Assembly (NCBI RefSeq): GCF_900635775.1
Contig: NZ_LR134167.1
Coordinates: forward strand, 1,273,001-1,337,000
Origin: Avibacterium volantium
GTDB lineage: Bacteria; Pseudomonadota; Gammaproteobacteria; Enterobacterales; Pasteurellaceae
Reading direction: 5' to 3'
DNA length: 64,000 bases
Below, one piece after another: positions 1-64,000 of the stretch (the first letter of the stretch is position 1; every line of letters starts with the position of its first letter). A program made the position numbers and the translations under genes. The notes beneath the pieces are model-generated. The model was given only the letters and a program-made list of their open reading frames with translations. It was not told the origin of the DNA and made no database searches.

Positions 1-127
1 AATTTGCCCATTTCTTGGCGATGATGTTGAATGAAACTAAATAACATAAAAATATCCGAATTTGTTATATACTATTGCAAGTTTTACCGAATTTACGGTG
101 ATGATTTTTAAGATAAGAGAGCTAATT

Positions 128-742
128 ATGTTTACAGGAATCGTGCAGGGCGTAGCCCAAATTCATTCTATTGATGAAAAAACGCATTTTAGAACACAGG
201 TAGTTAAAATGCCACAGGAATTAACCGAAAATCTGGAAATTGGTGCGTCTGTGGCAAATAACGGGGTCTGCTTAACCGTAACCAAAATTGAAGGGGATCT
301 CGTCAGCTTTGATTTAATGACGGAAACCCTACGCATCACCAATTTAGGCGAATTGTGCCAAGGGGATTGGGTGAACATTGAGCGAGCGATGAAAATGGGT
401 GATGAAATCGGCGGACATATTTTGTCTGGCCACGTTTACACCACCGCCAAGGTTTCGCAACGCATTGTGTCAGAAAATAACTTGCAAATTTGGTTCGAGT
501 TGCCTGATCCTGCCTTGATGAAATATATTCTCACTAAGGGATTTATCGCCATTGATGGCATCAGCCTGACTATTGGCGAAGTGAAAGGCAACGAGTTTTG
601 CGTGAACCTTATTCCAGAAACCATTCATCGCACCTTGATCGGCAAGCGTGAAGTGGGGGATTTCGTGAATATTGAAATCGATCCACAAACACAAGCTATT
701 GTGGATACGGTAGAACGCTATTTAGCCAGCCGTGGTGAATAA
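128..742 (+). CDS. ribE: riboflavin synthase, alpha chain
   Basis: Converts two molecules of 6,7-dimethyl-8-ribityllumazine into riboflavin plus the pyrimidine precursor, the last step of riboflavin synthesis in the cytoplasm. The 204-residue protein starts with the typical MFTGIVQG and shows the family's two tandem lumazine-binding barrels, roughly residues 1-95 and 96-190, the second opening with GGHILSGHV. The frame is open further upstream to 62, but the ATG at 128 matches the family N-terminus and follows a purine-rich AGAGAG. The partner lumazine synthase (ribH) lies 25 kb away, so the pathway is scattered. No FMN riboswitch is visible in the 127 bases upstream. Confidence 0.95.
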
Positions 743-761
743 TGGCATAAAATGAAAAACT

Positions 762-805
762 AAAGTGCGGTCGAAAATTACGAAATTTTTCACCGCACTT
801 TTTTA
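762..805 (+). terminator. uptake-signal pair terminator after ribE
   Basis: Inverted copies of the uptake signal core, AAGTGCGGT at 763-771 and ACCGCACTT at 792-800, form a stem followed by a T run. It lies 20 bases after the ribE stop codon and is a probable intrinsic terminator. Confidence 0.8.
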
Positions 806-870
806 ATCGCATTCTGTGTTACGATGTGCAATATTCAGTAAACGGCACGCAACAGCGATATGGGGGCAAT

Positions 871-1830
871 ATGCAAAATGATTTTTGGAGTTCCGCGCTT
901 TTTTCCATAAGCGTAACTTTACCGACCTTATTGTTGTTAATACTCGGCATCGGGCTGCGAAAACGCAAAATCATTGACGATAAATTCAGCCAGCAAGCCA
1001 CTAGCGTGGTGTTCAAAATCACCTTGCCCGCCTTACTCTTTCTTAACGTATTTAAAAACCCTATTGCTGAGCTGAATGAACAGTTGGTGATGATTTGGGC
1101 GTGCGTGCTGGGAACCTTGTTACTGTTCCTTTGTGCGGAAATTTTTGCCGCAAAATTTGTGCAAGAAAAGCGAGAACGTGGCACTTTCGTGCAAGGTGTT
1201 TATCGCGGAAATTGTAGTATTTTAGGGCTAGCATTCTGCCTTAATGCCTATGGTGATGCCGCATTAGTGCCAGCCACCATTTATGCGGCCACTACGGCGA
1301 TTATTTACAATGTGTTAGGCGTGATCACCTTAAGCCGCTCCCTTTCTGACGGCAAAGTGAATATTCCACGAATGATCTTAAATGTGGCAAAAAATCCCTT
1401 AATTATCAGCATAGTATTAGGCTTTTTAGCCAGTTATTTAAAATTGGCTATTCCTAAATTTATGCTTACCACAATCCAATATCTCGCCACAATGACCTTA
1501 CCGCTTGCGTTGATCTGTGCTGGTGTCAGCATTGAATTAAAAGCCTTGTATAAAATTTCAGGCATTTCTTTATGGGCAAGCATAGGGCGAGTGATTGTTG
1601 CACCGATTTTTATGGTGTTACTGGGCAAATTATTTGGCTTTAGCGGCGTGAATTTAGGTGTGATTTTCTTAATGAATGCCACCCCAATGGCGGCCGCGGC
1701 TTATGCAATGGTGCGTGGAATGGGGGGCAACGCCAACACCGCAGCGAACATTATTGGCATTACCACTTTCGCATCAATGTTTATCTCTGCCTTAGGCTTA
1801 ACCATTTTGCACCAAATGGGTTGGGTGTAA
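871..1830 (+). CDS. AEC family transporter (auxin efflux carrier-like)
   Basis: A 319-residue inner-membrane protein of the AEC/auxin-efflux-carrier family (PF03547), with about ten hydrophobic segments and the usual family length. It opens with a hydrophobic segment after MQNDFWSSALF and has a long Ala/Gly-rich last third with the TPMAAAAYAM segment. Bacterial members export or import small carboxylates such as malate or malonate; the substrate here cannot be read from sequence. The frame also offers a GTG at 826, but the ATG at 871 is preceded by GGGGG at 862-866 and gives the better start. It is transcribed alone between two hairpins. Confidence 0.85.
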   Translation: MQNDFWSSALFSISVTLPTLLLLILGIGLRKRKIIDDKFSQQATSVVFKITLPALLFLNVFKNPIAELNEQLVMIWACVLGTLLLFLCAEIFAAKFVQEKRERGTFVQGVYRGNCSILGLAFCLNAYGDAALVPATIYAATTAIIYNVLGVITLSRSLSDGKVNIPRMILNVAKNPLIISIVLGFLASYLKLAIPKFMLTTIQYLATMTLPLALICAGVSIELKALYKISGISLWASIGRVIVAPIFMVLLGKLFGFSGVNLGVIFLMNATPMAAAAYAMVRGMGGNANTAANIIGITTFASMFISALGLTILHQMGWV

Positions 1831-1854
1831 GCATAACGCTTAATAAAAAACAAA

Positions 1855-1880
1855 AGGGCGAAAATCTTCGCCCTAAAATT
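1855..1880. terminator. bidirectional terminator between convergent genes
   Basis: Perfect 8 bp stem AGGGCGAA/TTCGCCCT (1855-1862 and 1867-1874) with a 4-base loop, A-rich before and T-rich after. It can serve the AEC gene on plus and the mutarotase operon on minus. Confidence 0.8.
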
Positions 1881-1900
1881 TGTTAAAAAAGCACCGCACT

Positions 1901-2713
1901 TTATGGGTTAAGCGAGATCTTCACCGCACAGCGTTCGCCTTGTTGGAGCGGTTGTGCAATTCTTGCAGTTTCCAAACAAACCATTGTTTTATAACCTGTT
2001 TCGCTAATTCCGCCAGTGGCTTTATGCCAAGGATTCCACAGCACCACATTGCTTGCATTATGATGTGCCACATTAATTGTACGCCCGTCCCCTTTATCGA
2101 CAATGTGATGCGAAACAGGGGATTGCACCGTATAAATGCAATCAATATGCTGATCAATTAAACGTGGGGAAGGCACATTTTCTTGCTGCTGCGTTAATGC
2201 GTTGAAACATTCCGTTGGCAAGTTTTGCACTTCCACATTGGCCACATCGCTTAAATTAAAATAGCTATGCAAAGCAAGTTGGGCAGGCTCTTGTCCGTAA
2301 TGCTGAAAAATAATTTCGCAATCTTTGCTAAAGATCATTGTGGTTTTGGCTTCAATCAAATGATCTGAAGAAAATAAACAAAATTCCAACCGCACTTTGT
2401 TTTCTTCAATTTCATAATCACTGAGCTGCCATAAACTGATGCGCGCATAACCGTGCGCAGGGGATTTTGCACCACCAAACCAAGGATAGCAAATTGGCAC
2501 ACCACCACGAATGGCATTGCCTAAGGTAAAAGGTTCAATTTCACTCAGCCAAAGCACGTCTTTCTGCGCGCCTTTCGGCTGCCAGCTAAATAAATGCGCA
2601 CCTTGAAGCGAGATCAAGGCTTTACCCACTGGGTGATCTAACGCGATCACAGGGATTTCATTATATTGCTGCAAACTTAATGCTGGGGTGAGTTGTTTGA
2701 TTATTGTTGTCAT
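1901..2713 (-). CDS. D-hexose-6-phosphate mutarotase (YeaD-like)
   Basis: Aldose-1-epimerase superfamily protein of 270 residues, most like the glucose-6-phosphate 1-epimerases that interconvert alpha and beta anomers of hexose 6-phosphates in the cytoplasm. The expected motifs are present: GGVPICYPWFG near the N-terminus, the catalytic His in LHSYFNL and the Glu in CLETARI near the C-terminus. The ATG at 2713 is chosen because AAAGGAGAA lies just upstream; that ribosome site overlaps the end of the ABC ATPase gene. It is the last gene of the iron uptake operon by position, though its function looks unrelated, so the coupling may only be transcriptional. Confidence 0.88.
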   Translation of the reverse strand: MTTIIKQLTPALSLQQYNEIPVIALDHPVGKALISLQGAHLFSWQPKGAQKDVLWLSEIEPFTLGNAIRGGVPICYPWFGGAKSPAHGYARISLWQLSDYEIEENKVRLEFCLFSSDHLIEAKTTMIFSKDCEIIFQHYGQEPAQLALHSYFNLSDVANVEVQNLPTECFNALTQQQENVPSPRLIDQHIDCIYTVQSPVSHHIVDKGDGRTINVAHHNASNVVLWNPWHKATGGISETGYKTMVCLETARIAQPLQQGERCAVKISLNP

Positions 2714-2727
2714 TAAATTATTCTCCT

Positions 2728-3405
2728 TTAACAATGTGAATTATTCACTTCTTCGCGTAAAAATTTTCCGTGTTGTAGGAAAATGGTGCGGTTGGTGAGC
2801 TTACCCAGTTCGGGATTATGCGTTACCATTACGATCGTTCGCCCTTGCTGATTGAGTTCGGTGAGCAAATCTAGCACCAGTTTTTCATTTTTTTCATCAA
2901 GGTTGCCAGTGGGTTCATCAGCGAAAATCACTGGAGGTTGATTAACCAGGGCGCGGGCGATACAAACCCGTTGCTGTTCACCACCCGAAAGCTGGCTTGG
3001 GCGGTGATCAAAACGGTGTGCTAACCCCACTTGCGCTAATACTGCTTTGGCAGCTTCTTCATCAACAACGCTGTGATAATGCTGCGCCAGCATTACATTT
3101 TCCAGCGCAGTCAAGTAAGGGATTAAATGGAATTGTTGGAATACCAAGCCGATTTTTTCTGCACGAAAGCGTTGGCGGCCAATTTCATCGAGTTGTGCAG
3201 CGTCTACGCCATCTAAAATCACTTTGCCCTCGCTTGCCGTATCAAGCCCCGTGAGAATGTTCATCAGTGTAGTTTTGCCAGAGCCTGATGCCCCCATTAT
3301 GGCAACAAATTCCCCCTCAGCGATTTGGATATTAATGTCTTCAAGGGCGGTAACTTGCCCAAAGCGTTTATATAAATGTTGGGTTTCAATAACGTATTTT
3401 TCCAT
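2728..3405 (-). CDS. ABC transporter ATP-binding protein of FTR1/P19 iron system
   Basis: ATPase of the MacB/LolD type, 225 residues. Walker A GASGSGKT is at residues 38-45, followed by the Q-loop (LVFQQFH), the signature LSGGEQQR, Walker B VIFADEP and the His loop VMVTHN. It lies one base after the second permease gene and completes an operon of FTR1 permease, P19, Fe-S membrane protein and two MacB-like permeases. The same set is found next to P19 in Campylobacter jejuni and with FetMP in enterobacteria. It probably powers a step that helps iron capture or release at the periplasmic face rather than classical import; that role is inferred from context. Confidence 0.9.
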   Translation of the reverse strand: MEKYVIETQHLYKRFGQVTALEDINIQIAEGEFVAIMGASGSGKTTLMNILTGLDTASEGKVILDGVDAAQLDEIGRQRFRAEKIGLVFQQFHLIPYLTALENVMLAQHYHSVVDEEAAKAVLAQVGLAHRFDHRPSQLSGGEQQRVCIARALVNQPPVIFADEPTGNLDEKNEKLVLDLLTELNQQGRTIVMVTHNPELGKLTNRTIFLQHGKFLREEVNNSHC

Positions 3406-3406
3406 T

Positions 3407-4558
3407 TTATTCGCCTTTTAAAACGTTGGCAGTTTGAATTTCTAAAGCGCGGCGCGTTGGCACAATCACGGCAACAAAAGCCACGGTGAGCGAGAGCAGA
3501 ATTGTGATTGGAATCACAGGTAAGCGCAAATCAATATAGGCTTTAAACACGGTGATACCGAGAATTTGTGCTAGTAAATACCCTAAGATTAGCCCCACGA
3601 CAATAGCACAAAATGCGATAAGTAAAATTTCTGTGCCAATTTGCTTAATAATATCTTGCTGTTTTGCACCTAAGGCTTTTTGCAGCGCAAATTCTTTCGC
3701 TCGTTCGCCTACAATGGCAATTAAGGTGGTGTTCACGCAAAGGGTGGCGAGAATTAAAATCACCACTGAAATCAAGCCCATTAAGCCTTTGATTTTATCC
3801 AAAATTTGCCCTTCTGAGGCAGACACTTTTAGAATCGGGCGAATGGCAAGATCAGGATAGCGCTGTTGTAATTGTTGGGCGAATTGACTGACTTGTCCTT
3901 GATCGTTTTTCACATTGAGAAGCGCATTGGTGATTAAGCCCGTTTTATCTAGCCATTGTTGGGCAAATTCAAGATTGACAATCAGCATATTGTCCGTGGC
4001 ATCACCACTTTCTACAATAGCTTTAATGGTAAAGTGGTGCTTTTCTGTTCCTTTGTTCAAGGTGATTTTATCGCCAAGGTTCAGGTTTAACCGTTGGGCA
4101 AGGGATTTGCCGATCATCGCATTGCGATCATCAAAATTCACCCCAATGGGTGATCCTGTGATTTGCCAATAAGGGGAAAGGGTTCGCATTGCATCAAACC
4201 ACACGCCCATTATCACCACTTTTTCTAAATCTGCCCGTGCCACGCCATAAAGGTAAGGACTAGCGGCCGTAATTAAGCCTTGCGGTGCTTGGCTGAGAAT
4301 TTGGTTGAAATCTTTTTCGTTCATCAAGCCACTGCTGTTTGAACCGATGTAAAAATTGGCCCCAAAGGTGCGCAGTTCTTGGCTCATTTTGGTGTTGATG
4401 TCGAAATACACCGCAGCCATTGCAGTAACGATACTTGCGCCGACAGTGAGTGCTGCGAAAATAATCATCACCCGTTGCAAGCGCAAGCGTAACGCATTGA
4501 TAATTAAACGCCAAAACATTGTGCGCGCGTTGATTGAATGGGCATTATTGGCGGCCAT
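3407..4558 (-). CDS. ABC transporter permease (FtsX/MacB type), iron uptake operon
   Basis: A 383-residue permease with one N-terminal membrane helix, a large periplasmic domain (MacB_PCD, about residues 45-245) and three C-terminal helices (FtsX domain), as in LolC/MacB proteins. Such permeases act as mechanotransmitters rather than as substrate channels. The start at 4558 is chosen because GGAGG sits just upstream; the longer frame to 4588 would run further into the preceding gene. With this start the two permease genes overlap by 14 bases, a sign of translational coupling. It is paralogous to the gene before it, and they likely form a heterodimer with the ATPase. Confidence 0.88.
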   Translation of the reverse strand: MAANNAHSINARTMFWRLIINALRLRLQRVMIIFAALTVGASIVTAMAAVYFDINTKMSQELRTFGANFYIGSNSSGLMNEKDFNQILSQAPQGLITAASPYLYGVARADLEKVVIMGVWFDAMRTLSPYWQITGSPIGVNFDDRNAMIGKSLAQRLNLNLGDKITLNKGTEKHHFTIKAIVESGDATDNMLIVNLEFAQQWLDKTGLITNALLNVKNDQGQVSQFAQQLQQRYPDLAIRPILKVSASEGQILDKIKGLMGLISVVILILATLCVNTTLIAIVGERAKEFALQKALGAKQQDIIKQIGTEILLIAFCAIVVGLILGYLLAQILGITVFKAYIDLRLPVIPITILLSLTVAFVAVIVPTRRALEIQTANVLKGE

Positions 4559-5867
4559 ACAACACCTCCACAGGATAAAGCTGAGCAATGCGATGAGCAG
4601 GGAACCAAGTGCCGATTAAGGCAATGATCATTGACAGTACCAACACGCAAGGCACTACGATCCAAGCGAAATCTAAAGGCGAGCCGAATAGGGTAATGCC
4701 GATAAATTTGGCCAACCCCCAACCTGCTACGCAACCAAGCGCACCACCGAGTAGGGCGCTGATAATGGCTTCGCAATAAAATAGTAAGACAATTTGCCAT
4801 TGGTAAGCCCCAAGGGCTTTCATCAAGCCGATTTCTTTACTGCGTTCAATAATGGTGGTGGTCATCAACGAAGCAATCCCCATCGCCGCAGCGACTAATG
4901 CCGCAACGGTTACCACCGCGAGCAAGAGCTGGATTTTTTCAATTACCACTCCTTCAGAAGCCGCAACTTGCCAAATTGGGCGAACGACTGCGCCTGAAAT
5001 GGCTTCTTCTAACTGATGAGAAATTGAAGACACATAAGCGGTGCAATACCAGCGATCGTATTCTTCGGCGGCTAAGGCATCGGGGTTATCTCGGGCTTTG
5101 CGCGAAAGTTTATTTTCTGGCACGGTAAGCGCGGAAACCTTGATCGCTTGCACTTTGCCAGATAAATTTAACAAATTTTGCACCGCACTTAAGGGCAGCA
5201 CGAGCTGTTGTTCTTCCGCGCCACCGGTACTTAAAATCCCGACAATATGAAGATCAAGCTGGCGTTGCGTTTCGCCCTCGTGATAATTCAGTTGAATTTG
5301 ATCACCGATTTTCCACCGCGTGCGATTGGCTAATTGATTGCCTAAAAGTGCGGGGATATTTTCGCCAATATTTTTCTGGCTATCGTCCACCCATTGCCCT
5401 TGCACTTTCCAATAAGGGCTAATAATGCGTTGCCCAGTGTGGTAGTCATCTTCATCAGGAATGGCAATGGGACGATCGAAAAATGTGCCTAAAATGCTGA
5501 TGTTATGGGTATTGTTCTGCGTCAGATTTTTGCCTTCCACTTCTGCACTGAGCAGTGGCGCAAAGCCCACAATGTTATTACGCCAGAAAATATCTTTCAC
5601 ATTGGGCAATTCTTTTTCATCTAAAAAATCCTGCGTGGAAAGGCTGTTTCCTCCGTTTATTTCTGCGGAAAGCACCGCACTGCTGGCAGGTTCGATCAAA
5701 ATATTAGCGCCATAGGATTTCAGCTCACGCGCCATTTTATCGCCAATATCAATGGACACCGCAAGCAGGGCAGAAACCAGCCCCGCGGCGAGAAAAATAG
5801 TCATAATGGCGAGCAATTTGCGCTTTAAACCGTGCCGCCAAGATTGCAATAACATTCGACTGAGCAT
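4545..5867 (-). CDS. ABC transporter permease (FtsX/MacB type), larger partner
   Basis: A 440-residue permease with an N-terminal membrane helix (after a basic RHGLKRKLLAI stretch), a periplasmic MacB_PCD domain (about 45-290) and C-terminal FtsX helices. It resembles the following 383-residue permease in plan, and the pair corresponds to the two permeases found in P19-linked clusters of Campylobacter. Its ATG overlaps the TAA of the upstream Fe-S protein gene by one base (TAATG), so translation is probably coupled. The specific job in iron handling is inferred from the neighbours. Confidence 0.88.
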   Translation of the reverse strand: MLSRMLLQSWRHGLKRKLLAIMTIFLAAGLVSALLAVSIDIGDKMARELKSYGANILIEPASSAVLSAEINGGNSLSTQDFLDEKELPNVKDIFWRNNIVGFAPLLSAEVEGKNLTQNNTHNISILGTFFDRPIAIPDEDDYHTGQRIISPYWKVQGQWVDDSQKNIGENIPALLGNQLANRTRWKIGDQIQLNYHEGETQRQLDLHIVGILSTGGAEEQQLVLPLSAVQNLLNLSGKVQAIKVSALTVPENKLSRKARDNPDALAAEEYDRWYCTAYVSSISHQLEEAISGAVVRPIWQVAASEGVVIEKIQLLLAVVTVAALVAAAMGIASLMTTTIIERSKEIGLMKALGAYQWQIVLLFYCEAIISALLGGALGCVAGWGLAKFIGITLFGSPLDFAWIVVPCVLVLSMIIALIGTWFPAHRIAQLYPVEVLYGRQ

Positions 5868-7264
5868 TAGGGATTTTCCTCTTTCGCCACATAATTTTCA
5901 GGGTGATCGCGGAAAGCATTGAGATTTTGTTCGTTGGCAAAGAAATAGGTTTTGCCCGCATAATTATATTTATGCTCCGCTGTGGTATTTTTCAATGTTG
6001 TGCCGTCCACAGGATCTTTCACCGTTAATTCCACAATGGTGGAAAAATAGTTTAAGCCGTCTTCAAGGCTTTTTTTGCTGATGATCACTTCGCTGTCCGT
6101 TTGCTGCCAATCTTCAATCGGAACAGGGTTACAGCCGCCCGGTTTGCCGATGGACGGAATAAACATTCGCACGCCACAGCCCACGCAAACTACTTGATCC
6201 CCTTCCATGACATAGCCTTGATCGCCGCATAAAATGCAAGCGTCAAATACCGCGGCTAGGCTGAGATTTTTGCTTGAGCGGTTGATCAGGAAAAAACGCA
6301 CCGCTTTGCCGTCACTGGCGATCCATACAAAGCGGTGTAGCTTGCCGTCTTTCACTTCTTCAATCGGAATATGAATGCGGTTTTGTTTATCGAGCGTAAC
6401 AGGTTTTGCTTCAGAAAGTTGCGGTGGGCGAGAAGCGATTTGATCCCAATAAAGTTGCGCAGAAACAATGGTCAATAAGGCGATGCTTCCCCAGAAAAGC
6501 GTGCGTTGGCTGGTTTGTAATAGGGCTAATTTTTTCCGTTTTTCAATGGGGTGAAGCGTATTGTTTACCACAGTTTTGTTGGCAGAATGGATTTTAAGCG
6601 CAAATAAAATCAGGCTTAATGCGGTAAGTGCGGCGATAAAATAATTGCTATAACTGATTAAATTGCTGGATTTTGCCACGAAACTTAACCGCGCTTTGGT
6701 GAGATCAATCACTTGTAATTTTATCAAGCCAAGTAATACTTCACCGATTAAAGGCAAGAGTAAAAATAGGGTAGTGAGCGAAATCAGCAAAAAGGGAAGA
6801 GCGGTGCATTTTTTCGCTGTTTTTGTTTGTTTTAATAAAAGATAAAGCCAAGATGCAAATAAAAAGCAAAATATTAGGGCAAAAATCACCGCACTTAGGT
6901 GCAGGATAAAATCCGTGTTAATCACGTCCGTGTTGGTAATGGCGGAAATATTCGGATCGCGCGCCCATAGCACACCTGCGGCAAAACAAAGCACAAATTG
7001 GCAAAAATATGCGAGCTTGTTTGAACGGATAAAATGGGCAAGATAAAACAGCGCAAAAATCGCCATTAAGAAAATACTTAGCCCCAGTTTCATCGATTGA
7101 GAAGCAGGCAACTGCAAATAACCCACCGCCCCACAACTAAGCCCCAGCAGAGAAAACCAAAGGATTCGTTTTAAATTAAGGTTGTCATATTTCAGCCAAT
7201 TCACGCCTAATAACAAAGCAATCGGCAAAACAGATTGAAGGAAAAAAACGAAGTAGTAGTTCAT
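5867..7264 (-). CDS. Fe-S-containing membrane protein (DUF2318), P19-linked
   Basis: A 465-residue protein with about eight or nine N-terminal membrane helices followed by a soluble DUF2318 domain (from about residue 290). This domain carries Cys pairs in ACILCGDQGY and VVCVGCGVRMF and a further Cys in GKPGGCNPVP, arranged like metal or Fe-S ligands. Members occur next to P19/FTR1 genes and are thought to take part in electron transfer or iron handling across the membrane; the chemistry is not established. The ATG at 7264 is preferred to the TTG at 7279. The gene starts 147 bases after P19 ends, the widest gap in the operon, and a hairpin lies in that gap. Confidence 0.85.
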   Translation of the reverse strand: MNYYFVFFLQSVLPIALLLGVNWLKYDNLNLKRILWFSLLGLSCGAVGYLQLPASQSMKLGLSIFLMAIFALFYLAHFIRSNKLAYFCQFVLCFAAGVLWARDPNISAITNTDVINTDFILHLSAVIFALIFCFLFASWLYLLLKQTKTAKKCTALPFLLISLTTLFLLLPLIGEVLLGLIKLQVIDLTKARLSFVAKSSNLISYSNYFIAALTALSLILFALKIHSANKTVVNNTLHPIEKRKKLALLQTSQRTLFWGSIALLTIVSAQLYWDQIASRPPQLSEAKPVTLDKQNRIHIPIEEVKDGKLHRFVWIASDGKAVRFFLINRSSKNLSLAAVFDACILCGDQGYVMEGDQVVCVGCGVRMFIPSIGKPGGCNPVPIEDWQQTDSEVIISKKSLEDGLNYFSTIVELTVKDPVDGTTLKNTTAEHKYNYAGKTYFFANEQNLNAFRDHPENYVAKEENP

Positions 7265-7355
7265 AATAATCTCAATCAAAAATCTAAATTTTTCTAATTA
7301 TTCTGCTAACAAAACAATGAGAAAAATCGTATTTGAGTAACTTTAGTAACAATGA

Positions 7356-7379
7356 AACCTAGCACAGACGTGCTAGGTT
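7356..7379. other. perfect hairpin inside the iron operon
   Basis: Ten-base perfect stem AACCTAGCAC/GTGCTAGGTT with a 4-base loop in the gap between the P19 gene and the DUF2318 gene. On the minus (operon) strand the hairpin is followed by TTTCATTG, a weak U tract, so it could be a leaky terminator or RNA-processing/stabilising stem that sets P19 and FTR1 levels above those of the downstream ABC genes. On the plus strand the U tract is better, but no plus-strand gene ends here. Confidence 0.55.
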
Positions 7380-7411
7380 AATTTTTATTTATTTTGCTGA
7401 TTGAAAATGGA

Positions 7412-7933
7412 TTATTTCAACCCAGTAAATTTAAACTCATAGCTTACATCAAAAGGTTTCCACCAGCGGCCTACACCTGTTTCACTGTCGGTGTGGCGGT
7501 GCATACCGGCTTTTGATGGTGGGTCGATGTGGTAGGTGACTTTGTAGTTACCCACGCCCATCATTTTTACGTTTGCACCATAATGTGGGCCATCGCCTGC
7601 GACCATTGGCATAAACGTGCCTTCTTGTTTTTCACCAGTGTCGGTGTTTACCAAGGTGTAAGCGATGGTTAAATATGGCATCCATTCGCCTTCGCCAAAA
7701 CCGTTGTCGTTGCCTTTGGTAGCGTGAATATCTGCTTCAAGGTGAATGTCTGAGTCCTTAGCAGATAAGCCCATTCCACGCGGTTCCATATCAATAGGCT
7801 GTAAATAAACGGCAGCAATTTCCATACCATTCATTGTTACCGCTTCACCAATTGGGTATTCTTTGAAGGCAAGGGCTGAAGGGGCAGTTAAAATTCCTGC
7901 TAATAAAGTCGCTGCAACGAATGTTTTTTTCAT
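7412..7933 (-). CDS. fetP: P19-family periplasmic iron-binding protein (FetP/Tpd)
   Basis: A 173-residue periplasmic protein with a clear signal peptide (KKTFVAATLLAGILTAPSALA, cleavage before FKEY). It belongs to the P19/Tp34 family (PF10634), which binds copper and iron with Met and His ligands. Candidate ligands are in YLQPIDMEPRGM, IHLEADIHA and the late MHRHTD motif. It works with FTR1-type permeases in FetMP and P19 systems, feeding or oxidising iron at the periplasmic face. It lies 35 bases after the FTR1 gene, in the same operon. Symbol assigned by analogy with enterobacterial FetP. Confidence 0.88.
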   Translation of the reverse strand: MKKTFVAATLLAGILTAPSALAFKEYPIGEAVTMNGMEIAAVYLQPIDMEPRGMGLSAKDSDIHLEADIHATKGNDNGFGEGEWMPYLTIAYTLVNTDTGEKQEGTFMPMVAGDGPHYGANVKMMGVGNYKVTYHIDPPSKAGMHRHTDSETGVGRWWKPFDVSYEFKFTGLK

Positions 7934-7968
7934 AGGAACTCCTATTTATTAAAGGTTAAAAATCAATA

Positions 7969-9879
7969 TTAAGCCTGTTTTTTGCTTTGGTGTTTCATAT
8001 AGAACAAAGCAAAAACGGCTGCGATAAGTAAAATAGCCTGAGGCGTTAGGGTTTCAATGTAAGGATAAATGCCGAGCCACGAAATTTCTGGCACATTGGC
8101 AACCAGTGTTGGCTCAAACAGTTTTCCTTCAATCAGTTCTAGCACCGATTTTCCTGCGAAAATAAATGCCATTAAATACATAAAAGAACCAGTAAACATA
8201 AAGAACGGTTTTAGTGGCAACTTCACCACCGAATAACGCATAATCACATAGCAAATAGCAAGTACCACAACGCCCGCCACAATGCCAGCGAATAAATACA
8301 CATAACTCATCGCGTTAGTGGCATCGCCAACCAGTGCATAATAGAACAACACGGTTTCTGCGCCCTCGCGATATACGGCAAGGAAACTGGTGATCCATAA
8401 ACCAATGAGCGATCCGGTACTGAGCGCGGCGGACAGTTTTCCTTCTAAATAGCGTTTCCAATTTTGTGCTTCCACTTTGGAAAGTAGCCAATAGCTCATC
8501 ATAAAGAGCATTACCACGGCAATCATCATCGTGAAACCTTCGAGTAATTCACGGCTTGCCCCCGAATTAGAGAACACCAGTTGGAAAATAGCCGCGGTGA
8601 TAACACTGGCAATCAACGCCACATAGACCGATTGTTTAATTACTGGCAATTTATCTTGATGATTGTTTTTCACTAAATAAGCTACAATCGCTGCCACAAT
8701 CAGCAAGGCTTCTAAGCCCTCACGCAGCATAATTAAGAAGCTATAAAGGAACATTGCCCAATCGCTTTGTTGATTGCCTTGCAACATTTCCACCGCTTTA
8801 TTTAGGTTTTGTGCTAAACCTTGTGCTTGTTGATGCAGTTGTTCAGCGGGCTGATTAGCTTTCATCAGGCTCACTAAGCGAGTGAAGTAGCCCTCAATTT
8901 CTGTTTTAAAATTGCTATCGCGCGAACCAATTTTGTTTTCCATTCCGCTATTTTCAAAAATATCGAAATAAGTATCTTGCACCGCAAGCATCGCTTTTTT
9001 GTTTTCGCCTTTTTCAAACAGGGCAATGGCATTTTTGATCCCCGCATTAACCTGAGTTGCCACCTCGCTCCAGTTTTGCTTATCAGAAAAATCTTGCGAA
9101 TTTTGCACCGCACTTTGCGTTGTTGCCTGTGCCGCTTTGGTGGTTGGCAGTTGCGGGAGCTGTTCTTCAATATCTTGTAACAGAGTGGTGATTTGATAGC
9201 CTAACGCATTAATTTGCTCGGGTTGCTCGCTGAGTTTAATCAAATCGTAAAACTGTTGATTAATGCTCGCCGAAGCCGCGGCGGAACGATTTTTACGAAT
9301 GGACATTTCCATTTCGCTATTTTTATAGCCATCATATTGAGCTTGCTGAATGCGTTTCTTTGCCTGAGCAAATTCCCCTTTTTGATAGTCGCCAATTGCT
9401 TGGGCGAGTAAATCATCAATGATTTTAAAACTTTCTTGCCAATAAGGAGCGATTTCTTCGTGTTGATACACATCGTGTTGCGTGGACGCGTTGAGCTGAT
9501 GCCCTTGCTCTAAAACGGGTAAAACCGCTTGAAGGTCTTGTTTGAGTTGATTGATTTTTGCCTGCACCTCATTCAGCGGTTTCCCCTCACCAATCATTTT
9601 ACGAATTTCCCCAAACATCGCTTCCATTTGGTAGCTTTTTTGTGCGGAAAAGTTAATGCGAATCGGACCCTCTAAATTCTCAAATACTTCAAAATAAGCC
9701 ATTTGCACTTCGGTGCGTGCATCATCAATTTGCTTTTCTTGGTAAAGCTGAGCGGTTTTATCAAGACGGTTTTCAATGTCTTGTACCCATTGTTGATAGT
9801 TTTCAGAAGCGAAGGAGAAAGAAGTAAAAAAGAGTAAAGTTAAGCACAGCAGATAACGACAATAACGCAAAAACACCAT
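7969..9879 (-). CDS. FTR1-family iron permease with N-terminal periplasmic domain
   Basis: A 636-residue permease. A signal peptide (cleaved near FSFASE) leads into a roughly 340-residue periplasmic helical region built of two similar segments (each with an AYFEVFEN/TYFDIFEN motif). The FTR1 membrane domain then runs from about residue 375 to the end, with the iron-binding REGLE motif at 386-390 and a second REGAE around residue 508, both hallmarks of FTR1/EfeU permeases. This architecture matches FetM and the C. jejuni FTR1 next to P19. It is the first gene of the operon and likely moves iron across the inner membrane. An AT-rich stretch upstream might hold a Fur site, but I see no good match. 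Confidence 0.92.
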   Translation of the reverse strand: MVFLRYCRYLLCLTLLFFTSFSFASENYQQWVQDIENRLDKTAQLYQEKQIDDARTEVQMAYFEVFENLEGPIRINFSAQKSYQMEAMFGEIRKMIGEGKPLNEVQAKINQLKQDLQAVLPVLEQGHQLNASTQHDVYQHEEIAPYWQESFKIIDDLLAQAIGDYQKGEFAQAKKRIQQAQYDGYKNSEMEMSIRKNRSAAASASINQQFYDLIKLSEQPEQINALGYQITTLLQDIEEQLPQLPTTKAAQATTQSAVQNSQDFSDKQNWSEVATQVNAGIKNAIALFEKGENKKAMLAVQDTYFDIFENSGMENKIGSRDSNFKTEIEGYFTRLVSLMKANQPAEQLHQQAQGLAQNLNKAVEMLQGNQQSDWAMFLYSFLIMLREGLEALLIVAAIVAYLVKNNHQDKLPVIKQSVYVALIASVITAAIFQLVFSNSGASRELLEGFTMMIAVVMLFMMSYWLLSKVEAQNWKRYLEGKLSAALSTGSLIGLWITSFLAVYREGAETVLFYYALVGDATNAMSYVYLFAGIVAGVVVLAICYVIMRYSVVKLPLKPFFMFTGSFMYLMAFIFAGKSVLELIEGKLFEPTLVANVPEISWLGIYPYIETLTPQAILLIAAVFALFYMKHQSKKQA

Positions 9880-10014
9880 TTTTATTCTCTAATCTAAATA
9901 AAAGTTATTCTTATTTCCGCACTATTATCCGCCTATTAAAATATTTATCAAGTAGAAAAAACAGGCATTTTGCCTTTCTTGATGAAGATCAAGTTCTTGC
10001 TGACGATTAACCTT

Positions 10015-10043
10015 TTGATTTTTATTTGAACTTCCGTTACACT
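10015..10043 (+). promoter_or_regulatory. probable promoter of the thiamine operon
   Basis: TTGATT at 10015-10020 and TACACT at 10038-10043 are separated by 17 bases and lie just before the TPP riboswitch, so transcription would start near 10050 and include the whole aptamer. Confidence 0.6.
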
Positions 10044-10049
10044 GTTTTG

Positions 10050-10126
10050 CATTAGTCGGGGTGCTTATTTAAGCTGAGATGATACCCGTGAACCTGATAC
10101 AGCTAATACTGACGTAGGAAACTAAT
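10050..10126 (+). ncRNA. TPP riboswitch (THI element)
   Basis: The conserved THI-box elements are present in order: GTCGGGGTGC near 10055-10064, CTGAGATGATACCCGTGAAC around 10073-10092, then CTGATACAGCTAATACTG and CGTAGGAAACTA ending about 10124. The 3' arm contains AGGA next to an ATG at 10128, so the aptamer probably controls translation by hiding the ribosome site, as is usual for proteobacterial THI elements. It controls thiZXY downstream. Confidence 0.96.
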
Positions 10127-10127
10127 T

Positions 10128-10202
10128 ATGCAAACGCTTCTTTTCTTATTAAATTCTCACCGCACTTCTTTTATTTTTAACGGCTTTTTTCCATCACGTT
10201 GA
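10128..10202 (+). CDS. 24-codon ORF directly behind the TPP riboswitch
   Basis: The ATG sits exactly where the riboswitch-controlled start codon should be, 4 bases after GGAAACTA, yet it opens only 24 codons (MQTLLFLLNS...FFPSR) ending at a TGA 14 bases before thiZ. The peptide is hydrophobic and resembles nothing I know. It also holds one uptake-signal core. It may be a leader whose translation couples the riboswitch to thiZ, or the remnant of a lost first gene such as tenA. Coding status is uncertain. Confidence 0.4.
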   Translation: MQTLLFLLNSHRTSFIFNGFFPSR

Positions 10203-10216
10203 TTGGTGAATGAACG

Positions 10217-10930
10217 ATGAAAGCCATCGAAATTTCCGATCTTAAACTCAGTTTTGCTGAGCAACCTTTGTTTGAGCATTTTCATTTTAGCGTATTACAA
10301 GGGGAGTGGGTGGCGTTGCTTGGCGCATCAGGCGTGGGGAAATCAACCTTATTGCGTGCTATTGCTGGGTTAGAAAATCAAGCGATTGTGCAAGGGCGTA
10401 TTCAATGTTCTGGCAATATCGCTTGGCTTGCGCAGCAGGATAGTTTGTATCCTTGGCTGTCTATTTTAGATAATGTTCAGCTTTATCAGCATCTTACTCA
10501 TAGCAAAACGAAAAAAACGGAAGAAAAAGCCCGCACTTTATTAAGGGCGGTGAAAATGGAGCAACATTTGCATAAGCCTTGCTATCAGCTTTCTGGTGGA
10601 CAGCGGCAGCGCGTGGCGTTGGCCCGAACGCTAATGCAAGATGCAGAGATTATTTTAATGGACGAACCCTTTTCCGCGTTAGATGCCGTAACTCGCTTGC
10701 AATTACAGCAGCTTTCACATCAGTTATTGGCAGATAAAACCGTGTTGCTTATCACCCACGATCCGCAAGAAGCCTTATTGCTAGCCGATAAAATCTATAT
10801 TTTGCACCAACAACCCGTTCAGCTTTCACCGCACATTTGCCCGCAAGGCAAAGCACCGAGAGATTTTTCGCAAGAGAAATTATGGCAATTACAGCAATAT
10901 TTATTTAAGCAGTTAATGGGGGAACATTAA
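10217..10930 (+). CDS. thiZ: ABC transporter ATP-binding protein, thiamine-precursor importer
   Basis: ATPase of 237 residues from the nitrate/taurine/HMP importer family. Walker A GASGVGKS is at residues 36-43, the signature LSGGQRQR and Walker B IILMDEPF follow, and the His loop is LLITHDP. With the permease and the THI5-like binding protein it forms the ThiXYZ importer, which takes up pyrimidine precursors of thiamine (in Bacillus, formylaminopyrimidine). It is the first full gene after the TPP riboswitch and is joined to thiX by a TAATG overlap. Confidence 0.9.
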   Translation: MKAIEISDLKLSFAEQPLFEHFHFSVLQGEWVALLGASGVGKSTLLRAIAGLENQAIVQGRIQCSGNIAWLAQQDSLYPWLSILDNVQLYQHLTHSKTKKTEEKARTLLRAVKMEQHLHKPCYQLSGGQRQRVALARTLMQDAEIILMDEPFSALDAVTRLQLQQLSHQLLADKTVLLITHDPQEALLLADKIYILHQQPVQLSPHICPQGKAPRDFSQEKLWQLQQYLFKQLMGEH

Positions 10931-11685
10931 TGTTTGCGTGGCAAAGCCTATTTCGAGCATTGATAATGACCTTATTTTTCGCCTTGTGCTGGCAAGGGGC
11001 GATTTCAATTTTTGCGATCCCACATTATTTATTGCCTGAACCTGTTGCCGTGCTAAATGAAGTATCTTCACAATGGGCTTTATTATTTATGCACGCCAAA
11101 ATTACTTTATGGGAAATTTTATTAGGGCTGGTGTTGGGGTTTTTATTTGGTTTGCTTTCTGCTTTATTGTTGGCTTCTTCACAAACACTTTCAGCCTTTT
11201 TATTGCCCATTTTAATTGCTTCGCAGGCGATTCCCGTTTTTGCCATTGCACCATTATTGGTGCTTTGGTTTGGTTATGGCATTGCATCAAAAATTGCGAT
11301 GACCATTTTGATTATTTATTTCCCTGTTACCGCCGCCTGTTATGACGGCTTGCGTAACACCCCAAAGCAATGGTTAGAGCTGGCGCAAACAATGGGAATT
11401 TCATCAAGGCAATTATTATTTAAGGTTCGCTTACCTGCCGCTTTGCCTGCGTTAGCCTCGGGCTTGCGCATTGCGGTTTCTGTTGCCCCCATTGGGGCGA
11501 TTGTGGGGGAATGGGTAGGATCATCACAAGGGCTTGGTTATTTAATGTTGCAAGCCAATGCACGAATTCAAATTAGTTTAATGTTCGCGGCGTTGTTTAT
11601 TTTGGTGGTTATCGCACTCTTGCTGTATTTCGTGATAGATAAATTGCTTCACCGCATTATTCCTTGGGTCTGTCATTTACGTTAG
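10930..11685 (+). CDS. thiX: ABC transporter permease, thiamine-precursor importer
   Basis: A 251-residue inner-membrane permease of the BPD_transp_1 type with about six helices and the EAA loop (ELAQTMGISSRQLLFKVRLPAALP), which docks to the ATPase. Its ATG overlaps the thiZ stop codon by one base, and the thiY ribosome site starts within its last codons, so thiZXY is a tightly packed operon under the TPP riboswitch. Family members import pyrimidine compounds. Confidence 0.9.
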   Translation: MFAWQSLFRALIMTLFFALCWQGAISIFAIPHYLLPEPVAVLNEVSSQWALLFMHAKITLWEILLGLVLGFLFGLLSALLLASSQTLSAFLLPILIASQAIPVFAIAPLLVLWFGYGIASKIAMTILIIYFPVTAACYDGLRNTPKQWLELAQTMGISSRQLLFKVRLPAALPALASGLRIAVSVAPIGAIVGEWVGSSQGLGYLMLQANARIQISLMFAALFILVVIALLLYFVIDKLLHRIIPWVCHLR

Positions 11686-11693
11686 GAGAAAAA

Positions 11694-12638
11694 ATGAAAA
11701 AACAATGGTATTTATGCAGTTTAATTTTCGCTTTAGGTATGAGCATTAGCGCGCAAGCTAAAGAAAAATTAACCTTATTGCTGGATTGGTTTGTCAACCC
11801 AGATCACGCTGCCATTATTGTGGCGCAGCAAAAAGGCTTTTTTGCGGAAAATGGGTTGCAGGTTGAGATTATCGAGCCTGCTGATCCTTCAATGCCGCCT
11901 AAATTAGTGGCAGCAGGGCAGGCAGATTTAGCGGTGGATTATCAGCCACAGCTGCAAATGCAAGTGGCAGAGGGTTTGCCGCTGGTGCGTGTTGGCACCT
12001 TAATTTCAACGCCGTTAAATAGCCTTGTGGTGCTAAAAGATAGCGGTATTGAACAAATTGCCGATTTAAAAGGGAAAAAGATCGGCTATTCCGTGAGCGG
12101 TTTTGAAGATGCGTTACTTGGCGCAATGCTGAAATCTGCCCACCTTTCTTTAAATGATGTGGAATTAGTGAACGTCAATTGGTCGCTTTCTCCCGCATTA
12201 TTTAGCGGACAAGTCGATGCGGTAATCGGCGCATTTCGTAATTTTGAGCTAAATCAGATGGCGATAGAAAAGAAACCGGGCAAGGCGTTTTATCCAGAAG
12301 AACAGGGCGTGCCAATGTATGATGAATTGATTGTCGTGGCCAATAAAAATCAGCTTCCTGCGAAAAAAATTCGTGCATTTTTGACCGCACTTGAACAAGC
12401 CAGCGTTTATATCTTAAACCACCCACAACAAAGTTGGCAGGCGTTTGTGAGCTATAAACCGCAAGATTTAGACAACGAACTCAATCGCTTGGCTTGGCGT
12501 GATACCTTGCCACGTTTAAGTTTACGCCCAAGCGCTTTAGATAACGCTCGTTATGAGAAAATGGCACAATTTATGCAACAACAAGGCCTGATTAAGCAGA
12601 TTCCTAAATTGTCTGATTATGCCATTCAAGTGGAATAA
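11694..12638 (+). CDS. thiY: thiamine-precursor (HMP-type) substrate-binding protein
   Basis: A 314-residue periplasmic protein with a signal peptide ending at AQA (start MKKQWYLCS, cut before KEKL). It belongs to the THI5/NMT1 family: the early segment LDWFVNPDHAAIIVA and the middle segment GYSVSGFEDALLGAM are characteristic. It presents a pyrimidine precursor of thiamine to ThiXZ. The ATG at 11694 is selected over one at 11664 because AGGAG lies just before it and the signal peptide follows directly. Control is by the upstream TPP riboswitch. Confidence 0.92.
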   Translation: MKKQWYLCSLIFALGMSISAQAKEKLTLLLDWFVNPDHAAIIVAQQKGFFAENGLQVEIIEPADPSMPPKLVAAGQADLAVDYQPQLQMQVAEGLPLVRVGTLISTPLNSLVVLKDSGIEQIADLKGKKIGYSVSGFEDALLGAMLKSAHLSLNDVELVNVNWSLSPALFSGQVDAVIGAFRNFELNQMAIEKKPGKAFYPEEQGVPMYDELIVVANKNQLPAKKIRAFLTALEQASVYILNHPQQSWQAFVSYKPQDLDNELNRLAWRDTLPRLSLRPSALDNARYEKMAQFMQQQGLIKQIPKLSDYAIQVE

Positions 12639-12652
12639 GAAATAGGGTTGGT

Positions 12653-12684
12653 AAAAAGTGCGGTGAAAAATACCGCACTTTTTT
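12653..12684. terminator. uptake-signal pair terminator between convergent genes
   Basis: AAAAAGTGCGGT (12653-12664) pairs with ACCGCACTTTTT (12672-12683), giving a 12 bp stem with a 7-base loop. It ends the thiZXY operon and overlaps the stop codon of the opposite phosphatase gene. Confidence 0.85.
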
Positions 12685-13330
12685 ATGCACAAATCTCAGG
12701 AATTTGAGCTAGCTGTTCTAGTTGATAATCCGCTAATGCCCAACGTGGATCCTTGCGTTCAACGGGAGCTGGGATAACAGCGCAGCGCATTGAAGCGGCT
12801 TTTACCGCAGTCATTCCTAACACGGAATCTTCAACGCCTAAACAGGCTTGGGATTCAACACCTAATTGTTGTGCCGCGTGTAAATAAACCTGCGGGTGCG
12901 GTTTGTTGTAATCTAATTCTGTGGCTGATGAGAGATACTGGAAATAAGACGCAATGCCGCAGCGTTCGGTGATTTGTTCCAATAAATAACGTGGCGAAGC
13001 GGAAGCAACCGCCAGCTTACAACCAAGTGCGGTGAGTTTTTCAAGGGTTTCTGGCACATTTGGCATTAACGGCTTATTTTCTAAAATCATTGAAATGGCG
13101 CAGTCATTCATTCGTTTGACCATTTCTTCAACAGGAACAGGCATTTGTTGATAGCGTTGATAAACGGTTTTGACAATGCCAAGAGCTGGCATTCCCGTGA
13201 GTTCTTGCATTTCTTGCAAGCTAACAGGAATACCAATTTGCCCAAATACTTCCACGCCCGCTTGTTTCCAAAAAGGTTCGGAATCAATCAGAACACCGTC
13301 CATATCGAAGATTACTGCTTGAAATTTCAT
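12683..13330 (-). CDS. hxpB: HAD-family sugar phosphatase (hexitol phosphatase/YniC-like)
   Basis: A 215-residue haloacid dehalogenase phosphatase. The catalytic motif FDMDGVL places Asp at residues 9 and 11; motif II Ser/Thr (AVASASPR) and the late GVEDSVLGM acidic motif are present, with a cap domain between motifs I and II. It is closest in plan to E. coli YniC/HxpB, which dephosphorylates 2-deoxyglucose 6-phosphate and hexitol phosphates. Its ATG overlaps the stop of the fructosamine-kinase-like gene (ATGA), the same yniA-yniC type of pairing seen in E. coli. Confidence 0.85.
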   Translation of the reverse strand: MKFQAVIFDMDGVLIDSEPFWKQAGVEVFGQIGIPVSLQEMQELTGMPALGIVKTVYQRYQQMPVPVEEMVKRMNDCAISMILENKPLMPNVPETLEKLTALGCKLAVASASPRYLLEQITERCGIASYFQYLSSATELDYNKPHPQVYLHAAQQLGVESQACLGVEDSVLGMTAVKAASMRCAVIPAPVERKDPRWALADYQLEQLAQIPEICA

Positions 13331-14196
13331 AGATTCCCCTTGAGTATTTTTTCAATGATCGCGTTGGTGAGCGCCACATAATGAGCAGAAAAGCGATGAC
13401 TAAAATTTAACAAATAATAAAGCTGATAAAGCGGTTTGCGTTGCGCATAGCCTTCGTCAATCGGCAAAGTGCGGTGATAATTTTGATAGAATGTTTCAGG
13501 AAACGGTTGGAATAATTCACTAAATGCCAGATCACACTCGTGATCACCCCAGTAACAGGCAGGATCGTAAGTAAAAGGTTGACCATTTGCCACAGCACAG
13601 TTTTCAATCCAAAGATTGCCGTGCAACAAGGCCGGTTTTGGCTGATGTTTAGCTAGCCCTTTGGCGACAACGGCGACTAATTTATCAATATCAGTAAACG
13701 CTAAACCTTTCTCTTTACAGATCTGTAATTGCCAGCCAATACGTTGTTCGCTGAAAAATTTCGCCCAATTATCCGACCAACCATTTGGCTGATAAACCGG
13801 CCCAAGCCAAGTGTCAAAATCGAGCCCATAATGCTCGGCATTGCCCCATTGGTGCAAGTTGGCTAATTGCGTGCCAAATTGTGCCATTGATTGCGCGTTA
13901 GGTTCGCTGAAAGGAAGAGCTTCGAGCAGTAAAAAACTGTGGTTTTGTGAACAGCCTACGCCGTAAACTTGCGGTACTTGAATCGTCCCTGTTTTGGCTA
14001 GTAATTCCAGCTGATCGGCTTCGGCACGAAACATAGAGCGGTAGGATTTTTCATTAATTTTCACAAAAACGGGCTGGATTCCATCATCAATAATCCAAGC
14101 TTCGTGCATTTCGCCAGTATGCACTTTGCGTTTTTGCTTGATAAAATAATATGCACCAAGATGTTCGGCTAAAACTTGAGAAATTGATTTCCACAT
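13327..14196 (-). CDS. fructosamine kinase-like protein (YniA) with altered HGD motif
   Basis: A 289-residue protein of the fructosamine-3-kinase/aminoglycoside phosphotransferase fold (PF03881). The segments TGEMHEAWII, EADQLELL, LHQWG, FFSEQRIGWQLQ and YDPACYWGDHECDLA follow the family closely. The kinase motif normally read as HGDLW is here HGNLW (codon AAT), so the usual catalytic Asp is Asn; the metal-binding DPACYWGD motif is intact. The ATG at 14196 is preferred because GGGGGGAC precedes it and family proteins start with MW. It may still be active, or may have lost phosphotransfer. It is translationally coupled to the downstream sugar phosphatase gene. Confidence 0.82.
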   Translation of the reverse strand: MWKSISQVLAEHLGAYYFIKQKRKVHTGEMHEAWIIDDGIQPVFVKINEKSYRSMFRAEADQLELLAKTGTIQVPQVYGVGCSQNHSFLLLEALPFSEPNAQSMAQFGTQLANLHQWGNAEHYGLDFDTWLGPVYQPNGWSDNWAKFFSEQRIGWQLQICKEKGLAFTDIDKLVAVVAKGLAKHQPKPALLHGNLWIENCAVANGQPFTYDPACYWGDHECDLAFSELFQPFPETFYQNYHRTLPIDEGYAQRKPLYQLYYLLNFSHRFSAHYVALTNAIIEKILKGNL

Positions 14197-14348
14197 AAGT
14201 CCCCCCATATTCAACTTGCGCCACGCCTTGATCATAAAGGAAATGGGCAAAATAATCTGTGATGAACTTCAAGTTTTTTATTTGCGGAGAGAAAAATTTG
14301 CGGTAAGGTAGCGTCTATTCGCTTAAATTGTTTAGTAGGAAGCAAAAA

Positions 14349-14999
14349 ATGAAATTATACGTTTATGATCATTGTCCATTCTGCGTGCGTGCCAGAATGA
14401 TTTTTGGCTTGAAAAATTTGCCAGTGGAAGAGCAAGTGTTATTGAGTGATGACGAAGCCACGCCAGTCGCACTCATCGGCAAAAAAATGGCACCAATTTT
14501 GATTAAAGAAGACGGCACGGCAATGCCAGAAAGTTTGGATATTGTCCATTATGTGGATCAAAATTATGGTGATCTGTTGTTGCCAGATGATGATGTGCGT
14601 AGCGATCTGCAAGCGTGGATGCAGGCAGTGAGCCGTTATTATAACCATCTTTTATTACCGCGTTTTGTGAAATTAGGCTTACCTGAATTTGCTACCCAAA
14701 GTGCGGTGGATTATTTCGTTAAAAAGAAAACGGAAAGTATTGGTGATTTCGCCGAAAATCTGGCAAATTCTGCCCAATATATCGAAAAATTACAGCAAGA
14801 TTTCACCGCACTTGAGTATTTGATTTTGTCAGAAAATGGCGCAAATGATCAGCTTTCTATGGAAGATATTTTGCTTTTCCCAATGCTGCGTAATCTCACT
14901 TGTGTGAAAGGGCTGAATTTCCCGCCGAAAACACGGGCTTATGTGGAAACAATGGCGAAATTAGCTCAAGTGGAATTATATTTCGATAAAGCGGTTTAA
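14349..14999 (+). CDS. grxB: glutaredoxin 2
   Basis: A 216-residue glutaredoxin of the GrxB type, a glutathione-dependent disulfide reductase with a GST-like fold. The redox motif CPFC is at residues 9-12, the thioredoxin domain covers about 1-75 and an all-helical domain fills the rest, equal in length to E. coli Grx2 (215). The ATG at 14349 follows AGGAAGC; the frame continues upstream to 14328 without family similarity. It appears to be transcribed alone. Confidence 0.93.
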   Translation: MKLYVYDHCPFCVRARMIFGLKNLPVEEQVLLSDDEATPVALIGKKMAPILIKEDGTAMPESLDIVHYVDQNYGDLLLPDDDVRSDLQAWMQAVSRYYNHLLLPRFVKLGLPEFATQSAVDYFVKKKTESIGDFAENLANSAQYIEKLQQDFTALEYLILSENGANDQLSMEDILLFPMLRNLTCVKGLNFPPKTRAYVETMAKLAQVELYFDKAV

Positions 15000-15083
15000 C
15001 CCACAAAAAGCCCGGTAAAATGGGGCAGAAAGTTGGTTTTCAGCGCAAAATAGCGTATGATCGCAAGCTTGCATCGAAAGTCA

Positions 15084-15111
15084 TTGCAAAAGCAATTCGA
15101 TAACCTATAAA
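15084..15111 (+). promoter_or_regulatory. candidate thrS promoter
   Basis: TTGCAA at 15084-15089 and TATAAA at 15106-15111 are separated by 16 bases, about 115 bases before thrS. The 227 bases between grxB and thrS also hold a small palindrome (GCAAGCTTGC near 15063) of unknown use. A tRNA-like operator as in E. coli thrS was not recognised. Confidence 0.45.
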
Positions 15112-15226
15112 GCACGGTGCGAAAAATACATTGTAGGTATAACAAAGTGCGGTGCTTTTTTACTTTATTTTTATTTTAATCAACAAGTTACCTCTCGTAT
15201 GGGTAACCACTGTATAAGGATTTAAT

Positions 15227-17167
15227 ATGCCAATTATTACTTTACCCGATGGCTCACAGCGCCAATTTGATAAACCCGTTACTGTGCTTGAAGTGGCACA
15301 GGATATTGGTGCAGGTTTAGCCAAGGCGACCATCGCTGGGCGTGTGAACGGTGAACGCCGTGATGCGTGCGATCTGATTGATCAAGATGCCAATTTAGAA
15401 ATCATCACCGCAAAAGATGAAGACGGATTAGAAATTATTCGCCACTCTTGCGCGCATTTATTAGGACACGCGATTAAACAGCTTTTCCCTGATGTGAAAA
15501 TGGCGATCGGGCCAACCATTGAAAACGGTTTCTATTATGACGTGGATTTAGACCGCTCTTTAACGCAAGAAGATCTTGATGCCATTGAAAAAAGAATGCA
15601 CGAGCTGGCAAAAACCAACTATGACGTGGTGAAAAAACGAGTAAGTTGGCAAGAAGCAAGAGATACGTTTGAACAGCGCGGTGAGCCGTATAAAATGGCA
15701 ATTTTAGATGAAAACATCGAAAAAACCGCAACGCCAGCGCTTTATCATCACCAAGAATATATTGATATGTGTCGTGGGCCGCACGTGCCAAATATGCGTT
15801 TTTGTCATAACTTTAAATTACAAAAAGTGGCGGGTGCATACTGGCGTGGCGACAGCAAAAACAAGATGTTACAGCGTATTTACGGCACAGCGTGGGCGGA
15901 TAAAAAACAATTGGCGGCCTATTTGCAACGTTTAGAAGAAGCGGCAAAACGCGATCACCGTAAAATTGGTAAAGCCCTTGATCTTTATCATATGCAAGAA
16001 GAAGCACCAGGGATGGTGTTCTGGCACAATGACGGTTGGACGATTTTCCGTGAGCTTGAAACCTTCGTGCGTACCAAATTAAAAGAGTACGATTATCAAG
16101 AAGTAAAAGGCCCATTTATGATGGATCGTGTGTTATGGGAAAAAACAGGCCACTGGCAAAACTACGGTGATTTAATGTTTACGACTTCATCAGAAAACCG
16201 TGAATATGCTATTAAGCCAATGAACTGCCCTGGACACGTGCAAATTTTTAACCAAGGCTTGAAATCTTATCGCGATCTGCCAATTCGTATGGCGGAATTT
16301 GGTTCGTGCCACCGTAATGAGCCATCAGGTTCATTGCACGGTTTAATGCGTGTACGCGGTTTTACTCAAGATGATGCGCATATTTTCTGTACCGAAGATC
16401 AAATTGAAAGCGAAGTAACTAGTTGTATCCGTATGGTTTACGATATTTACAGCACCTTTGGTTTCAACAATATTCAAGTAAAACTTTCTACTCGTCCAGA
16501 AAAACGCATCGGTTCTGATGAAATGTGGGACAGAGCAGAGCAAGGCTTAGCCAACGCCTTAAAACACAATGGCTTAGAATACGAAATTCAAGAGGGCGAA
16601 GGGGCATTCTATGGGCCGAAAATTGAATTTGCCTTGCGTGATAGCCTTGATCGTGAATGGCAATGTGGCACAATCCAGCTTGATTTCGCCTTACCGGGTC
16701 GTTTAAATGCCTCTTATGTGGCAGAAGACAATGATCGCAAAACGCCAGTGATGATCCACCGTGCGATTTTAGGTTCATTAGAGCGTTTTATCGGTATTAT
16801 TACCGAAGATTACGCTGGCTTCTTCCCACCTTGGCTTGCACCAACCCAAGCGGTGGTGATGAACATTACCGACAGCCAAGCGGATTATGTGAAAGACGTG
16901 GTGAAAGCTCTTTCTGACGCAGGCTTGCGTGCCAAAGCGGATTTACGCAATGAAAAAATCGGCTTTAAAATCCGTGAACACACCTTAAAACGCGTACCTT
17001 ATATGTTAGTTTGTGGCGATAAAGAAATTGCCGAGGGCAAAATCGCCGTGCGTACTCGTAAAGGCGCTGATTTAGGCACGTTCACCGTGGCAGAATTCAC
17101 TGAAATTCTGAAAAACCAAGTGAAAAACCGCGAGTTAAAATTGCTAGGTGAGCTTGGACAAGATTAA
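15227..17167 (+). CDS. thrS: threonine--tRNA ligase
   Basis: A 646-residue class II aminoacyl-tRNA synthetase that charges tRNA-Thr and edits mischarged serine. In order it has a TGS domain (1-61), an editing domain with the [10 protein letters not shown] motif, the catalytic core with zinc-ligand Cys in MNCPGH, class II motif 2 ([11 protein letters not shown]), motif 3 ([14 protein letters not shown]) and the C-terminal anticodon-binding domain (from about 535). Length matches the E. coli enzyme (642). It is followed by its own terminator and seems monocistronic here; infC is not adjacent. Confidence 0.98.
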
Positions 17168-17183
17168 TTCACAAAAAAATAAG

Positions 17184-17213
17184 AAAGCGAGCTAAATGCT
17201 CGCTTTTATTTTG
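17184..17213 (+). terminator. thrS terminator
   Basis: Stem AAAGCGAGC (17184-17192) / GCTCGCTTT (17198-17206), loop TAAAT, then TATTTTG. Good intrinsic terminator 17 bases after thrS. Confidence 0.85.
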
Positions 17214-17230
17214 TAATAAGAAAACTACCG

Positions 17231-17290
17231 AAAAATCACCGCACTTTTAAGCGTTTTGGCGTTTTTAATCAGTGCGGTGATTTTTTCCCG
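17231..17290 (-). terminator. spaced uptake-signal inverted pair, hxlR side
   Basis: ATCACCGCACT and AGTGCGGTGAT with flanking A and T runs pair across a 20-25 base loop just after the HxlR gene stop on the minus strand; probable terminator for that gene. Confidence 0.6.
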
Positions 17291-17293
17291 ATT

Positions 17294-17629
17294 TTATTTC
17301 TCTTGATATTTTTGACGATAATGCTCACCCCACACCGCCATTGCTGTCAGCACGCTTTTTAGGCTTTTGCCGTCTTCTGTCAGTGTATATTCCACTCTTG
17401 GTGGCACTTCTGCATAGACTTTCCGCGTTAATAATCCTTGCGTTTCCATTGCTCTTAAATTCGCTGTTAGCACTTTTTGCGAAATGCCATTTAAGGTTTT
17501 TTTCAATTCCCCAAAACGCTTTGTGCCAGATAATAGTTCACGAATAATTAACACACGCCAGCGTTCACTCATCATCATTAAGGTAATTTCTACTTCACAA
17601 TCAGGTAATTTTTTCTCTTTTTCTTTCAT
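17294..17629 (-). CDS. HxlR family transcriptional regulator
   Basis: A 111-residue winged-helix protein of the HxlR/MarR-like family (PF01638), with the typical CEVEITLMMMSERWRVLIIRELLSGTKRFGELKKTLNGISQKVLTANLRAME core (shown here by its parts: CEVEIT, RWRVLIIREL, RFGEL, ISQKVL). Such regulators often sense reactive electrophiles or oxidants through the N-terminal Cys and control a divergent oxidoreductase. That layout is kept here, since the broken NmrA-like gene starts 146 bases away on the other strand. A short dyad GGTAACTACC at 17665-17674 between them is a possible operator. Confidence 0.9.
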   Translation of the reverse strand: MKEKEKKLPDCEVEITLMMMSERWRVLIIRELLSGTKRFGELKKTLNGISQKVLTANLRAMETQGLLTRKVYAEVPPRVEYTLTEDGKSLKSVLTAMAVWGEHYRQKYQEK

Positions 17630-18108
17630 AATTTTTCCTTATTTTTCAATATGAGTTTCTTTAAGGTAACTACCGCACTTTTTGGTGCTTACTTTCTTTT
17701 TGTTTGCTAGGGGGATATTATCACGCTCAACAAAAACGAGATACAACAATTTTTATCATTAAACAGGAGAAAAAAATGAAAGTCGCAGTAATTGGTGCAA
17801 ATGGAAAAGCAGGGCGTTTGATCGTAGCTGAAGCAGTAGCGCGTGGTTTAGAGGTTACCGCAGTGGTACGCGGTGAAAATCACAGCACGGCACAACAAGT
17901 GCTTAAAAAAGATTTGTTTGATTTAACCAAAGCAGATCTTGCAGGCTTTAATGTGGTAATTGATGCTTTTGCTGCGTGGACGCCAGAAACTTTACCACAA
18001 CATAGCACATCGCTTGCCCATTTATGTGATATTTTGGCGGGAACAAAGGTGCGTTTGCTTGTTGTAGGCGGAGTGATCTGCCCCCAAAAAGTTAGACTAT
18101 ATTCTAAT

Positions 18109-18903
18109 TTAATTCAAGGACTGAGTTCTGTATTCCACAGGGCTTAGTCCTTTGAGCTTCACTTGAATACGCTCATTGTTGTAGTAATGAATGTACTCGT
18201 GAATCACTTTTTCAAGCTGTTCAAAGGTTTCAAACCGCTTGCCAAAGTAACATTCCGTCTTCAATCGCCCGAAAAAGCTTTCCATCGCACCATTATCAAG
18301 GCAATTGCCTTTTCTCGACATACTTTGCTTAATACCGTATTTTTTCAATATCTCCCGATAACTCATCATTTGATACTGCCATCCTTGGTCGGAATGCAGT
18401 ATCGGTTTTTCCCCCGCTAATCGGTTCACCGCCTGGGTCAACATTCTGGTTATCTGCTCAAAATTCGGACTTCTCGCCACATTATAAGCAATAATTTCGT
18501 TATTAAACAAGTCTTTAATCGGCGATAAATACACTTTGCCTTCCGCACATTTGAACTCGGTGATATCCGTTACCCACTTCTCATTCGGCATCGTTGCCGT
18601 AAAATCCCGTTGCAACAGATTATCGGCAATTTGTCCCACTTTGCCTTGGTAAGAACGATATTTTTTCTGCTTACTTTTTCCTTTTAACCCCAAACGTTGC
18701 ATTATCGCTTGCACCCTTTTGTGGTTGATAATCAAGTATTTCCTTAATTCCAAGGTAATTCGACGATAACCATAATTTTCGTCATTTTTGCGATAAATTT
18801 CCTCTATTTTCTGTGAAATCGCTACATTTTTATCCGACTTTGGCTTGAGATGATAAAAGAACGAACTGCGTGCCAATCCGATTAGCCTGAGTAACAATTC
18901 CAA
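18109..18903 (-). CDS. IS3-family transposase orfB (DDE integrase domain)
   Basis: Catalytic part of the transposase, about 264 residues as drawn from a TTG at 18903. The DDE triad is visible as [17 protein letters not shown] and [11 protein letters not shown], with the YYNNERIQ end motif. In IS3 elements this domain is made as an orfA-orfB fusion by -1 frameshifting. The frame is open upstream of 18903 through the end of orfA, with A-rich tracts near 18945-18965 where slippage could occur. An N-terminal HTH_21-like segment ([10 protein letters not shown]) precedes the rve domain. Confidence 0.93.
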
Positions 18904-18926
18904 CGGGAAACGCGAGCGTAAGGCAT

Positions 18927-19436
18927 TTACGATGACGGCTTTTTCTGCATTTTTTGTTGGTTGAGTTCCTGCAACTTTTTTAGCATTGTATTCTCCGCTT
19001 CTAATTCCAAAATTCGGTAACGCAAGCGTTCTTCTTCTGTTTTGGGCGTTGGTGGCATTTTAGGTGAGTTGAGTTTCATACTTGGACGACCTTTAGGTTT
19101 GAGTAATAACCCATCTATACCTTGTTTTTCAAAGCGTTGCAACCATTGACTAATTATCCCTGAACTGGGGATATCAAAGCGAAAGCAGGCGGCTTCAGCG
19201 GAGCACTGGCCTTTTTTGATAGCTTGAATAACCTTTAATTTAAACTCAACAGAATAATATCGTTTTTTACCTAACACAGCTAATCCATTGATTCCATTAT
19301 GATTAAATTTCGCAATCCAACGTGCTAACGTGCTTTGGGGAAGCTGAAAATACTGGCGAGTAAGCGAACGGTTTTTTCCATTTTGATGATAAAAGTCGAG
19401 CACTTGTTGTTTGAAACGTTGAGTATATTTAGTCAT
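18927..19436 (-). CDS. IS3-family transposase orfA (helix-turn-helix)
   Basis: A 169-residue DNA-binding protein with two helix-turn-helix segments: the first about residues 15-55 ([17 protein letters not shown]), the second about 70-115 ([20 protein letters not shown]). A basic RPSMKLN linker and a C-terminal leucine-zipper-like helix ([20 protein letters not shown]) follow. The two-HTH layout is that of IS150-type InsJ proteins. It ends at 18927, with orfB continuing in the -1 frame. Confidence 0.92.
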
Positions 19437-19856
19437 AAAAAATCTGCACCTTAATCAATTGGTTGTTTAGTCCAACTTTTGGGGTGCAGATCAGAGCAGG
19501 TAGCCTTTATACTGATGCTAGCCTAGCCGTACAACTTGTTGATACGCCAGATTTCCCAGCAGAATATAAACCTTTAGCTCAAGCAATGGCACAGGCATTG
19601 GCAGAATTGCGTAAGCGTGATGATGTGCAATGGACTTATCTTAGCCCTGCAGCGGTGTTCGATCCTGAAGGGGCAAAAACAGGCGCATACCGATTGGCTG
19701 GAGAAGTGTTCAGTGTAAATGAAAAAGGCGAAAGCTATGTGAGCTATGCCGATTATGCCATTGCGATGATTGATGAAGCATTGAATGGCAAACACATTCG
19801 CGAACGCATTTCGGTGTTATCGTAAGTTTCTGAAAACGTAGAGCCCTTAAAAAAAC

Positions 19857-19905
19857 AAAGTGCGGTAGAAAATTTTGGAATTTTTCACCGCACTTATTTT
19901 TTACA
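19857..19905 (+). terminator. uptake-signal pair terminator after the split gene
   Basis: AAGTGCGGT (19858-19866) and ACCGCACTT (19887-19895) pair with additional AAAATT/AATTTTT bases inside; T-rich tail. It ends the plus-strand oxidoreductase gene. Confidence 0.78.
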
Positions 19906-19924
19906 ATTTTTGTATAAACTGAGC

Positions 19925-19958
19925 CTAAAAAATCCCCACATATCAGTGAGGATTTTTA
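19925..19958 (-). terminator. norB terminator
   Basis: On the minus strand AAAAATCCTCAC and GTGGGGATTTTTT pair (one mismatch) around a short loop and end in a U run, 15 bases after the norB stop. Confidence 0.75.
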
Positions 19959-19971
19959 TTTGATATATGGA

Positions 19972-22206
19972 TTATTTCTGTCTTGCAAAAACCATTTTCA
20001 CCATTTGCCAGAAGAAAGCAAGGGCGCCTAAGCCGAAAATCACATCGCCTAGGATACGCACCCAGCGTAGGGTAACGAAAAGATCTTGCTGCATAAATTC
20101 TTCACCGCGTGCATACCATAAACCGTGTACCATATTGGCGTGGGCTTGGATTACGCCAATTGGTAAAAGGCTTGAAATAATCATCACGACTAAGCCGATA
20201 TTTAAACTCCAGAAACCAAATTTCATCAGTTTGTCGTCAAATTGAATGCTTGGACGTAAGTAACGCACGATGAGAAACACAAAGCCAAGAGCAAGGAAGC
20301 CATAAACCCCAAATAACGCAGCGTGTGCGTGTACTGCCGTTGTGTTTAGCCCTTGGACATAGTAAAGCGAGATAGGTGGATTGATTAAGAAACCAAATAC
20401 GCCAGCACCTAACATATTCCAAAACGCCACGGCGACAAAGCAGTAAATTGGCCATTTTAAGCGTTCCATCCAAGGTGCTTTTTGTTGCATTGACCAATGC
20501 TCCCAAGCTTCATACCCGAGTAACACGAGTGGTACAACTTCTAACGCAGAGAACGATGCACCAACAGCGATAATCGGCGTGGTTGCTCCTGCAAAATACA
20601 GATGGTGGAATGTGCCAGGAATACCGCCAATTAAGAAGATTGATGCTGACGCAATAGTGGAAACGGTTGCAGTACGGCGTGAAACCAAGCCTAAGCTCAC
20701 AAAAATAAAGGAAAGTGCCGCCACGGAGAATACTTCAAAGAAACCTTCAACCCAAAGGTGTACCACCCACCAACGCCAATATTCCATCACAGATAAATGA
20801 GTGTGTTCGCCATAGAATAAGGCCGGGCCATAGAATAAACCAATGGCGATAACAGAAGCAAAGAACAAGGCAAGTAGGTTTTTATCACCAGGTTGTTTGA
20901 AGGCATTGATAGTGCCGCGTAGCATTAGGACTAGCCAGAATAAAATACCTGCATATTTTACTGCCTGCCAGAAGCGTCCGAGATCGATAAATTCATAGCC
21001 TTGATGACCGAACATAAAGCTCAGTTCTTTTGGAATTTGGTGCGCAATCGCCAAATAGCTACCAGTAAATGATCCCACAACTAAGACAACTAACGCCCAA
21101 AATAGAATATCGACACCGAGTTTTTGATATTTTGGATCTTTGCCACCATTGATAATCGGCGCAAGGAATAAGCCACCAGCTAAGAATGCCATTGCGATCC
21201 AGAATAATGCACTTTGAACGTGCCAAGTGCGAATTAAGGAATAAGGTAAATATTCAGAAAGTGGAATACCGTAGAAATCTTGTCCTTCTACCGTGTAATG
21301 GGCCACGATTGTACCAAAGGTAACTTGTGCAATGAATAATGCGACCACGGTGAATAGATATTTACCCAAGGCTTTTTGTGAAGGGGTAAGCTGAATTTTA
21401 GTGAGCGGATCAACCACATCTGGTGTTGGATCTTTTTCATCTTCTTTTTTCTTGAATGCCCACACCCAAACCATCATTCCAATCCCTAGGATCAAGAAAA
21501 CGATACTGGCAATCGACCACATAATATTTTCTGCCGTTGGTACATTATTAATGAGTGGTTCGTGCGGCCAGTTATTGGTGTAAGTGGCATCTGTATTTGG
21601 ACGATTAGCCGAAGCAGTCCAAGCTGTCCAGAAGAAAAACTTGGTTAAATCTTGACGATCCGATAATGCCGGCAGAGTGTTATCTTTCATCGCAAAATGA
21701 TCGCGAGTGAGTTTAAATTGCGGATCATCACCGTATAAGGAAATATAATATTGTGCTGTTTTTTCAATAGCTTGTTGACGAGTATCAGATAATTGCACCG
21801 CACCATTTTCAACTTTGCTACCACGATATTCGCGGGTTAAGCGAGATTGTAACACAGCCTTTTGATCATCATCTAAAGCATCAAAATTTTTACCAAATTC
21901 TTTTTGTGCGGTAATGTCTAACCAATTGGTGAGTTCTCGGTGTAACCAGTCTGCCGTCCAATCGGGGGCTTGGTAAGCGCCGTGTCCCCAAATTGAACCA
22001 AGTTGCATTCCCCCCGTTGTTTGCCACGCCGTTTGGCCTTGCAAAATATCTTGTTTAGTTATCAAGGTTTCGCCATTGGCATTGACATATTTTTCTGGAA
22101 TGGGTGGTGCTTCACGATAAATATCCACTCCAAAATAACCGAGAATAGAAAATGCACCGATAAGCACCACAATTAGGGTGTACCAGAGCTTTTTGTATTG
22201 CCCCAT
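19972..22206 (-). CDS. norB: quinol-dependent nitric oxide reductase (qNor)
   Basis: A single-subunit enzyme of 744 residues in the inner membrane that reduces NO to N2O with electrons from quinol. The N-terminal part carries the qNor extension (GQTAWQTTGGMQLGSIWGHGAYQAPDWTADWLHRE, visible as IWGHG and PDWTADWLHRE). The heme-copper-oxidase-like core has about 12 more helices, with LIRTWHVQ and the HLWVEGFFEVF motif holding the non-heme iron His/Glu ligands. The late VHAHAALFGVYG segment supplies heme ligands. The ATG at 22206 follows GGAG; the frame is open to 22239. It stands alone without norC or a neighbouring NO regulator, and its likely role is NO detoxification. Confidence 0.95.
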   Translation of the reverse strand: MGQYKKLWYTLIVVLIGAFSILGYFGVDIYREAPPIPEKYVNANGETLITKQDILQGQTAWQTTGGMQLGSIWGHGAYQAPDWTADWLHRELTNWLDITAQKEFGKNFDALDDDQKAVLQSRLTREYRGSKVENGAVQLSDTRQQAIEKTAQYYISLYGDDPQFKLTRDHFAMKDNTLPALSDRQDLTKFFFWTAWTASANRPNTDATYTNNWPHEPLINNVPTAENIMWSIASIVFLILGIGMMVWVWAFKKKEDEKDPTPDVVDPLTKIQLTPSQKALGKYLFTVVALFIAQVTFGTIVAHYTVEGQDFYGIPLSEYLPYSLIRTWHVQSALFWIAMAFLAGGLFLAPIINGGKDPKYQKLGVDILFWALVVLVVGSFTGSYLAIAHQIPKELSFMFGHQGYEFIDLGRFWQAVKYAGILFWLVLMLRGTINAFKQPGDKNLLALFFASVIAIGLFYGPALFYGEHTHLSVMEYWRWWVVHLWVEGFFEVFSVAALSFIFVSLGLVSRRTATVSTIASASIFLIGGIPGTFHHLYFAGATTPIIAVGASFSALEVVPLVLLGYEAWEHWSMQQKAPWMERLKWPIYCFVAVAFWNMLGAGVFGFLINPPISLYYVQGLNTTAVHAHAALFGVYGFLALGFVFLIVRYLRPSIQFDDKLMKFGFWSLNIGLVVMIISSLLPIGVIQAHANMVHGLWYARGEEFMQQDLFVTLRWVRILGDVIFGLGALAFFWQMVKMVFARQK

Positions 22207-22541
22207 AATAGATCTCCATAGTTTAAGTAAATAGAGCATTTGCAGCTCAGAAAAAATGCTGTCGAATGATATCCATATGACAGTACGAATTAATACCTTA
22301 CTAATTTTATCAAGTATTTTTTACTATGCAGAGTAAAATGGCATTTCTTTGTCTTAGATCAAATTTTGTCAGAAGTTTCTTCCTTTTTAAGAAGTAAGAA
22401 TAACGGGAAATAAGGTGCGGTTAAAAATCCTAATAAATTTCAAAAATATTTATCGCTTGTTATAAGGAGATAATGCTAAAATCGCCAGCGTAGCAATAGC
22501 AAAGACTATTGTTTGATTTATTATTTACAAAGGAAATTTTT
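22207..22541. promoter_or_regulatory. intergenic region upstream of norB and the 73-residue ORF
   Basis: 335 bases between two divergent genes. The stretch TTGTCTTAGATCAA (22349-22362) has one perfect FNR half site (ATCAA) and one poor half, centred about 150 bases upstream of norB. AGTAAGGTATTAATTCGTACT-type partial symmetry near 22285-22305 could be an NO-responsive operator but is weak. No clear NsrR or NorR site was recognised. The rest is AT-rich with a single degenerate uptake signal. Confidence 0.3.
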
Positions 22542-22763
22542 ATGAGTAATTTAACTATTACCTTTACAACTACGCGTATTTTTGCTCACGATTTAGTGTC
22601 AGAGTTGCTAAATATCGGTGCGTTGTCTGCTGAAGAAACTAAGCAAAAAGGCGAAGATGTGGCAGAAGTAGTTGCCGTTTTCGGCGAAAACGTAGAAGCC
22701 CCTGATGTGATTGCGGCTTTAGCTGAATCAGGCATCACCAACATTCCTTATGTGGTGAGCTAA
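22542..22763 (+). CDS. small conserved-looking protein of unknown function, 73 aa
   Basis: A 73-residue acidic protein, MSNLTITFTTTRIFAHDLVSE..., without signal peptide, cysteines or membrane segment. The alternating hydrophobic pattern (beta strand, helix, then EDVAEVVAVFGENVEAPDVIAALAESGI) suggests a small alpha/beta fold. The ATG at 22542 has AAGGAA 9 bases upstream and is preferred to the frame-open start at 22509. A strong terminator follows at once, which supports it being a real gene. It is divergent from norB. I do not recognise the family. Confidence 0.7.
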   Translation: MSNLTITFTTTRIFAHDLVSELLNIGALSAEETKQKGEDVAEVVAVFGENVEAPDVIAALAESGITNIPYVVS

Positions 22764-22767
22764 GAAT

Positions 22768-22799
22768 AAAACCTGCTTGTGAGAATAAGCAGGTTTTTT
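22768..22799 (+). terminator. terminator of the 73-residue ORF
   Basis: Perfect stem AAAACCTGCTT (22768-22778) / AAGCAGGTTTT (22787-22797), 8-base loop, ending in a T run. Confidence 0.9.
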
Positions 22800-22818
22800 A
22801 TGCTCACTATAAATATTT

Positions 22819-23222
22819 GGGGCTGTCCTAGATAACTAGACTAAACTCCCTTTAACTAGTTGTTTTAAAATGGGAATTTGAGTTTTTATGTCACTGTAAT
22901 TAAAACGCCATTCGCATTCCTTTAAATAAAGCTCAAAATGGGTTTTAGGAATGCCATTAAATTTGCGTAAATGGCGTTTTGCTTGGCTCCAAAAATTCTC
23001 AATTCCATTAATGTGGTTATGATTTTCAGCAAAATGTGTGCTGTGGTTGATATGGCTAAATTCACTCACATCAAGCAAATCATAACTACGATAAGTATCG
23101 GTATAAACAATACTATCAGGCTTTACTTGCTCGCGAATGATTGGCAACAATGTTGCAGATTGGGTATTTGGCACCGCGACGGTGTAAACCCTACCATTGC
23201 GTTTTAAAAGCCCATTCGAGAT
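22819..23222 (-). mobile_element. IS1016-like (IS1595 family) remnant, transposase 3' part
   Basis: Starts at the outer end with GGGGCTGTCCTAGATAAC, an IS1016-type inverted end, and contains the last ~128 codons of an IS1016-like transposase (GLLKRNGRVYTVAVPN, YTDTYRSYD, HNHINGIENFWSQAKRHLRKFNG). The opposite end of the element, including the first catalytic Asp region, is missing; the boundary near 23222 is where similarity to the transposase stops. It cannot move on its own. Confidence 0.85.
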
Positions 23223-23477
23223 AAAGGCTTTAGGGTAAATTTCTTCTGATTTGAAAGAACGTAAATCCACCCCAGTATCAACGTGAATCGCTCTTGCAAG
23301 TTTAACAAAATCACTTGTTGCCGTGCGATAGGTGTCTTGCCAATTGACTTCTATTGGCGAGTTTTCGGCTAAATTTTTTAATTTTTCCACTGCACTTTGG
23401 CGATCAAGGGAAAAGAGCAAAGGGCTATGTAAGGCAAGGGCAACGGCCATTGCAATCGGTGTAAATCTGATATTCAT
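22836..23477 (-). pseudogene. chimeric ORF: secreted-protein N-terminus fused to truncated IS1016 transposase
   Basis: One open frame of 213 codons joins two unrelated parts. Residues 1-24 look like a signal peptide (MNIRFTPIAMAVALALHSP, cut near LFSLD). Residues 25-85 (RQSAVEKLKNLAENSPIEVN and following) are a soluble segment I cannot assign. From about residue 88 (GLLKRNG) it is IS1016-type transposase to the end, keeping the second Asp (YTDTYRSYD) and the Glu/Asn motif (GIENFW) but lacking the first Asp. The most likely story is an IS insertion into a gene for an exported protein, followed by a deletion that fused the frames. Whether the fusion is expressed is unknown. Confidence 0.75.
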
Positions 23478-23585
23478 AATAGGATAAAAAGGTGAGATAA
23501 ATTTTGCTAATTCTATATTTTTGAAAAGCAGTTTTAATAAAAATAATAATGCTTTTTAGGTGTAATGCTTGTGATATGGATAAAA

Positions 23586-23612
23586 AAGCCGATCTGACGA
23601 TCGGCTTAAGTG
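23586..23612 (-). terminator. tyrosine permease gene terminator
   Basis: Perfect stem AAGCCGATC / GATCGGCTT (23586-23594, 23599-23607), loop of 4, followed on the minus strand by TTTTATCC. Confidence 0.85.
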
Positions 23613-23635
23613 AAATTTTCTGTTAAATTAATCTA

Positions 23636-24847
23636 TTAACCAATTACTTGTGGTAAATAACCTGCTTGGATTAAGAACGGTACATTCATAATTAATAAAC
23701 CTAATAACAGCGCAAGAATTAAGCCTAAACCACCGCCCATTACGCGATATGGTAAATCTGGATAACGTTTTCTTGCGCGCCACGCCAAGCCCACAGGCAA
23801 TACTAAGCCGTAGAAGGTGAACATTTGTCCTGCATAGCCAAGGGCGGCGATAAAGCCGTCTGGGTAGAATAGCGCAAATGCCAACGGTGGAATAAAGGTT
23901 AATAAACCTAGCTGAATACGGTGCGCTTTAATGTTTACACGTTTTAATAAATCGTCTAAGCAGTCAAACAGCGATAATGCCACACCAAGGAATGAGGTTA
24001 CCAATGCGAGGGTCGAGAATGTTCTCACCGCACCACTGATTAATGAGCTACCTGTGGCTTGGAATGTCGCATTGATTAAGCCGTTCAAGGTTGGATCATT
24101 ATTTACAATTCGCACGAATTCCGATTGCGGGAACACGCCGTGGGTTGCCATTTGCCATAAAATATAGGCCACTAATGGAATCGCCGTACCGCCGATAATA
24201 GCAATGCGTAAACGTTTAATATCGCCATCTAAGTATTTGTTAATACTAGGAATAATAACGTGGAAGCCAAATGACGTGAAGAACACAGGGCTTGCCGATA
24301 CAATCAAGAAATCTTTCAATGGCATTGCAAGCAAGTTATCGCTTGTTACCAATGGCAACATCATTGCCAACACCAACACAAACGCCACCAGTTTAATCAC
24401 GAATAATAAACGGGTGAGTGCGTCCACCGCACCAGTGCTGATGACGATAAATACGCCTAGCACTACAGTGAATAGCACGATAGAAATTGATGTGGCATTA
24501 TCCCCTAAAAATGGCAATAATCCCGCTAATAACGAACCGCCACCTGTTACATAGGCGGAAAGAATGGCGTACATAAAAATCACTAGCGAAAGGGTCGCTA
24601 ACACACGCCCTGTAATACCGAAGTATTGTTCAGCGAGTGTCGCAATTCCTGCGTCTTTGCGTTCTGCTTTTTGATACACTTCAACAAAGAGTAACGCACT
24701 GTAAGAAAGCAAAATCCACAGGATAAAGAGTAACGCAAGGGTATAGCCAAAGCCCATTTCTGCCGAAGTGAGCGGCATCGCCAACATCCCCGCCCCAATT
24801 GTCGTCCCCGCAACAAGCAAGGCACTTCCAAATGTCTTGTTTTTCAT
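23636..24847 (-). CDS. tyrP: aromatic amino acid permease (TyrP-like)
   Basis: A 403-residue inner-membrane symporter of the hydroxy/aromatic amino acid permease family (TyrP, Mtr, TnaB), with about 11 helices. The first helix carries the family motif VAGTTIGAGMLAMPL and the middle has SFGFHVIIPSI. TyrP imports tyrosine with protons; the closely similar Mtr/TnaB take tryptophan, and sequence reading alone slightly favours TyrP. ATG at 24847 follows AGGAAA. A hairpin made of paired uptake signals lies 21 bases upstream, inside the likely leader or as the end of another unit. Confidence 0.88.
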   Translation of the reverse strand: MKNKTFGSALLVAGTTIGAGMLAMPLTSAEMGFGYTLALLFILWILLSYSALLFVEVYQKAERKDAGIATLAEQYFGITGRVLATLSLVIFMYAILSAYVTGGGSLLAGLLPFLGDNATSISIVLFTVVLGVFIVISTGAVDALTRLLFVIKLVAFVLVLAMMLPLVTSDNLLAMPLKDFLIVSASPVFFTSFGFHVIIPSINKYLDGDIKRLRIAIIGGTAIPLVAYILWQMATHGVFPQSEFVRIVNNDPTLNGLINATFQATGSSLISGAVRTFSTLALVTSFLGVALSLFDCLDDLLKRVNIKAHRIQLGLLTFIPPLAFALFYPDGFIAALGYAGQMFTFYGLVLPVGLAWRARKRYPDLPYRVMGGGLGLILALLLGLLIMNVPFLIQAGYLPQVIG

Positions 24848-24867
24848 AATATTTTCCTAGTTAAACT

Positions 24868-24897
24868 AAAAGTGCGGTAGATTTTACCGCACTTTTT
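24868..24897. terminator. uptake-signal hairpin upstream of tyrP
   Basis: AAAAGTGCGGT (24868-24878) pairs with ACCGCACTTTT (24886-24896) around a 7-base loop. It lies before the tyrP start on the minus strand, so it may be an attenuator-like stem or a barrier between the repeat region and tyrP. Confidence 0.55.
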
Positions 24898-24982
24898 AGA
24901 AAATGTAATCATTTTTTTACAGGGTGTTTTTATTTCTTTACAAATTGGGATTGATGGTTGTTTTTTGCGTTAAATGACTTTT

Positions 24983-25633
24983 TTCTTTGGGATTGATAAC
25001 GGATTTCGCTCGTTGAGCGACCTACTTTCTTTTGCTTGCTCAAAAGAAAGTAGGCAAAGAAAAAAGCCCCCGACTAAATTGCTTATCTTCATTTTTAGCA
25101 AATTTTCTTCACGAAAAGTAAGCCCATACTCGCTACGCTGCGTTCAGGCGTTACTTTTCTAAAAATTTGTTAAAAATGAAGGCAATTTACACGGGAGATG
25201 ATAATACGCTTTCAATAGGTTGCACCTACCAATCCCCCTCTTTAGCAAAGAGGGGGTAGGGGAGATTTGTTCTGGAAGACATTTCACCACCTACGAGCCG
25301 TAGGTGGTTAGATAACACAGCCACACCGTGGCTGGGGCGAGAAAATTTTCTTTGTACTTTCTAACTTCTAATAAATTCAAAGAATTTCCACCGCACTTTA
25401 AATTTGCCCTAACTGAATTTCCCCGTCCAAACCGCCCGAATGGAGATAAAATTTTTAGAAAAATCACGCCGAGCGAGAGCGTAGCGAACATCAGGCTGAT
25501 TTTTCGTTAAGAAAATTTTATTGGAATGAGGAAAAAGCGGTTTGATCGGGGTTCCCTTTTCTTTGCTTCCTTTTGGGAACGCAAAAGAAAGGAAGTCGCC
25601 AACGGCGAAACCCGTTATCAATCCCAAAGAAAA
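24983..25633. repeat. composite structured repeat, locus 1 (arms A1 and B1)
   Basis: This fills most of the 945-base gap between tyrP and ribH. Arm A1 (24983-25199, plus) starts TTCTTTGGGATTGATAACGG. It holds a perfect 14 bp hairpin (25021-25034 with 25041-25054), then a long hairpin with outer stem TAAATTGC/GCAATTTA (25075-25082, 25182-25189). Arm B1 (25421-25633) is a diverged copy in inverse orientation, ending with the same CTTTGGGATTGATAACGG on the minus strand; its long-hairpin outer stem is CAAACCGC/GCGGTTTG. The arms enclose three short perfect hairpins. The second locus is at 29825-30418. ORFs in it are not conserved as proteins. Confidence 0.85.
25234..25334. repeat. cluster of three perfect hairpins with 3-base loops
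   Basis: Between the two arms of locus 1: CCCCCTCTTT/AAAGAGGGGG (25234-25256, loop AGC), ACCACCTACG/CGTAGGTGGT (25286-25308, loop AGC) and CAGCCAC/GTGGCTG (25318-25334, loop ACC). They are absent from locus 2, so this segment is an insertion or a separate small palindromic family. Confidence 0.75.
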
Positions 25634-25792
25634 AAGCGATTTAGCACAAACAAGGCTTGCCACGCTTAACAAATGAACTTCATTCTTATCCACAAAGAAA
25701 ATCTCTCCAACCCCAAGAATAAAATATCTCAACCTTAATTTTTTATGATAAAATCCGCCCCTATTTCCATAACATCAAACATAGGACAGATT

Positions 25793-26266
25793 ATGAAAGT
25801 ATTAGAAGGCGCGATTGCAGCACCAAATGCCAAAGTTGCGGTGGTGATTGCTCGTTTTAACAGCTTTATTAATGAAAGTTTATTAGAAGGTGCGTTAGAT
25901 GCCTTAAAACGTGTTGGACAAGTAAAAGATGAAAACATCACCTTAGTGCGCGCACCGGGGGCTTATGAGTTGCCATTAGTGGCTCGCCGTTTAGCGGAGA
26001 GCAAAAAATATGATGCGATTGTGGCATTAGGCACGGTGATCCGCGGTGGTACAGCGCATTTTGAATATGTAGCAGGCGAAGCGAGCAGCGGTTTAGGCCA
26101 AGTGGCGATGCAAGCGGAAATTCCAGTAGCGTTTGGCGTGCTAACCACTGAAAATATTGAACAAGCCATTGAACGTGCAGGCACAAAAGCGGGCAATAAA
26201 GGCGCAGAAGCGGCATTAGTGGCTTTAGAAATGATCAACTTATTAGCACAAATTGATAACGCATAA
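25793..26266 (+). CDS. ribH: 6,7-dimethyl-8-ribityllumazine synthase
   Basis: Condenses 5-amino-6-ribitylaminouracil with dihydroxybutanone phosphate to lumazine, the step before riboflavin synthase. The 157-residue protein shows the typical [29 protein letters not shown] and [17 protein letters not shown] segments; the catalytic His-containing HFE motif is intact. The ATG at 25793 matches the family N-terminus (MKVLEGAI) and follows AGGA. It overlaps nusB by TAATG, the ribH-nusB-thiL-pgpA order common in gammaproteobacteria. Confidence 0.96.
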
Positions 26267-26709
26267 TGGCTGAATTTGCAATGAACGATAAAGTAAAGAA
26301 ACCAAGCCAGCGCCGCCGTGCCAGAGAATGTGCGGTGCAAGCCCTTTATTCTTGGTATGTGTCGCAAAATCCTATTGAAGAAGTGGAATTAGCGTTTATT
26401 ACCGAGCAGGATATGCAAGGCGTGGATATGCCTTATTTCCGCAAATTATTGCGTCAAACCGCAGAAAATATTGAAGCGGTTGAAGCGGCAATGACCCCTT
26501 ATTTGGATCGTAGCCTTGAGGAATTAGATCCCATCGAGCGTGCGATTTTGCGTTTAGCAGTGTATGAACTGAAATTCGAGCTAGACGTGCCTTATAAAGT
26601 GGCAATCAATGAAGCCATTGAAGTGGCAAAAGTATTCGGGGCAGATGACAGCCACCGTTATGTGAATGGTGTATTGGATAAAGTTGCACCTGCATTATCG
26701 CGTAAATAA
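26266..26709 (+). CDS. nusB: transcription antitermination protein NusB
   Basis: A 147-residue all-helical protein that binds boxA RNA together with NusE (S10) and supports rRNA antitermination. The Arg-rich N-terminus ([19 protein letters not shown]) contacts RNA, and [16 protein letters not shown] and [31 protein letters not shown] are typical of the family. The first ATG overlaps the ribH stop (TAATG); a second ATG five codons in is the alternative. Length equals that of H. influenzae and E. coli NusB within a few residues. Confidence 0.96.
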
Positions 26710-26730
26710 TCATTTCAGGGAAGGAAGCCA

Positions 26731-27762
26731 ATGAATGAAGGCGAATTTGATCTAATTAAACGATATTTTAATGCGTCTAAGCGCCCTTCCCGTAAAGATG
26801 TGATTGTTGCCATTGGTGATGATTGTGCGATTACCGAACATCGGCAAAATCAACGCATTGCCATTACAACGGACACTATGGTGGAAAATACCCATTTTCT
26901 GCCATCTATTTCTCCCGCCGATCTGGCTTATAAAGCCGCTGCGACCAATTTAAGCGATCTGGCTGCAATGGGCGCAGAACCTGCGTGGTTTTCCCTTGCG
27001 TTAACCTTACCCCATATTGATCACCAATGGCTGCAAGCGTTTAGCCAAAGTTTTTTTGACGTGTTGGATCACTATAATGTGGATCTGATTGGCGGCGATA
27101 CGACCAAAGGCGCGTTGCACGTTATTAGCATCACTGCACAGGGCATTATCCCCAAAGGCAAAGCGTTATGTCGCCACAGTGCTAATGTGGGGGATTGGGT
27201 TTATGTGTCTGGCACCCTAGGCGATAGCGCAGGGGGCTTGGCTTTATTGCTGAATTCCGTAAAGGAAATACCTATGAAAGCGCAAAGTGCGGTGCAAAAT
27301 GGGACAGATTTTGAGCGCGATTATTTAATTCAACGCCACCTTCGCCCGACACCCAGAGTGTTGCTTGGCTTGGAATTAGCAGTATCCGCCCTTGCTAGTT
27401 CTGCCATTGATATTTCAGACGGTTTGATTGCCGATCTGGGGCATATTTTAGAACGTAGCCAATGTAGTGCGGTGATAAATTTAGATAAATTGCCGTTGTC
27501 CAATGCCTTGATTAACACCTTCGGGCGCGCCCAAGCAGAGCAGTTTGCCTTAACTGGCGGTGAAGATTATGAGCTATGTTTTACCGTGCCAGATCGTCAG
27601 CGTGAAAAACTAGATCAGCATTTAAAACACATTGGTGTGAATTATACCTGTATCGGCCAGCTCCGCGCGTTACGCCCAAATGGCAAAAAACGCCTTGTTT
27701 TTCAACGTAATGGGCAAGAGGTGGACGTCGCGCATACCGGCGGTTTCGATCATTTTAAATAG
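26731..27762 (+). CDS. thiL: thiamine-monophosphate kinase
   Basis: Phosphorylates thiamine monophosphate to the active cofactor TPP, using ATP. The 343-residue protein has the AIR-synthase-like fold with AIGDDCAIT, the Asp-rich metal site (ITTDTMVENTHF), NLSDLAAMGAEP, GGDTTKG and the late GGEDYELCFTVP motif. It starts at an ATG after AGGGAAGG. It lies between nusB and pgpA in the usual order. It completes the salvage route fed by the riboswitch-controlled thiZXY importer elsewhere in the window. Confidence 0.95.
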   Translation: MNEGEFDLIKRYFNASKRPSRKDVIVAIGDDCAITEHRQNQRIAITTDTMVENTHFLPSISPADLAYKAAATNLSDLAAMGAEPAWFSLALTLPHIDHQWLQAFSQSFFDVLDHYNVDLIGGDTTKGALHVISITAQGIIPKGKALCRHSANVGDWVYVSGTLGDSAGGLALLLNSVKEIPMKAQSAVQNGTDFERDYLIQRHLRPTPRVLLGLELAVSALASSAIDISDGLIADLGHILERSQCSAVINLDKLPLSNALINTFGRAQAEQFALTGGEDYELCFTVPDRQREKLDQHLKHIGVNYTCIGQLRALRPNGKKRLVFQRNGQEVDVAHTGGFDHFK

Positions 27763-27769
27763 AAAAATT

Positions 27770-28282
27770 ATGCAAAATACAGTCCAACAAGATCCCCGTA
27801 ACCGACTTTCTTTAACCAATCCCGTGCATTTACTGGCAGTTGGGTTTGGCTCAGGTTTGCTTCGCCCCGCCCCTGGCACTTGGGGAAGTTTAGCCGCCAC
27901 GCTAATTGGCGCGGCGCTCTTGCAAATAATGCCATTAAAAATTTTCCTTTTTTTCACCGCACTTTGTTTTGTGGCTGGTTGCTTTATTTGCCAGAAAACC
28001 GCTGATGATATGGGAGTTCACGATCACGGTGCGATTGTGTGGGACGAATTTGTTGGTATTTTTATTGTGCTTGGTTTTTTACCTGAAGTTAATTGGCTGT
28101 TATGTATCACAGGTTTTGTTGTATTTCGCTTTTTTGACATCCTAAAACCTTACCCTATTCGCTATTTTGATCGTAAGTTGAAAAGTGGATTTGGGATTAT
28201 GATTGATGATGTCCTTGCAGCAATTTATAGTATTATCACGATTTATCTATTGTTTTATATTTTATTAGAGATCTTTCTATAA
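27770..28282 (+). CDS. pgpA: phosphatidylglycerophosphatase A
   Basis: A 170-residue inner-membrane phosphatase that removes the phosphate from phosphatidylglycerophosphate to give phosphatidylglycerol. The motifs GFGSGLLRPAPGTWGS, DDMGVHDHGAIVWDEFVG and FRFFDILKPYPI, which carry the catalytic acidic residues, are all present, with three or four hydrophobic helices. The ATG at 27770 begins 8 bases after thiL; the longer frame reaching back to 27680 overlaps thiL and lacks family similarity. Its stop overlaps the next start (TAATG). Confidence 0.93.
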   Translation: MQNTVQQDPRNRLSLTNPVHLLAVGFGSGLLRPAPGTWGSLAATLIGAALLQIMPLKIFLFFTALCFVAGCFICQKTADDMGVHDHGAIVWDEFVGIFIVLGFLPEVNWLLCITGFVVFRFFDILKPYPIRYFDRKLKSGFGIMIDDVLAAIYSIITIYLLFYILLEIFL

Positions 28283-28917
28283 TGTTGACCGTATTATTAG
28301 TTAATCTTGCAGGTTTGCTCAGCCCCGGCCCTGATTTTTTTTATGTGAGTCGTAAGGCAGCGAGTGAAACCCATCGTAATGCTATTGCAGGGGCTTTAGG
28401 TATTGGACTTGGGATTTTATTTTGGTCTGCTGTGGTGATTTTTGGTTTAGCATTGATTAATCAAACAAATCACTTTACTCAATATCTCATTATGTGCTTA
28501 GGAGGAAGTTATTTGAGTTATTGTGGCATTAAAATGTTACAAGTAACCCAAAATGCACATTTAGCCGATGCCAATCGGCAAAAGCAAAAACAAACCGCCT
28601 TTTTTACTGAAGTAATGAAAGGATTATTCATTAATCTTAGTAATGCTAAAGTGATTGTCTTTTTTAGCAGTGTTGTATCAGGTTTTATGGCAAACATTTC
28701 TAATACAGCAGAAATGTGGTTGATTATTTTCCTATTAGGATTAGAAAGCTTTTTATATTTTGTACTGATTGCGTTTTTCTTTTCTCGTCAAATCGTGCGA
28801 GATTTTTACAATCGGTATAATCGTTATATTGACAATTTTGCCGGTTTAGTTTTCCTATTTTTCGGTGGCGAACTGATTTATTCAGGCTTAACCACCATTA
28901 TTGAACTCACCTCGTAA
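28282..28917 (+). CDS. LysE family amino acid exporter
   Basis: A 211-residue membrane protein of the LysE/RhtB exporter family (PF01810), with about six helices and the N-terminal signature LLSPGPDFFYVSRKAASETHRNAIAGALGIGLG. Members export amino acids such as threonine, homoserine or lysine; the substrate is not readable. It is translationally coupled to pgpA and followed 12 bases later by dapB. Placement between pgpA and a lysine-pathway gene is compatible with an amino acid role but proves nothing. Confidence 0.88.
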   Translation: MLTVLLVNLAGLLSPGPDFFYVSRKAASETHRNAIAGALGIGLGILFWSAVVIFGLALINQTNHFTQYLIMCLGGSYLSYCGIKMLQVTQNAHLADANRQKQKQTAFFTEVMKGLFINLSNAKVIVFFSSVVSGFMANISNTAEMWLIIFLLGLESFLYFVLIAFFFSRQIVRDFYNRYNRYIDNFAGLVFLFFGGELIYSGLTTIIELTS

Positions 28918-28926
28918 CAGGAGTAG

Positions 28927-29742
<816 letters not shown>

Positions 29743-29755
29743 GGTTTGTTGAATT

Positions 29756-29820
29756 AAAAGTGCGGTGGGAATTTTGGGATTTTTTAAAATTCCGTGGAAA
29801 ATGACCGCACTTTGTTTTTT
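29756..29820 (+). terminator. dapB terminator, long uptake-signal stem
   Basis: AAAGTGCGGT (29757-29766) and ACCGCACTTT (29804-29813) with further pairing of GGAATTTT and AAAATTCC inside, then GTTTTTTG. Confidence 0.82.
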
Positions 29821-29824
29821 GCTT

Positions 29825-30418
29825 TTTTCTTTGGGATAAATAACGTGTTTCGCTCGTTGAGCGACCTACTTTCTTTTGCTTGCTCAAAAGAAAGTAGGCA
29901 AAGAAAAAAGCCCCTGACTAAATTGCTTATCTTCATTTTTAACAAATTTTCTTAACGAAAAGTAAGCCCATACTCGCTACGCTGCGTTCAGGCGTTACTT
30001 TTCTAAAAATTTGTTAAAAATGAAGGCAATTTACACGGGAGATTAATCCTTTCTCTCTTCTACATTTTGTTTGAAAATTAGAGCAAAGTAGGAGAAAAGA
30101 TTTATTTTCCTATTTTGCAAAATAAAAAATGCGGTCATTTTTCATAAAATTTTAAAACTTCAAAAATTCCCACCGCACTTTAAAATTTGCCTTAACCGTA
30201 TTCCCCGTCCAAACCGCCCGAGTGGAGATAAAATTTTTAGAAAAATCACGCCGAGCGAGAGCGAAGCGAACATCAGGCTGATTTTTCGTAAAGAAAATTT
30301 TATTGGAATGAGGAAAAAGCGGTTTGATCGGGGTTCCCTTTTCTTTGCTTCCTTTCTTTTGGGTAAGCAAAAGAAAGGAAGTCGCCAACGGCGAAACCCG
30401 TTATCAATCTCAAAGAAA
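29825..30418. repeat. composite structured repeat, locus 2 (arms A2 and B2)
   Basis: Second copy of the repeat, filling the gap between dapB and yfaE. Arm A2 (29825-30043) repeats the 14 bp hairpin (29865-29878 with 29885-29898) and the long hairpin (TAAATTGC at 29919-29926, GCAATTTA at 30026-30033) almost base for base with A1. Arm B2 (30203-30418, inverse) has CAAACCGC/GCGGTTTG (30210-30217, 30319-30326) and a 14 bp hairpin CTTCCTTTCTTTTG/CAAAAGAAAGGAAG (30348-30361, 30368-30381). The sequence between the arms differs completely from locus 1, which shows that the arms are the conserved unit. Confidence 0.85.
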
Positions 30419-30484
30419 AATAATTTAACGCAGAAAAAGAAAATTTCACTCAAATACGATTATTTCAATATCCCACTTTAAAAA

Positions 30485-30733
30485 ATGAAAATCACCCTAT
30501 TAAAACAAAACATCACCCTTGAACACCACAACGAAATGCCGTTACTTCAAAAATTAGAAATTAACGGCATTTATCCTGAATATCAGTGCCGTTCGGGTTA
30601 TTGCGGTGCTTGTCGCACAAAAATAAAAAAGGGAAAAGTCCGCTATAATGAACCACCACTTGCTTTTGTAAATGAAAACGAAGTGCTACTTTGCTGCTGC
30701 CAAGTGGAAAGTGATTTGGAGTTGGAGTTATGA
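30485..30733 (+). CDS. yfaE: 2Fe-2S ferredoxin-like protein YfaE
   Basis: An 82-residue plant-type ferredoxin. The cluster ligands are Cys35, Cys40 and Cys43 (CRSGYCGACRTK), with the fourth in the CCC run at 70-72. YfaE in E. coli delivers electrons or iron to keep the diferric-tyrosyl radical of ribonucleotide reductase NrdB working. In E. coli it follows nrdB in the operon; here it is convergent with nrdB, 104 bases apart, so the functional neighbourhood is kept but the orientation is flipped. The start ATG has no strong ribosome site (upstream bases CCCACTTTAAAA). Confidence 0.9.
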   Translation: MKITLLKQNITLEHHNEMPLLQKLEINGIYPEYQCRSGYCGACRTKIKKGKVRYNEPPLAFVNENEVLLCCCQVESDLELEL

Positions 30734-30787
30734 GGTAGATAGTTTTTACAAACTTAAAGCGCAATCTAAAAAACAAAGAAAAAAATA

Positions 30788-30817
30788 ACCGCACTTTTAG
30801 TTATCTAAAAGTGCGGT
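30788..30817. terminator. bidirectional terminator between yfaE and nrdB
   Basis: Perfect 13 bp stem ACCGCACTTTTAG (30788-30800) / CTAAAAGTGCGGT (30805-30817) with loop TTAT, built from inverted uptake signals. Confidence 0.8.
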
Positions 30818-30837
30818 CAAAATTCTCCTTAAATTTA

Positions 30838-31968
30838 TTACAGATCAAAATCCCCAAAATCGCTGGTATCAACTTTTGAATCAATTTGACCTACAAGATA
30901 GGAACTCACTTCCACTTCTTGTGGGGCGACTTGTACATTGTCCGACACCAACCACGCGTTGATCCAAGGGATTGGGTTCGAACGCGCTTCAAATGGCAAT
31001 GGTAAGCCGACTGCTTGCATACGGATATTGGTGATGTATTCCACATATTGCACTAAAATATCTTTATTTAGGCCGATCATTGAACCATCTTTAAATAAAT
31101 AATCAGCCCATTCTTTCTCTTGTTCCGCGGCAGCTAGGAAAAGTTCATAGGCTTCTTGCTTACATTCTTCGGCAATTTCAGCCATTTCAGGATCATCTTG
31201 CCCTGCGGCCATAATGTTTAGAATGTGTTGAGTGCCAGTTAAATGTAAGGCTTCATCACGGGCGATAAATTTGATGATTTTCGCGTTACCTTCCATCAGT
31301 TTGCGTTCAGCAAAGGCGAAAGAGCAGGCGAAAGACACATAGAAACGAATGGCTTCTAAGGCGTTTACGCTCATTAAGCAGAGGTAAAGTTGTTTTTTCA
31401 GATTGCGCAGGGTGACGACACATTCTTTGCCGTCCACGGTGTAAGTGCCTTCACCATAAAGGCTGTAAAGCTGGCTGTCGCGGATTAAATCATCATAATA
31501 GGCGGAGATGTCTTTCGCACGTTTGATGATTTCTTCGTTAGTTACAATATCATCAAAAACGATGGACGGATCATTGACGATATTACGAATAATATGCGTA
31601 TATGAACGGCTGTGAATGGTTTCAGAGAACGTCCAAGTTTCGATCCACGTTTCCAGTTCAGGAATAGAAACCAATGGCAATAGCGCCACATTTGGGCTAC
31701 GACCTTGAATAGAATCAAGCAGAGTTTGATACTTTAAGTTACTGATAAAAATATGTTTTTCGTGTTCAGGCAGTGCTGCATAGTCAATGCGATCTTGCGA
31801 CACGTCCACTTCTTCTGGACGCCAGAAGAAAGAAAGTTGTTTTTCAATCAGTTTTTCAAAGGTTTCGTATTTTTGTTGATCGTAACGTGCCACGTTGACA
31901 TTTTGCCCGAAGAACATTGGCTCTTTGAGTTGATCGTTTTTGGTTTGTGAGAAAGTGGTGTATGCCAT
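30838..31968 (-). CDS. nrdB: class Ia ribonucleoside-diphosphate reductase, beta subunit
   Basis: The 376-residue radical-generating subunit. It holds a diiron-tyrosyl cofactor and passes the radical to NrdA to reduce ribonucleotides. [10 protein letters not shown] holds the ligand Glu, His and the radical Tyr in the same spacing as E. coli Glu115-His118-Tyr122. The second ligand set is in [14 protein letters not shown], and the C-terminus ends DFGDFDL, the NrdA-docking tail. It stands without nrdA, which lies 30 kb away on the same strand. YfaE is convergent at its 3' side. Confidence 0.97.
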
Positions 31969-32071
31969 AGAAATATCCTTACATCTTTTTAATTGAGAAT
32001 GGCTCGTATTTTACACTAAAAATCTGATTCGTTTAATGGGTTTTATATATTCTTGAAATTAGCGAACAATA

Positions 32072-32106
32072 AAAACGGCGAGTTGTTTTAAAACTCACCG
32101 CTTTTC
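32072..32106 (-). terminator. zapG terminator
   Basis: On the minus strand AAAAGCGGTGAGTTT and AACTCGCCGTTTTT pair with one mismatch and end in a T run, between zapG and nrdB. Confidence 0.7.
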
Positions 32107-32130
32107 AAAGGGTTAGGAAATCATTAAGGA

Positions 32131-32553
32131 CTATTTTTCGGCTTTTAAGATACCTGAAGATCCTTCAGAATAATCTCTTGGGGCATTTTCTTCAGAGCTG
32201 TTTTCGGTTTCTGTGGTAGTTTCTTCTGGTTTTTTTTGTTCGAGTTGGTTTTCAAATAATGATTTATTTTCTAATTGAGGTAATAGCTGAACAGAAGAGG
32301 TCGCTAAATGTTGATACAGTTTTTGATAATCCTGCGCGAGGGTTTTCAATAAATCTGCACTTTCAGAAAAATGTTTTTCCAAATGTTGTTTTTGTTGATC
32401 CAATTCGGATTTTACTTTTTGTAATTCAGCTTCCGTTTTCACTTGTTTTTTCACTGAATCCTTAGTAAAGCGTAATAATAAATAAGCGAGGACAAAACCT
32501 ACTACTAAACCAATTAGGGCAGGTTGCCACATTTCGGGTGTCCAATTTTGCAT
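32131..32553 (-). CDS. zapG: cell division/envelope protein ZapG (YhcB, DUF1043)
   Basis: A 140-residue membrane-anchored protein: one N-terminal helix (ALIGLVVGFVLAYLLL) and then a long coiled coil (about 30-90) facing the cytoplasm. The C-terminal APRDYSEGSSGIL motif is diagnostic for the YhcB/ZapG family. In enterobacteria it associates with the divisome and coordinates envelope growth. It is transcribed toward nrdB, with a terminator between them. Start ATG follows AAGGAG. Confidence 0.9.
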   Translation of the reverse strand: MQNWTPEMWQPALIGLVVGFVLAYLLLRFTKDSVKKQVKTEAELQKVKSELDQQKQHLEKHFSESADLLKTLAQDYQKLYQHLATSSVQLLPQLENKSLFENQLEQKKPEETTTETENSSEENAPRDYSEGSSGILKAEK

Positions 32554-32687
32554 AAAAAACTCCTTATGGTAAGAAAAGAACCTTTTGTATCATAACCTTA
32601 ATTTCAATTTATTTCTTTGGCACAGATCACAAAAAAATACATTGGATAAATAAGGCGGCGGTTGCACGCCTTATTTTCTATTTTATC

Positions 32688-34457
32688 TTAAACTGCACTT
32701 TGCCAATAGTCTGCTTTGGCTTTTTGCAATTTATGATAGGCGTTGAGTAATTTTTGATGCGCGTGGAATTGTTGTAAATGCTCATCATCAGCCAATAAAT
32801 CATAGAACGGATTGCCGCCTTGAATAGCATTCCAAGCAAATTCCACCGCACTTTTGCCATACATTTTCTCAAATACCGCACGATATTGAGCAGGATCGCG
32901 GTTTTCATCTAGGAATAATTCTAGGCTATTGACTAAACAGCGGTAATAATTCGCACGTTCTGGCGTGAACACTGATTGATTCATATTCAGCGTCCAGTTA
33001 GCCCAATCTAAGGCATTTTCTAAATCTTGTGTGGCAAGATAGAGCATTGCTTTGAGTTCACCAATACGCAAGGTTGTCCAGCCTGATTTTGGCGGTGGCA
33101 CGATGCCAATAAACTCACGCACGCGGGTAGCATCATCAATGCCTTGTTCATCAAGCTCATCAAGTAATTCTTGATAAGTGTCTTTATCGTGGTGGAAATG
33201 GGGCAGATCAAGCAAGATCTCGCGCCAATCCATTCCCATATTGTTATTGGCGTAGATTAAATCGTCCGCTGGGTAAATATCCGACATTCCCGGCACAATA
33301 ATGCGGCAAGCGTAAACGCCGAGATGCTGATAATCCATAATATACACTTCCTGATTGAGCGCTTGGAAAATCGCCATCAGATTTTGATATTCTTGCTCTG
33401 TTGTGCCAGAAAAATCCCAGTCCACAAAAGGATAATCGCTCTCTTGTTTAAATAAATCCCAAGAAATTAAACCGCTTGAATCAATAAAATGTGTTTCCAA
33501 ATTGGCGTGTTCCGCCACATCATCATTATTGAAAGAGGGCGGCGTGAACACATCAAGATCTTTCAAGCTGCGGCCTTGTAATAATTCAGTTACCGTGCGT
33601 TCCAATGCCACGCCAAAATTAGGGTGCGCGCCGAAAGAGGCAAAGCAAGTGCCATTTTGTGGATTGAGCAGCACCACACAGATTACAGGATATTTCCCCC
33701 CTAAGGACGCATCGTAAGCGAGAATTGGAAAGCCTTCTTGCTCAAGGGTTGCAATGGCTTCTTGCACCGCAGGGTAGCGCTGCATTACATCTTGCGGAAT
33801 GAGCGGCAAGCTAATGGCCTCTGCAATGATTTTGTTTTTCACATAACGCTCAAATACTTCTGAAAGCCCTTGCACACGTGCTTCAAACAAGCTGTTGCCT
33901 GCGGACATTCCATTGGAAACATAAAGATTAGCGATAATACTTTGTGGAATATACACCGTTTGGTTATCGGATTGACGTACATAAGGCATTGCCACAATGC
34001 CACGTTCTGCATTGCCCGATTGGAGATCGATCAATAAATCTGGCGTCAATTCGCCGTTGGGATCATAATAAGCCAATAAATGCTCATCTAAAATGCCCTC
34101 AGGCAGTTCGGTTTCATCTTCAATTTCAAACCATTTTTCATTGGGATAATGCACAAAAGGCGCATTGGCGAGATCTTGCCCTAGGTAATAATCGGCAAAG
34201 AAATAGTTGGTGGAAAGACGTTCAAAATATTCCCCTAAGGCAGAAGCCAGCGCGGCTTTTTTGCTCGCCCCTTTACCGTTAGTGAAGCATTGCGGGCAAT
34301 CTTTATCACGAATATGCACAGACCAAACATTCGGCACGGGATTGAGCCACGAGGCTTCTTCAATATCGAAACCAAGTGCGGTCAATTTTTGCTGAAATTT
34401 TGCAATGCTATCTTCAAGAGCGGCATCTTTGCCGGGAATAAAGGTTTGTTCGGTCAT
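32688..34457 (-). CDS. ycaO: YcaO, ribosomal protein S12 methylthiotransferase accessory factor
   Basis: A 589-residue protein of the YcaO superfamily (ATP-dependent cyclodehydratase fold). E. coli YcaO is reported to help RimO with beta-methylthiolation of S12 Asp88. The N-terminal catalytic YcaO domain (about 60-400) shows the ATP-site pieces SALGEYFERLSTNYF and GLSEVFERYVKNKIIAEA. The C-terminal part is TPR-like (ATQDLENALDWANWTLNMN). Size and order match E. coli YcaO (586). No cognate peptide or other azoline-type partner gene is nearby, so a natural-product role is unlikely. Confidence 0.93.
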   Translation of the reverse strand: MTEQTFIPGKDAALEDSIAKFQQKLTALGFDIEEASWLNPVPNVWSVHIRDKDCPQCFTNGKGASKKAALASALGEYFERLSTNYFFADYYLGQDLANAPFVHYPNEKWFEIEDETELPEGILDEHLLAYYDPNGELTPDLLIDLQSGNAERGIVAMPYVRQSDNQTVYIPQSIIANLYVSNGMSAGNSLFEARVQGLSEVFERYVKNKIIAEAISLPLIPQDVMQRYPAVQEAIATLEQEGFPILAYDASLGGKYPVICVVLLNPQNGTCFASFGAHPNFGVALERTVTELLQGRSLKDLDVFTPPSFNNDDVAEHANLETHFIDSSGLISWDLFKQESDYPFVDWDFSGTTEQEYQNLMAIFQALNQEVYIMDYQHLGVYACRIIVPGMSDIYPADDLIYANNNMGMDWREILLDLPHFHHDKDTYQELLDELDEQGIDDATRVREFIGIVPPPKSGWTTLRIGELKAMLYLATQDLENALDWANWTLNMNQSVFTPERANYYRCLVNSLELFLDENRDPAQYRAVFEKMYGKSAVEFAWNAIQGGNPFYDLLADDEHLQQFHAHQKLLNAYHKLQKAKADYWQSAV

Positions 34458-34581
34458 TTCGTGTTCTCCGTCATTTCGTATTATTCGTTATCTAAGAGGC
34501 GAATCATATTGAGCCGTGCATAATAGGCAAGTTTCGCCTATTCAGCAAGGGGAAATCCTGTTAAAAAGCAAAACTAGCTTG

Positions 34582-35313
34582 TTATTTCAATGAGTTGTTT
34601 TTGATGAGCCTTTCCGCTTTGGCAGCTTGGCGAAACGCATTGGCAGGGTTGAGAACAGGGGAAAAGGACGATGTTTGGGGATTTAAGGTCATTGGTAACG
34701 TGCGCTTTTGCGCCACAATGATCATCATTTCGCCAAAATAATGGAGTTTCCCTTGCAAGGATAAGCATTGCTGATCAAGTAGATCGAAATTGAGCAGGCT
34801 TAGCCAATCCACAATCCTAGTGGCAAAATAAGGGTAAAACGGCAATTTATTTGTGCCAAAAGGCAAATGTTGTTTAAGGGAAAACAGGCTGAGCGGATTA
34901 AATAAGGAAAGAAATAAGATCCCGTCTTGATTGAGCGTGCGCGTAGTTTCGCGTAACACTTGGTGCGGATCAGCGGTGAAATGCAAGCCGTGTGCGAGTA
35001 AGCAGGCGGAGAAACATTCATCAATAAAAGGCAGTGCCGTGGCTTGAGCTTTCACAATATCAATATGGGGGCATTGTGAAAGTGCGGTCAAATTTTGCGG
35101 AATTTTTTCGCTCACAATAATTTGTTGATCGCAAGGATAATATGCCACTTCACCACTTAACGCGCCCAATTTGAGGCAATAATCTCCCGAAATTTGTGCA
35201 AAGTGCTTTGTTAAATATTGCTGAATTAGGCTACAATAGCGCGCACCTTGTGGCACCTGTTGCCAGCTTAGCGGTGTTTCTATTTGCGCATTGTTTAGAA
35301 TATTCCACTTCAT
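34582..35313 (-). CDS. SAM-dependent methyltransferase, YafS-like
   Basis: A 243-residue class I methyltransferase of the YafS type (methyltransf_11 core). Motif I is degenerate ([13 protein letters not shown]), and the [30 protein letters not shown] segment is typical of post-motif I to motif IV. Substrate unknown. It is divergent from gloB with only 17 bases between the two start codons, the same yafS/gloB neighbourhood as in E. coli. An AATAGGC/GCCTATT hairpin lies at 34522-34542 after the gene. Confidence 0.8.
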
Positions 35314-35330
35314 TTTTAATAAGGATCAAT

Positions 35331-36032
35331 ATGTTAGTACCCATTCCTGCCCTTGATGATAACTATATTTGGCTGTATGCACGAGAAAATTTACCTGTAA
35401 TTGTGATCGACATCGCAGAAAGCGCGCCTTTGCTTGCTTATTTACAGCAACATCAGCTTGAAGTGGAAGCGGTGCTACTTACCCATAAGCATCAAGATCA
35501 CGTTGGCGGCTTGGCAGAATTTAAACGGCATTATCCTAATGTCCCTGTGTTTGGCCCACAAGAAACCGCAGACTTGGGCGCAACGCAAATCATTAATGAA
35601 GGGGAAATTCGCACCACGCATTATCAAATCCAAGTGCTGCCCTCGGGCGGACACACGGAAAATCACGTGAGTTTTGTGGTGGACGGCCATTTATTTTGTG
35701 GTGATACCTTATTTTCCGGCGGCTGTGGCCGCGTGTTTACGGGGGATTACGCACAAATGTTTGATTCGCTCCAGCGGCTCAAAGCCTTGCTTGATAGCAC
35801 TATTGTTTGCCCTGCGCACGAATATACCTTAAGCAATTTACAGTTTGCCGAGAAAGTGTTGCCAAAATCGGTATTTTTGACAGATTATGTAGCGAAAATT
35901 GCTGATCTACGCCAACAGCACCAGCCAAGTTTACCTACCACCTTAGGGCTAGAAAAACGAATCAATCCGTTCTTACAAGCAGAAAATTTGGCGCAATTTA
36001 CCCAATGGCGACAATTAAAAGATCAGCAGTAA
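35331..36032 (+). CDS. gloB: hydroxyacylglutathione hydrolase (glyoxalase II)
   Basis: Hydrolyses S-lactoylglutathione to lactate and glutathione in methylglyoxal detoxification. The 233-residue metallo-beta-lactamase-fold enzyme has the binuclear metal motif [10 protein letters not shown] (HxHxDH), [21 protein letters not shown] and [10 protein letters not shown]. The ATG at 35331 fits the family start [14 protein letters not shown] and follows AAGGATC; an open frame back to 35196 runs inside the divergent yafS gene and is rejected. The promoter must lie inside yafS. Confidence 0.95.
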
Positions 36033-36179
36033 ATTGAACAAAAATTTTGCTTTTCGCTACGAAAGGGCAATCCTATTTGCTCAATGGCAAATAATTGCTT
36101 AGAATGAGCAAGTTTTTATTTTCTTTCTTTTTATTTTGTGGGGGCTTGACCGAAAGTGCGGTCAAATTTCAATTAATTT

Positions 36180-37484
36180 ATGACAATTCTTGTTTTAGGC
36201 ATTAACCATAAAACCGCTTCTGTGGCATTGCGTGAAAAAGTGGCGTTTTCTGATGAGAAACGTCAGCAGGCGTTGCAACAAATTGAGCAAGCTGCTTTGG
36301 CAGACAGCGCTGTGATTTTGTCCACCTGCAACCGCACGGAAGTGTATTTTCATAATAAAGCCATTTCCCCACAAGATGATGCCCAATGGCAACGCCAATG
36401 TATTGACTGGCTGAGCGAAATTCATCAGCTTGATAAAGAAGAACTCAACCATAGTCTTTATGTCAAACAAAACCAGTTTGCTACGCAACATTTAATGCGT
36501 GTCGCGTGCGGATTGGATTCCCTTGTATTGGGTGAGCCACAAATTTTAGGGCAAGTGAAACAAGCTTATCAGTTGAGTGAAGATTATTATCAGCAACATC
36601 AAGGTGCGATTTCTGGCCAGCTTTCTCGCTTATTCCAAAAAACCTTTTCCACGGCAAAGCGTGTGCGCACGGAAACCAGTATCGGTGAAAATGCCGTGTC
36701 GGTGGCCTATACCGCCTGCACGCTCGCGCGTCAAATTTTTGATAGTTTACGTCAGCTGAATATTTTACTTGTTGGCGCGGGCGAAACCATCGAATTGGTA
36801 GCGCGCCATTTATTACGCCACGGCGTGAAAAGTTTAACCATTGCCAACCGAACCCTTGCTCGCGCTGAACAGTTAGTGGAAAAGCTAGGATCGGCACAGA
36901 AAATTCGTGTGGTAGGGCTAGATGATCTTCAAGCAGGCTTAGATCAGGCCGATATTGTGATCAGCTCAACAGGCAGCCCAAACACGCTAATCAGCCAAGC
37001 AATGGTGCAGCACGCACAGAAAAAGCGTTGTTATAATCCAATGCTAATTGTTGATATTGCCGTGCCGCGTGATGTAGAAGAAAGCGCAGGCGAAGTGGAA
37101 AGCGTTTATCATTACACCGTTGATGATTTGCAGAATATCATTCAGCGCAATCTCACCCAGCGTGAACAGGCTTCTGCCGAGGCAGAACAGATTATTGATG
37201 AAGAAAACCAAGCCTTTTTTGAATGGCTCAAGGTGCATCAATTTTCTAATTTAATTCGCCGTTATCGTGAAGAAGCGGAGCAAACCCGCCAAGAAATGCT
37301 AGAAAAAGCCTTGAGTGCCTTACAGCAAGGTGAAAGTGCGGAGCAAATTTTGCAAGAATTAAGCTACAAACTAATGAACAAATTGATCCACACCCCAACC
37401 CAAGCAATGCAAGCCATGGTGAAATCCGGCAACGCACAAGGCTTGCAAGCCTTTTCGCAAGAAATTCAAACCAAACCAGAATAA
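36180..37484 (+). CDS. hemA: glutamyl-tRNA reductase
   Basis: First committed enzyme of C5 tetrapyrrole synthesis; it reduces glutamyl-tRNA to glutamate semialdehyde with NADPH. The 434-residue protein has the catalytic Cys in [10 protein letters not shown] (residue about 50), the [14 protein letters not shown] segment, a Rossmann domain ([18 protein letters not shown], about 190-310) and a C-terminal helical dimerisation domain. N-terminus [13 protein letters not shown] is canonical. A hairpin overlapping the stop codon ends the gene. A single uptake signal lies just upstream. Confidence 0.97.
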
Positions 37485-37507
37485 GGCGAAAAATCGCCTT
37501 ATTTTAC
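37480..37507 (+). terminator. hemA terminator
   Basis: AATAAGGCGA (37480-37489) / TCGCCTTATT (37494-37503), loop AAAA, then TTT; the stem contains the hemA stop codon. Confidence 0.85.
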
Positions 37508-37532
37508 ACCGCACTTTATTTTTCCTCATCTC

Positions 37533-38045
37533 CTAATCCGTCAAAACCACAACCATAGCCATTACTGTACCGGTCAGGATAAACCATAGGCTACGTTTTA
37601 GCATTTTCTTTGAACCTGGGATAAGCCATAGGGAGCTTATGCAGAAAAAGAGCAGAGAAATGCCGAAAAGGGTAGTGAGCCAAGAATAGGGATATTGCGA
37701 ATTGCCTAAGTGTAGGCGATTTAGTTCAGCGAGCCAGCTTGGGTATTCCATTGCGTGATATTTTACTTCCCCCGTTTTGCTGTGATATTCCCCTTGCTTA
37801 AAATAAAGCACGTCATCTTTTTTCTCGCTAATCAATAAATTTTTTATGCGTAATTTCTGCCCAAGCTGTTGTTCAGTGAGTTGGGGGGAAATGGTTTTTT
37901 CGATATAGACTGAACGTTTGAAAATATTGGTATCTCGATAAATCAACACGATGCCAGTCAGGGCATAAATCGACATAATGACTAATAATAAAAATCCGAA
38001 ATAGCGGTGCAAAATCCGCATCCATTTTGCTGTTGTTTTGTTCAT
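37533..38045 (-). CDS. PepSY-associated membrane protein
   Basis: A 170-residue inner-membrane protein with an N-terminal helix (RYFGFLLLVIMSIYALTGIVLIY), a periplasmic segment of about 90 residues and two C-terminal helices. This is the PepSY-TM architecture (PF03929) common beside TonB-dependent siderophore receptors, where such proteins are suspected ferric-siderophore reductases or helpers. It is divergent from the receptor gene across a 146-base region with Fur-like sites, which supports shared iron control. It is shorter than full PepSY-TM reductases (about 370 or more), so its activity is uncertain. Confidence 0.8.
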   Translation of the reverse strand: MNKTTAKWMRILHRYFGFLLLVIMSIYALTGIVLIYRDTNIFKRSVYIEKTISPQLTEQQLGQKLRIKNLLISEKKDDVLYFKQGEYHSKTGEVKYHAMEYPSWLAELNRLHLGNSQYPYSWLTTLFGISLLFFCISSLWLIPGSKKMLKRSLWFILTGTVMAMVVVLTD

Positions 38046-38107
38046 TTGTATGTTGGTTGGAGGTTAAAGATGCGGTGATTATATAGAAATTTTCTCTATT
38101 GTGTAAA

Positions 38108-38149
38108 TGAAAATAATTATTATTTGTTAAATTAATAATTATTATCAAT
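38108..38149. promoter_or_regulatory. tandem Fur-box-like sites between PepSY gene and receptor
   Basis: Two AT-rich elements resembling the 19-bp Fur consensus GATAATGATAATCATTATC: TGAAAATAATTATTATTTG at 38108-38126 and ATTAATAATTATTATCAAT at 38131-38149. They lie 43-84 bases before the receptor start, in the shared divergent promoter region, and predict repression of both genes by iron. Confidence 0.65.
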
Positions 38150-38191
38150 AGAATAGGGGCTGTTGTTCAATAGATAAGGAGTTCTAATTTT

Positions 38192-40306
38192 ATGAAACTA
38201 GCTTGCCCTCTAAATTTTCCTTTAAAAACGACCGCACTTTTAGTTATAAGTGTTTGTTCTAGCAAGATGTTATATGCGGAGGAAATTTCTTCATCAACAG
38301 AGTATATGGCAGTGTTACCAACGATTGATATTGTTACCACACAGGAAACAGCCAACACAAAGGACTATGTGGGGTATGAAGAAGCGCAAGCAACACGTAA
38401 TCTTCTGGCAATTAAAGAAATGCCACAAACCATTGATGTGATTAACATTCAGAAAAATAAGAATTATGGCACTAATGATTTGAGTTCCATTTTAGAGGGG
38501 AATGCCGGCATTGATGCCACTTATGATATGCGTGGTGAGAATATTTATTTACGTGGTTTTCAGGCGGATGCCAATGATATTTATCGTGATGGGATTCGTG
38601 AAAGTGGTCAAGTTCGTCGTAGCACGGCAAATATTGAACGTGTTGAGATTTTAAAAGGCCCATCGTCAATTTTATACGGACGCAGTAATGGCGGTGGCGT
38701 GATTAATATGGTCAGTAAATTTGCTAATTTTACAACCAGCAGAAATATTGGCGTAACCTATGGTTCTTGGAATAGCCGCAGTGTAAATTTAGATGTGAAC
38801 CAAAAAATTAACGAAAATGTTGCCGTTCGTTTAACTAGTGAGCTTTCTGCGGCAGAGGCTTATCGCTATGGGGTTAGAAATAAAGGGAGAATGTTTTCGC
38901 CAAGCATTAGCCTACAAAGTGATGATGGGCGGCTACAATGGGTTGGGCAATATACCTACGATTATCAATGGCGTATTCCAGATCGCAATCCAGCTAAATC
39001 TGTTTATGATGAAATGGGAATAGGTTATCGCAATAGTTTTTTCCGTGATGGGGACTATGTCGATGATAAATTGCAAGTTTGGCGTTCGGATCTCAAATAT
39101 TTTATTAATGATCAGTGGTTGGTAAATTGGCAGCTGGCTTATCGTCAAGCAGATCAGGATTTTGATCATTATTTTGCAGGAACTTATTCTGCAACGGATA
39201 AAACGTTAAAGCAAAGCTATGCGTGGCAAAAAACACGAAATAAAACGTTCACCAATAATATTACCTTTAATGGTGAATTTGACACAGCTAGTCTTAAACA
39301 TAAAGTCACCATTGGGCTGGATTATAGTCAGGAAGAACGCCACCCTATTTTGGCTGTTTTGCGTAATCAAGAAATTGATCCTTTTCTCAACCGACATCAA
39401 TGGCCAGCTCGTCAGCACCCAAATGCGACGGTAAATAATCGCCATAAAGCGTATAGTACAGGTATTTTTGTACAGGATTTAATTTCATTAACCGATAACG
39501 TAAAAGTGCTATTAGGCGGGCGTTACGATTTTTATCGTTTTAACTCCACAAATATTAAGCAAGAACGCCGTGATACAAAAGGGCATTCCTTCAGCCCAAA
39601 TGTGGGCGTTGTGTGGGAAGTTACACCAGAACATACGCTTTACGCCTCCTTTAACCGTAGTTTCTCACCTTATGGAGGGCGTGGCTATTTAGGGATTAGC
39701 ACCGATCAAAAAGACGTGTTTAATGCCTCACCCGAATATAATCAACAATATGAAGTGGGCATTAAGAGCGATTGGTTTGACAAAACCTTAAGTACCACCT
39801 TATCTGCTTATCAATTAGAACGCCGTAATATTCGTTATCGTCCTAATAAAGATATTCTTGATGTTTGGGCGGTGCGTGGAAAAGATCAATCCAAAGGTGT
39901 GGAATTAAGCCTATTAGGGCAGCTTGCACCGAAATGGTATATCCGTTCTTCAGTAGGCTGGATGGTCGCAAAAATTAAGGAAGATAAACAAAATCCGCAA
40001 AATAACAACCGCACTTTAAATAATACGGGGAATTTCACGAGTAACCTGTTTGTGCGTTATGTACCAACAGAAAAACTCTATTTAGAAACAGGAGTAACCC
40101 ATTTAGGAAAACGTTATTATTTTAATGGTAATCAACAGACAATTCTTCCAAGTTTTACGCGTGTTGATGCAATGGTGGGGTATAATCTTAATCCTGTTAA
40201 TATCACTTTTGCGGTATCAAATTTATTTAATAAAACTTATTGGCGTTCCGATTCAATGCCGGGTAATCCGCGTTCCTTTAATTTACGTTTAACTTATACC
40301 TTTTAA
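38192..40306 (+). CDS. TonB-dependent siderophore receptor
   Basis: An outer-membrane receptor of 704 residues. A signal peptide (about 1-29, cut near MLYAEE) is followed by a plug domain (about 60-165: AIKEMPQTIDVI, LRGFQADANDIYRDG, IERVEILKGPSSILYGR). The 22-strand barrel ends in the aromatic residue F (RLTYTF). The plug sequence belongs to the siderophore class (FhuA/FhuE/catecholate type) rather than the heme or transferrin class, but the ligand cannot be named. It is preceded by Fur-like sites and divergent from a PepSY protein. No ABC importer for the siderophore is nearby. Confidence 0.92.
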   Translation: MKLACPLNFPLKTTALLVISVCSSKMLYAEEISSSTEYMAVLPTIDIVTTQETANTKDYVGYEEAQATRNLLAIKEMPQTIDVINIQKNKNYGTNDLSSILEGNAGIDATYDMRGENIYLRGFQADANDIYRDGIRESGQVRRSTANIERVEILKGPSSILYGRSNGGGVINMVSKFANFTTSRNIGVTYGSWNSRSVNLDVNQKINENVAVRLTSELSAAEAYRYGVRNKGRMFSPSISLQSDDGRLQWVGQYTYDYQWRIPDRNPAKSVYDEMGIGYRNSFFRDGDYVDDKLQVWRSDLKYFINDQWLVNWQLAYRQADQDFDHYFAGTYSATDKTLKQSYAWQKTRNKTFTNNITFNGEFDTASLKHKVTIGLDYSQEERHPILAVLRNQEIDPFLNRHQWPARQHPNATVNNRHKAYSTGIFVQDLISLTDNVKVLLGGRYDFYRFNSTNIKQERRDTKGHSFSPNVGVVWEVTPEHTLYASFNRSFSPYGGRGYLGISTDQKDVFNASPEYNQQYEVGIKSDWFDKTLSTTLSAYQLERRNIRYRPNKDILDVWAVRGKDQSKGVELSLLGQLAPKWYIRSSVGWMVAKIKEDKQNPQNNNRTLNNTGNFTSNLFVRYVPTEKLYLETGVTHLGKRYYFNGNQQTILPSFTRVDAMVGYNLNPVNITFAVSNLFNKTYWRSDSMPGNPRSFNLRLTYTF

Positions 40307-40346
40307 TTAATCAAATAAATGCGGTGTTTCAAGCACCGCATTATTT

Positions 40347-41183
40347 TTAGAGAATAATTGTTTTGTTTTTATAAACAAAGATCCGATCTTGTAAAGCGAG
40401 ATCTAAGGCTTTGGTGAGAACGGTTTTTTCCACATCACGCCCTGCGCGCATCATTGCATCAGCACTGTATGTGTGATCCACATTAATTACGTTTTGCATA
40501 ATAATTGGGCCTTGATCTAATTCATTATTAATGAAATGCGCAGTTGCACCAATAATTTTTACCCCACGTTCATAAGCCTGATGATAAGGTCTTGCGCCAA
40601 TAAACGCAGGCAAGAAAGAGTGGTGGATATTAATCACACGGTTTGGATAGCGCGCAACAAATTCAGGGTTTAACACACGCATATATTTCGCTAACACAAT
40701 ATAATCTGGCGCATATTGATCGATTTTTTCTGCTAATAATTTATCGTGTTCAACGCGGGTTAATCCTTCGTGGCTAATACAATGAAACGGAATGTCAAAA
40801 CGTTCCACTAAATTTCTTAAGGTATCGTGATTACCAATGACGGCAGCAATTTCAACATCTAAGCCACCGTAGTAGTTTTTCATTAAAATATCACCCAAGC
40901 AATGGGCTTCTTTGGTGACTAAAATAACGATGCGTTTTTTCTTCACGCTAATTAATTGGTTATTGGTGCCAACTGGCAAGCTAAAATTGAGATCCGCAAG
41001 CAGGGTTTCATCATTAAAAATCCCTTCTAATTCGGTGCGCATAAAGAAATGTTTTGTTTCGAAATCAACAAATTCATTATTATGAATAATGTTAAGTTGG
41101 TGTTTATAACAAATGTTGGTAATTTTGGCGATTAGGCCTTTATCATCGGGACAATTTGTTAGTAAAATTTTCTTTTCTAGCAT
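40347..41183 (-). CDS. purU: formyltetrahydrofolate deformylase
   Basis: Hydrolyses 10-formyl-THF to THF and formate, balancing one-carbon pools. The 278-residue protein has an N-terminal ACT domain (about 1-80, LLTNCPDDKGLIAKI) and a C-terminal formyl-transferase fold (from about 85) with the catalytic NIHHSFLPAFIGARPYHQAY motif and the late Asp region (ELDQGPIIMQ). The C-terminus is the same as in E. coli PurU. It lies 83 bases downstream of hns, separated by a terminator. Confidence 0.96.
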   Translation of the reverse strand: MLEKKILLTNCPDDKGLIAKITNICYKHQLNIIHNNEFVDFETKHFFMRTELEGIFNDETLLADLNFSLPVGTNNQLISVKKKRIVILVTKEAHCLGDILMKNYYGGLDVEIAAVIGNHDTLRNLVERFDIPFHCISHEGLTRVEHDKLLAEKIDQYAPDYIVLAKYMRVLNPEFVARYPNRVINIHHSFLPAFIGARPYHQAYERGVKIIGATAHFINNELDQGPIIMQNVINVDHTYSADAMMRAGRDVEKTVLTKALDLALQDRIFVYKNKTIIL

Positions 41184-41224
41184 AATGTTGTGTAATAGTT
41201 ATGATTTTATAAAAAAGAGAAATA

Positions 41225-41255
41225 AAAAAGTAAAGCACAGAATGCTTTACTTTTT
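41225..41255 (-). terminator. hns terminator
   Basis: AAAAAGTAAAGCA / TGCTTTACTTTTT perfect 13 bp stem with loop CAGAA; U-rich on the minus strand. Confidence 0.85.
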
Positions 41256-41266
41256 ATCGTAAGAAA

Positions 41267-41671
41267 TTAAATTTCGAAATCAGATAATGATTTACCTGCA
41301 TTTAATGCACGTTGAATTGGAAGTGGGGTTCTGCCTTGGCCTGTCCAGGTTTTTACGTTGCCATTGTCATCAGTGAATTGATATTTCGCTGGGCGAGCAG
41401 GGCGTTTTTGACGTGGTGCTTTTGGTGCTGCAGTTTGCTCTGAAATTAAATCTTCAGGTGTAATTCCTTTTTCTTTTAAGAAATTATGCACTTCAGCAAG
41501 GGATTTTAATCTTTCTGCTTCTTGTTGTGCAGCTTGTGCCACTTCTTCACGTTTTTCTTCAAGTACAGTTTTTACTTTTTCTAAGATTTCTTCTAAATGT
41601 TCTACATCTAGATTTTTTGCTACAGCGCGTAAACTACGAATATTTCTTAATGATCTTAATAAATCACTCAT
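41267..41671 (-). CDS. hns: H-NS family nucleoid-associated protein
   Basis: A 134-residue DNA-bridging protein that silences AT-rich DNA. The N-terminal coiled-coil oligomerisation domain covers about 1-80 (LRNIRSLRAVAKNLDVEHLEEIL). After a Pro/Lys-rich linker comes the C-terminal DNA-binding domain, with WTGQGRTPLPIQRAL carrying the AT-hook-like QGR motif and the final LSDFEI. Length fits E. coli H-NS (137). It could regulate the AT-rich accessory genes in this window, which is inference only. Confidence 0.93.
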   Translation of the reverse strand: MSDLLRSLRNIRSLRAVAKNLDVEHLEEILEKVKTVLEEKREEVAQAAQQEAERLKSLAEVHNFLKEKGITPEDLISEQTAAPKAPRQKRPARPAKYQFTDDNGNVKTWTGQGRTPLPIQRALNAGKSLSDFEI

Positions 41672-41940
41672 TTTAAATCTCCCAAAGTATGATATTAAAT
41701 TAATAAGGTCGTGGCTATAATAACGAAAATATTATTCAAGGTAAATAGCAAATGTTATTTAATGTTTCATTCTTTTTATTTCCTTTATAAAAGTGCGGTA
41801 TTATTTTGCTAAGTTTTTTACATAAATTTCATTTTCGTATAACGCAATCCTTTGCGTGCGGTGAGATGATGTTTAGATAAAAAGTTATCGCTTTTTTATG
41901 GATAATGCTTGCATTTTTCCTTGCTTATTGTAATCTTTGC
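41672..41940. other. AT-rich region between hns and the lysine riboswitch
   Basis: About 270 bases holding the promoters of hns (minus) and of the riboswitch transcript (plus). One uptake-signal core lies near 41790. No clear operator was recognised. Confidence 0.4.
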
Positions 41941-41944
41941 GAGA

Positions 41945-42122
41945 TCCTACTTATGTAGAGGAGCGACTATTATAAGTATTTTTTCTGAGTGGATAACGAT
42001 GAGGAAAAAGGAAAGGAATCGTTGCCGAAATCAATTAAAAGTCGTTTTAATTGGTTGGGAGCGTTTTCGAAAGAAACGTTACTGTCATAGTCTTTTTAAC
42101 AACTATGGAGCGCTACTGGTTA
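41945..42122 (+). ncRNA. lysine riboswitch (L-box)
   Basis: The conserved core segments appear in order: TAGAGG at 41956-41961 with GCG following, AGTA, AGGAATCGTTGCCGAAATC around 42015-42034, a GTTTTAATTGG stem, then CTGTCATAGTC and TATGGAGCGCTACTGG ending near 42121. A GC-rich stem with a T run follows (about 42121-42150), a possible terminator as expression platform. It stands before an NhaC-family gene, matching the known lysine-regulated transporter (LysW type) of gammaproteobacteria. Confidence 0.93.
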
Positions 42123-42219
42123 GGTTGGGTAATTGTGCCTGCCTTTTTATTTTAAATTTTCACCCTTCTTTAAAATAGTAAACTTCAGTGGTTCTCCCTT
42201 ATTCTTAGGTAGAACAATA

Positions 42220-43743
42220 ATGGAACTCTTAGATTATTCCACATCAATTTGGTCGGTTGTCCCGCCCCTGTTAGCCTTATTATTGGCGATTTTCACGCGT
42301 AAAGTGATTTTATCCTTAAGCATTGGTATTTTAATTGGCTCATTAATGTTGGCTGATTTCAGCATTGCCAACACGGCGATTTATTTAAAGAATACCGTGC
42401 AATCTTTAGTATATGGTGATGACGGTTGGAACTTTGATACCATCAACATCATTTTATTTTTATTATTATTGGGAATTTTGACCGCACTTTTAACTGTATC
42501 TGGCAGCAATCGTGCCTTTGCGGAATGGGCGCAAAAGCGTATTAAAAATCGCCGTGGCGCGAAATTAATGGCAGCTTCTTTGGTCTTTGTTACCTTTATT
42601 GACGATTATTTCCACAGTCTTGCGGTGGGTGCGATTGCCCGCCCTGTTACGGATAAATTCAACGTTTCTCGTGCAAAATTAGCCTATATTTTGGATTCCA
42701 CTGCCGCGCCAATGTGTGTGATTATGCCTGTTTCAAGCTGGGGCGCGTACATTATCACCTTAATTTCAGGCTTGCTTGCTACTTACGCCATTACGGATTA
42801 CACCCCAATTGGGGCATTTATGGCAATGAGTGCGATGAACTTCTACGCGATTTTCTCTATTTTAATGGTGTTCTTCGTGGCGTATTTCTCTTTTGACATT
42901 GGTTCAATGGCAAGACACGAAAAACTTGCTCTTGAAAGGGCAGAAGAAGATCAAGATGAGCAAAACGGCGTGAAAGGCCACGTTCGCAACTTGATTTTAC
43001 CTATCGTTACCTTAATTGGCGCAACGGTATTTATGATGTTGCACACAGGTAATGAAGCCCTCGCTGCGGACGGCAAACCTTTCTCTGTATTAGGCGCATT
43101 TGAAAACACTACGGTAGGGATTTCTTTAGTGGTGGGTGGCTGTGCTTCAATCGTTGTGGCAACCCTTTGTATTTTAATTGATCGTCAAGTGAGTTTTGCA
43201 GAATACGCCAAATCTTGGATCGTTGGCGTGAAATCAATGCTTGGTGCGATTTTGATTTTATTCTTCGCTTGGACAATCAACAATGTTGTGGGCGATATGA
43301 AAACAGGGACTTATTTATCTAGCCTTGTTTCTGGTAATTTACCTGTGGCAGTGTTGCCTGCGTTATTGTTCGTATTAGGTGCAGTAATGGCGTTCTCAAC
43401 AGGAACAAGCTGGGGAACATTCGGCATTATGTTGCCAATCGCTGCAGCCATTGCCGCCAATGCCGCACCAGAATTAATGTTGCCTTGTCTTTCAGCCGTA
43501 ATGGCAGGGGCGGTATGTGGCGACCACTGTTCACCAGTTTCCGATACCACCATTTTGTCTTCCACTGGGGCGAAATGTAATCATATGGATCACGTTACCA
43601 CCCAGTTACCTTATGCCTTAACCTTAGCCGCTGCAACCATTGTGGGCTATCTTGTGGTCGGTTACACCGCATCAGGCGTGTTTGGCTTTATTGCTACAGC
43701 AATCACCTTGATTGCACTCATTTTCTTATTTAAAAGACGATAA
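42220..43743 (+). CDS. NhaC-family transporter, probable lysine transporter (LysW type)
   Basis: A 507-residue membrane protein with about 11-12 helices, of the NhaC Na+/H+ antiporter superfamily (PF03553). Typical segments are FVTFIDDYFHSLAVGAIARPVTD, FSTGTSWGTFGIMLP and AVMAGAVCGDHCSPVSDTTILSSTGAKCNHMDHV. By sequence alone it would be called an antiporter, but the lysine riboswitch in its leader supports lysine uptake, as proposed for this gene family by comparative genomics. The ATG at 42220 follows AGGTAG; the earlier in-frame start at 42133 would fall in the riboswitch expression platform. Confidence 0.88.
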   Translation: MELLDYSTSIWSVVPPLLALLLAIFTRKVILSLSIGILIGSLMLADFSIANTAIYLKNTVQSLVYGDDGWNFDTINIILFLLLLGILTALLTVSGSNRAFAEWAQKRIKNRRGAKLMAASLVFVTFIDDYFHSLAVGAIARPVTDKFNVSRAKLAYILDSTAAPMCVIMPVSSWGAYIITLISGLLATYAITDYTPIGAFMAMSAMNFYAIFSILMVFFVAYFSFDIGSMARHEKLALERAEEDQDEQNGVKGHVRNLILPIVTLIGATVFMMLHTGNEALAADGKPFSVLGAFENTTVGISLVVGGCASIVVATLCILIDRQVSFAEYAKSWIVGVKSMLGAILILFFAWTINNVVGDMKTGTYLSSLVSGNLPVAVLPALLFVLGAVMAFSTGTSWGTFGIMLPIAAAIAANAAPELMLPCLSAVMAGAVCGDHCSPVSDTTILSSTGAKCNHMDHVTTQLPYALTLAAATIVGYLVVGYTASGVFGFIATAITLIALIFLFKRR

Positions 43744-43745
43744 AA

Positions 43746-43761
43746 TGTGATCTTGATCACA
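43746..43761. promoter_or_regulatory. CRP-type palindrome
   Basis: TGTGATCTTGATCACA matches the CRP consensus TGTGA-N6-TCACA in both halves. It starts 2 bases after the transporter stop codon and 250 bases before ilvI. Confidence 0.55.
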
Positions 43762-43797
43762 AAATTAGAAATAAAATTTTATTTCGTCTATTTTATA

Positions 43798-43826
43798 AAA
43801 TGCGGCAGATTGTCGCATTTTTTTAT
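43798..43826 (+). terminator. terminator of the lysine transporter gene
   Basis: AAATGCG / CGCATTT around GCAGATTGT, followed by a long T run. Confidence 0.75.
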
Positions 43827-44011
43827 TTTTAGCTGAATTTTATTTTATAAAATATCGAATTTACAGAGTTTTTAGAAATTTATTCTGAAAAATCACCGCT
43901 CTTTTCACTCAAATCTTGCTAGACAAGCCATTCTCAATCCGTTACAAATAATCATCGTTAATGAAAAAACAGAAGTGCGGTGCAAATTCCGCAAATTTTT
44001 GCGAGGTAACA

Positions 44012-45730
44012 ATGAAAAAATTATCAGGTGCGGAAATGGTTGTGCAATCCTTGCGTGATCAGGGCGTAAAATTTGTATTTGGCTACCCCGGTGGCTCGGT
44101 GTTGGATATTTATGATGCTATCCACACATTAGGCGGCATTGAGCATATTTTGGTGCGCCACGAGCAAGCGGCAGTGCATATGGCTGACGGCTATGCACGT
44201 TCCACAGGGGAAGTGGGCTGTGTGTTAGTTACATCGGGCCCCGGGGCAACCAATGCCATTACAGGGATTGCTACTGCGTATATGGATTCTGTGCCTTTGG
44301 TGGTGATTTCTGGGCAAGTAATGTCTGGCTTGATCGGTAGTGATGCGTTCCAAGAATGCGATATGGTGGGGATCTCTCGCCCTGTGGTGAAACACAGCTT
44401 TTTGGTAAAACGGGCAGAAGATTTGCCTGAAGTGATCAAAAAGGCGTTTTATATTGCCTCCACAGGTCGCCCGGGGCCAGTGGTGATTGATTTGCCGAAA
44501 GATGTGCTAAACCCGGCTAATAAATATACTTATACCTATCCGCAAGAAATCAGCTTGCGTTCTTATAATCCGACAGTGCAAGGGCATAAAGGGCAGATCA
44601 AAAAAGCGTTGAAAGCCTTATTGGTGGCGAAAAAGCCCGTGCTTTTCATTGGTGGTGGGGCGATCACGGCAAATTGTAGTGAACAAATTCACCAATTTGC
44701 GAAACAATTAAATCTACCTGTTACCTCTTCCTTAATGGGGCTAGGTGCATTTCCAAGTACGGATAAACAGTTCTTAGGAATGCTAGGAATGCACGGCACA
44801 TACGAAGCGAATAACGCAATGCACCACAGTGATTTGATCTTTGCTATTGGCGTGCGTTTTGATGATCGCACCACCAATAATTTGGCAAAATATTGCCCGA
44901 ATGCCAAGGTAGTGCATATTGATATTGATCCAACGTCCATTTCTAAAAATGTGCCAGCGGCGATCCCGATTGTGGGCAGTGCAGAAAATGTGTTAAATGA
45001 AATGTTAGCTTTATTAGAAGAAGATAACTTAGCCAAATCTCAAGCAGATCTGAGTGATTGGTGGAAACAAATTGATGAATGGAAAGCGGTGAAATGCTTG
45101 GATTTTGATGGCAATAGTGGCGTGATTAAACCCCAGCAAGTGATCGAAACGGTTTACCGTTTAACCAAAGGTCAGGCTTATGTGGCATCTGATGTGGGAC
45201 AGCATCAAATGTTTGCGGCGTTGCATTATCCTTTTGATCAGCCTCGCCATTGGATTAACTCAGGCGGGCTTGGCACAATGGGTTTTGGCTTGCCAGCAGC
45301 ATTAGGCGTGAAACTGGCTCACCCAGAGGCAACGGTGGTGTGTGTAACAGGGGACGGCAGTATTCAAATGAATATTCAAGAACTTTCTACCGCACAACAA
45401 TACGGCATTCCTGTAGTGATCATTAGCCTTAATAACCGTTTCTTAGGAATGGTGAAACAATGGCAGGATTTAATTTATTCAGGGCGTCATTCGCACTCGT
45501 ATATGGATTCACTGCCTGATTTTGTGAAATTAGCCGAATCTTATGGACACGTTGGCATTCAAATTGATCACCCTGAAGAATTGGAAGAAAAGCTGGCACA
45601 GGCTTTTGCTATTAAAGATAAATTAGTGTTTGTTGATATTAAAGTGGATGAAACCGAACACGTTTATCCAATGCAAGTGCGTGGCGGTGCGATGAATGAA
45701 ATGATTTTAACTAAACCGGAGAAAGCCTAA
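44012..45730 (+). CDS. ilvI: acetolactate synthase isozyme III, large subunit
   Basis: TPP- and FAD-dependent catalytic subunit that makes acetolactate/acetohydroxybutyrate for valine, leucine and isoleucine. The 572-residue protein has an N-terminal PYR domain ([32 protein letters not shown] with the catalytic Glu), a central FAD domain and a C-terminal PP domain ([29 protein letters not shown], the TPP motif GDGS-N). The ATG at 44012 follows CGAGGTAAC; the frame is open to 43961. Length fits E. coli IlvI (574). It overlaps ilvH by TAATG. A CRP-like palindrome lies upstream. Confidence 0.96.
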
Positions 45731-46221
45731 TGCGTAGAATTTTATCAGTGTTATTAGAAAATGAATCGGGGGCGTTATCCCGCGTAGTGGGCTTATTCTC
45801 TCAACGTGCCTTTAATATTGAAAGCCTCACTGTTGCGCCCACCGATGATCCCACGCTTTCGCGTATGACTATCGAAGCTTACGGCGATGAGCAAGTGCTA
45901 GAGCAAATTGAAAAGCAACTACATAAGCTAGTGGACGTGTTTAAAGTAATAAGCCTAAGCGATTGTGAACACGTTGAACGTGAAGTGATGTTGGTGAAAG
46001 TGCGTGCACAAGGCAGCTCCCGTGATGAGTTAAAACTCTTGGCGGAAATCTTTCGCGGACAAATCGTGGACGTTACCACCAAATCCTACACCATTCAATT
46101 AGTGGGAACAAAAGACAAACTTGATGCTTTTGTAAAAGCATTAAAAGAAGAAAGTTCGCTGATTGAAATTGTCCGTTCAGGCTTGATCAGCCTTTCGCGT
46201 GGCGAGAAAAATTGTTTGTAG
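45730..46221 (+). CDS. ilvH: acetolactate synthase isozyme III, small (regulatory) subunit
   Basis: A 163-residue regulatory subunit, which in the family confers valine feedback inhibition on IlvI. It has an N-terminal ACT domain (about 1-78: [42 protein letters not shown]) and a C-terminal ALS_ss_C domain (about 80-158). Length equals E. coli IlvH (163). Its ATG overlaps the ilvI stop. A terminator made of inverted uptake signals follows. Confidence 0.96.
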   Translation: MRRILSVLLENESGALSRVVGLFSQRAFNIESLTVAPTDDPTLSRMTIEAYGDEQVLEQIEKQLHKLVDVFKVISLSDCEHVEREVMLVKVRAQGSSRDELKLLAEIFRGQIVDVTTKSYTIQLVGTKDKLDAFVKALKEESSLIEIVRSGLISLSRGEKNCL

Positions 46222-46247
46222 GAATAGAGTAGAAAAGCCGTAAAAAA

Positions 46248-46280
46248 TAAAGTGCGGTGGTTTTTTCCGCACTTTTTTAA
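46248..46280. terminator. bidirectional terminator between ilvH and the LDH-like gene
   Basis: AAAGTGCGG (46249-46257) / CCGCACTTT (46267-46275), T run on plus and TTATTTTTT on minus. Confidence 0.8.
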
Positions 46281-46300
46281 TCAATATTATTTATCCATTA

Positions 46301-47251
46301 TTAACAATTCAATCCCGTGCTTTCTGCCACTTGCTCAACCACTTGGCGCAGGGCTTTGGCACATTGGTGAAGTTGTTCTAGCTCATCGGCAGGCAGTTTG
46401 TATTTCAAAATACGTTCTACGCCTTTGCTACTGATGACCATTGGCACGTTCACCACCACATCGTTTAAGCCGTATTCGCCATTGAGCATTGTGCCAACGG
46501 GCAAGACCGAATATTCATTAATGCTAATGGCGCGAATAATGCGGAACACGCTCGCCGCAATGGCGTGATTGGTGTTGAGTTTTAAGCTGAACACTTCTAA
46601 ACCAATGGCTTTGGTGGCTTTGAGTAGCTCTTGTGGATCGAGCATCGGCACATCATTTTGCTGGCAAAAATCATCGATTTTTTGCCCTGCGATATTGACG
46701 ATACTCCAAGGAATAAAACTATTTGCGCCGTGTTCGCCCATCACATAACCAAACACGTTTTTCGGATCGATTTTTACTTTATCGGCAATAATTTTCATCA
46801 TTCGCGCCGTATCCACCACACAACCTGCGCTAATCACACGGTGAGCGGGGAAGTTCGTATTGCGAATAATGAAGTGGGTGAGAATATCACAAGGATTGGT
46901 GACCACAATGATAATCGCATTGGGTGTATAACGTTCTAATTGACGGGCAATATCCACGGTGATTTTCGCATTGATATGACCGATTTCTAAGCGATCTTGC
47001 CCCACTTTAATTTGTGCGCCAGCGGTGATCACCACCACATCGCTATCACGAGTATCTTCATATTCACCGGAAATAACTTTGGTGTTTTTGGCGAAGGTTA
47101 ATGCGCTAGTATGGCTGAAATCTAACTGTTCACCACGAGTGCGTTCTTTGTTGAGATCCACCAAGACCACTTCTTGGCATTCACCCATAGTCAGAAGATA
47201 ATTACAAATGCCCACGCCCACAGCGCCAGCACCGATAATGGATACTTTCAT
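46301..47251 (-). CDS. L-lactate/L-2-hydroxyacid dehydrogenase family protein
   Basis: A 316-residue NAD-dependent dehydrogenase of the LDH/MDH family. GAGAVGVGI is the nucleotide-binding loop, VVDTARM holds the catalytic Asp and substrate Arg, and GEHGANSFIPWS holds the catalytic His. In the substrate-specificity loop true LDHs have Gln (TAGARQ) and MDHs Arg (TAGxxR); here the loop reads TAGAQIKVGQDR, which puts Ile at that position. This resembles L-2-hydroxyisocaproate dehydrogenases more than either textbook class. Calling it simply lactate dehydrogenase may therefore be wrong. It is transcribed alone, after the LysR gene. Confidence 0.85.
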   Translation of the reverse strand: MKVSIIGAGAVGVGICNYLLTMGECQEVVLVDLNKERTRGEQLDFSHTSALTFAKNTKVISGEYEDTRDSDVVVITAGAQIKVGQDRLEIGHINAKITVDIARQLERYTPNAIIIVVTNPCDILTHFIIRNTNFPAHRVISAGCVVDTARMMKIIADKVKIDPKNVFGYVMGEHGANSFIPWSIVNIAGQKIDDFCQQNDVPMLDPQELLKATKAIGLEVFSLKLNTNHAIAASVFRIIRAISINEYSVLPVGTMLNGEYGLNDVVVNVPMVISSKGVERILKYKLPADELEQLHQCAKALRQVVEQVAESTGLNC

Positions 47252-47352
47252 TGTGTTTTCCTGTATTTGTTATAAGTTAAGTTGTTTTCAAAAGGGCGTT
47301 AATCTTACTTTATCTGTTTCCCTTGCTCAACGCCTGAATAGAAAGTGCGGTG

Positions 47353-48234
47353 TTATTTTGGCGAATTTTTTGCTATTTCGCTCAAAAAATTAACACATGT
47401 CCGCACCGTTGGCGCAAGCCCGCGATTTTTATAATAAATGGCATATAAAGGCACGCTTTCCACTTGCCAATCGGGTAATAATTTTTGCCAATGAGGTTGA
47501 ATTAAGCCTGAAAGCTCAGGTAACAGGGCAATGCCATAGCTATCTTCAACAAGCTGCGCCAACACTGAAGCATCATTGGCTTGTAAGGCTTTTTTCCCTT
47601 GGATTAATTCCCGTTGATTGCCCTGCTTGAAAAGCCAATTTTTTCCATCACTTTTATGTAGCAAGCGGTGGTTTTTCAGTTCTTGTGGCGTGTATGGCGT
47701 GCCATTTGCCTTTAAATAATGAGGTGAAGCGTAAACCCCAGAATCAATATCTAATAAATGTTTGGCAACCACATCATCAAGATCAAGCTCACCAATGCGT
47801 AAGGCAATATCCACGCCTTCTTGCAATAAATTCGCGCGGCGGTTTTCCATTGTAATATTCAGCTCAACATCAGGGTGTTGCTGTAAATAGTGCGATAAAT
47901 GTGGTGTGAGCCAATAACGCAAAATTTCACTGGAAACGGAAATACGCAGTAACCCACGGGGCGTGGCTAAACAATCTGCCACAGAATTCACCGCACTTTC
48001 TGCCGCTTCCACCGCAATTAAGGCGTGTTGATAAAAATGTTCACCCAGATCATTTAGCCGCACCCCATTGCGATTACGATCGAGCAGTTTGCTACCCAGC
48101 TGATTTTCTAATTTTGTCAAACGGCGGCTTAAGCGAGATTTCGGCACGTTCAGCTGTTCCGCCGCGTGGGTTAGGCTACCAGATTGGATCACGGTAACAA
48201 AAAAACGCATATCATTGAGATCGATTTGTTGCAT
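47353..48234 (-). CDS. LysR family transcriptional regulator
   Basis: A 293-residue LysR-type regulator. The winged HTH covers about 1-65 (MRFFVTVIQSGSLTHAAEQLNVPKSRLSRRLTKLENQLGSKLL in parts), and the periplasmic-binding-protein-like effector domain runs from about 90 to 290. It resembles the DsdC/YafC-like subgroup often found beside pirin genes. The ATG at 48234 follows AAAGG; the frame is open to 48255. It is divergent from the DUF896 and pirin genes, 106 bases apart, and probably regulates them. The region holds TATTGTTCACTATATGGAACAAGTATA, near-palindromic in parts, as a candidate operator around 48262-48290. Confidence 0.9.
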   Translation of the reverse strand: MQQIDLNDMRFFVTVIQSGSLTHAAEQLNVPKSRLSRRLTKLENQLGSKLLDRNRNGVRLNDLGEHFYQHALIAVEAAESAVNSVADCLATPRGLLRISVSSEILRYWLTPHLSHYLQQHPDVELNITMENRRANLLQEGVDIALRIGELDLDDVVAKHLLDIDSGVYASPHYLKANGTPYTPQELKNHRLLHKSDGKNWLFKQGNQRELIQGKKALQANDASVLAQLVEDSYGIALLPELSGLIQPHWQKLLPDWQVESVPLYAIYYKNRGLAPTVRTCVNFLSEIAKNSPK

Positions 48235-48340
48235 AAATAGAACCTTTTGTTTCAAATTTGACTATTGTTCACTATATGGAACAAGTATAAACTACGCCAC
48301 AAGAAATAAGCAAACAGATTAATAATGGAGGAGAAAGAAA

Positions 48341-48580
48341 ATGCGTATTTTGGAATTAGATAGAATTAACGAATTAGCTCGCAAAGCAAAAGTTACCGCA
48401 CTTTCTGAAGCTGAATTAAATGAGCGTAGCGCGTTACGTCAGCGTTATTTAGCGGCAATCCGTGGACAATTAACCAATATTTTATCTACCGTAAGTGTGG
48501 TTGATCCAGACGGCAATGATGTTACCCCAACGAAATTGCGTGAAGCACAACGCAGTGGAATGCAAGTTGCCACTTATTAA
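48341..48580 (+). CDS. DUF896 family small protein
   Basis: A 79-residue protein of the DUF896 (YnzC/YozL) family, recognised by RINELARKAK, LSEAELNERSALRQRYLAAIRGQL and the conserved DPDGNDVTPTKLREAQ C-terminus. Bacillus YnzC is linked to the SOS operon, but the biochemical role is unknown, and the family is mostly Firmicute, so its presence in a Pasteurellaceae genome is mildly unusual. It has a strong ribosome site (GGAGGAG) and precedes the pirin gene by 68 bases, likely one operon under the divergent LysR protein. One uptake-signal core is present within it. Confidence 0.88.
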   Translation: MRILELDRINELARKAKVTALSEAELNERSALRQRYLAAIRGQLTNILSTVSVVDPDGNDVTPTKLREAQRSGMQVATY

Positions 48581-48648
48581 TGAACTAACCGCCCTGAATA
48601 TTCAGGGCATCACAAAAAACAGAATTGATCAAATTTAGGAGAAAAATT

Positions 48649-49518
48649 ATGCGTACAGTAAATCGAGTATATCAAGCACCACAACAACATTGGGTGGGCG
48701 ATGGCTTTTATGTATCACCTTTATTTTCACATAGCCAAAAAGATAAAGTAACTAGCCCATTTTTAATGCTAGATTACGCAATGCCAATGGAGTTTAAACC
48801 TCATAACGGCGCGCCAAGAGGCGTAGGCGCACATCCACACGCAGGATTTGAAACCGTCACAATCGCGTTACAAGGTGAAGTAGAACACCGTGATAGCGAT
48901 GGTAACGGCGGCGTAATTGGCTCAGGCGATGTACAATGGATGACCGCAGGAAATGGGATCGTTCACCAAGAGTTCCATAGCGAAAACTTCAGCCGTACAG
49001 GCGGAATGTTTGAAATGCTACAACTTTGGGTAAACTTGCCAGCGAAAGACAAAAACGCCCCAGCGGGTTATCAAAGCATTAAAGCGGCAGATATTCCAAC
49101 TTATCACTTTGCGGATAATGCAGGAACAGCACGCATTATTGCAGGTGAACTGGACGGCGTAAAAGGCCCAGCTCGTACCTTTACTGAGTTAAATATGTGG
49201 GAAATGGATATTAAAGCCAACCATAGCGTAACCATTAACGTGCCAGAAACCCACCATTTAATGTTGGTGGCATTACGCGGATCTGCCGTGATTAACGACA
49301 GCAACCGTGCGAACCCAACAGAATTGGTGATTTTCAACCACGAAAGCGGCGAAGTTAAAATCACCGCAGGTGATGAAAACGTGAAAATGGTGCTACTCAG
49401 CGGCGTGCCAATTGATGAGCCAATTGCAGCCTACGGCCCGTTCGTCATGAACACCCGCGAAGAATTAATCGAAAAATTCAACGCGTTTAACAAAGGTGAG
49501 TTTGGTGATATTCATTAA
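48649..49518 (+). CDS. pirin family protein
   Basis: A 289-residue bicupin. The N-terminal cupin holds the metal ligands in HPHAGFETVTI (two His) and IVHQEF (His, Glu); the C-terminal cupin (about 175-285) lacks metal ligands, as usual. Bacterial pirins include quercetin 2,3-dioxygenases and redox-linked enzyme regulators; the activity here is unknown. The ATG at 48649 follows AGGAGAAA; the frame is open to 48625. It is a common partner of divergent LysR genes. Confidence 0.92.
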   Translation: MRTVNRVYQAPQQHWVGDGFYVSPLFSHSQKDKVTSPFLMLDYAMPMEFKPHNGAPRGVGAHPHAGFETVTIALQGEVEHRDSDGNGGVIGSGDVQWMTAGNGIVHQEFHSENFSRTGGMFEMLQLWVNLPAKDKNAPAGYQSIKAADIPTYHFADNAGTARIIAGELDGVKGPARTFTELNMWEMDIKANHSVTINVPETHHLMLVALRGSAVINDSNRANPTELVIFNHESGEVKITAGDENVKMVLLSGVPIDEPIAAYGPFVMNTREELIEKFNAFNKGEFGDIH

Positions 49519-49546
49519 TCATCAATAACTAACCAAATAACTAACC

Positions 49547-49601
49547 AAGTGCAGTGGTTTTTAGGAAAATTTTCTCTAAAACCACCGCACTTTTTTATTT
49601 T
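49547..49601. repeat. 55 bp direct repeat (left), also pirin terminator
   Basis: A hairpin of paired uptake signals, AAGTGCAGTGGTTTTAG-type stem with T run, that terminates the pirin gene. The same 55 bases recur at 50334-50388 with two mismatches, flanking the toxin-antitoxin pair. Confidence 0.88.
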
Positions 49602-49619
49602 GATTAATAATGAATTTGA

Positions 49620-49665
49620 TTGTGAAGTTAACAAAATTTCTTTATGATGTGTTACAAAGTAACAC
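49620..49665 (+). promoter_or_regulatory. toxin-antitoxin promoter and operator
   Basis: TTGTGA (49620-49625) and TATGAT (49643-49648) are 17 bases apart. Directly after lies the perfect palindrome GTGTTAC-AAA-GTAACAC (49649-49665), positioned to block transcription. It is the probable autoregulatory operator for the antitoxin or the toxin-antitoxin complex. Confidence 0.7.
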
Positions 49666-49689
49666 GAATAAAGGAAATAGAAAGGGAAT

Positions 49690-49962
49690 ATGATGCAAGG
49701 CAGATTAAGACAACAAGGTGGGGCGATTATTTTAACCGTGCCAAATTCTATTGCCCTTCAAATGGGTTGGCAAGCAGGTAATGTGTTGAATATTGAAACG
49801 AAAAATGAAACGGTCGTGCTAAGTTCGGCTAAGCGTCAGCCTAAGGGACGAAAAAATCTTGCTCAGCTATTAGAAGGCATTGATAGCCAAGAAATTGCAG
49901 CGTTAAACGCTGATGTTGCTGAAGTGATGGAAAGCCCTGCACAAGGTAAAGAAGTATGGTAA
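49690..49962 (+). CDS. type II antitoxin, MazE/PemI-like (AbrB fold)
   Basis: A 90-residue antitoxin with an N-terminal SpoVT/AbrB-like DNA-binding domain (GRLRQQGGAIILTVPNSIALQMGWQAGNVLNIE, about 3-48) and a flexible acidic C-terminal tail (about 55-90) expected to wrap the toxin. The first two codons are both ATG; AAAGGGAAT precedes them. Its stop codon overlaps the toxin start region. It faces an operator palindrome that it probably binds. It is closest in style to PemI/ChpS antitoxins. Confidence 0.9.
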   Translation: MMQGRLRQQGGAIILTVPNSIALQMGWQAGNVLNIETKNETVVLSSAKRQPKGRKNLAQLLEGIDSQEIAALNADVAEVMESPAQGKEVW

Positions 49963-50318
49963 TGCGCGTGCCAAAAAAAGGGGAGATTTGGTATGTAGAT
50001 CCTGATCCAACATCAGAGCGAGAACTACGCAATCCCCATTATTTTATTGTGATTTCTGAACAGGTATTGAATCAGGCATTGGGCGTAGCAATTTGTTGTC
50101 CTATTTCCAGTGGTGGAAATGCGGCACGTTCGCAAAGTGTTACCGTTGCATTAGACGGGGCTAGCATAAAATCAGGAAAGGTAACTGGCGTTATTCTTTG
50201 TCATCAAATACGATCGCTTGATTTGAACGCTCGCAATGCAAAATTTGCTACTGTGGCAGAATCTTATTTGGTAGATGAAGTGGTGATGAAATTAGTGGAT
50301 CTTATTGATCCACAGTAA
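49956..50318 (+). CDS. type II toxin, PemK/MazF family endoribonuclease
   Basis: A 120-residue toxin of the PemK/MazF fold (PF02452): PKKGEIWYVDPDPTSERELRNPHYFIVIS at the N-terminus, then AICCPISSGG and VILCHQIRSLDLNARN, where the catalytic Arg and Thr/Ser of the family usually lie. Such toxins cut mRNA at short sequences and halt growth unless bound by the antitoxin. The ATG at 49956 gives a 7-base overlap with the antitoxin; ATG at 49962 (TAATG) is equally plausible. It ends 15 bases before the right direct repeat. Confidence 0.92.
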   Translation: MVMRVPKKGEIWYVDPDPTSERELRNPHYFIVISEQVLNQALGVAICCPISSGGNAARSQSVTVALDGASIKSGKVTGVILCHQIRSLDLNARNAKFATVAESYLVDEVVMKLVDLIDPQ

Positions 50319-50333
50319 AATGATTGATATAAA

Positions 50334-50388
50334 AAGTGCGGTGGTTTTTAGGAAAATTTTCTCTAAAACTACCGCACTTTTTTATTTT
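50334..50388. repeat. 55 bp direct repeat (right), bidirectional terminator
   Basis: Near-identical to 49547-49601 (53 of 55 bases). Here the full uptake signals AAGTGCGGT and ACCGCACTT pair into a hairpin with T runs on both sides, serving the toxin gene on plus and the MOSC gene on minus. Confidence 0.88.
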
Positions 50389-51176
50389 AACGTCAAAACT
50401 TTCACTTCATCATTTACGCGAATAATCCCCGTATTCAATGGAATTAAATTAATGCCGAAAAGTGGTGCGCCTTGTTCATTGCGGTTGAGTTTTTTCAGCG
50501 TGCGGAAAGGTTCCATTTTCGGATCGGTTTGGTTGGTGGTAGGGTTGCGAGTGGTGAGAACGCAGCGTTCGCAGGGTTTGCTGTGTAAGAATTTGACTTC
50601 ACCAATTTGAATTTCAGCCCATTGCTGTTCTTCAAAGGGGGCGATGCCGTCAATAATTAGATTTGGGCGAAATTGCAGCGGTGAAATTGGGCTTGGGCAA
50701 GCTTGCTGTACTGCGTTAAAAGACGCTTCAGTGATGAGCAAAAGTGGGTAGCCATCGGCAAAAGAAAGCGGTTGGTCGGAGTAGCGTTTAATTTTGCGTT
50801 GCGTGTGTTCGCCTGTCCAGCGCAATTGCACGGCACGGCCTATTTTCTCGCTAAACCAGTGATTAATGTCTTGCGGTGCAAGCAATGAGTTAAATTCATT
50901 CCCCCACACTTCGCAGGCTTGGCTTTGCTGAAAATCCGTATATTGAACTTGAATGGCTGAACCGTCTTTATGTTGAATATATAAACCAAGCGGTGTTGGT
51001 AAGGCGTAAAAATGATACAGTTCCGCATCTTTGCGTGCGGTGATAAAGGTGCCGTCTAATTCTGTGAGCATAAACGTGCGATCAAAATTTAGCCCTTGCG
51101 GTTGAACCACGGCTTGCGCCACTTCATAGCTTTGCGTAGATTTGATTGGGTATAAGTAAATATGCTGTAATTTCAT
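50382..51176 (-). CDS. MOSC domain protein (YcbX/mARC-like)
   Basis: A 264-residue molybdenum-cofactor sulfurase C-terminal (MOSC) protein with the MOSC_N beta-barrel domain (about 1-115, IYLYPIKSTQSYEV, FDRTFMLTELDGTFITARK) and the MOSC domain (about 120-260). The conserved Cys lies in KPCERCVLTTRNP, the expected molybdenum ligand. YcbX-type proteins reduce N-hydroxylated compounds. E. coli YcbX carries an extra C-terminal 2Fe-2S domain (total 369) that is missing here, so an external ferredoxin would be needed. It sits 3 bases after dacB. Confidence 0.88.
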   Translation of the reverse strand: MKLQHIYLYPIKSTQSYEVAQAVVQPQGLNFDRTFMLTELDGTFITARKDAELYHFYALPTPLGLYIQHKDGSAIQVQYTDFQQSQACEVWGNEFNSLLAPQDINHWFSEKIGRAVQLRWTGEHTQRKIKRYSDQPLSFADGYPLLLITEASFNAVQQACPSPISPLQFRPNLIIDGIAPFEEQQWAEIQIGEVKFLHSKPCERCVLTTRNPTTNQTDPKMEPFRTLKKLNRNEQGAPLFGINLIPLNTGIIRVNDEVKVLTLK

Positions 51177-51179
51177 CGC

Positions 51180-52622
51180 TTAATCCTGATAAAGTTGGTT
51201 GTAAAGGGCATTTTCAAAACGCACTAAGGGCGCGCGTTTGGTTTTGTTTTCCAGATCGCCCGTGGAATAGCCGTTGATAAATTGTACGAAGGCAATAGGG
51301 TCGCCTTTCGCATTTTTCATAAAGCCCGCGAGGTTATAAACCCCTTTTAATGCGCCTGTTTTTGCAGAAATGTTTTGCGCTAAAGGGGGATTGGTCATCG
51401 AACCCCGTCCGCTTAATGTGCCATCTACCCCCGCAATAGGAAAGCTGTCTAATAAATGCAGTTGCGTTTCGTGATTGGCAATATATTCAAGGGCTTGCAA
51501 CATTATATTGGCAGAAATTGAGTTGTGGCGTGAAAGCCCTGACCCATCGGCGATAACGCTATTATCGAATTTTATTCCTGCTTGAGATTGCAAAATTTGG
51601 CGCATTGCTTTTGCGGAAAGTTGAAAGGACGCAGGGCGCTTGTAATAGTGATAACCAATGGTGCGAAAGAGGGCATCGGCAATTTGGTTATCGGATTTTT
51701 TCATCATTTTTTTGATCAAATCTGGCAGCGGTTTAGACAAATGCTGTGCTAAAAACTGCCCTTTTTGTGCCGTGCGCGGCTGTTGGATTTTACCATTAAA
51801 TGCAATGCCAAGGCGGTTTAATTGACGTTGAATAATGGCTGCAGCATAAGCATTGGGATCTTGCACAGCAAAACTGAGCGCAAAAGGTTTACTTTGACGA
51901 GCAAGACAGCCTTTAATTTGATAGCGATTGTTGTCGTGCAACACGGCATCAAGTTGGCAATAAGGCGCTTCTTCTTTGCTTGCCACACGCACTTGACCGA
52001 ACACTTGCACAGGATATTGCGCTGGCACATTGAATTTCACCAATTCACCCGTAGGCAAATTGGCATCAAGATCCACATAAAAACAGTTGTGATTGATATT
52101 CACCGCCGCAGGGGGTGAATTAAAGCACATTGACAAATCATTCCAAATCCAACCTAAGCCACGGTCGTGTCCAGTAAATACGGAAGTATCTAAAATAAGA
52201 TCACCTGTAATGCGCTGAATGCCTTGTTGTTTTAATTGGGCTAGTAGATGATACAGTTGATCACTGGTTAAATCTGGATCACCTGTGAAGACAATGACTA
52301 AGTTACCGCGTAACTCACCATTTTGAATATCACCTTGACGTAGCAGAGTTGTTTTAAAATAAAATTCATCGCCAAGGCTGAGTTTAGCGGCGAGTGCGGT
52401 AAATACTTTCTGCGTACTTGCAGGAAGCATAAAGGTTTGTGGATTAAGTGCGGTGAGAATTTCTTGCGTTTTTAAGTTTTTCGCCACAAAAGAAAGGCTC
52501 GTTCCCCCAGGAAGCTGCGTGCTAAGTTGTGCCACGTCCACTTCAGCAGCACTATATGGCGTGTGCAAAGCAAAGGCAATGCCTAATGCGAAAGGCAGTA
52601 ATTTTGATGATAATTTGTACAT
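51180..52622 (-). CDS. dacB: D-alanyl-D-alanine carboxypeptidase/endopeptidase (PBP4)
   Basis: A 480-residue periplasmic penicillin-binding protein of class C that trims and cuts peptidoglycan cross-links. A signal peptide (about 1-27, cut after AAE or nearby) is followed by the split catalytic domain. The SxxK motif is PASTQKVF (near residue 68), SxN is KKSDNQIAD (near 307), and KTG is SAKTGALKG (near 416). Length fits E. coli DacB (477). It is divergent from greA, the same neighbourhood as in E. coli and H. influenzae, and directly upstream of the MOSC gene. Confidence 0.95.
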   Translation of the reverse strand: MYKLSSKLLPFALGIAFALHTPYSAAEVDVAQLSTQLPGGTSLSFVAKNLKTQEILTALNPQTFMLPASTQKVFTALAAKLSLGDEFYFKTTLLRQGDIQNGELRGNLVIVFTGDPDLTSDQLYHLLAQLKQQGIQRITGDLILDTSVFTGHDRGLGWIWNDLSMCFNSPPAAVNINHNCFYVDLDANLPTGELVKFNVPAQYPVQVFGQVRVASKEEAPYCQLDAVLHDNNRYQIKGCLARQSKPFALSFAVQDPNAYAAAIIQRQLNRLGIAFNGKIQQPRTAQKGQFLAQHLSKPLPDLIKKMMKKSDNQIADALFRTIGYHYYKRPASFQLSAKAMRQILQSQAGIKFDNSVIADGSGLSRHNSISANIMLQALEYIANHETQLHLLDSFPIAGVDGTLSGRGSMTNPPLAQNISAKTGALKGVYNLAGFMKNAKGDPIAFVQFINGYSTGDLENKTKRAPLVRFENALYNQLYQD

Positions 52623-52827
52623 AAATAATCGCTATGGTTGCTATTTTTTTTTAGAAACACAATAATAGTGCTGGATACTGCGAGAGTAAAATTATTTCTT
52701 GCATAAAATGGTGTAATAATGCGGTTTACATCAGAATGATTTTTTGAGCTACGACAAAGCTGAATAATGAAAACATATTGCTTTGTTGCGGTTTTATTTT
52801 TGACTAAAAAAGGAACAAGGATTAACA

Positions 52828-53304
52828 ATGCAACAAATTCCAATGACGGTACGCGGTGCAGCGCAATTAAGAGAAGAGTTAGAGTTTTTAAAGAATGTTC
52901 GCCGTCCAGAAATTATTAAAGCTATTGCGGAAGCGCGTGAACACGGTGATTTGAAAGAGAATGCGGAATATCACGCGGCGCGTGAACAGCAAGGTTTTTG
53001 CGAAGGGCGTATTCAAGAAATTGAAGGGAAATTAGCCAACAGCCAAATCATTGATGTAACTAAAATGCCAAATAACGGTAAAGTGATCTTTGGTGCAACC
53101 GTAGTGCTGGTGAATGTGAATACGGACGAAGAAGTTACCTACCAAATCGTGGGCGATGATGAAGCGGATATTAAACAAGGCTTAATTTCGGTAAATTCAC
53201 CCATTGCTCGTGGCTTGATCGGTAAAGAAGTGGATGATAGTGTCACCATCGCCACCCCTGGGGGAACGGTTGAGTTCGATATTATTGAGGTGGAATATAA
53301 ATAA
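52828..53304 (+). CDS. greA: transcription elongation factor GreA
   Basis: A 158-residue factor that enters the RNA polymerase secondary channel and stimulates cleavage of backtracked RNA. The N-terminal coiled coil (about 1-75) carries the tip acidic residues in [20 protein letters not shown], and a globular C-terminal FKBP-like domain follows (about 80-158). It starts with the canonical [18 protein letters not shown]. Ribosome site AAGGAACAAGG. Divergent from dacB. Confidence 0.97.
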
Positions 53305-53307
53305 AAA

Positions 53308-53338
53308 AATAGGGCGTTTTAATACGCCCCATTTTACT
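53308..53338. terminator. bidirectional terminator between greA and yhbY
   Basis: GGGCGT / ACGCCC (53312-53317, 53324-53329) with A run before and T run after; serves the convergent genes on both strands. Confidence 0.8.
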
Positions 53339-53634
53339 TATTTTTTAGGTAAGGAAATTTTATGCTCTTCGCTTGGTCGATAAAGCACAAGGATATGACC
53401 GATAGTTTGCACTGCTGCGGCTTGCGTTTCTCTCACAATCGCATCAATAATCAGCTGTTTGGTTTCGCGATCGGCGCCAGCAATTTTCACTTTAATTAAT
53501 TCGTGATGATTGAGGGCGTTGTCGATTTCAGCAATAACCCCTTCGGTTAAGCCATTTCCACCTAGCATAACGACAGGGCTTAAATGGTGTGCAAGCCCTT
53601 TTAAAAATTGTTTTTGTTTTGTTGATAACTGCAT
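53338..53634 (-). CDS. yhbY: ribosome assembly RNA-binding protein YhbY (CRM domain)
   Basis: A 98-residue single-CRM-domain protein that binds pre-50S ribosomal particles. LSTKQKQFLKGLAHHLSPVVMLGGNGLTEGVI with the GxxG loop, and HELIKVKIAG, are diagnostic. It is convergent with greA and divergent from rlmE; the order greA-yhbY-rlmE-ftsH is the one seen in E. coli. Length equals E. coli YhbY (97). Confidence 0.95.
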   Translation of the reverse strand: MQLSTKQKQFLKGLAHHLSPVVMLGGNGLTEGVIAEIDNALNHHELIKVKIAGADRETKQLIIDAIVRETQAAAVQTIGHILVLYRPSEEHKISLPKK

Positions 53635-53752
53635 TAATTTAATCCTATGTTTATAAAGTGCGGTGGTTTTTTATGGAGAAATTCCGAATACCACCTTGAA
53701 CTGGGAAATTTTAACCTCATATTGACAAAACTACCACAAAAATTAAGAAATT

Positions 53753-54382
53753 ATGGGAAAGAAAAAACGTTCAGCAAGTTCAACCCGTTGGTTGAATGAG
53801 CATTTTAAAGATCTATTTGTGCAAAAAGCACATAAGCAAAAATTGCGTTCTCGAGCTTATTTTAAGCTTGATGAAATTCAGCAAACGGATCGCTTATTTA
53901 AACCGGGTATGACCGTGGTAGATCTCGGTGCAGCACCGGGTGGTTGGTCGCAATATGTGGTGAGCCAAATTGGTGGCAAAGGGCGTGTTATCGCCTGTGA
54001 TATTTTAGAAATGGATCCTATTGTGGGGGTTGATTTTCTGCAAGGGGATTTCCGTGAAGAAAATGTATTGAATGCTTTGCTGGAACGCGTAGGTGAGGCA
54101 AAAGTTGATGTGGTAATGTCGGATATGGCGCCAAATTTTAGTGGTATGCCATCAGTGGACATTCCTCGTGCAATGTATTTAGTGGAACTGGCTTTGGATA
54201 TGTGTAAACAAGTATTGGCGCACAAAGGCAGTTTCGTTGTGAAAGTTTTCCAAGGTGAGGGCTTTGATGAATATTTAAGAGAAATTCGTTCTCTGTTTAG
54301 TGTCGTTAAAGTGCGTAAACCTGAAGCATCTCGTGGGCGTTCTCGTGAGGTGTATATTGTGGCAACGGGTTACAAATATTAA
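53753..54382 (+). CDS. rlmE: 23S rRNA (uridine-2'-O) methyltransferase
   Basis: The 209-residue heat-shock methyltransferase RlmE/FtsJ, which methylates U2552 in the A loop of 23S rRNA. The SAM site [14 protein letters not shown] and the K-D-K-E catalytic residues ([38 protein letters not shown]) are all present. Length equals E. coli FtsJ (209). It sits upstream of ftsH as in most gammaproteobacteria, here with an 83-base gap. Confidence 0.97.
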
Positions 54383-54465
54383 CTATAAATTCAATAACTT
54401 CTCATTTTGGAATGAATGTAGTAATCTTGTAACAAATTATTAACTTAGAAAAACGAGGTCAAACC

Positions 54466-56397
54466 TTGAAAGATATGGTCAAAAACTTAGTCCTATGGAT
54501 TGTGATTGCAGTAGTTATGATGTCTGCATATCAGGGCTTTAGCGGTAGTTCGAATGGTAATCTTACCGATTACACCACCTTTATTACTGATGTGGGTAAT
54601 GATCAAGTACGCCAAGTGCGATTTGAAGAGAACGAATTACAAGTTACTAAATCTGATGGTTCAAAATATTCAACCGTAATACCAATTTATGACGATAAAT
54701 TATTGAATGATTTATTAAATAAAAAGGTAAAAGTAGAAGGAACGTTGCCAGAAAGACGTGGTATTTTATCGCAAATTCTCATCTCTTGGTTCCCAATGCT
54801 ATTGCTTGTTGGCGTATGGTTCTTCTTTATGCGCCAAATGCAAGGCGGTGGCGGTAAGGCGATGAGCTTTGGTAAAAGCCGTGCCAAAATGCTCACCAAA
54901 GAGCAAATTAAAACCACCTTTGCTGATGTAGCAGGCTGTGATGAAGCCAAAGAAGAAGTGGGGGAAATCGTTGATTTCTTGCGTGATCCAAGCAAATTCC
55001 AAAAATTGGGCGGCAAAATTCCAAAAGGGATTTTAATGGTTGGACCACCGGGAACGGGTAAAACCTTATTAGCTAAAGCCATTGCAGGTGAAGCGAAAGT
55101 ACCATTTTTTACCATTTCAGGTTCTGACTTCGTAGAAATGTTTGTCGGCGTGGGGGCTTCTCGCGTGCGTGATATGTTTGAACAAGCGAAGAAAAATGCG
55201 CCTTGCTTGATTTTTATTGATGAAATTGATGCAGTGGGTCGCCAACGTGGTGCAGGCCTTGGTGGTGGACACGATGAGCGTGAACAAACCCTTAACCAAA
55301 TGTTAGTGGAAATGGACGGTTTTGAAGGCAATGAAGGGGTGATTGTGATTGCCGCAACCAACCGTCCAGATGTGCTTGATCCTGCCTTAACACGTCCAGG
55401 GCGTTTTGACCGCCAAGTGGTAGTGGGCTTGCCAGATGTATTAGGGCGTGAGCAAATCTTAAAAGTGCATATGCGTAAAGTGCCTGTTGCACCAGATGTA
55501 AATGCGATGACCCTTGCACGTGGCACACCGGGTTATTCAGGTGCTGATTTAGCTAACCTTGTGAATGAAGCTGCACTATTTGCTGCTCGAATGAACAAGC
55601 CATTGGTTTCAATGCTTGAGTTTGAAAAAGCGAAAGACAAAATCAATATGGGGCCTGAACGCCGCACAATGATTATGACGGATAAGCAAAAAGAATCCAC
55701 CGCTTATCACGAAGCAGGACACGCCATTGTGGGCTATTTAGTGCCAGAACACGATCCAGTACATAAAGTAACCATTATTCCGCGCGGGCGTGCTTTAGGG
55801 GTAACTTTCTTCTTACCAGAAGGGGATCAAGTAAGCATTAGCCAAAAACAATTAGAAAGTAAACTTTCCACCCTTTATGCTGGGCGTTTGGCGGAGGATT
55901 TGATTTACGGTGAAGAAAATATTTCAACTGGTGCATCAAATGACATTAAAGTCGCAACGAATATTGCGCGTAATATGGTTACCCAGTGGGGCTTCTCTGA
56001 TAAATTAGGGCCAATTCTTTATTCTGAAGATGAAGGTGAAGTATTCTTAGGACGCTCAATGGCGAAAGCAAAACATATGTCTGATGAAACAGCGCACCTT
56101 ATTGATGAAGAAGTGCGTGCGATTGTAACGCGTAACTACGAGCGCGCAAGACAGCTATTAATTGACAATATGGATATTTTACACGCAATGAAAGATGCGT
56201 TAGTGAAATATGAAACCATTGAAGAAGAGCAAATTAAACAGCTGATGAACCGCGAGCCAGTAACGCCACCAGCAGGTTGGGACGACAACGGCAAAGCAAG
56301 TTCAGAAAAAACGGCTGAACCAAATGCTTCTGCAAAAAATCAAAGTACGGCAGATCAAAGTGCGGTAGAAAATTCAGACAAATCTGAACACAACTAA
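54466..56397 (+). CDS. ftsH: ATP-dependent zinc metalloprotease FtsH
   Basis: A 643-residue membrane-anchored AAA+ protease that degrades LpxC, sigma-32 and unassembled membrane proteins. Two helices flank a small periplasmic domain (about 5-25 and 98-120). The AAA domain has Walker A GPPGTGKT (about 193-200), Walker [11 protein letters not shown] and [11 protein letters not shown]; the zinc site is HEAGH (about 415). The C-terminal tail is rich in Ala/Ser/Asn and contains an uptake-signal core. The TTG start at 54466 is chosen because GAGG lies 7 bases upstream; an in-frame ATG at 54475 is the alternative. Confidence 0.96.
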
Positions 56398-56413
56398 CCA
56401 CTTAATAAATATT

Positions 56414-56452
56414 AAAGGACTGATTTTTATAAGAAATCAGTCCTTTCTTTTT
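56414..56452 (+). terminator. ftsH terminator
   Basis: Perfect 13 bp stem AAAGGACTGATTT (56414-56426) / AAATCAGTCCTTT (56434-56446), then a T-rich tail. Confidence 0.9.
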
Positions 56453-56547
56453 TCTTCTTTAGGCTTTAACATAAAGTAAATTCAAATAACAAATCCAGTT
56501 TATTTTTTATTTTAATTTACTGTATCAGTGAAATTGAGAATAACCGA

Positions 56548-57455
56548 ATGAATTATGCAGATTGGCTTGCTTTCGCAGAAACACAACTTGCCGACAACAA
56601 AAAGACAGATCCTTTCATTAATCCCGAGGTGGATGCCAGCCTATTATTACAATTTGTAACAGGGCGTTCTCGTTCGTCTATTTTGGCCTTTTCTGAAACC
56701 GTGCTTTCAGCACAAGAACTCGTACAGCTTGAGAGATTATTACAACGCCGCATAAACAGTGAGCCAATGGCTTATATTCTTGGTCAGCAACCCTTTTGGA
56801 CGCTTGATTTGAAGGTGTCTGAAGATACGCTTATTCCAAGAGCAGACACGGAAATTTTAGTGGAAAATGCGTTAATTTGTGCGGAAGAACGCATTTCATC
56901 AGCTCAATTTGGCGAAGAATTAAAAATATTAGATTTAGGCACAGGTACAGGGGCAATTGCAATAGCCCTTGCACAAGAATTGCGATCTAGATCGAAAAAA
57001 TTATTTAAAGTTTCTGTTGTGGGTGTTGATCTTATTGATAATGCGGTAAACTTAGCTCAAGACAATGCAAAACGCAATGATGTTGATAATATTCTTTTTT
57101 ATCAAAGTAATTGGTTTGAAAATTTACAAGATCAGCGTTTTGATATCATTGTAAGTAATCCGCCTTATATTGATAAAGATGATCCGCATTTGCAGTTGGG
57201 CGATGTGCGATTTGAGCCATTAAGTGCTTTAGTTGCCAAAGAACAGGGGTATGCAGATTTGCGGCATATTATCATCAATGCGCCAACTTATCTAAAACCG
57301 CAAGGGTGGTTGTTATTGGAGCACGGTTGGCAGCAGGGAGAGAAAGTGCGGTCTTTTTTTCAAAAGAATTTGTGGCATAACGTTATTTCTCGTAGGGATT
57401 ATAACCAAAACGAACGTATAACATTAGCTCAATTAAACACAAGAGGGAATGATTG

Positions 57456-57456
<1 letters not shown>
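56548..57456 (+). CDS. prmC: peptide chain release factor N5-glutamine methyltransferase
   Basis: A 302-residue SAM-dependent enzyme that methylates the Gln of the GGQ motif in RF1 and RF2. The N-terminal helical domain (about 1-85) is followed by the Rossmann methyltransferase domain with LILDLGTGTGAIAIALA as motif I (in the text ILDLGTGTGAIAIA) and the catalytic VSNPPYID motif near residue 209. Slightly longer than E. coli PrmC (277). Its stop overlaps the next ATG (TGATG), as in the H. influenzae hemK neighbourhood. prfA is not adjacent. Confidence 0.94.
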
Positions 57457-59146
<1,690 letters not shown>

Positions 59147-59259
59147 TTGCTTGAAGATTAAATGTTAGAGAAAACGAACAATAACAGGTGAGTTTTAGGC
59201 GGAAATATGATAAAAATACCGCCTTGTTTTAATTTTTTCATTTGAATAGGAAACAAAAT

Positions 59260-60087
59260 ATGTCAAATTTACAAAATATCATTGAAGCTGCCTTTGAACG
59301 CCGTGCAGAAATAACCCCTAAAACGGTAGATGAAGAAACGCGCGCTGCGATCGAAGAAGTGATCGAAGGTTTGGATAGCGGCAAATACCGTGTTGCAGAA
59401 AAAATTGACGGTGAATGGGTAACTCACCAATGGTTGAAAAAAGCGGTATTGCTTTCTTTCCGTATTAATGACAATCAAGTGATTGACGGTGCAGAAACCA
59501 AATATTACGACAAAGTAGCCCTTAAATTTGCAGACTATGACGAAGCACGTTTCCAACAAGAAGGTTTCCGTGTTGTGCCTTCAGCAACCGTGCGTAAAGG
59601 TGCATATATCGCGAAAAATGCGGTATTAATGCCATCTTATGTAAACATTGGCGCTTACGTTGGCGAAGGTACAATGGTAGATACTTGGGCAACCGTTGGT
59701 TCTTGCGCGCAAATCGGTAAAAATGTTCACCTTTCAGGTGGCGTTGGTATCGGTGGTGTATTAGAGCCATTACAAGCTAACCCAACCATTATCGGCGATA
59801 ACTGCTTTATCGGCGCGCGTTCTGAAGTGGTTGAAGGCGTTATCGTAGAAGATGGCTGTGTAATCTCAATGGGCGTATTCATCGGTCAATCAACTAAAAT
59901 CTATGATCGTGAAACTGGTGAAATCCACTATGGTCGCGTACCAGCAGGCTCTGTGGTCGTTTCAGGTAGCCTTCCTTCAAAATGCGGTAAATATAATCTC
60001 TATTGTGCAGTAATCGTGAAAAAAGTTGATGCGAAAACCCTAGGTAAAGTCGGTATCAACGAGTTATTGCGTAGTATTGATGAGTAA
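59260..60087 (+). CDS. dapD: tetrahydrodipicolinate N-succinyltransferase
   Basis: Adds succinyl-CoA to tetrahydrodipicolinate in the DAP/lysine pathway, the step after DapB. The 275-residue protein has a helical N-domain, a left-handed beta-helix of hexapeptide repeats (about 105-235: [37 protein letters not shown] in parts) and a C-terminal helix. The ATG at 59260 follows [22 protein letters not shown] is the family start. Length equals E. coli DapD (274). It ends in a hairpin shared with the opposite OLD-type gene. Confidence 0.96.
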
Positions 60088-60111
60088 TATTTAATACTAA
60101 TTAATCAAAAA

Positions 60112-60148
60112 TAAAAATCTGCACGAGAGTTTCTTGTGCAGATTTTCA
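60112..60148. terminator. bidirectional terminator between dapD and the OLD-type gene
   Basis: AAAATCTGCAC (60114-60124) / GTGCAGATTTT (60136-60146), loop of 11, A-rich before and T-rich after. Confidence 0.8.
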
Positions 60149-60158
60149 TACCAAAATA

Positions 60159-61967
60159 TCAAAATGTAGTACCATCTTTGTTGCAGTGATTGTTAATAAT
60201 ATTTTCTATTTGCTCAAAAAGAACTTTAAAGTTCTTAAAGTAATTGGTATCTTTATTTTTTACCCATTTGGAAAAAAACACTTTATTTGAGCTAGTAGAA
60301 TCAAGTTTTCTTAGTAGAAAATGGAATTTCTCTGGAATATTGTATTTATTAATGAACATATCTGTTAAATCCATCTTTTCTTTGGTAAGAGCAGTGTCTC
60401 TTTTTATATTAGTGAATACAAGAATATTTTCTTTTATAGCAAGATTAATTAACTCTATAGGAAACATAAGTTCCATTGATATTGCGATGTTTATATCTGT
60501 ATATTTTGAAGAAAACTTTTTTATTTCATCTGTTATAGGTAGAATGCCGGCATAAATAGCCTTATTTTTTCCAATCTTGTAAAAGATAGTTTCTTCATCT
60601 TCAGAATAGTTACCAATTATTTTACTAAATAAATTCATGCCTTTATCATCTCTATCCCAGAGACAGATAATAATATCTGGCTCTAAATCACTATCTGGTT
60701 TTTCGCTTTCATCGAATATTTTACTAGTCTTAATTAATGAAGAAATATTATCTGCGCCATTTGCACTAATAAATTTACATATGGCAGTTCTTCCAGGGTA
60801 AAGTTTTTCATATGCTATATTTAGTATATCTTTATCTGTGACCCCCTCTACAATAATTCTAGGTAAATTTTTATCTTGCAATTCTTTATTTAAACGCTCG
60901 TTTTCTTCTTTTAATTTTTGGCTTCTATCAAATTCCTCTTTAGCTCTTTTAGTAATTAATGCAGTTATGCCTAGATTATTATCAAGTAGATCTTTTAAAG
61001 TAACCCTTTTAGCTGATGTTTCAGCATTACTATCGGAAGAATTTTGTGATATATACCATTTAGCTATGTGCTCTCCCTCAATATCATAAAACGCAGGAGA
61101 ATGAGTTGTAACAAATATCTGGTTACCTTTGCAGAACTCATCTGAAAATTGTTTAGCTAAGAGAAATGCAGCACCAAGTTCTAAAGATGTTTCAGGTTCT
61201 TCATATGCCCATATATGATATTTAGTACTATTTTTAGTAATGAAATCTAATATGTATGGAATATGACGTGCTTGTATTCCATCCCCTCTTTTTTGTAATG
61301 AAACATGGTGATCATTATAACTTGTTGAAAAATCTAAACTATTAAATAATACTTTTAAATCTGTAGGTGGGCTAATATCGCTTTTAATTCCTATTCCCTC
61401 TTCAATTTTTTTAGTCATTTCTTCGGTGTTTTCATTGATTAACTTTGTTAATGCCTCTGTTGATAATAAAAGTTCAGAATTATCATCATTAAATAATGTA
61501 TCATGTAGCATATTTAAAAAGTAAGAGAATACACTCCTTCCTCTTATAGCTGGGATATAATGAAATGATAGTTTATTTAAGAACTTAGGAATTATAGTTG
61601 GGGAAATATCTTTAGAATAAATTGTTTCAGGAGCTTCTGAATATCTATTCCAACTTTTCTTCACGGAAAACTCTTGAGGTAGTGATTTCCATTTTAAAAA
61701 ATTATTAAAATATATTCTAATCCATATAGATGCTTTTCCTTTTTGCTTTCTTACCTCTTGAGAACGTTTTTTAGTTAAATCATCATGAAAATAGAAATTT
61801 TTATCTAATTCTGTTTGGTTATTAAAGAATAAATTTAGAGCTTTTAATATATTTGACTTTCCGCTATCATTATTCCCAATAAGAATATTTAAATCTTCGG
61901 CGCGCTCTAAGTTTATTTTATATACTGAACGAAAATAATGTATTTCTATTCTATTTATAATTTTCAT
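60159..61967 (-). CDS. OLD-family ATPase with TOPRIM nuclease domain
   Basis: A 602-residue protein of the overcoming-lysogenization-defect type. The SMC/RecF-like ATPase domain (about 1-360) has Walker A GNNDSGKSN near residue 30, a signature-like QKRGDGIQARHIPY, Walker B WAYEEPETSLELG and the His loop FVTTHSPAF. After a coiled-coil linker (KLKEENERLNKELQDKN) comes a TOPRIM domain with IIVEGVTDKDIL and the DxD-like LWDRDDKG. This is the fold of phage P2 Old and GajA nucleases. The DNA is clearly more AT-rich than its neighbours. It starts 33 bases after nrdA without a terminator; no UvrD/GajB-type helicase is next to it. The likely role is phage defence, which is inference. The ATG at 61967 is preferred to TTG at 61979. 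Confidence 0.85.
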   Translation of the reverse strand: MKIINRIEIHYFRSVYKINLERAEDLNILIGNNDSGKSNILKALNLFFNNQTELDKNFYFHDDLTKKRSQEVRKQKGKASIWIRIYFNNFLKWKSLPQEFSVKKSWNRYSEAPETIYSKDISPTIIPKFLNKLSFHYIPAIRGRSVFSYFLNMLHDTLFNDDNSELLLSTEALTKLINENTEEMTKKIEEGIGIKSDISPPTDLKVLFNSLDFSTSYNDHHVSLQKRGDGIQARHIPYILDFITKNSTKYHIWAYEEPETSLELGAAFLLAKQFSDEFCKGNQIFVTTHSPAFYDIEGEHIAKWYISQNSSDSNAETSAKRVTLKDLLDNNLGITALITKRAKEEFDRSQKLKEENERLNKELQDKNLPRIIVEGVTDKDILNIAYEKLYPGRTAICKFISANGADNISSLIKTSKIFDESEKPDSDLEPDIIICLWDRDDKGMNLFSKIIGNYSEDEETIFYKIGKNKAIYAGILPITDEIKKFSSKYTDINIAISMELMFPIELINLAIKENILVFTNIKRDTALTKEKMDLTDMFINKYNIPEKFHFLLRKLDSTSSNKVFFSKWVKNKDTNYFKNFKVLFEQIENIINNHCNKDGTTF

Positions 61968-62000
61968 ATACTTTTCCAAGTTCGTTTTTAAATAAAATTA

Positions 62001-64000
62001 TTAGATTTTACAAGCTCCGCCAGCGCAATCGTCATTGAGATCTTCTTGGCTATCTTCTGCGCCATCACGGGTGTTTTGGTAGTAAAGGGTTTTCACGCCG
62101 TATTTGTAAGCGGTTAATAAATCTTTTAACAACACTTTCATTGGCACTTTACCGTCTTCAAAACGTTGTGGATCGTAGTTGGTGTTGGCAGAAATCGATT
62201 GGTCGATAAATTTCTGCATAATACCTACTAAATGCAAATAACCGTCATTATTTGGAATGTCCCATAATAATTCGTAGTTTTCACTGAGGTTTTCATAATC
62301 TGGTACAACCTGTTTTAGGATACCATCTTTTGATGCTTTTACACTAACGTGTCCACGCGGTGGCTCAATGCCGTTGGTTGCATTAGAAATCTGCGATGAG
62401 GTTTCTGATGGCATAAGCGCTGTGAGTGTTGAGTTGCGTAAGCCGAAGGTTTTAATGTCTTGGCGCAGGCTTTCCCAATCGTAATGTAATGGCTCTTGTG
62501 TGAGCGTATCCACATCTTTCTTATAAGTATCAATCGGTAAAATGCCTTGTGCATAAGTGGTTTGGTCGAAATATTCACAAGCGCCCATTTCTTTAGCAAG
62601 GTTCATTGACGCTTTCAATAAATAGTATTGAATGGCTTCAAAGGTACGGTGCGTGAGATCGTTAGCGCTGCCGTCCGAATAACGTACACCATTTTTGGCT
62701 AAATAATAAGCGAAGTTAATTACCCCGATACCTAAAGAACGGCGCGCAAGAGAGCTACGTTCTGCCGCGATCACAGGGTAATCTTGATAATCTAATAGAG
62801 CATCTAAGGCACGCACAGCAAGATCTGCAAGCCCATCTAATTCATCAAGGTTTTCAATCGCGCCTAAGTTGAAGGCAGAAAGCGTACAGAGCGCAATTTC
62901 ACCTTCTTCATCGTGGATATGAGAAAGTGGCTTAGTTGGCAATGCAATTTCTAAACAAAGGTTAGATTGGCGCACTGGCGCAACGCTTGGATCAAATGGC
63001 GAGTGCGTATTACAGTGATCCACATTCTGAATATAAATACGCCCTGTTGAAGCACGTTCTTGCATTAATAGTGAGAACAGTTCAACGGCTTTCACGCTGC
63101 GTTTACGAATATTTGGATCTTGCTCATATTGCGTGTAAAGACGCTCAAACTCATCTTGATCGGCAAAGAATGCTTCATATAAACCCGGCACATCAGACGG
63201 GCTAAACAAGGTGATTTCGCCGCCTTTGATTAAGCGCTGATACATTAATTTGTTAAGCTGAACGCCGTAATCCATATGGCGAACACGGTTATCTTCCACA
63301 CCACGGTTATTTTTTAACACTAACAGGCTTTCTACTTCTAAGTGCCAAATCGGATAATAAACCGTTGCCGCACCACCACGCACGCCACCTTGCGAACAAG
63401 ATTTCACCGCAGTTTGGAAGTATTTATAGAATGGAATACAGCCCGTATGGAACGCTTCACCACCACGGATCTGGCTACCTAAGGCACGAATTGCCCCTGC
63501 ATTTACCCCAATTCCCGCACGTTGTGAAACATATTTCACAATAGCAGATGCCGTGGCGTTAATTGAATCTAAACTATCGCCACATTCAATTAACACACAA
63601 GAACTGAATTGACGGGTTGGTGTCCGCACCCCTGCCATAATTGGAGTAGGCAGAGAAATTTTAAATGTCGATGTAGCATCGTAGAAACGGCGTACATAGT
63701 CTAAGCGCGTTTCTTTTGGATAGTTTGAGAACAGGCTCGCCGCCACCAAAATATACAAGAACTGCGCTGATTCATAAATTTCACCCGTTACACGGTTTTG
63801 CACCAAATACTTGCCTTCAAGCTGTTTGACTGCTGCGTAAGAGAAGGTCATATCACGCCAGTGATCTAAAAAGCCGTCCATTTCGTCCCATTCTTCACGG
63901 CTATAATCGGTTAGCAAGGCTTGATCATATTTGCCTAAACGCACTAATTTCTTAACGTGATCATACAAACGCGGTGGATCAAAATGCCCATAGGCTTTTT
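62001..64000 (-). CDS. nrdA: class Ia ribonucleoside-diphosphate reductase, alpha subunit (5' end outside window)
   Basis: The catalytic subunit that reduces all four ribonucleoside diphosphates. About 666 C-terminal codons are present and the frame runs off the window edge (upstream residues KAYGHFDPPRLYDHV), so the start and the ATP-cone are missing. Active-site features include SSCVLIECGDSLDSI (Cys), NLCLEIALPTKPLS (the NxCxE active-site motif) and the C-terminal redox pair, whose end CAGGACKI contains the Cys shuttle. nrdB is 30 kb away instead of directly downstream; its place is taken by the OLD-type gene. Confidence 0.97.
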   Translation of the reverse strand, partial: KAYGHFDPPRLYDHVKKLVRLGKYDQALLTDYSREEWDEMDGFLDHWRDMTFSYAAVKQLEGKYLVQNRVTGEIYESAQFLYILVAASLFSNYPKETRLDYVRRFYDATSTFKISLPTPIMAGVRTPTRQFSSCVLIECGDSLDSINATASAIVKYVSQRAGIGVNAGAIRALGSQIRGGEAFHTGCIPFYKYFQTAVKSCSQGGVRGGAATVYYPIWHLEVESLLVLKNNRGVEDNRVRHMDYGVQLNKLMYQRLIKGGEITLFSPSDVPGLYEAFFADQDEFERLYTQYEQDPNIRKRSVKAVELFSLLMQERASTGRIYIQNVDHCNTHSPFDPSVAPVRQSNLCLEIALPTKPLSHIHDEEGEIALCTLSAFNLGAIENLDELDGLADLAVRALDALLDYQDYPVIAAERSSLARRSLGIGVINFAYYLAKNGVRYSDGSANDLTHRTFEAIQYYLLKASMNLAKEMGACEYFDQTTYAQGILPIDTYKKDVDTLTQEPLHYDWESLRQDIKTFGLRNSTLTALMPSETSSQISNATNGIEPPRGHVSVKASKDGILKQVVPDYENLSENYELLWDIPNNDGYLHLVGIMQKFIDQSISANTNYDPQRFEDGKVPMKVLLKDLLTAYKYGVKTLYYQNTRDGAEDSQEDLNDDCAGGACKI

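Follow-up and report, generated by a model that had tools for sequence, protein, structure and literature searches.

Several described systems come close to the element examined here. A 2024 survey lists 250 mobile/repeat sequence candidates (MRSC), and its authors allow, in the sections considered here, that MRSC structure may act as DNA (PMC11109978). As described in those sections, candidates such as MRSC-65-2 resemble our unit in having one long stem that covaries, numerous copies in a genome and an inconsistent orientation; however, MRSC-65-2 carries a repeated UYCCGG and has more than 20,000 members in diverse phyla (PMC11109978), whereas the unit is marked by an A/GTNAA internal loop and was found in two groups only. 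The BoxC, PIT and TM-ECO triplex motifs have the same purine-mirror layout as the hairpin of the unit and as a hairpin in its spacer, and intrastrand triplex motifs have been linked with rearranged loci, although the published E. coli motif, about 35 nt in length, is rich in G/C and the excerpted part of that article holds no counterpart of the 129-nt stem module of the unit (PMC4666352). Besides, paired uptake sequences form hairpins in Hin-1 and Pam-1 of H. influenzae and P. multocida, and such pairs separate array units in the present genome; Hin-1 and Pam-1 measure 31 and 155 nt and contain DUS repeats, whereas the unit is absent from the available part of their description (PMC2267715).

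The REP and BIME elements are, according to the partial descriptions at hand, extragenic palindromic repeats that likewise stand singly, in alternating orientation and in arrays. By the same descriptions REPs are 20-40 nt long and of high copy number, whereas the unit measures about 130 + 84 nt with mostly at least 1-24 matches per genome, and their GTAG or CGTC tag compares with a GTAG foot in some hairpin modules only, GGAAG or GTAAC being found in others. In the REP/TnpA-REP (RAYT) system the same palindrome flanks the transposase gene, whereas the local RAYT-like gene of the unit's own genome has another palindrome; both by size and by RAYT flanks, the unit falls outside the REPs. MITEs, to which the unit may be likened in behaviour, as it may to REP/BIME repeats, have a target-site duplication and an autonomous partner, and neither was seen in the sites inspected. 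Integron attC sites are sequence-variable folded hairpins recognised through extrahelical bases, a principle proposed below for the unit as well, although paired R boxes and cassette genes were not found in it by eye.

The layout had been put forward as one without a described counterpart in Pasteurellaceae. Our literature search returned no title or abstract opening describing the unit, and a term search of the accessible text of PMC3733652 found none of five genus names. Within the titles, abstract openings and partial texts searched, the unit as a whole is thus undescribed; its parts, in contrast, are of known kinds (purine-triplex hairpins and paired uptake sequences). We give an even chance to the reading that the unit represents a non-autonomous, structure-recognised interspersed DNA repeat family of Pasteurellaceae, locus 1 being a composite of two copies.

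Composite loci and anatomy of the unit

The window, that is, the whole stretch of 64,000 nucleotides that was analysed, corresponds to G000:C1:1273001-1337000 of a genome of 2,230,476 bases. Locus 1 lies between a divergent permease gene and ribH and consists of two units in opposite orientation with their tails outward; 4.8 kb away, between dapB and a ferredoxin-like gene, locus 2 (29828-30417) is a second two-unit composite built of the same units (Table 1). Gene names (ribH, dapB, ubiG, permease and others) were read from translations, and ten proteins were checked against Pfam. The arms A1 (minus strand, 24984-25195) and B1 (plus strand, 25421-25630) on which the original prediction was based are real, the stem of A1 being matched by the covariance model R1 at G000:C1:1298068-1298196 (window 25068-25196), and the arms of locus 1 extend outward past the units as an inverted repeat. 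Elsewhere in the window, an ORF at 22836-23477 has a C-terminal half that looks DDE transposase-like by eye and is perhaps a fragment joined to an unrelated start.

Table 1. Features of the two composite loci (window positions).
Feature	Position	Strand	Description or basis
Outer end of left unit, locus 1	24961-25009	-	Inverted repeat, 88% complementary to 25605-25653
Unit A1, whole, locus 1	about 24984-25196	-	Stem and hairpin modules
Unit A1, hairpin module	24984-25066	-	CTTTCTTTTG-loop-CAAAAGAAAG hairpin (triplex-capable mirror), mini-hairpin CGCTC-AAC-GAGCG, AAAGA end; alignment A2 and fold
Unit A1, stem module	25067-25196	-	Outer, middle and inner stems; internal loop A / GTGAA; alignment A1
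Spacer G/C-rich hairpin with mirror-symmetric purine tail (BoxC-like potential triplex motif)	25234-25264	+	Sequence; class as in the part of PMC4666352 considered
Short palindrome in locus 1 spacer	25281-25313	.	Repeat search
Uptake signal sequence core in locus 1 spacer, 5' of B-type unit	25390-25398	-	Sequence
Unit B1, stem module	25421-25551	+	Internal loop A (25457) / GTTAA within CGTTAAG (25505-25511)
Unit B1, hairpin module	25552-25632	+	4-nt deletion in hairpin; mini-hairpin CGCC-AAC-GGCG
Outer end of right unit, locus 1	25605-25653	+	Inverted repeat of 24961-25009
Inverted pair of uptake signal sequences beside locus 2	29758-29812	.	Reverse complement resembles 1126 kb array spacers (by eye)
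Locus 2, left unit	29828-30039	-	222-nt stretch shares 97% identity with its counterpart in A1
Locus 2, right unit B2	30203-30417	+	Second unit of the composite

The unit, of about 212 nt, comprises an interrupted stem module of about 129 nt followed by an 84-nt hairpin module. The stem module (129 model positions, 42 pairs) is made of an outer stem, a middle stem, an asymmetric 1x5 internal loop and an inner stem, with the loop region near AGCGNAGCGA. In the genus alignment A1, which holds 54 of 56 copies, two divergent or disrupted ones being omitted, the single base of the internal loop is A in 54/54 copies and the other side reads GTNAA in 52/54; in the 11-genus alignment A4 (64 rows) the corresponding numbers are 63 and 58. 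The hairpin module (84 positions) contains CTTTCTTTTG-loop-CAAAAGAAAG, a mini-hairpin (commonly CGCC-AAC-GGCG or CGCTC-AAC-GAGCG) and AAAGA, in that order, and a T/C mirror run, T4CT3..T3CT4, precedes the hairpin in 48 of the 61 hairpin modules. The hairpin plus mirror third strand that defines triplex motifs in sequence is found in this module. Uptake signal sequences, mostly as inverted pairs, stand between array units.

Uniformity is lower for the two-module unit than for the stem alone, since in other genera the hairpin model R2 recovered the module from no more than 7 of 17 Pasteurellaceae and phage loci. In some R2-negative loci a hairpin with a different sequence can be made out by eye, and some units have their outer right arm broken by further palindromic insertions (L063:1700-1733, L068:2432-2490 and L321:914-1015), the last insert, with the adjoining arm, overlapping Rfam RF02902 (Aggregatibacter sRNA 22). 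A G/C-rich purine-mirror hairpin, CCCCTCTTT..AAAGAGGGG..GGGGAG, occurs at window 25234-25264 and in L084, L090, L097, L192, L195, L204, L234, L239 and L254; a unit lies within 900 nt at 11 of 23 places in the loci retrieved, with the hairpin on the unit's 5' side in 11/11, a count biased by the choice of loci for their units.

Copies and distribution

In its own genome the unit is present in 22 full-length and several partial copies at 12 places (nhmmer), two of which are five-unit arrays. A search of Pasteurellaceae genomes with a covariance model, suggested in the original prediction, was carried out with the stem model R1, which matched 99 of 140 genomes and 26 of 43 genera, the remaining 41 genomes being without a match at threshold. 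Between relatives the number of matches varies from 0 to over 20; carrier genomes mostly have at least 1-24, all of these numbers being lower bounds since up to 24 candidates were scored per genome. Model R3 matched 5 of 398 Pseudomonadota genomes, all five Pasteurellaceae among the matches listed, under strict filters that may miss weak relatives. Additionally, a pattern scan of an 84,980-species collection, restricted to exact matches of one pattern, returned 74 stretches, of which, by record title, 64 come from genera that we take to be Pasteurellaceae, 9 from five Candidatus Saccharibacteria MAGs and 1 from Pseudomonas stutzeri. The latter (L267, CABDVE010000001.1, titled Pseudomonas stutzeri NCTC11607) is probably a mislabelled genome of Pasteurellaceae (G128), and two loci of G128 (L332 and L334) have short tandem repeats next to units and to a large gene resembling those for surface proteins. 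The A1 stem region had no match in E. coli genomes, nor had B1 in plasmids.

Twelve IMG/VR contigs match both the pattern and R3. In 11 of the 12, which are close relatives and represent few events, the unit occupies, in sense, the junction of the small-terminase and GPL head-completion genes in P2-like prophages, as judged from gene order, with Pfam names for two contigs. The twelfth contig (L280) carries it beside nrdD, and likewise one copy in the window genome precedes a Fer4_12 protein read as NrdG. At the terminase/GPL junction of Mannheimia phage PHL101 there is a 111-base gap with an annotated promoter and terminator and, by eye, no unit. The prophage copy had no match in the phage collection, and the terminase-GPL region, compared with annotated phages, matched ten Mannheimia records through the GPL gene only. 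In L277 and L282 the unit was seen by eye directly before a phage terminator-like stem with uptake-sequence cores in its loop.

The presence of R3 matches in all five Saccharibacteria MAGs (L288-L311) was unexpected, with 3-7 places each and 24 in total in genomes of 0.5-0.8 Mb, including two loci (L304 and L306) with the same element sequence, perhaps duplicated in assembly. The five-base loop side is GTNAA in 23/24 rows and GTTTA in one, and the six examples that were folded have very long, locus-specific outer arms. Their core stems hold 94 two-sided, 26 one-sided and 4 unpaired cells, with 35 G-U (16 in one fixed column) and 3 A-C. The hairpin model R2 matched 0 of the 13 loci covered among the 24. 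The core may be shared through common descent, transfer or convergence; Saccharibacteria often live on other bacteria.

Conservation of the fold

The paired changes read between the arms were recovered. The outer stem is TAAATTGC/GCAATTTA at 25075/25182 vs. CCAAACCGCC/GCGGTTTG at 25427/25537, the inner stem is AAAAGTAA/TTACTTTT (25113/25151, minus-strand reading) vs. AAAAATCA/TGATTTTT at 25459/25497, and the first hairpin is CCTACTTTC/GAAAGTAGG at 25021/25046 vs. CTTCCTTTC/GAAAGGAAG at 30348/30373 in locus 2. The loop segment described as conserved is present as GCTACGCT at 25132 and as its complement AGCGTAGC at 25478, although one base varies across copies. Single-stranded-DNA folding compared with 200 dinucleotide shuffles gave z-scores of -7.3 for the A1 stem, -4.5 for the B1 stem, -5.8 for the A1 hairpin module and -5.5 for the locus-2 hairpin module, with 0 shuffles as good in each case, and of only -2.3 for the B1 hairpin module, which lacks 4 nt in the first hairpin and was equalled by 5 shuffles.

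Within the genus, two-sided changes occur in 14/42 stem pairs and 5/18 hairpin-module pairs. Across the 11 genera of alignment A4 (61 distinct rows), 96.3% of 2498 cells are paired vs. 78.0% in shuffles and 38-56% in slid controls, 0/500 shuffles reach the observed pairing, and 34 of the 42 pairs change on both sides; A4 is an alignment fitted to the model, and an unfitted MAFFT alignment gives 405 two-sided vs. 58 one-sided cells. The unit thus has the covariation beyond shuffles that is looked for in structured RNAs. The middle stems are almost wholly replaced between genera and still largely complementary, and broken pairs also occur, as in a recombinant copy at 2131.9 kb, in which one arm of the outer stem is A-type and the other B-type. 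The seven paired changes counted at first proved to be a small sample of this strong pattern, and the preference for a fold over a protein was borne out, with the fold kept far beyond shuffles in 11 genera. A protein-coding reading was rejected, since single-base indels among aligned copies break the frames and the ORFs inside locus 1 are short (60-107 aa).

Competing explanations for the paired changes

The best-scoring 30 lysine riboswitch matches of Pasteurellaceae were aligned as a yardstick, a single control family with a mean column identity of 81% vs. 82% for alignment A1. In the riboswitch, G-U makes up 213/1446 standard cells (15%) and A-C 5, with 135 two-sided vs. 90 one-sided changes (1.5:1). 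The unit in A4, counted with one fixed T-G column, one reverse-strand row and one shortened row omitted, has 51/2274 G-U (2%) and 16 A-C, with 446 two-sided vs. 47 one-sided changes (9.5:1); the pairing count given above for A4 includes both rows. Both contrasts are marked by Fisher's test, with cells that are not independent (G-U:A-C 51:16 vs. 213:5, p 1e-7; two-sided:one-sided 446:47 vs. 135:90, p 2e-20), and the fitted A4 alignment may favour G-U. Alignment A1 gives 35 G-U, 18 A-C and 168 two-sided vs. 34 one-sided changes (4.9:1 within the genus), and alignment A2 gives 12 G-U and 12 A-C. Judged by this one control family, the G-U use and A-C avoidance of a riboswitch are not seen in the unit. 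With far fewer G-U pairs and far more two-sided changes than the lysine riboswitch, its pairs evolve in a way that better suits a fold working at the DNA level, or the copying of one arm from the other. That G-U outnumbers A-C in A1 and A4 speaks against a fully strand-symmetric process and would fit one-strand folding or RNA.

A cis-acting RNA element, transcribed in operons and folded so as to be cut by RNase III, to protect the mRNA or to tune the downstream gene, is in our judgment unlikely. Among the best 150 of 165 matches and A4, with identical-sequence clusters dropped and orthologues kept, single units between co-directional genes are in sense in 43 cases, as expected of an RNA or of folding confined to one strand, but antisense in 17, and several more are divergent or convergent. 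The sense placement in 11/12 phage contigs, the copies within gene pairs such as thrB-thrC and nrdD-nrdG, the G-U preference in A4 and the overlap of RF02902 with the insertion and adjoining arm of one copy point the same way as the 43; the tandem copies, up to five, and the 2% of G-U against the 15% of the riboswitch do not, and Rfam placed no family on the unit either in a gathering search of the window or in a permissive search of five loci. Among the three candidate readings originally offered, the RNA was weakened on these grounds and the non-autonomous mobile element came out best. Farther along the window, at 52622-52702, Rfam RF02904 (Aggregatibacter sRNA 69) gave a match of 49.8 bits upstream of a gene that is greA-like by eye.

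It is decidedly unlikely that hairpin-templated correction of one arm by the other (template switching or cruciform repair) made most of the paired changes with no need for selection on the fold. Such correction would account for the 9.5:1 excess of two-sided changes (4.9:1 within the genus), for pairs that switch without one-sided cells (e.g., UA:31 AU:25 CG:5) and for the almost whole replacement of middle stems between genera. Stepwise intermediates are nevertheless present (UA, UG and CG at the outer pair), and the unpaired internal loop is kept in 52/54 genus copies, though arm copying alone should erase it, which argues that the internal loop itself is read by something. The fold is maintained, as first proposed, but the paired changes may not come from selection alone: they are so strongly two-sided and so poor in G-U that arm-to-arm copying in a DNA hairpin may explain many of them.

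A host-useful DNA structure, namely a cruciform or triplex site for chromosome organisation, replication pausing or uptake that transformation spreads through uptake sequences, is highly improbable, for although uptake cores are denser near units (27 in 11.6 kb vs. 16 in 37.9 kb of the same loci), the T4CT3..T3CT4 mirror is frequent (48/61) and several sites are common to congeners, 14 of those 27 cores come from two arrays, the background of the density is the same loci rather than intergenic DNA, relatives differ in match number, from 0 to over 20, and 41/140 genomes lack a match at threshold.

Rearrangement and decay at shared sites

Opposite-orientation clusters of two units follow the order -+ (tail-out) in 19/19 cases with both flanking genes called, again among the best 150 of 165 matches and A4. 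The composite beside ribH is inverted in the sister species G023, where window 24981-25653 aligns reversed (90%, 680 columns) between direct flanks, namely 25663-25845 (92%) on the right and a left side from 24700 whose match runs into the left unit to 25168. This flip needs no special enzyme, as homologous recombination between inverted units would suffice.

The dapB site is occupied in 6/7 genomes compared, the thrB-thrC site in 6/7 (two as remnants), the ubiG site in 4/7 (one a fragment at a contig end) and the ribH site in 2/7. Between thrB and thrC, the genus has one unit, a tandem pair or deletion remnants, with other DNA in G025 and a contig end cutting G024. The look for empty sites that had been called for found unoccupied gaps, between permease and ribH in G026 and G028 and at dapB in G027, but no clean single-unit empty site; no permease gene was found next to ribH in G024, G025 or G027. 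Two units at different places in G095 are 93% identical over 183 nt, after which the similarity ends. Given the occupancy of these four sites in the seven genomes, movement of the units is rare or old. In our reading, the comparisons describe a resident family whose units recombine, duplicate and decay and only rarely take up new places, and the best reading is that it is mostly old and resident.

A proposed folded DNA repeat and its possible mobility

The family is dispersed and multi-copy, keeps its fold through paired changes, pairs its units tail-out and has undergone a segment flip, tandem duplication and decay. In the reading as a non-autonomous DNA repeat, which we prefer, the unit would act at the level of DNA rather than RNA, one strand, or both as a cruciform, forming a long hairpin in which a stem free to vary would carry the conserved 1x5 internal loop, with A facing GTNAA, ahead of the purine-mirror hairpin. 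A protein would recognise the folded loop in single-stranded DNA, and this recognition may let units be copied or exchanged to new sites in trans, without a gene of their own. No target-site duplication is visible in the sites inspected, the unoccupied ribH (G026, G028) and dapB (G027) sites being too diverged to show one. In the loci with genes listed, neither a transposase-like gene between units nor an autonomous partner element was found, although tail-out pairs do give TIR-like ends.

A Y1 transposase is associated with the unit but seems not to be required, the unit being found in 86/108 Y1-positive vs. 13/32 Y1-negative genomes (odds ratio 5.7, p 5e-5, kinship ignored), and the Y1-negative ones make up 13 of the 99 carriers, including G108 with at least 9 matches. 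The RAYT-like Y1 gene of the window genome (L124:1390-1908, near 1731.7 kb) is flanked by GTAGGGTGGGCTTCAGCCCACC palindromes and not by the unit, and the possibility that the unit is the REP of this resident gene was rejected because the gene has a different palindrome at its flanks. The composite at 1125.7 kb (L065) has a pair of palindromes similar to GTAGGGTGGGCTTCAGCCCACC in its spacer.

A more far-reaching version, which we regard as possible though tentative, is that the unit represents a new class of mobile DNA in which a recombinase would identify a long hairpin of free sequence only via its conserved 1x5 loop (A/GTNAA), common to Pasteurellaceae, their P2-like prophages and Saccharibacteria, which belong to another phylum, and would make copies and flips through folded single strands, attC-like in principle and unrelated to integrons. 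The loop shared with Saccharibacteria raises a testable question, namely which protein reads it. Besides, setting pair evolution against that of a riboswitch from the same bacterial family provides an easy means of telling DNA-acting from RNA-acting folds. If our preferred reading is true, a family-wide intergenic DNA structure would be a repeat that is active in recombination and remodels the junctions of operons, the inversion beside ribH being a case in point.
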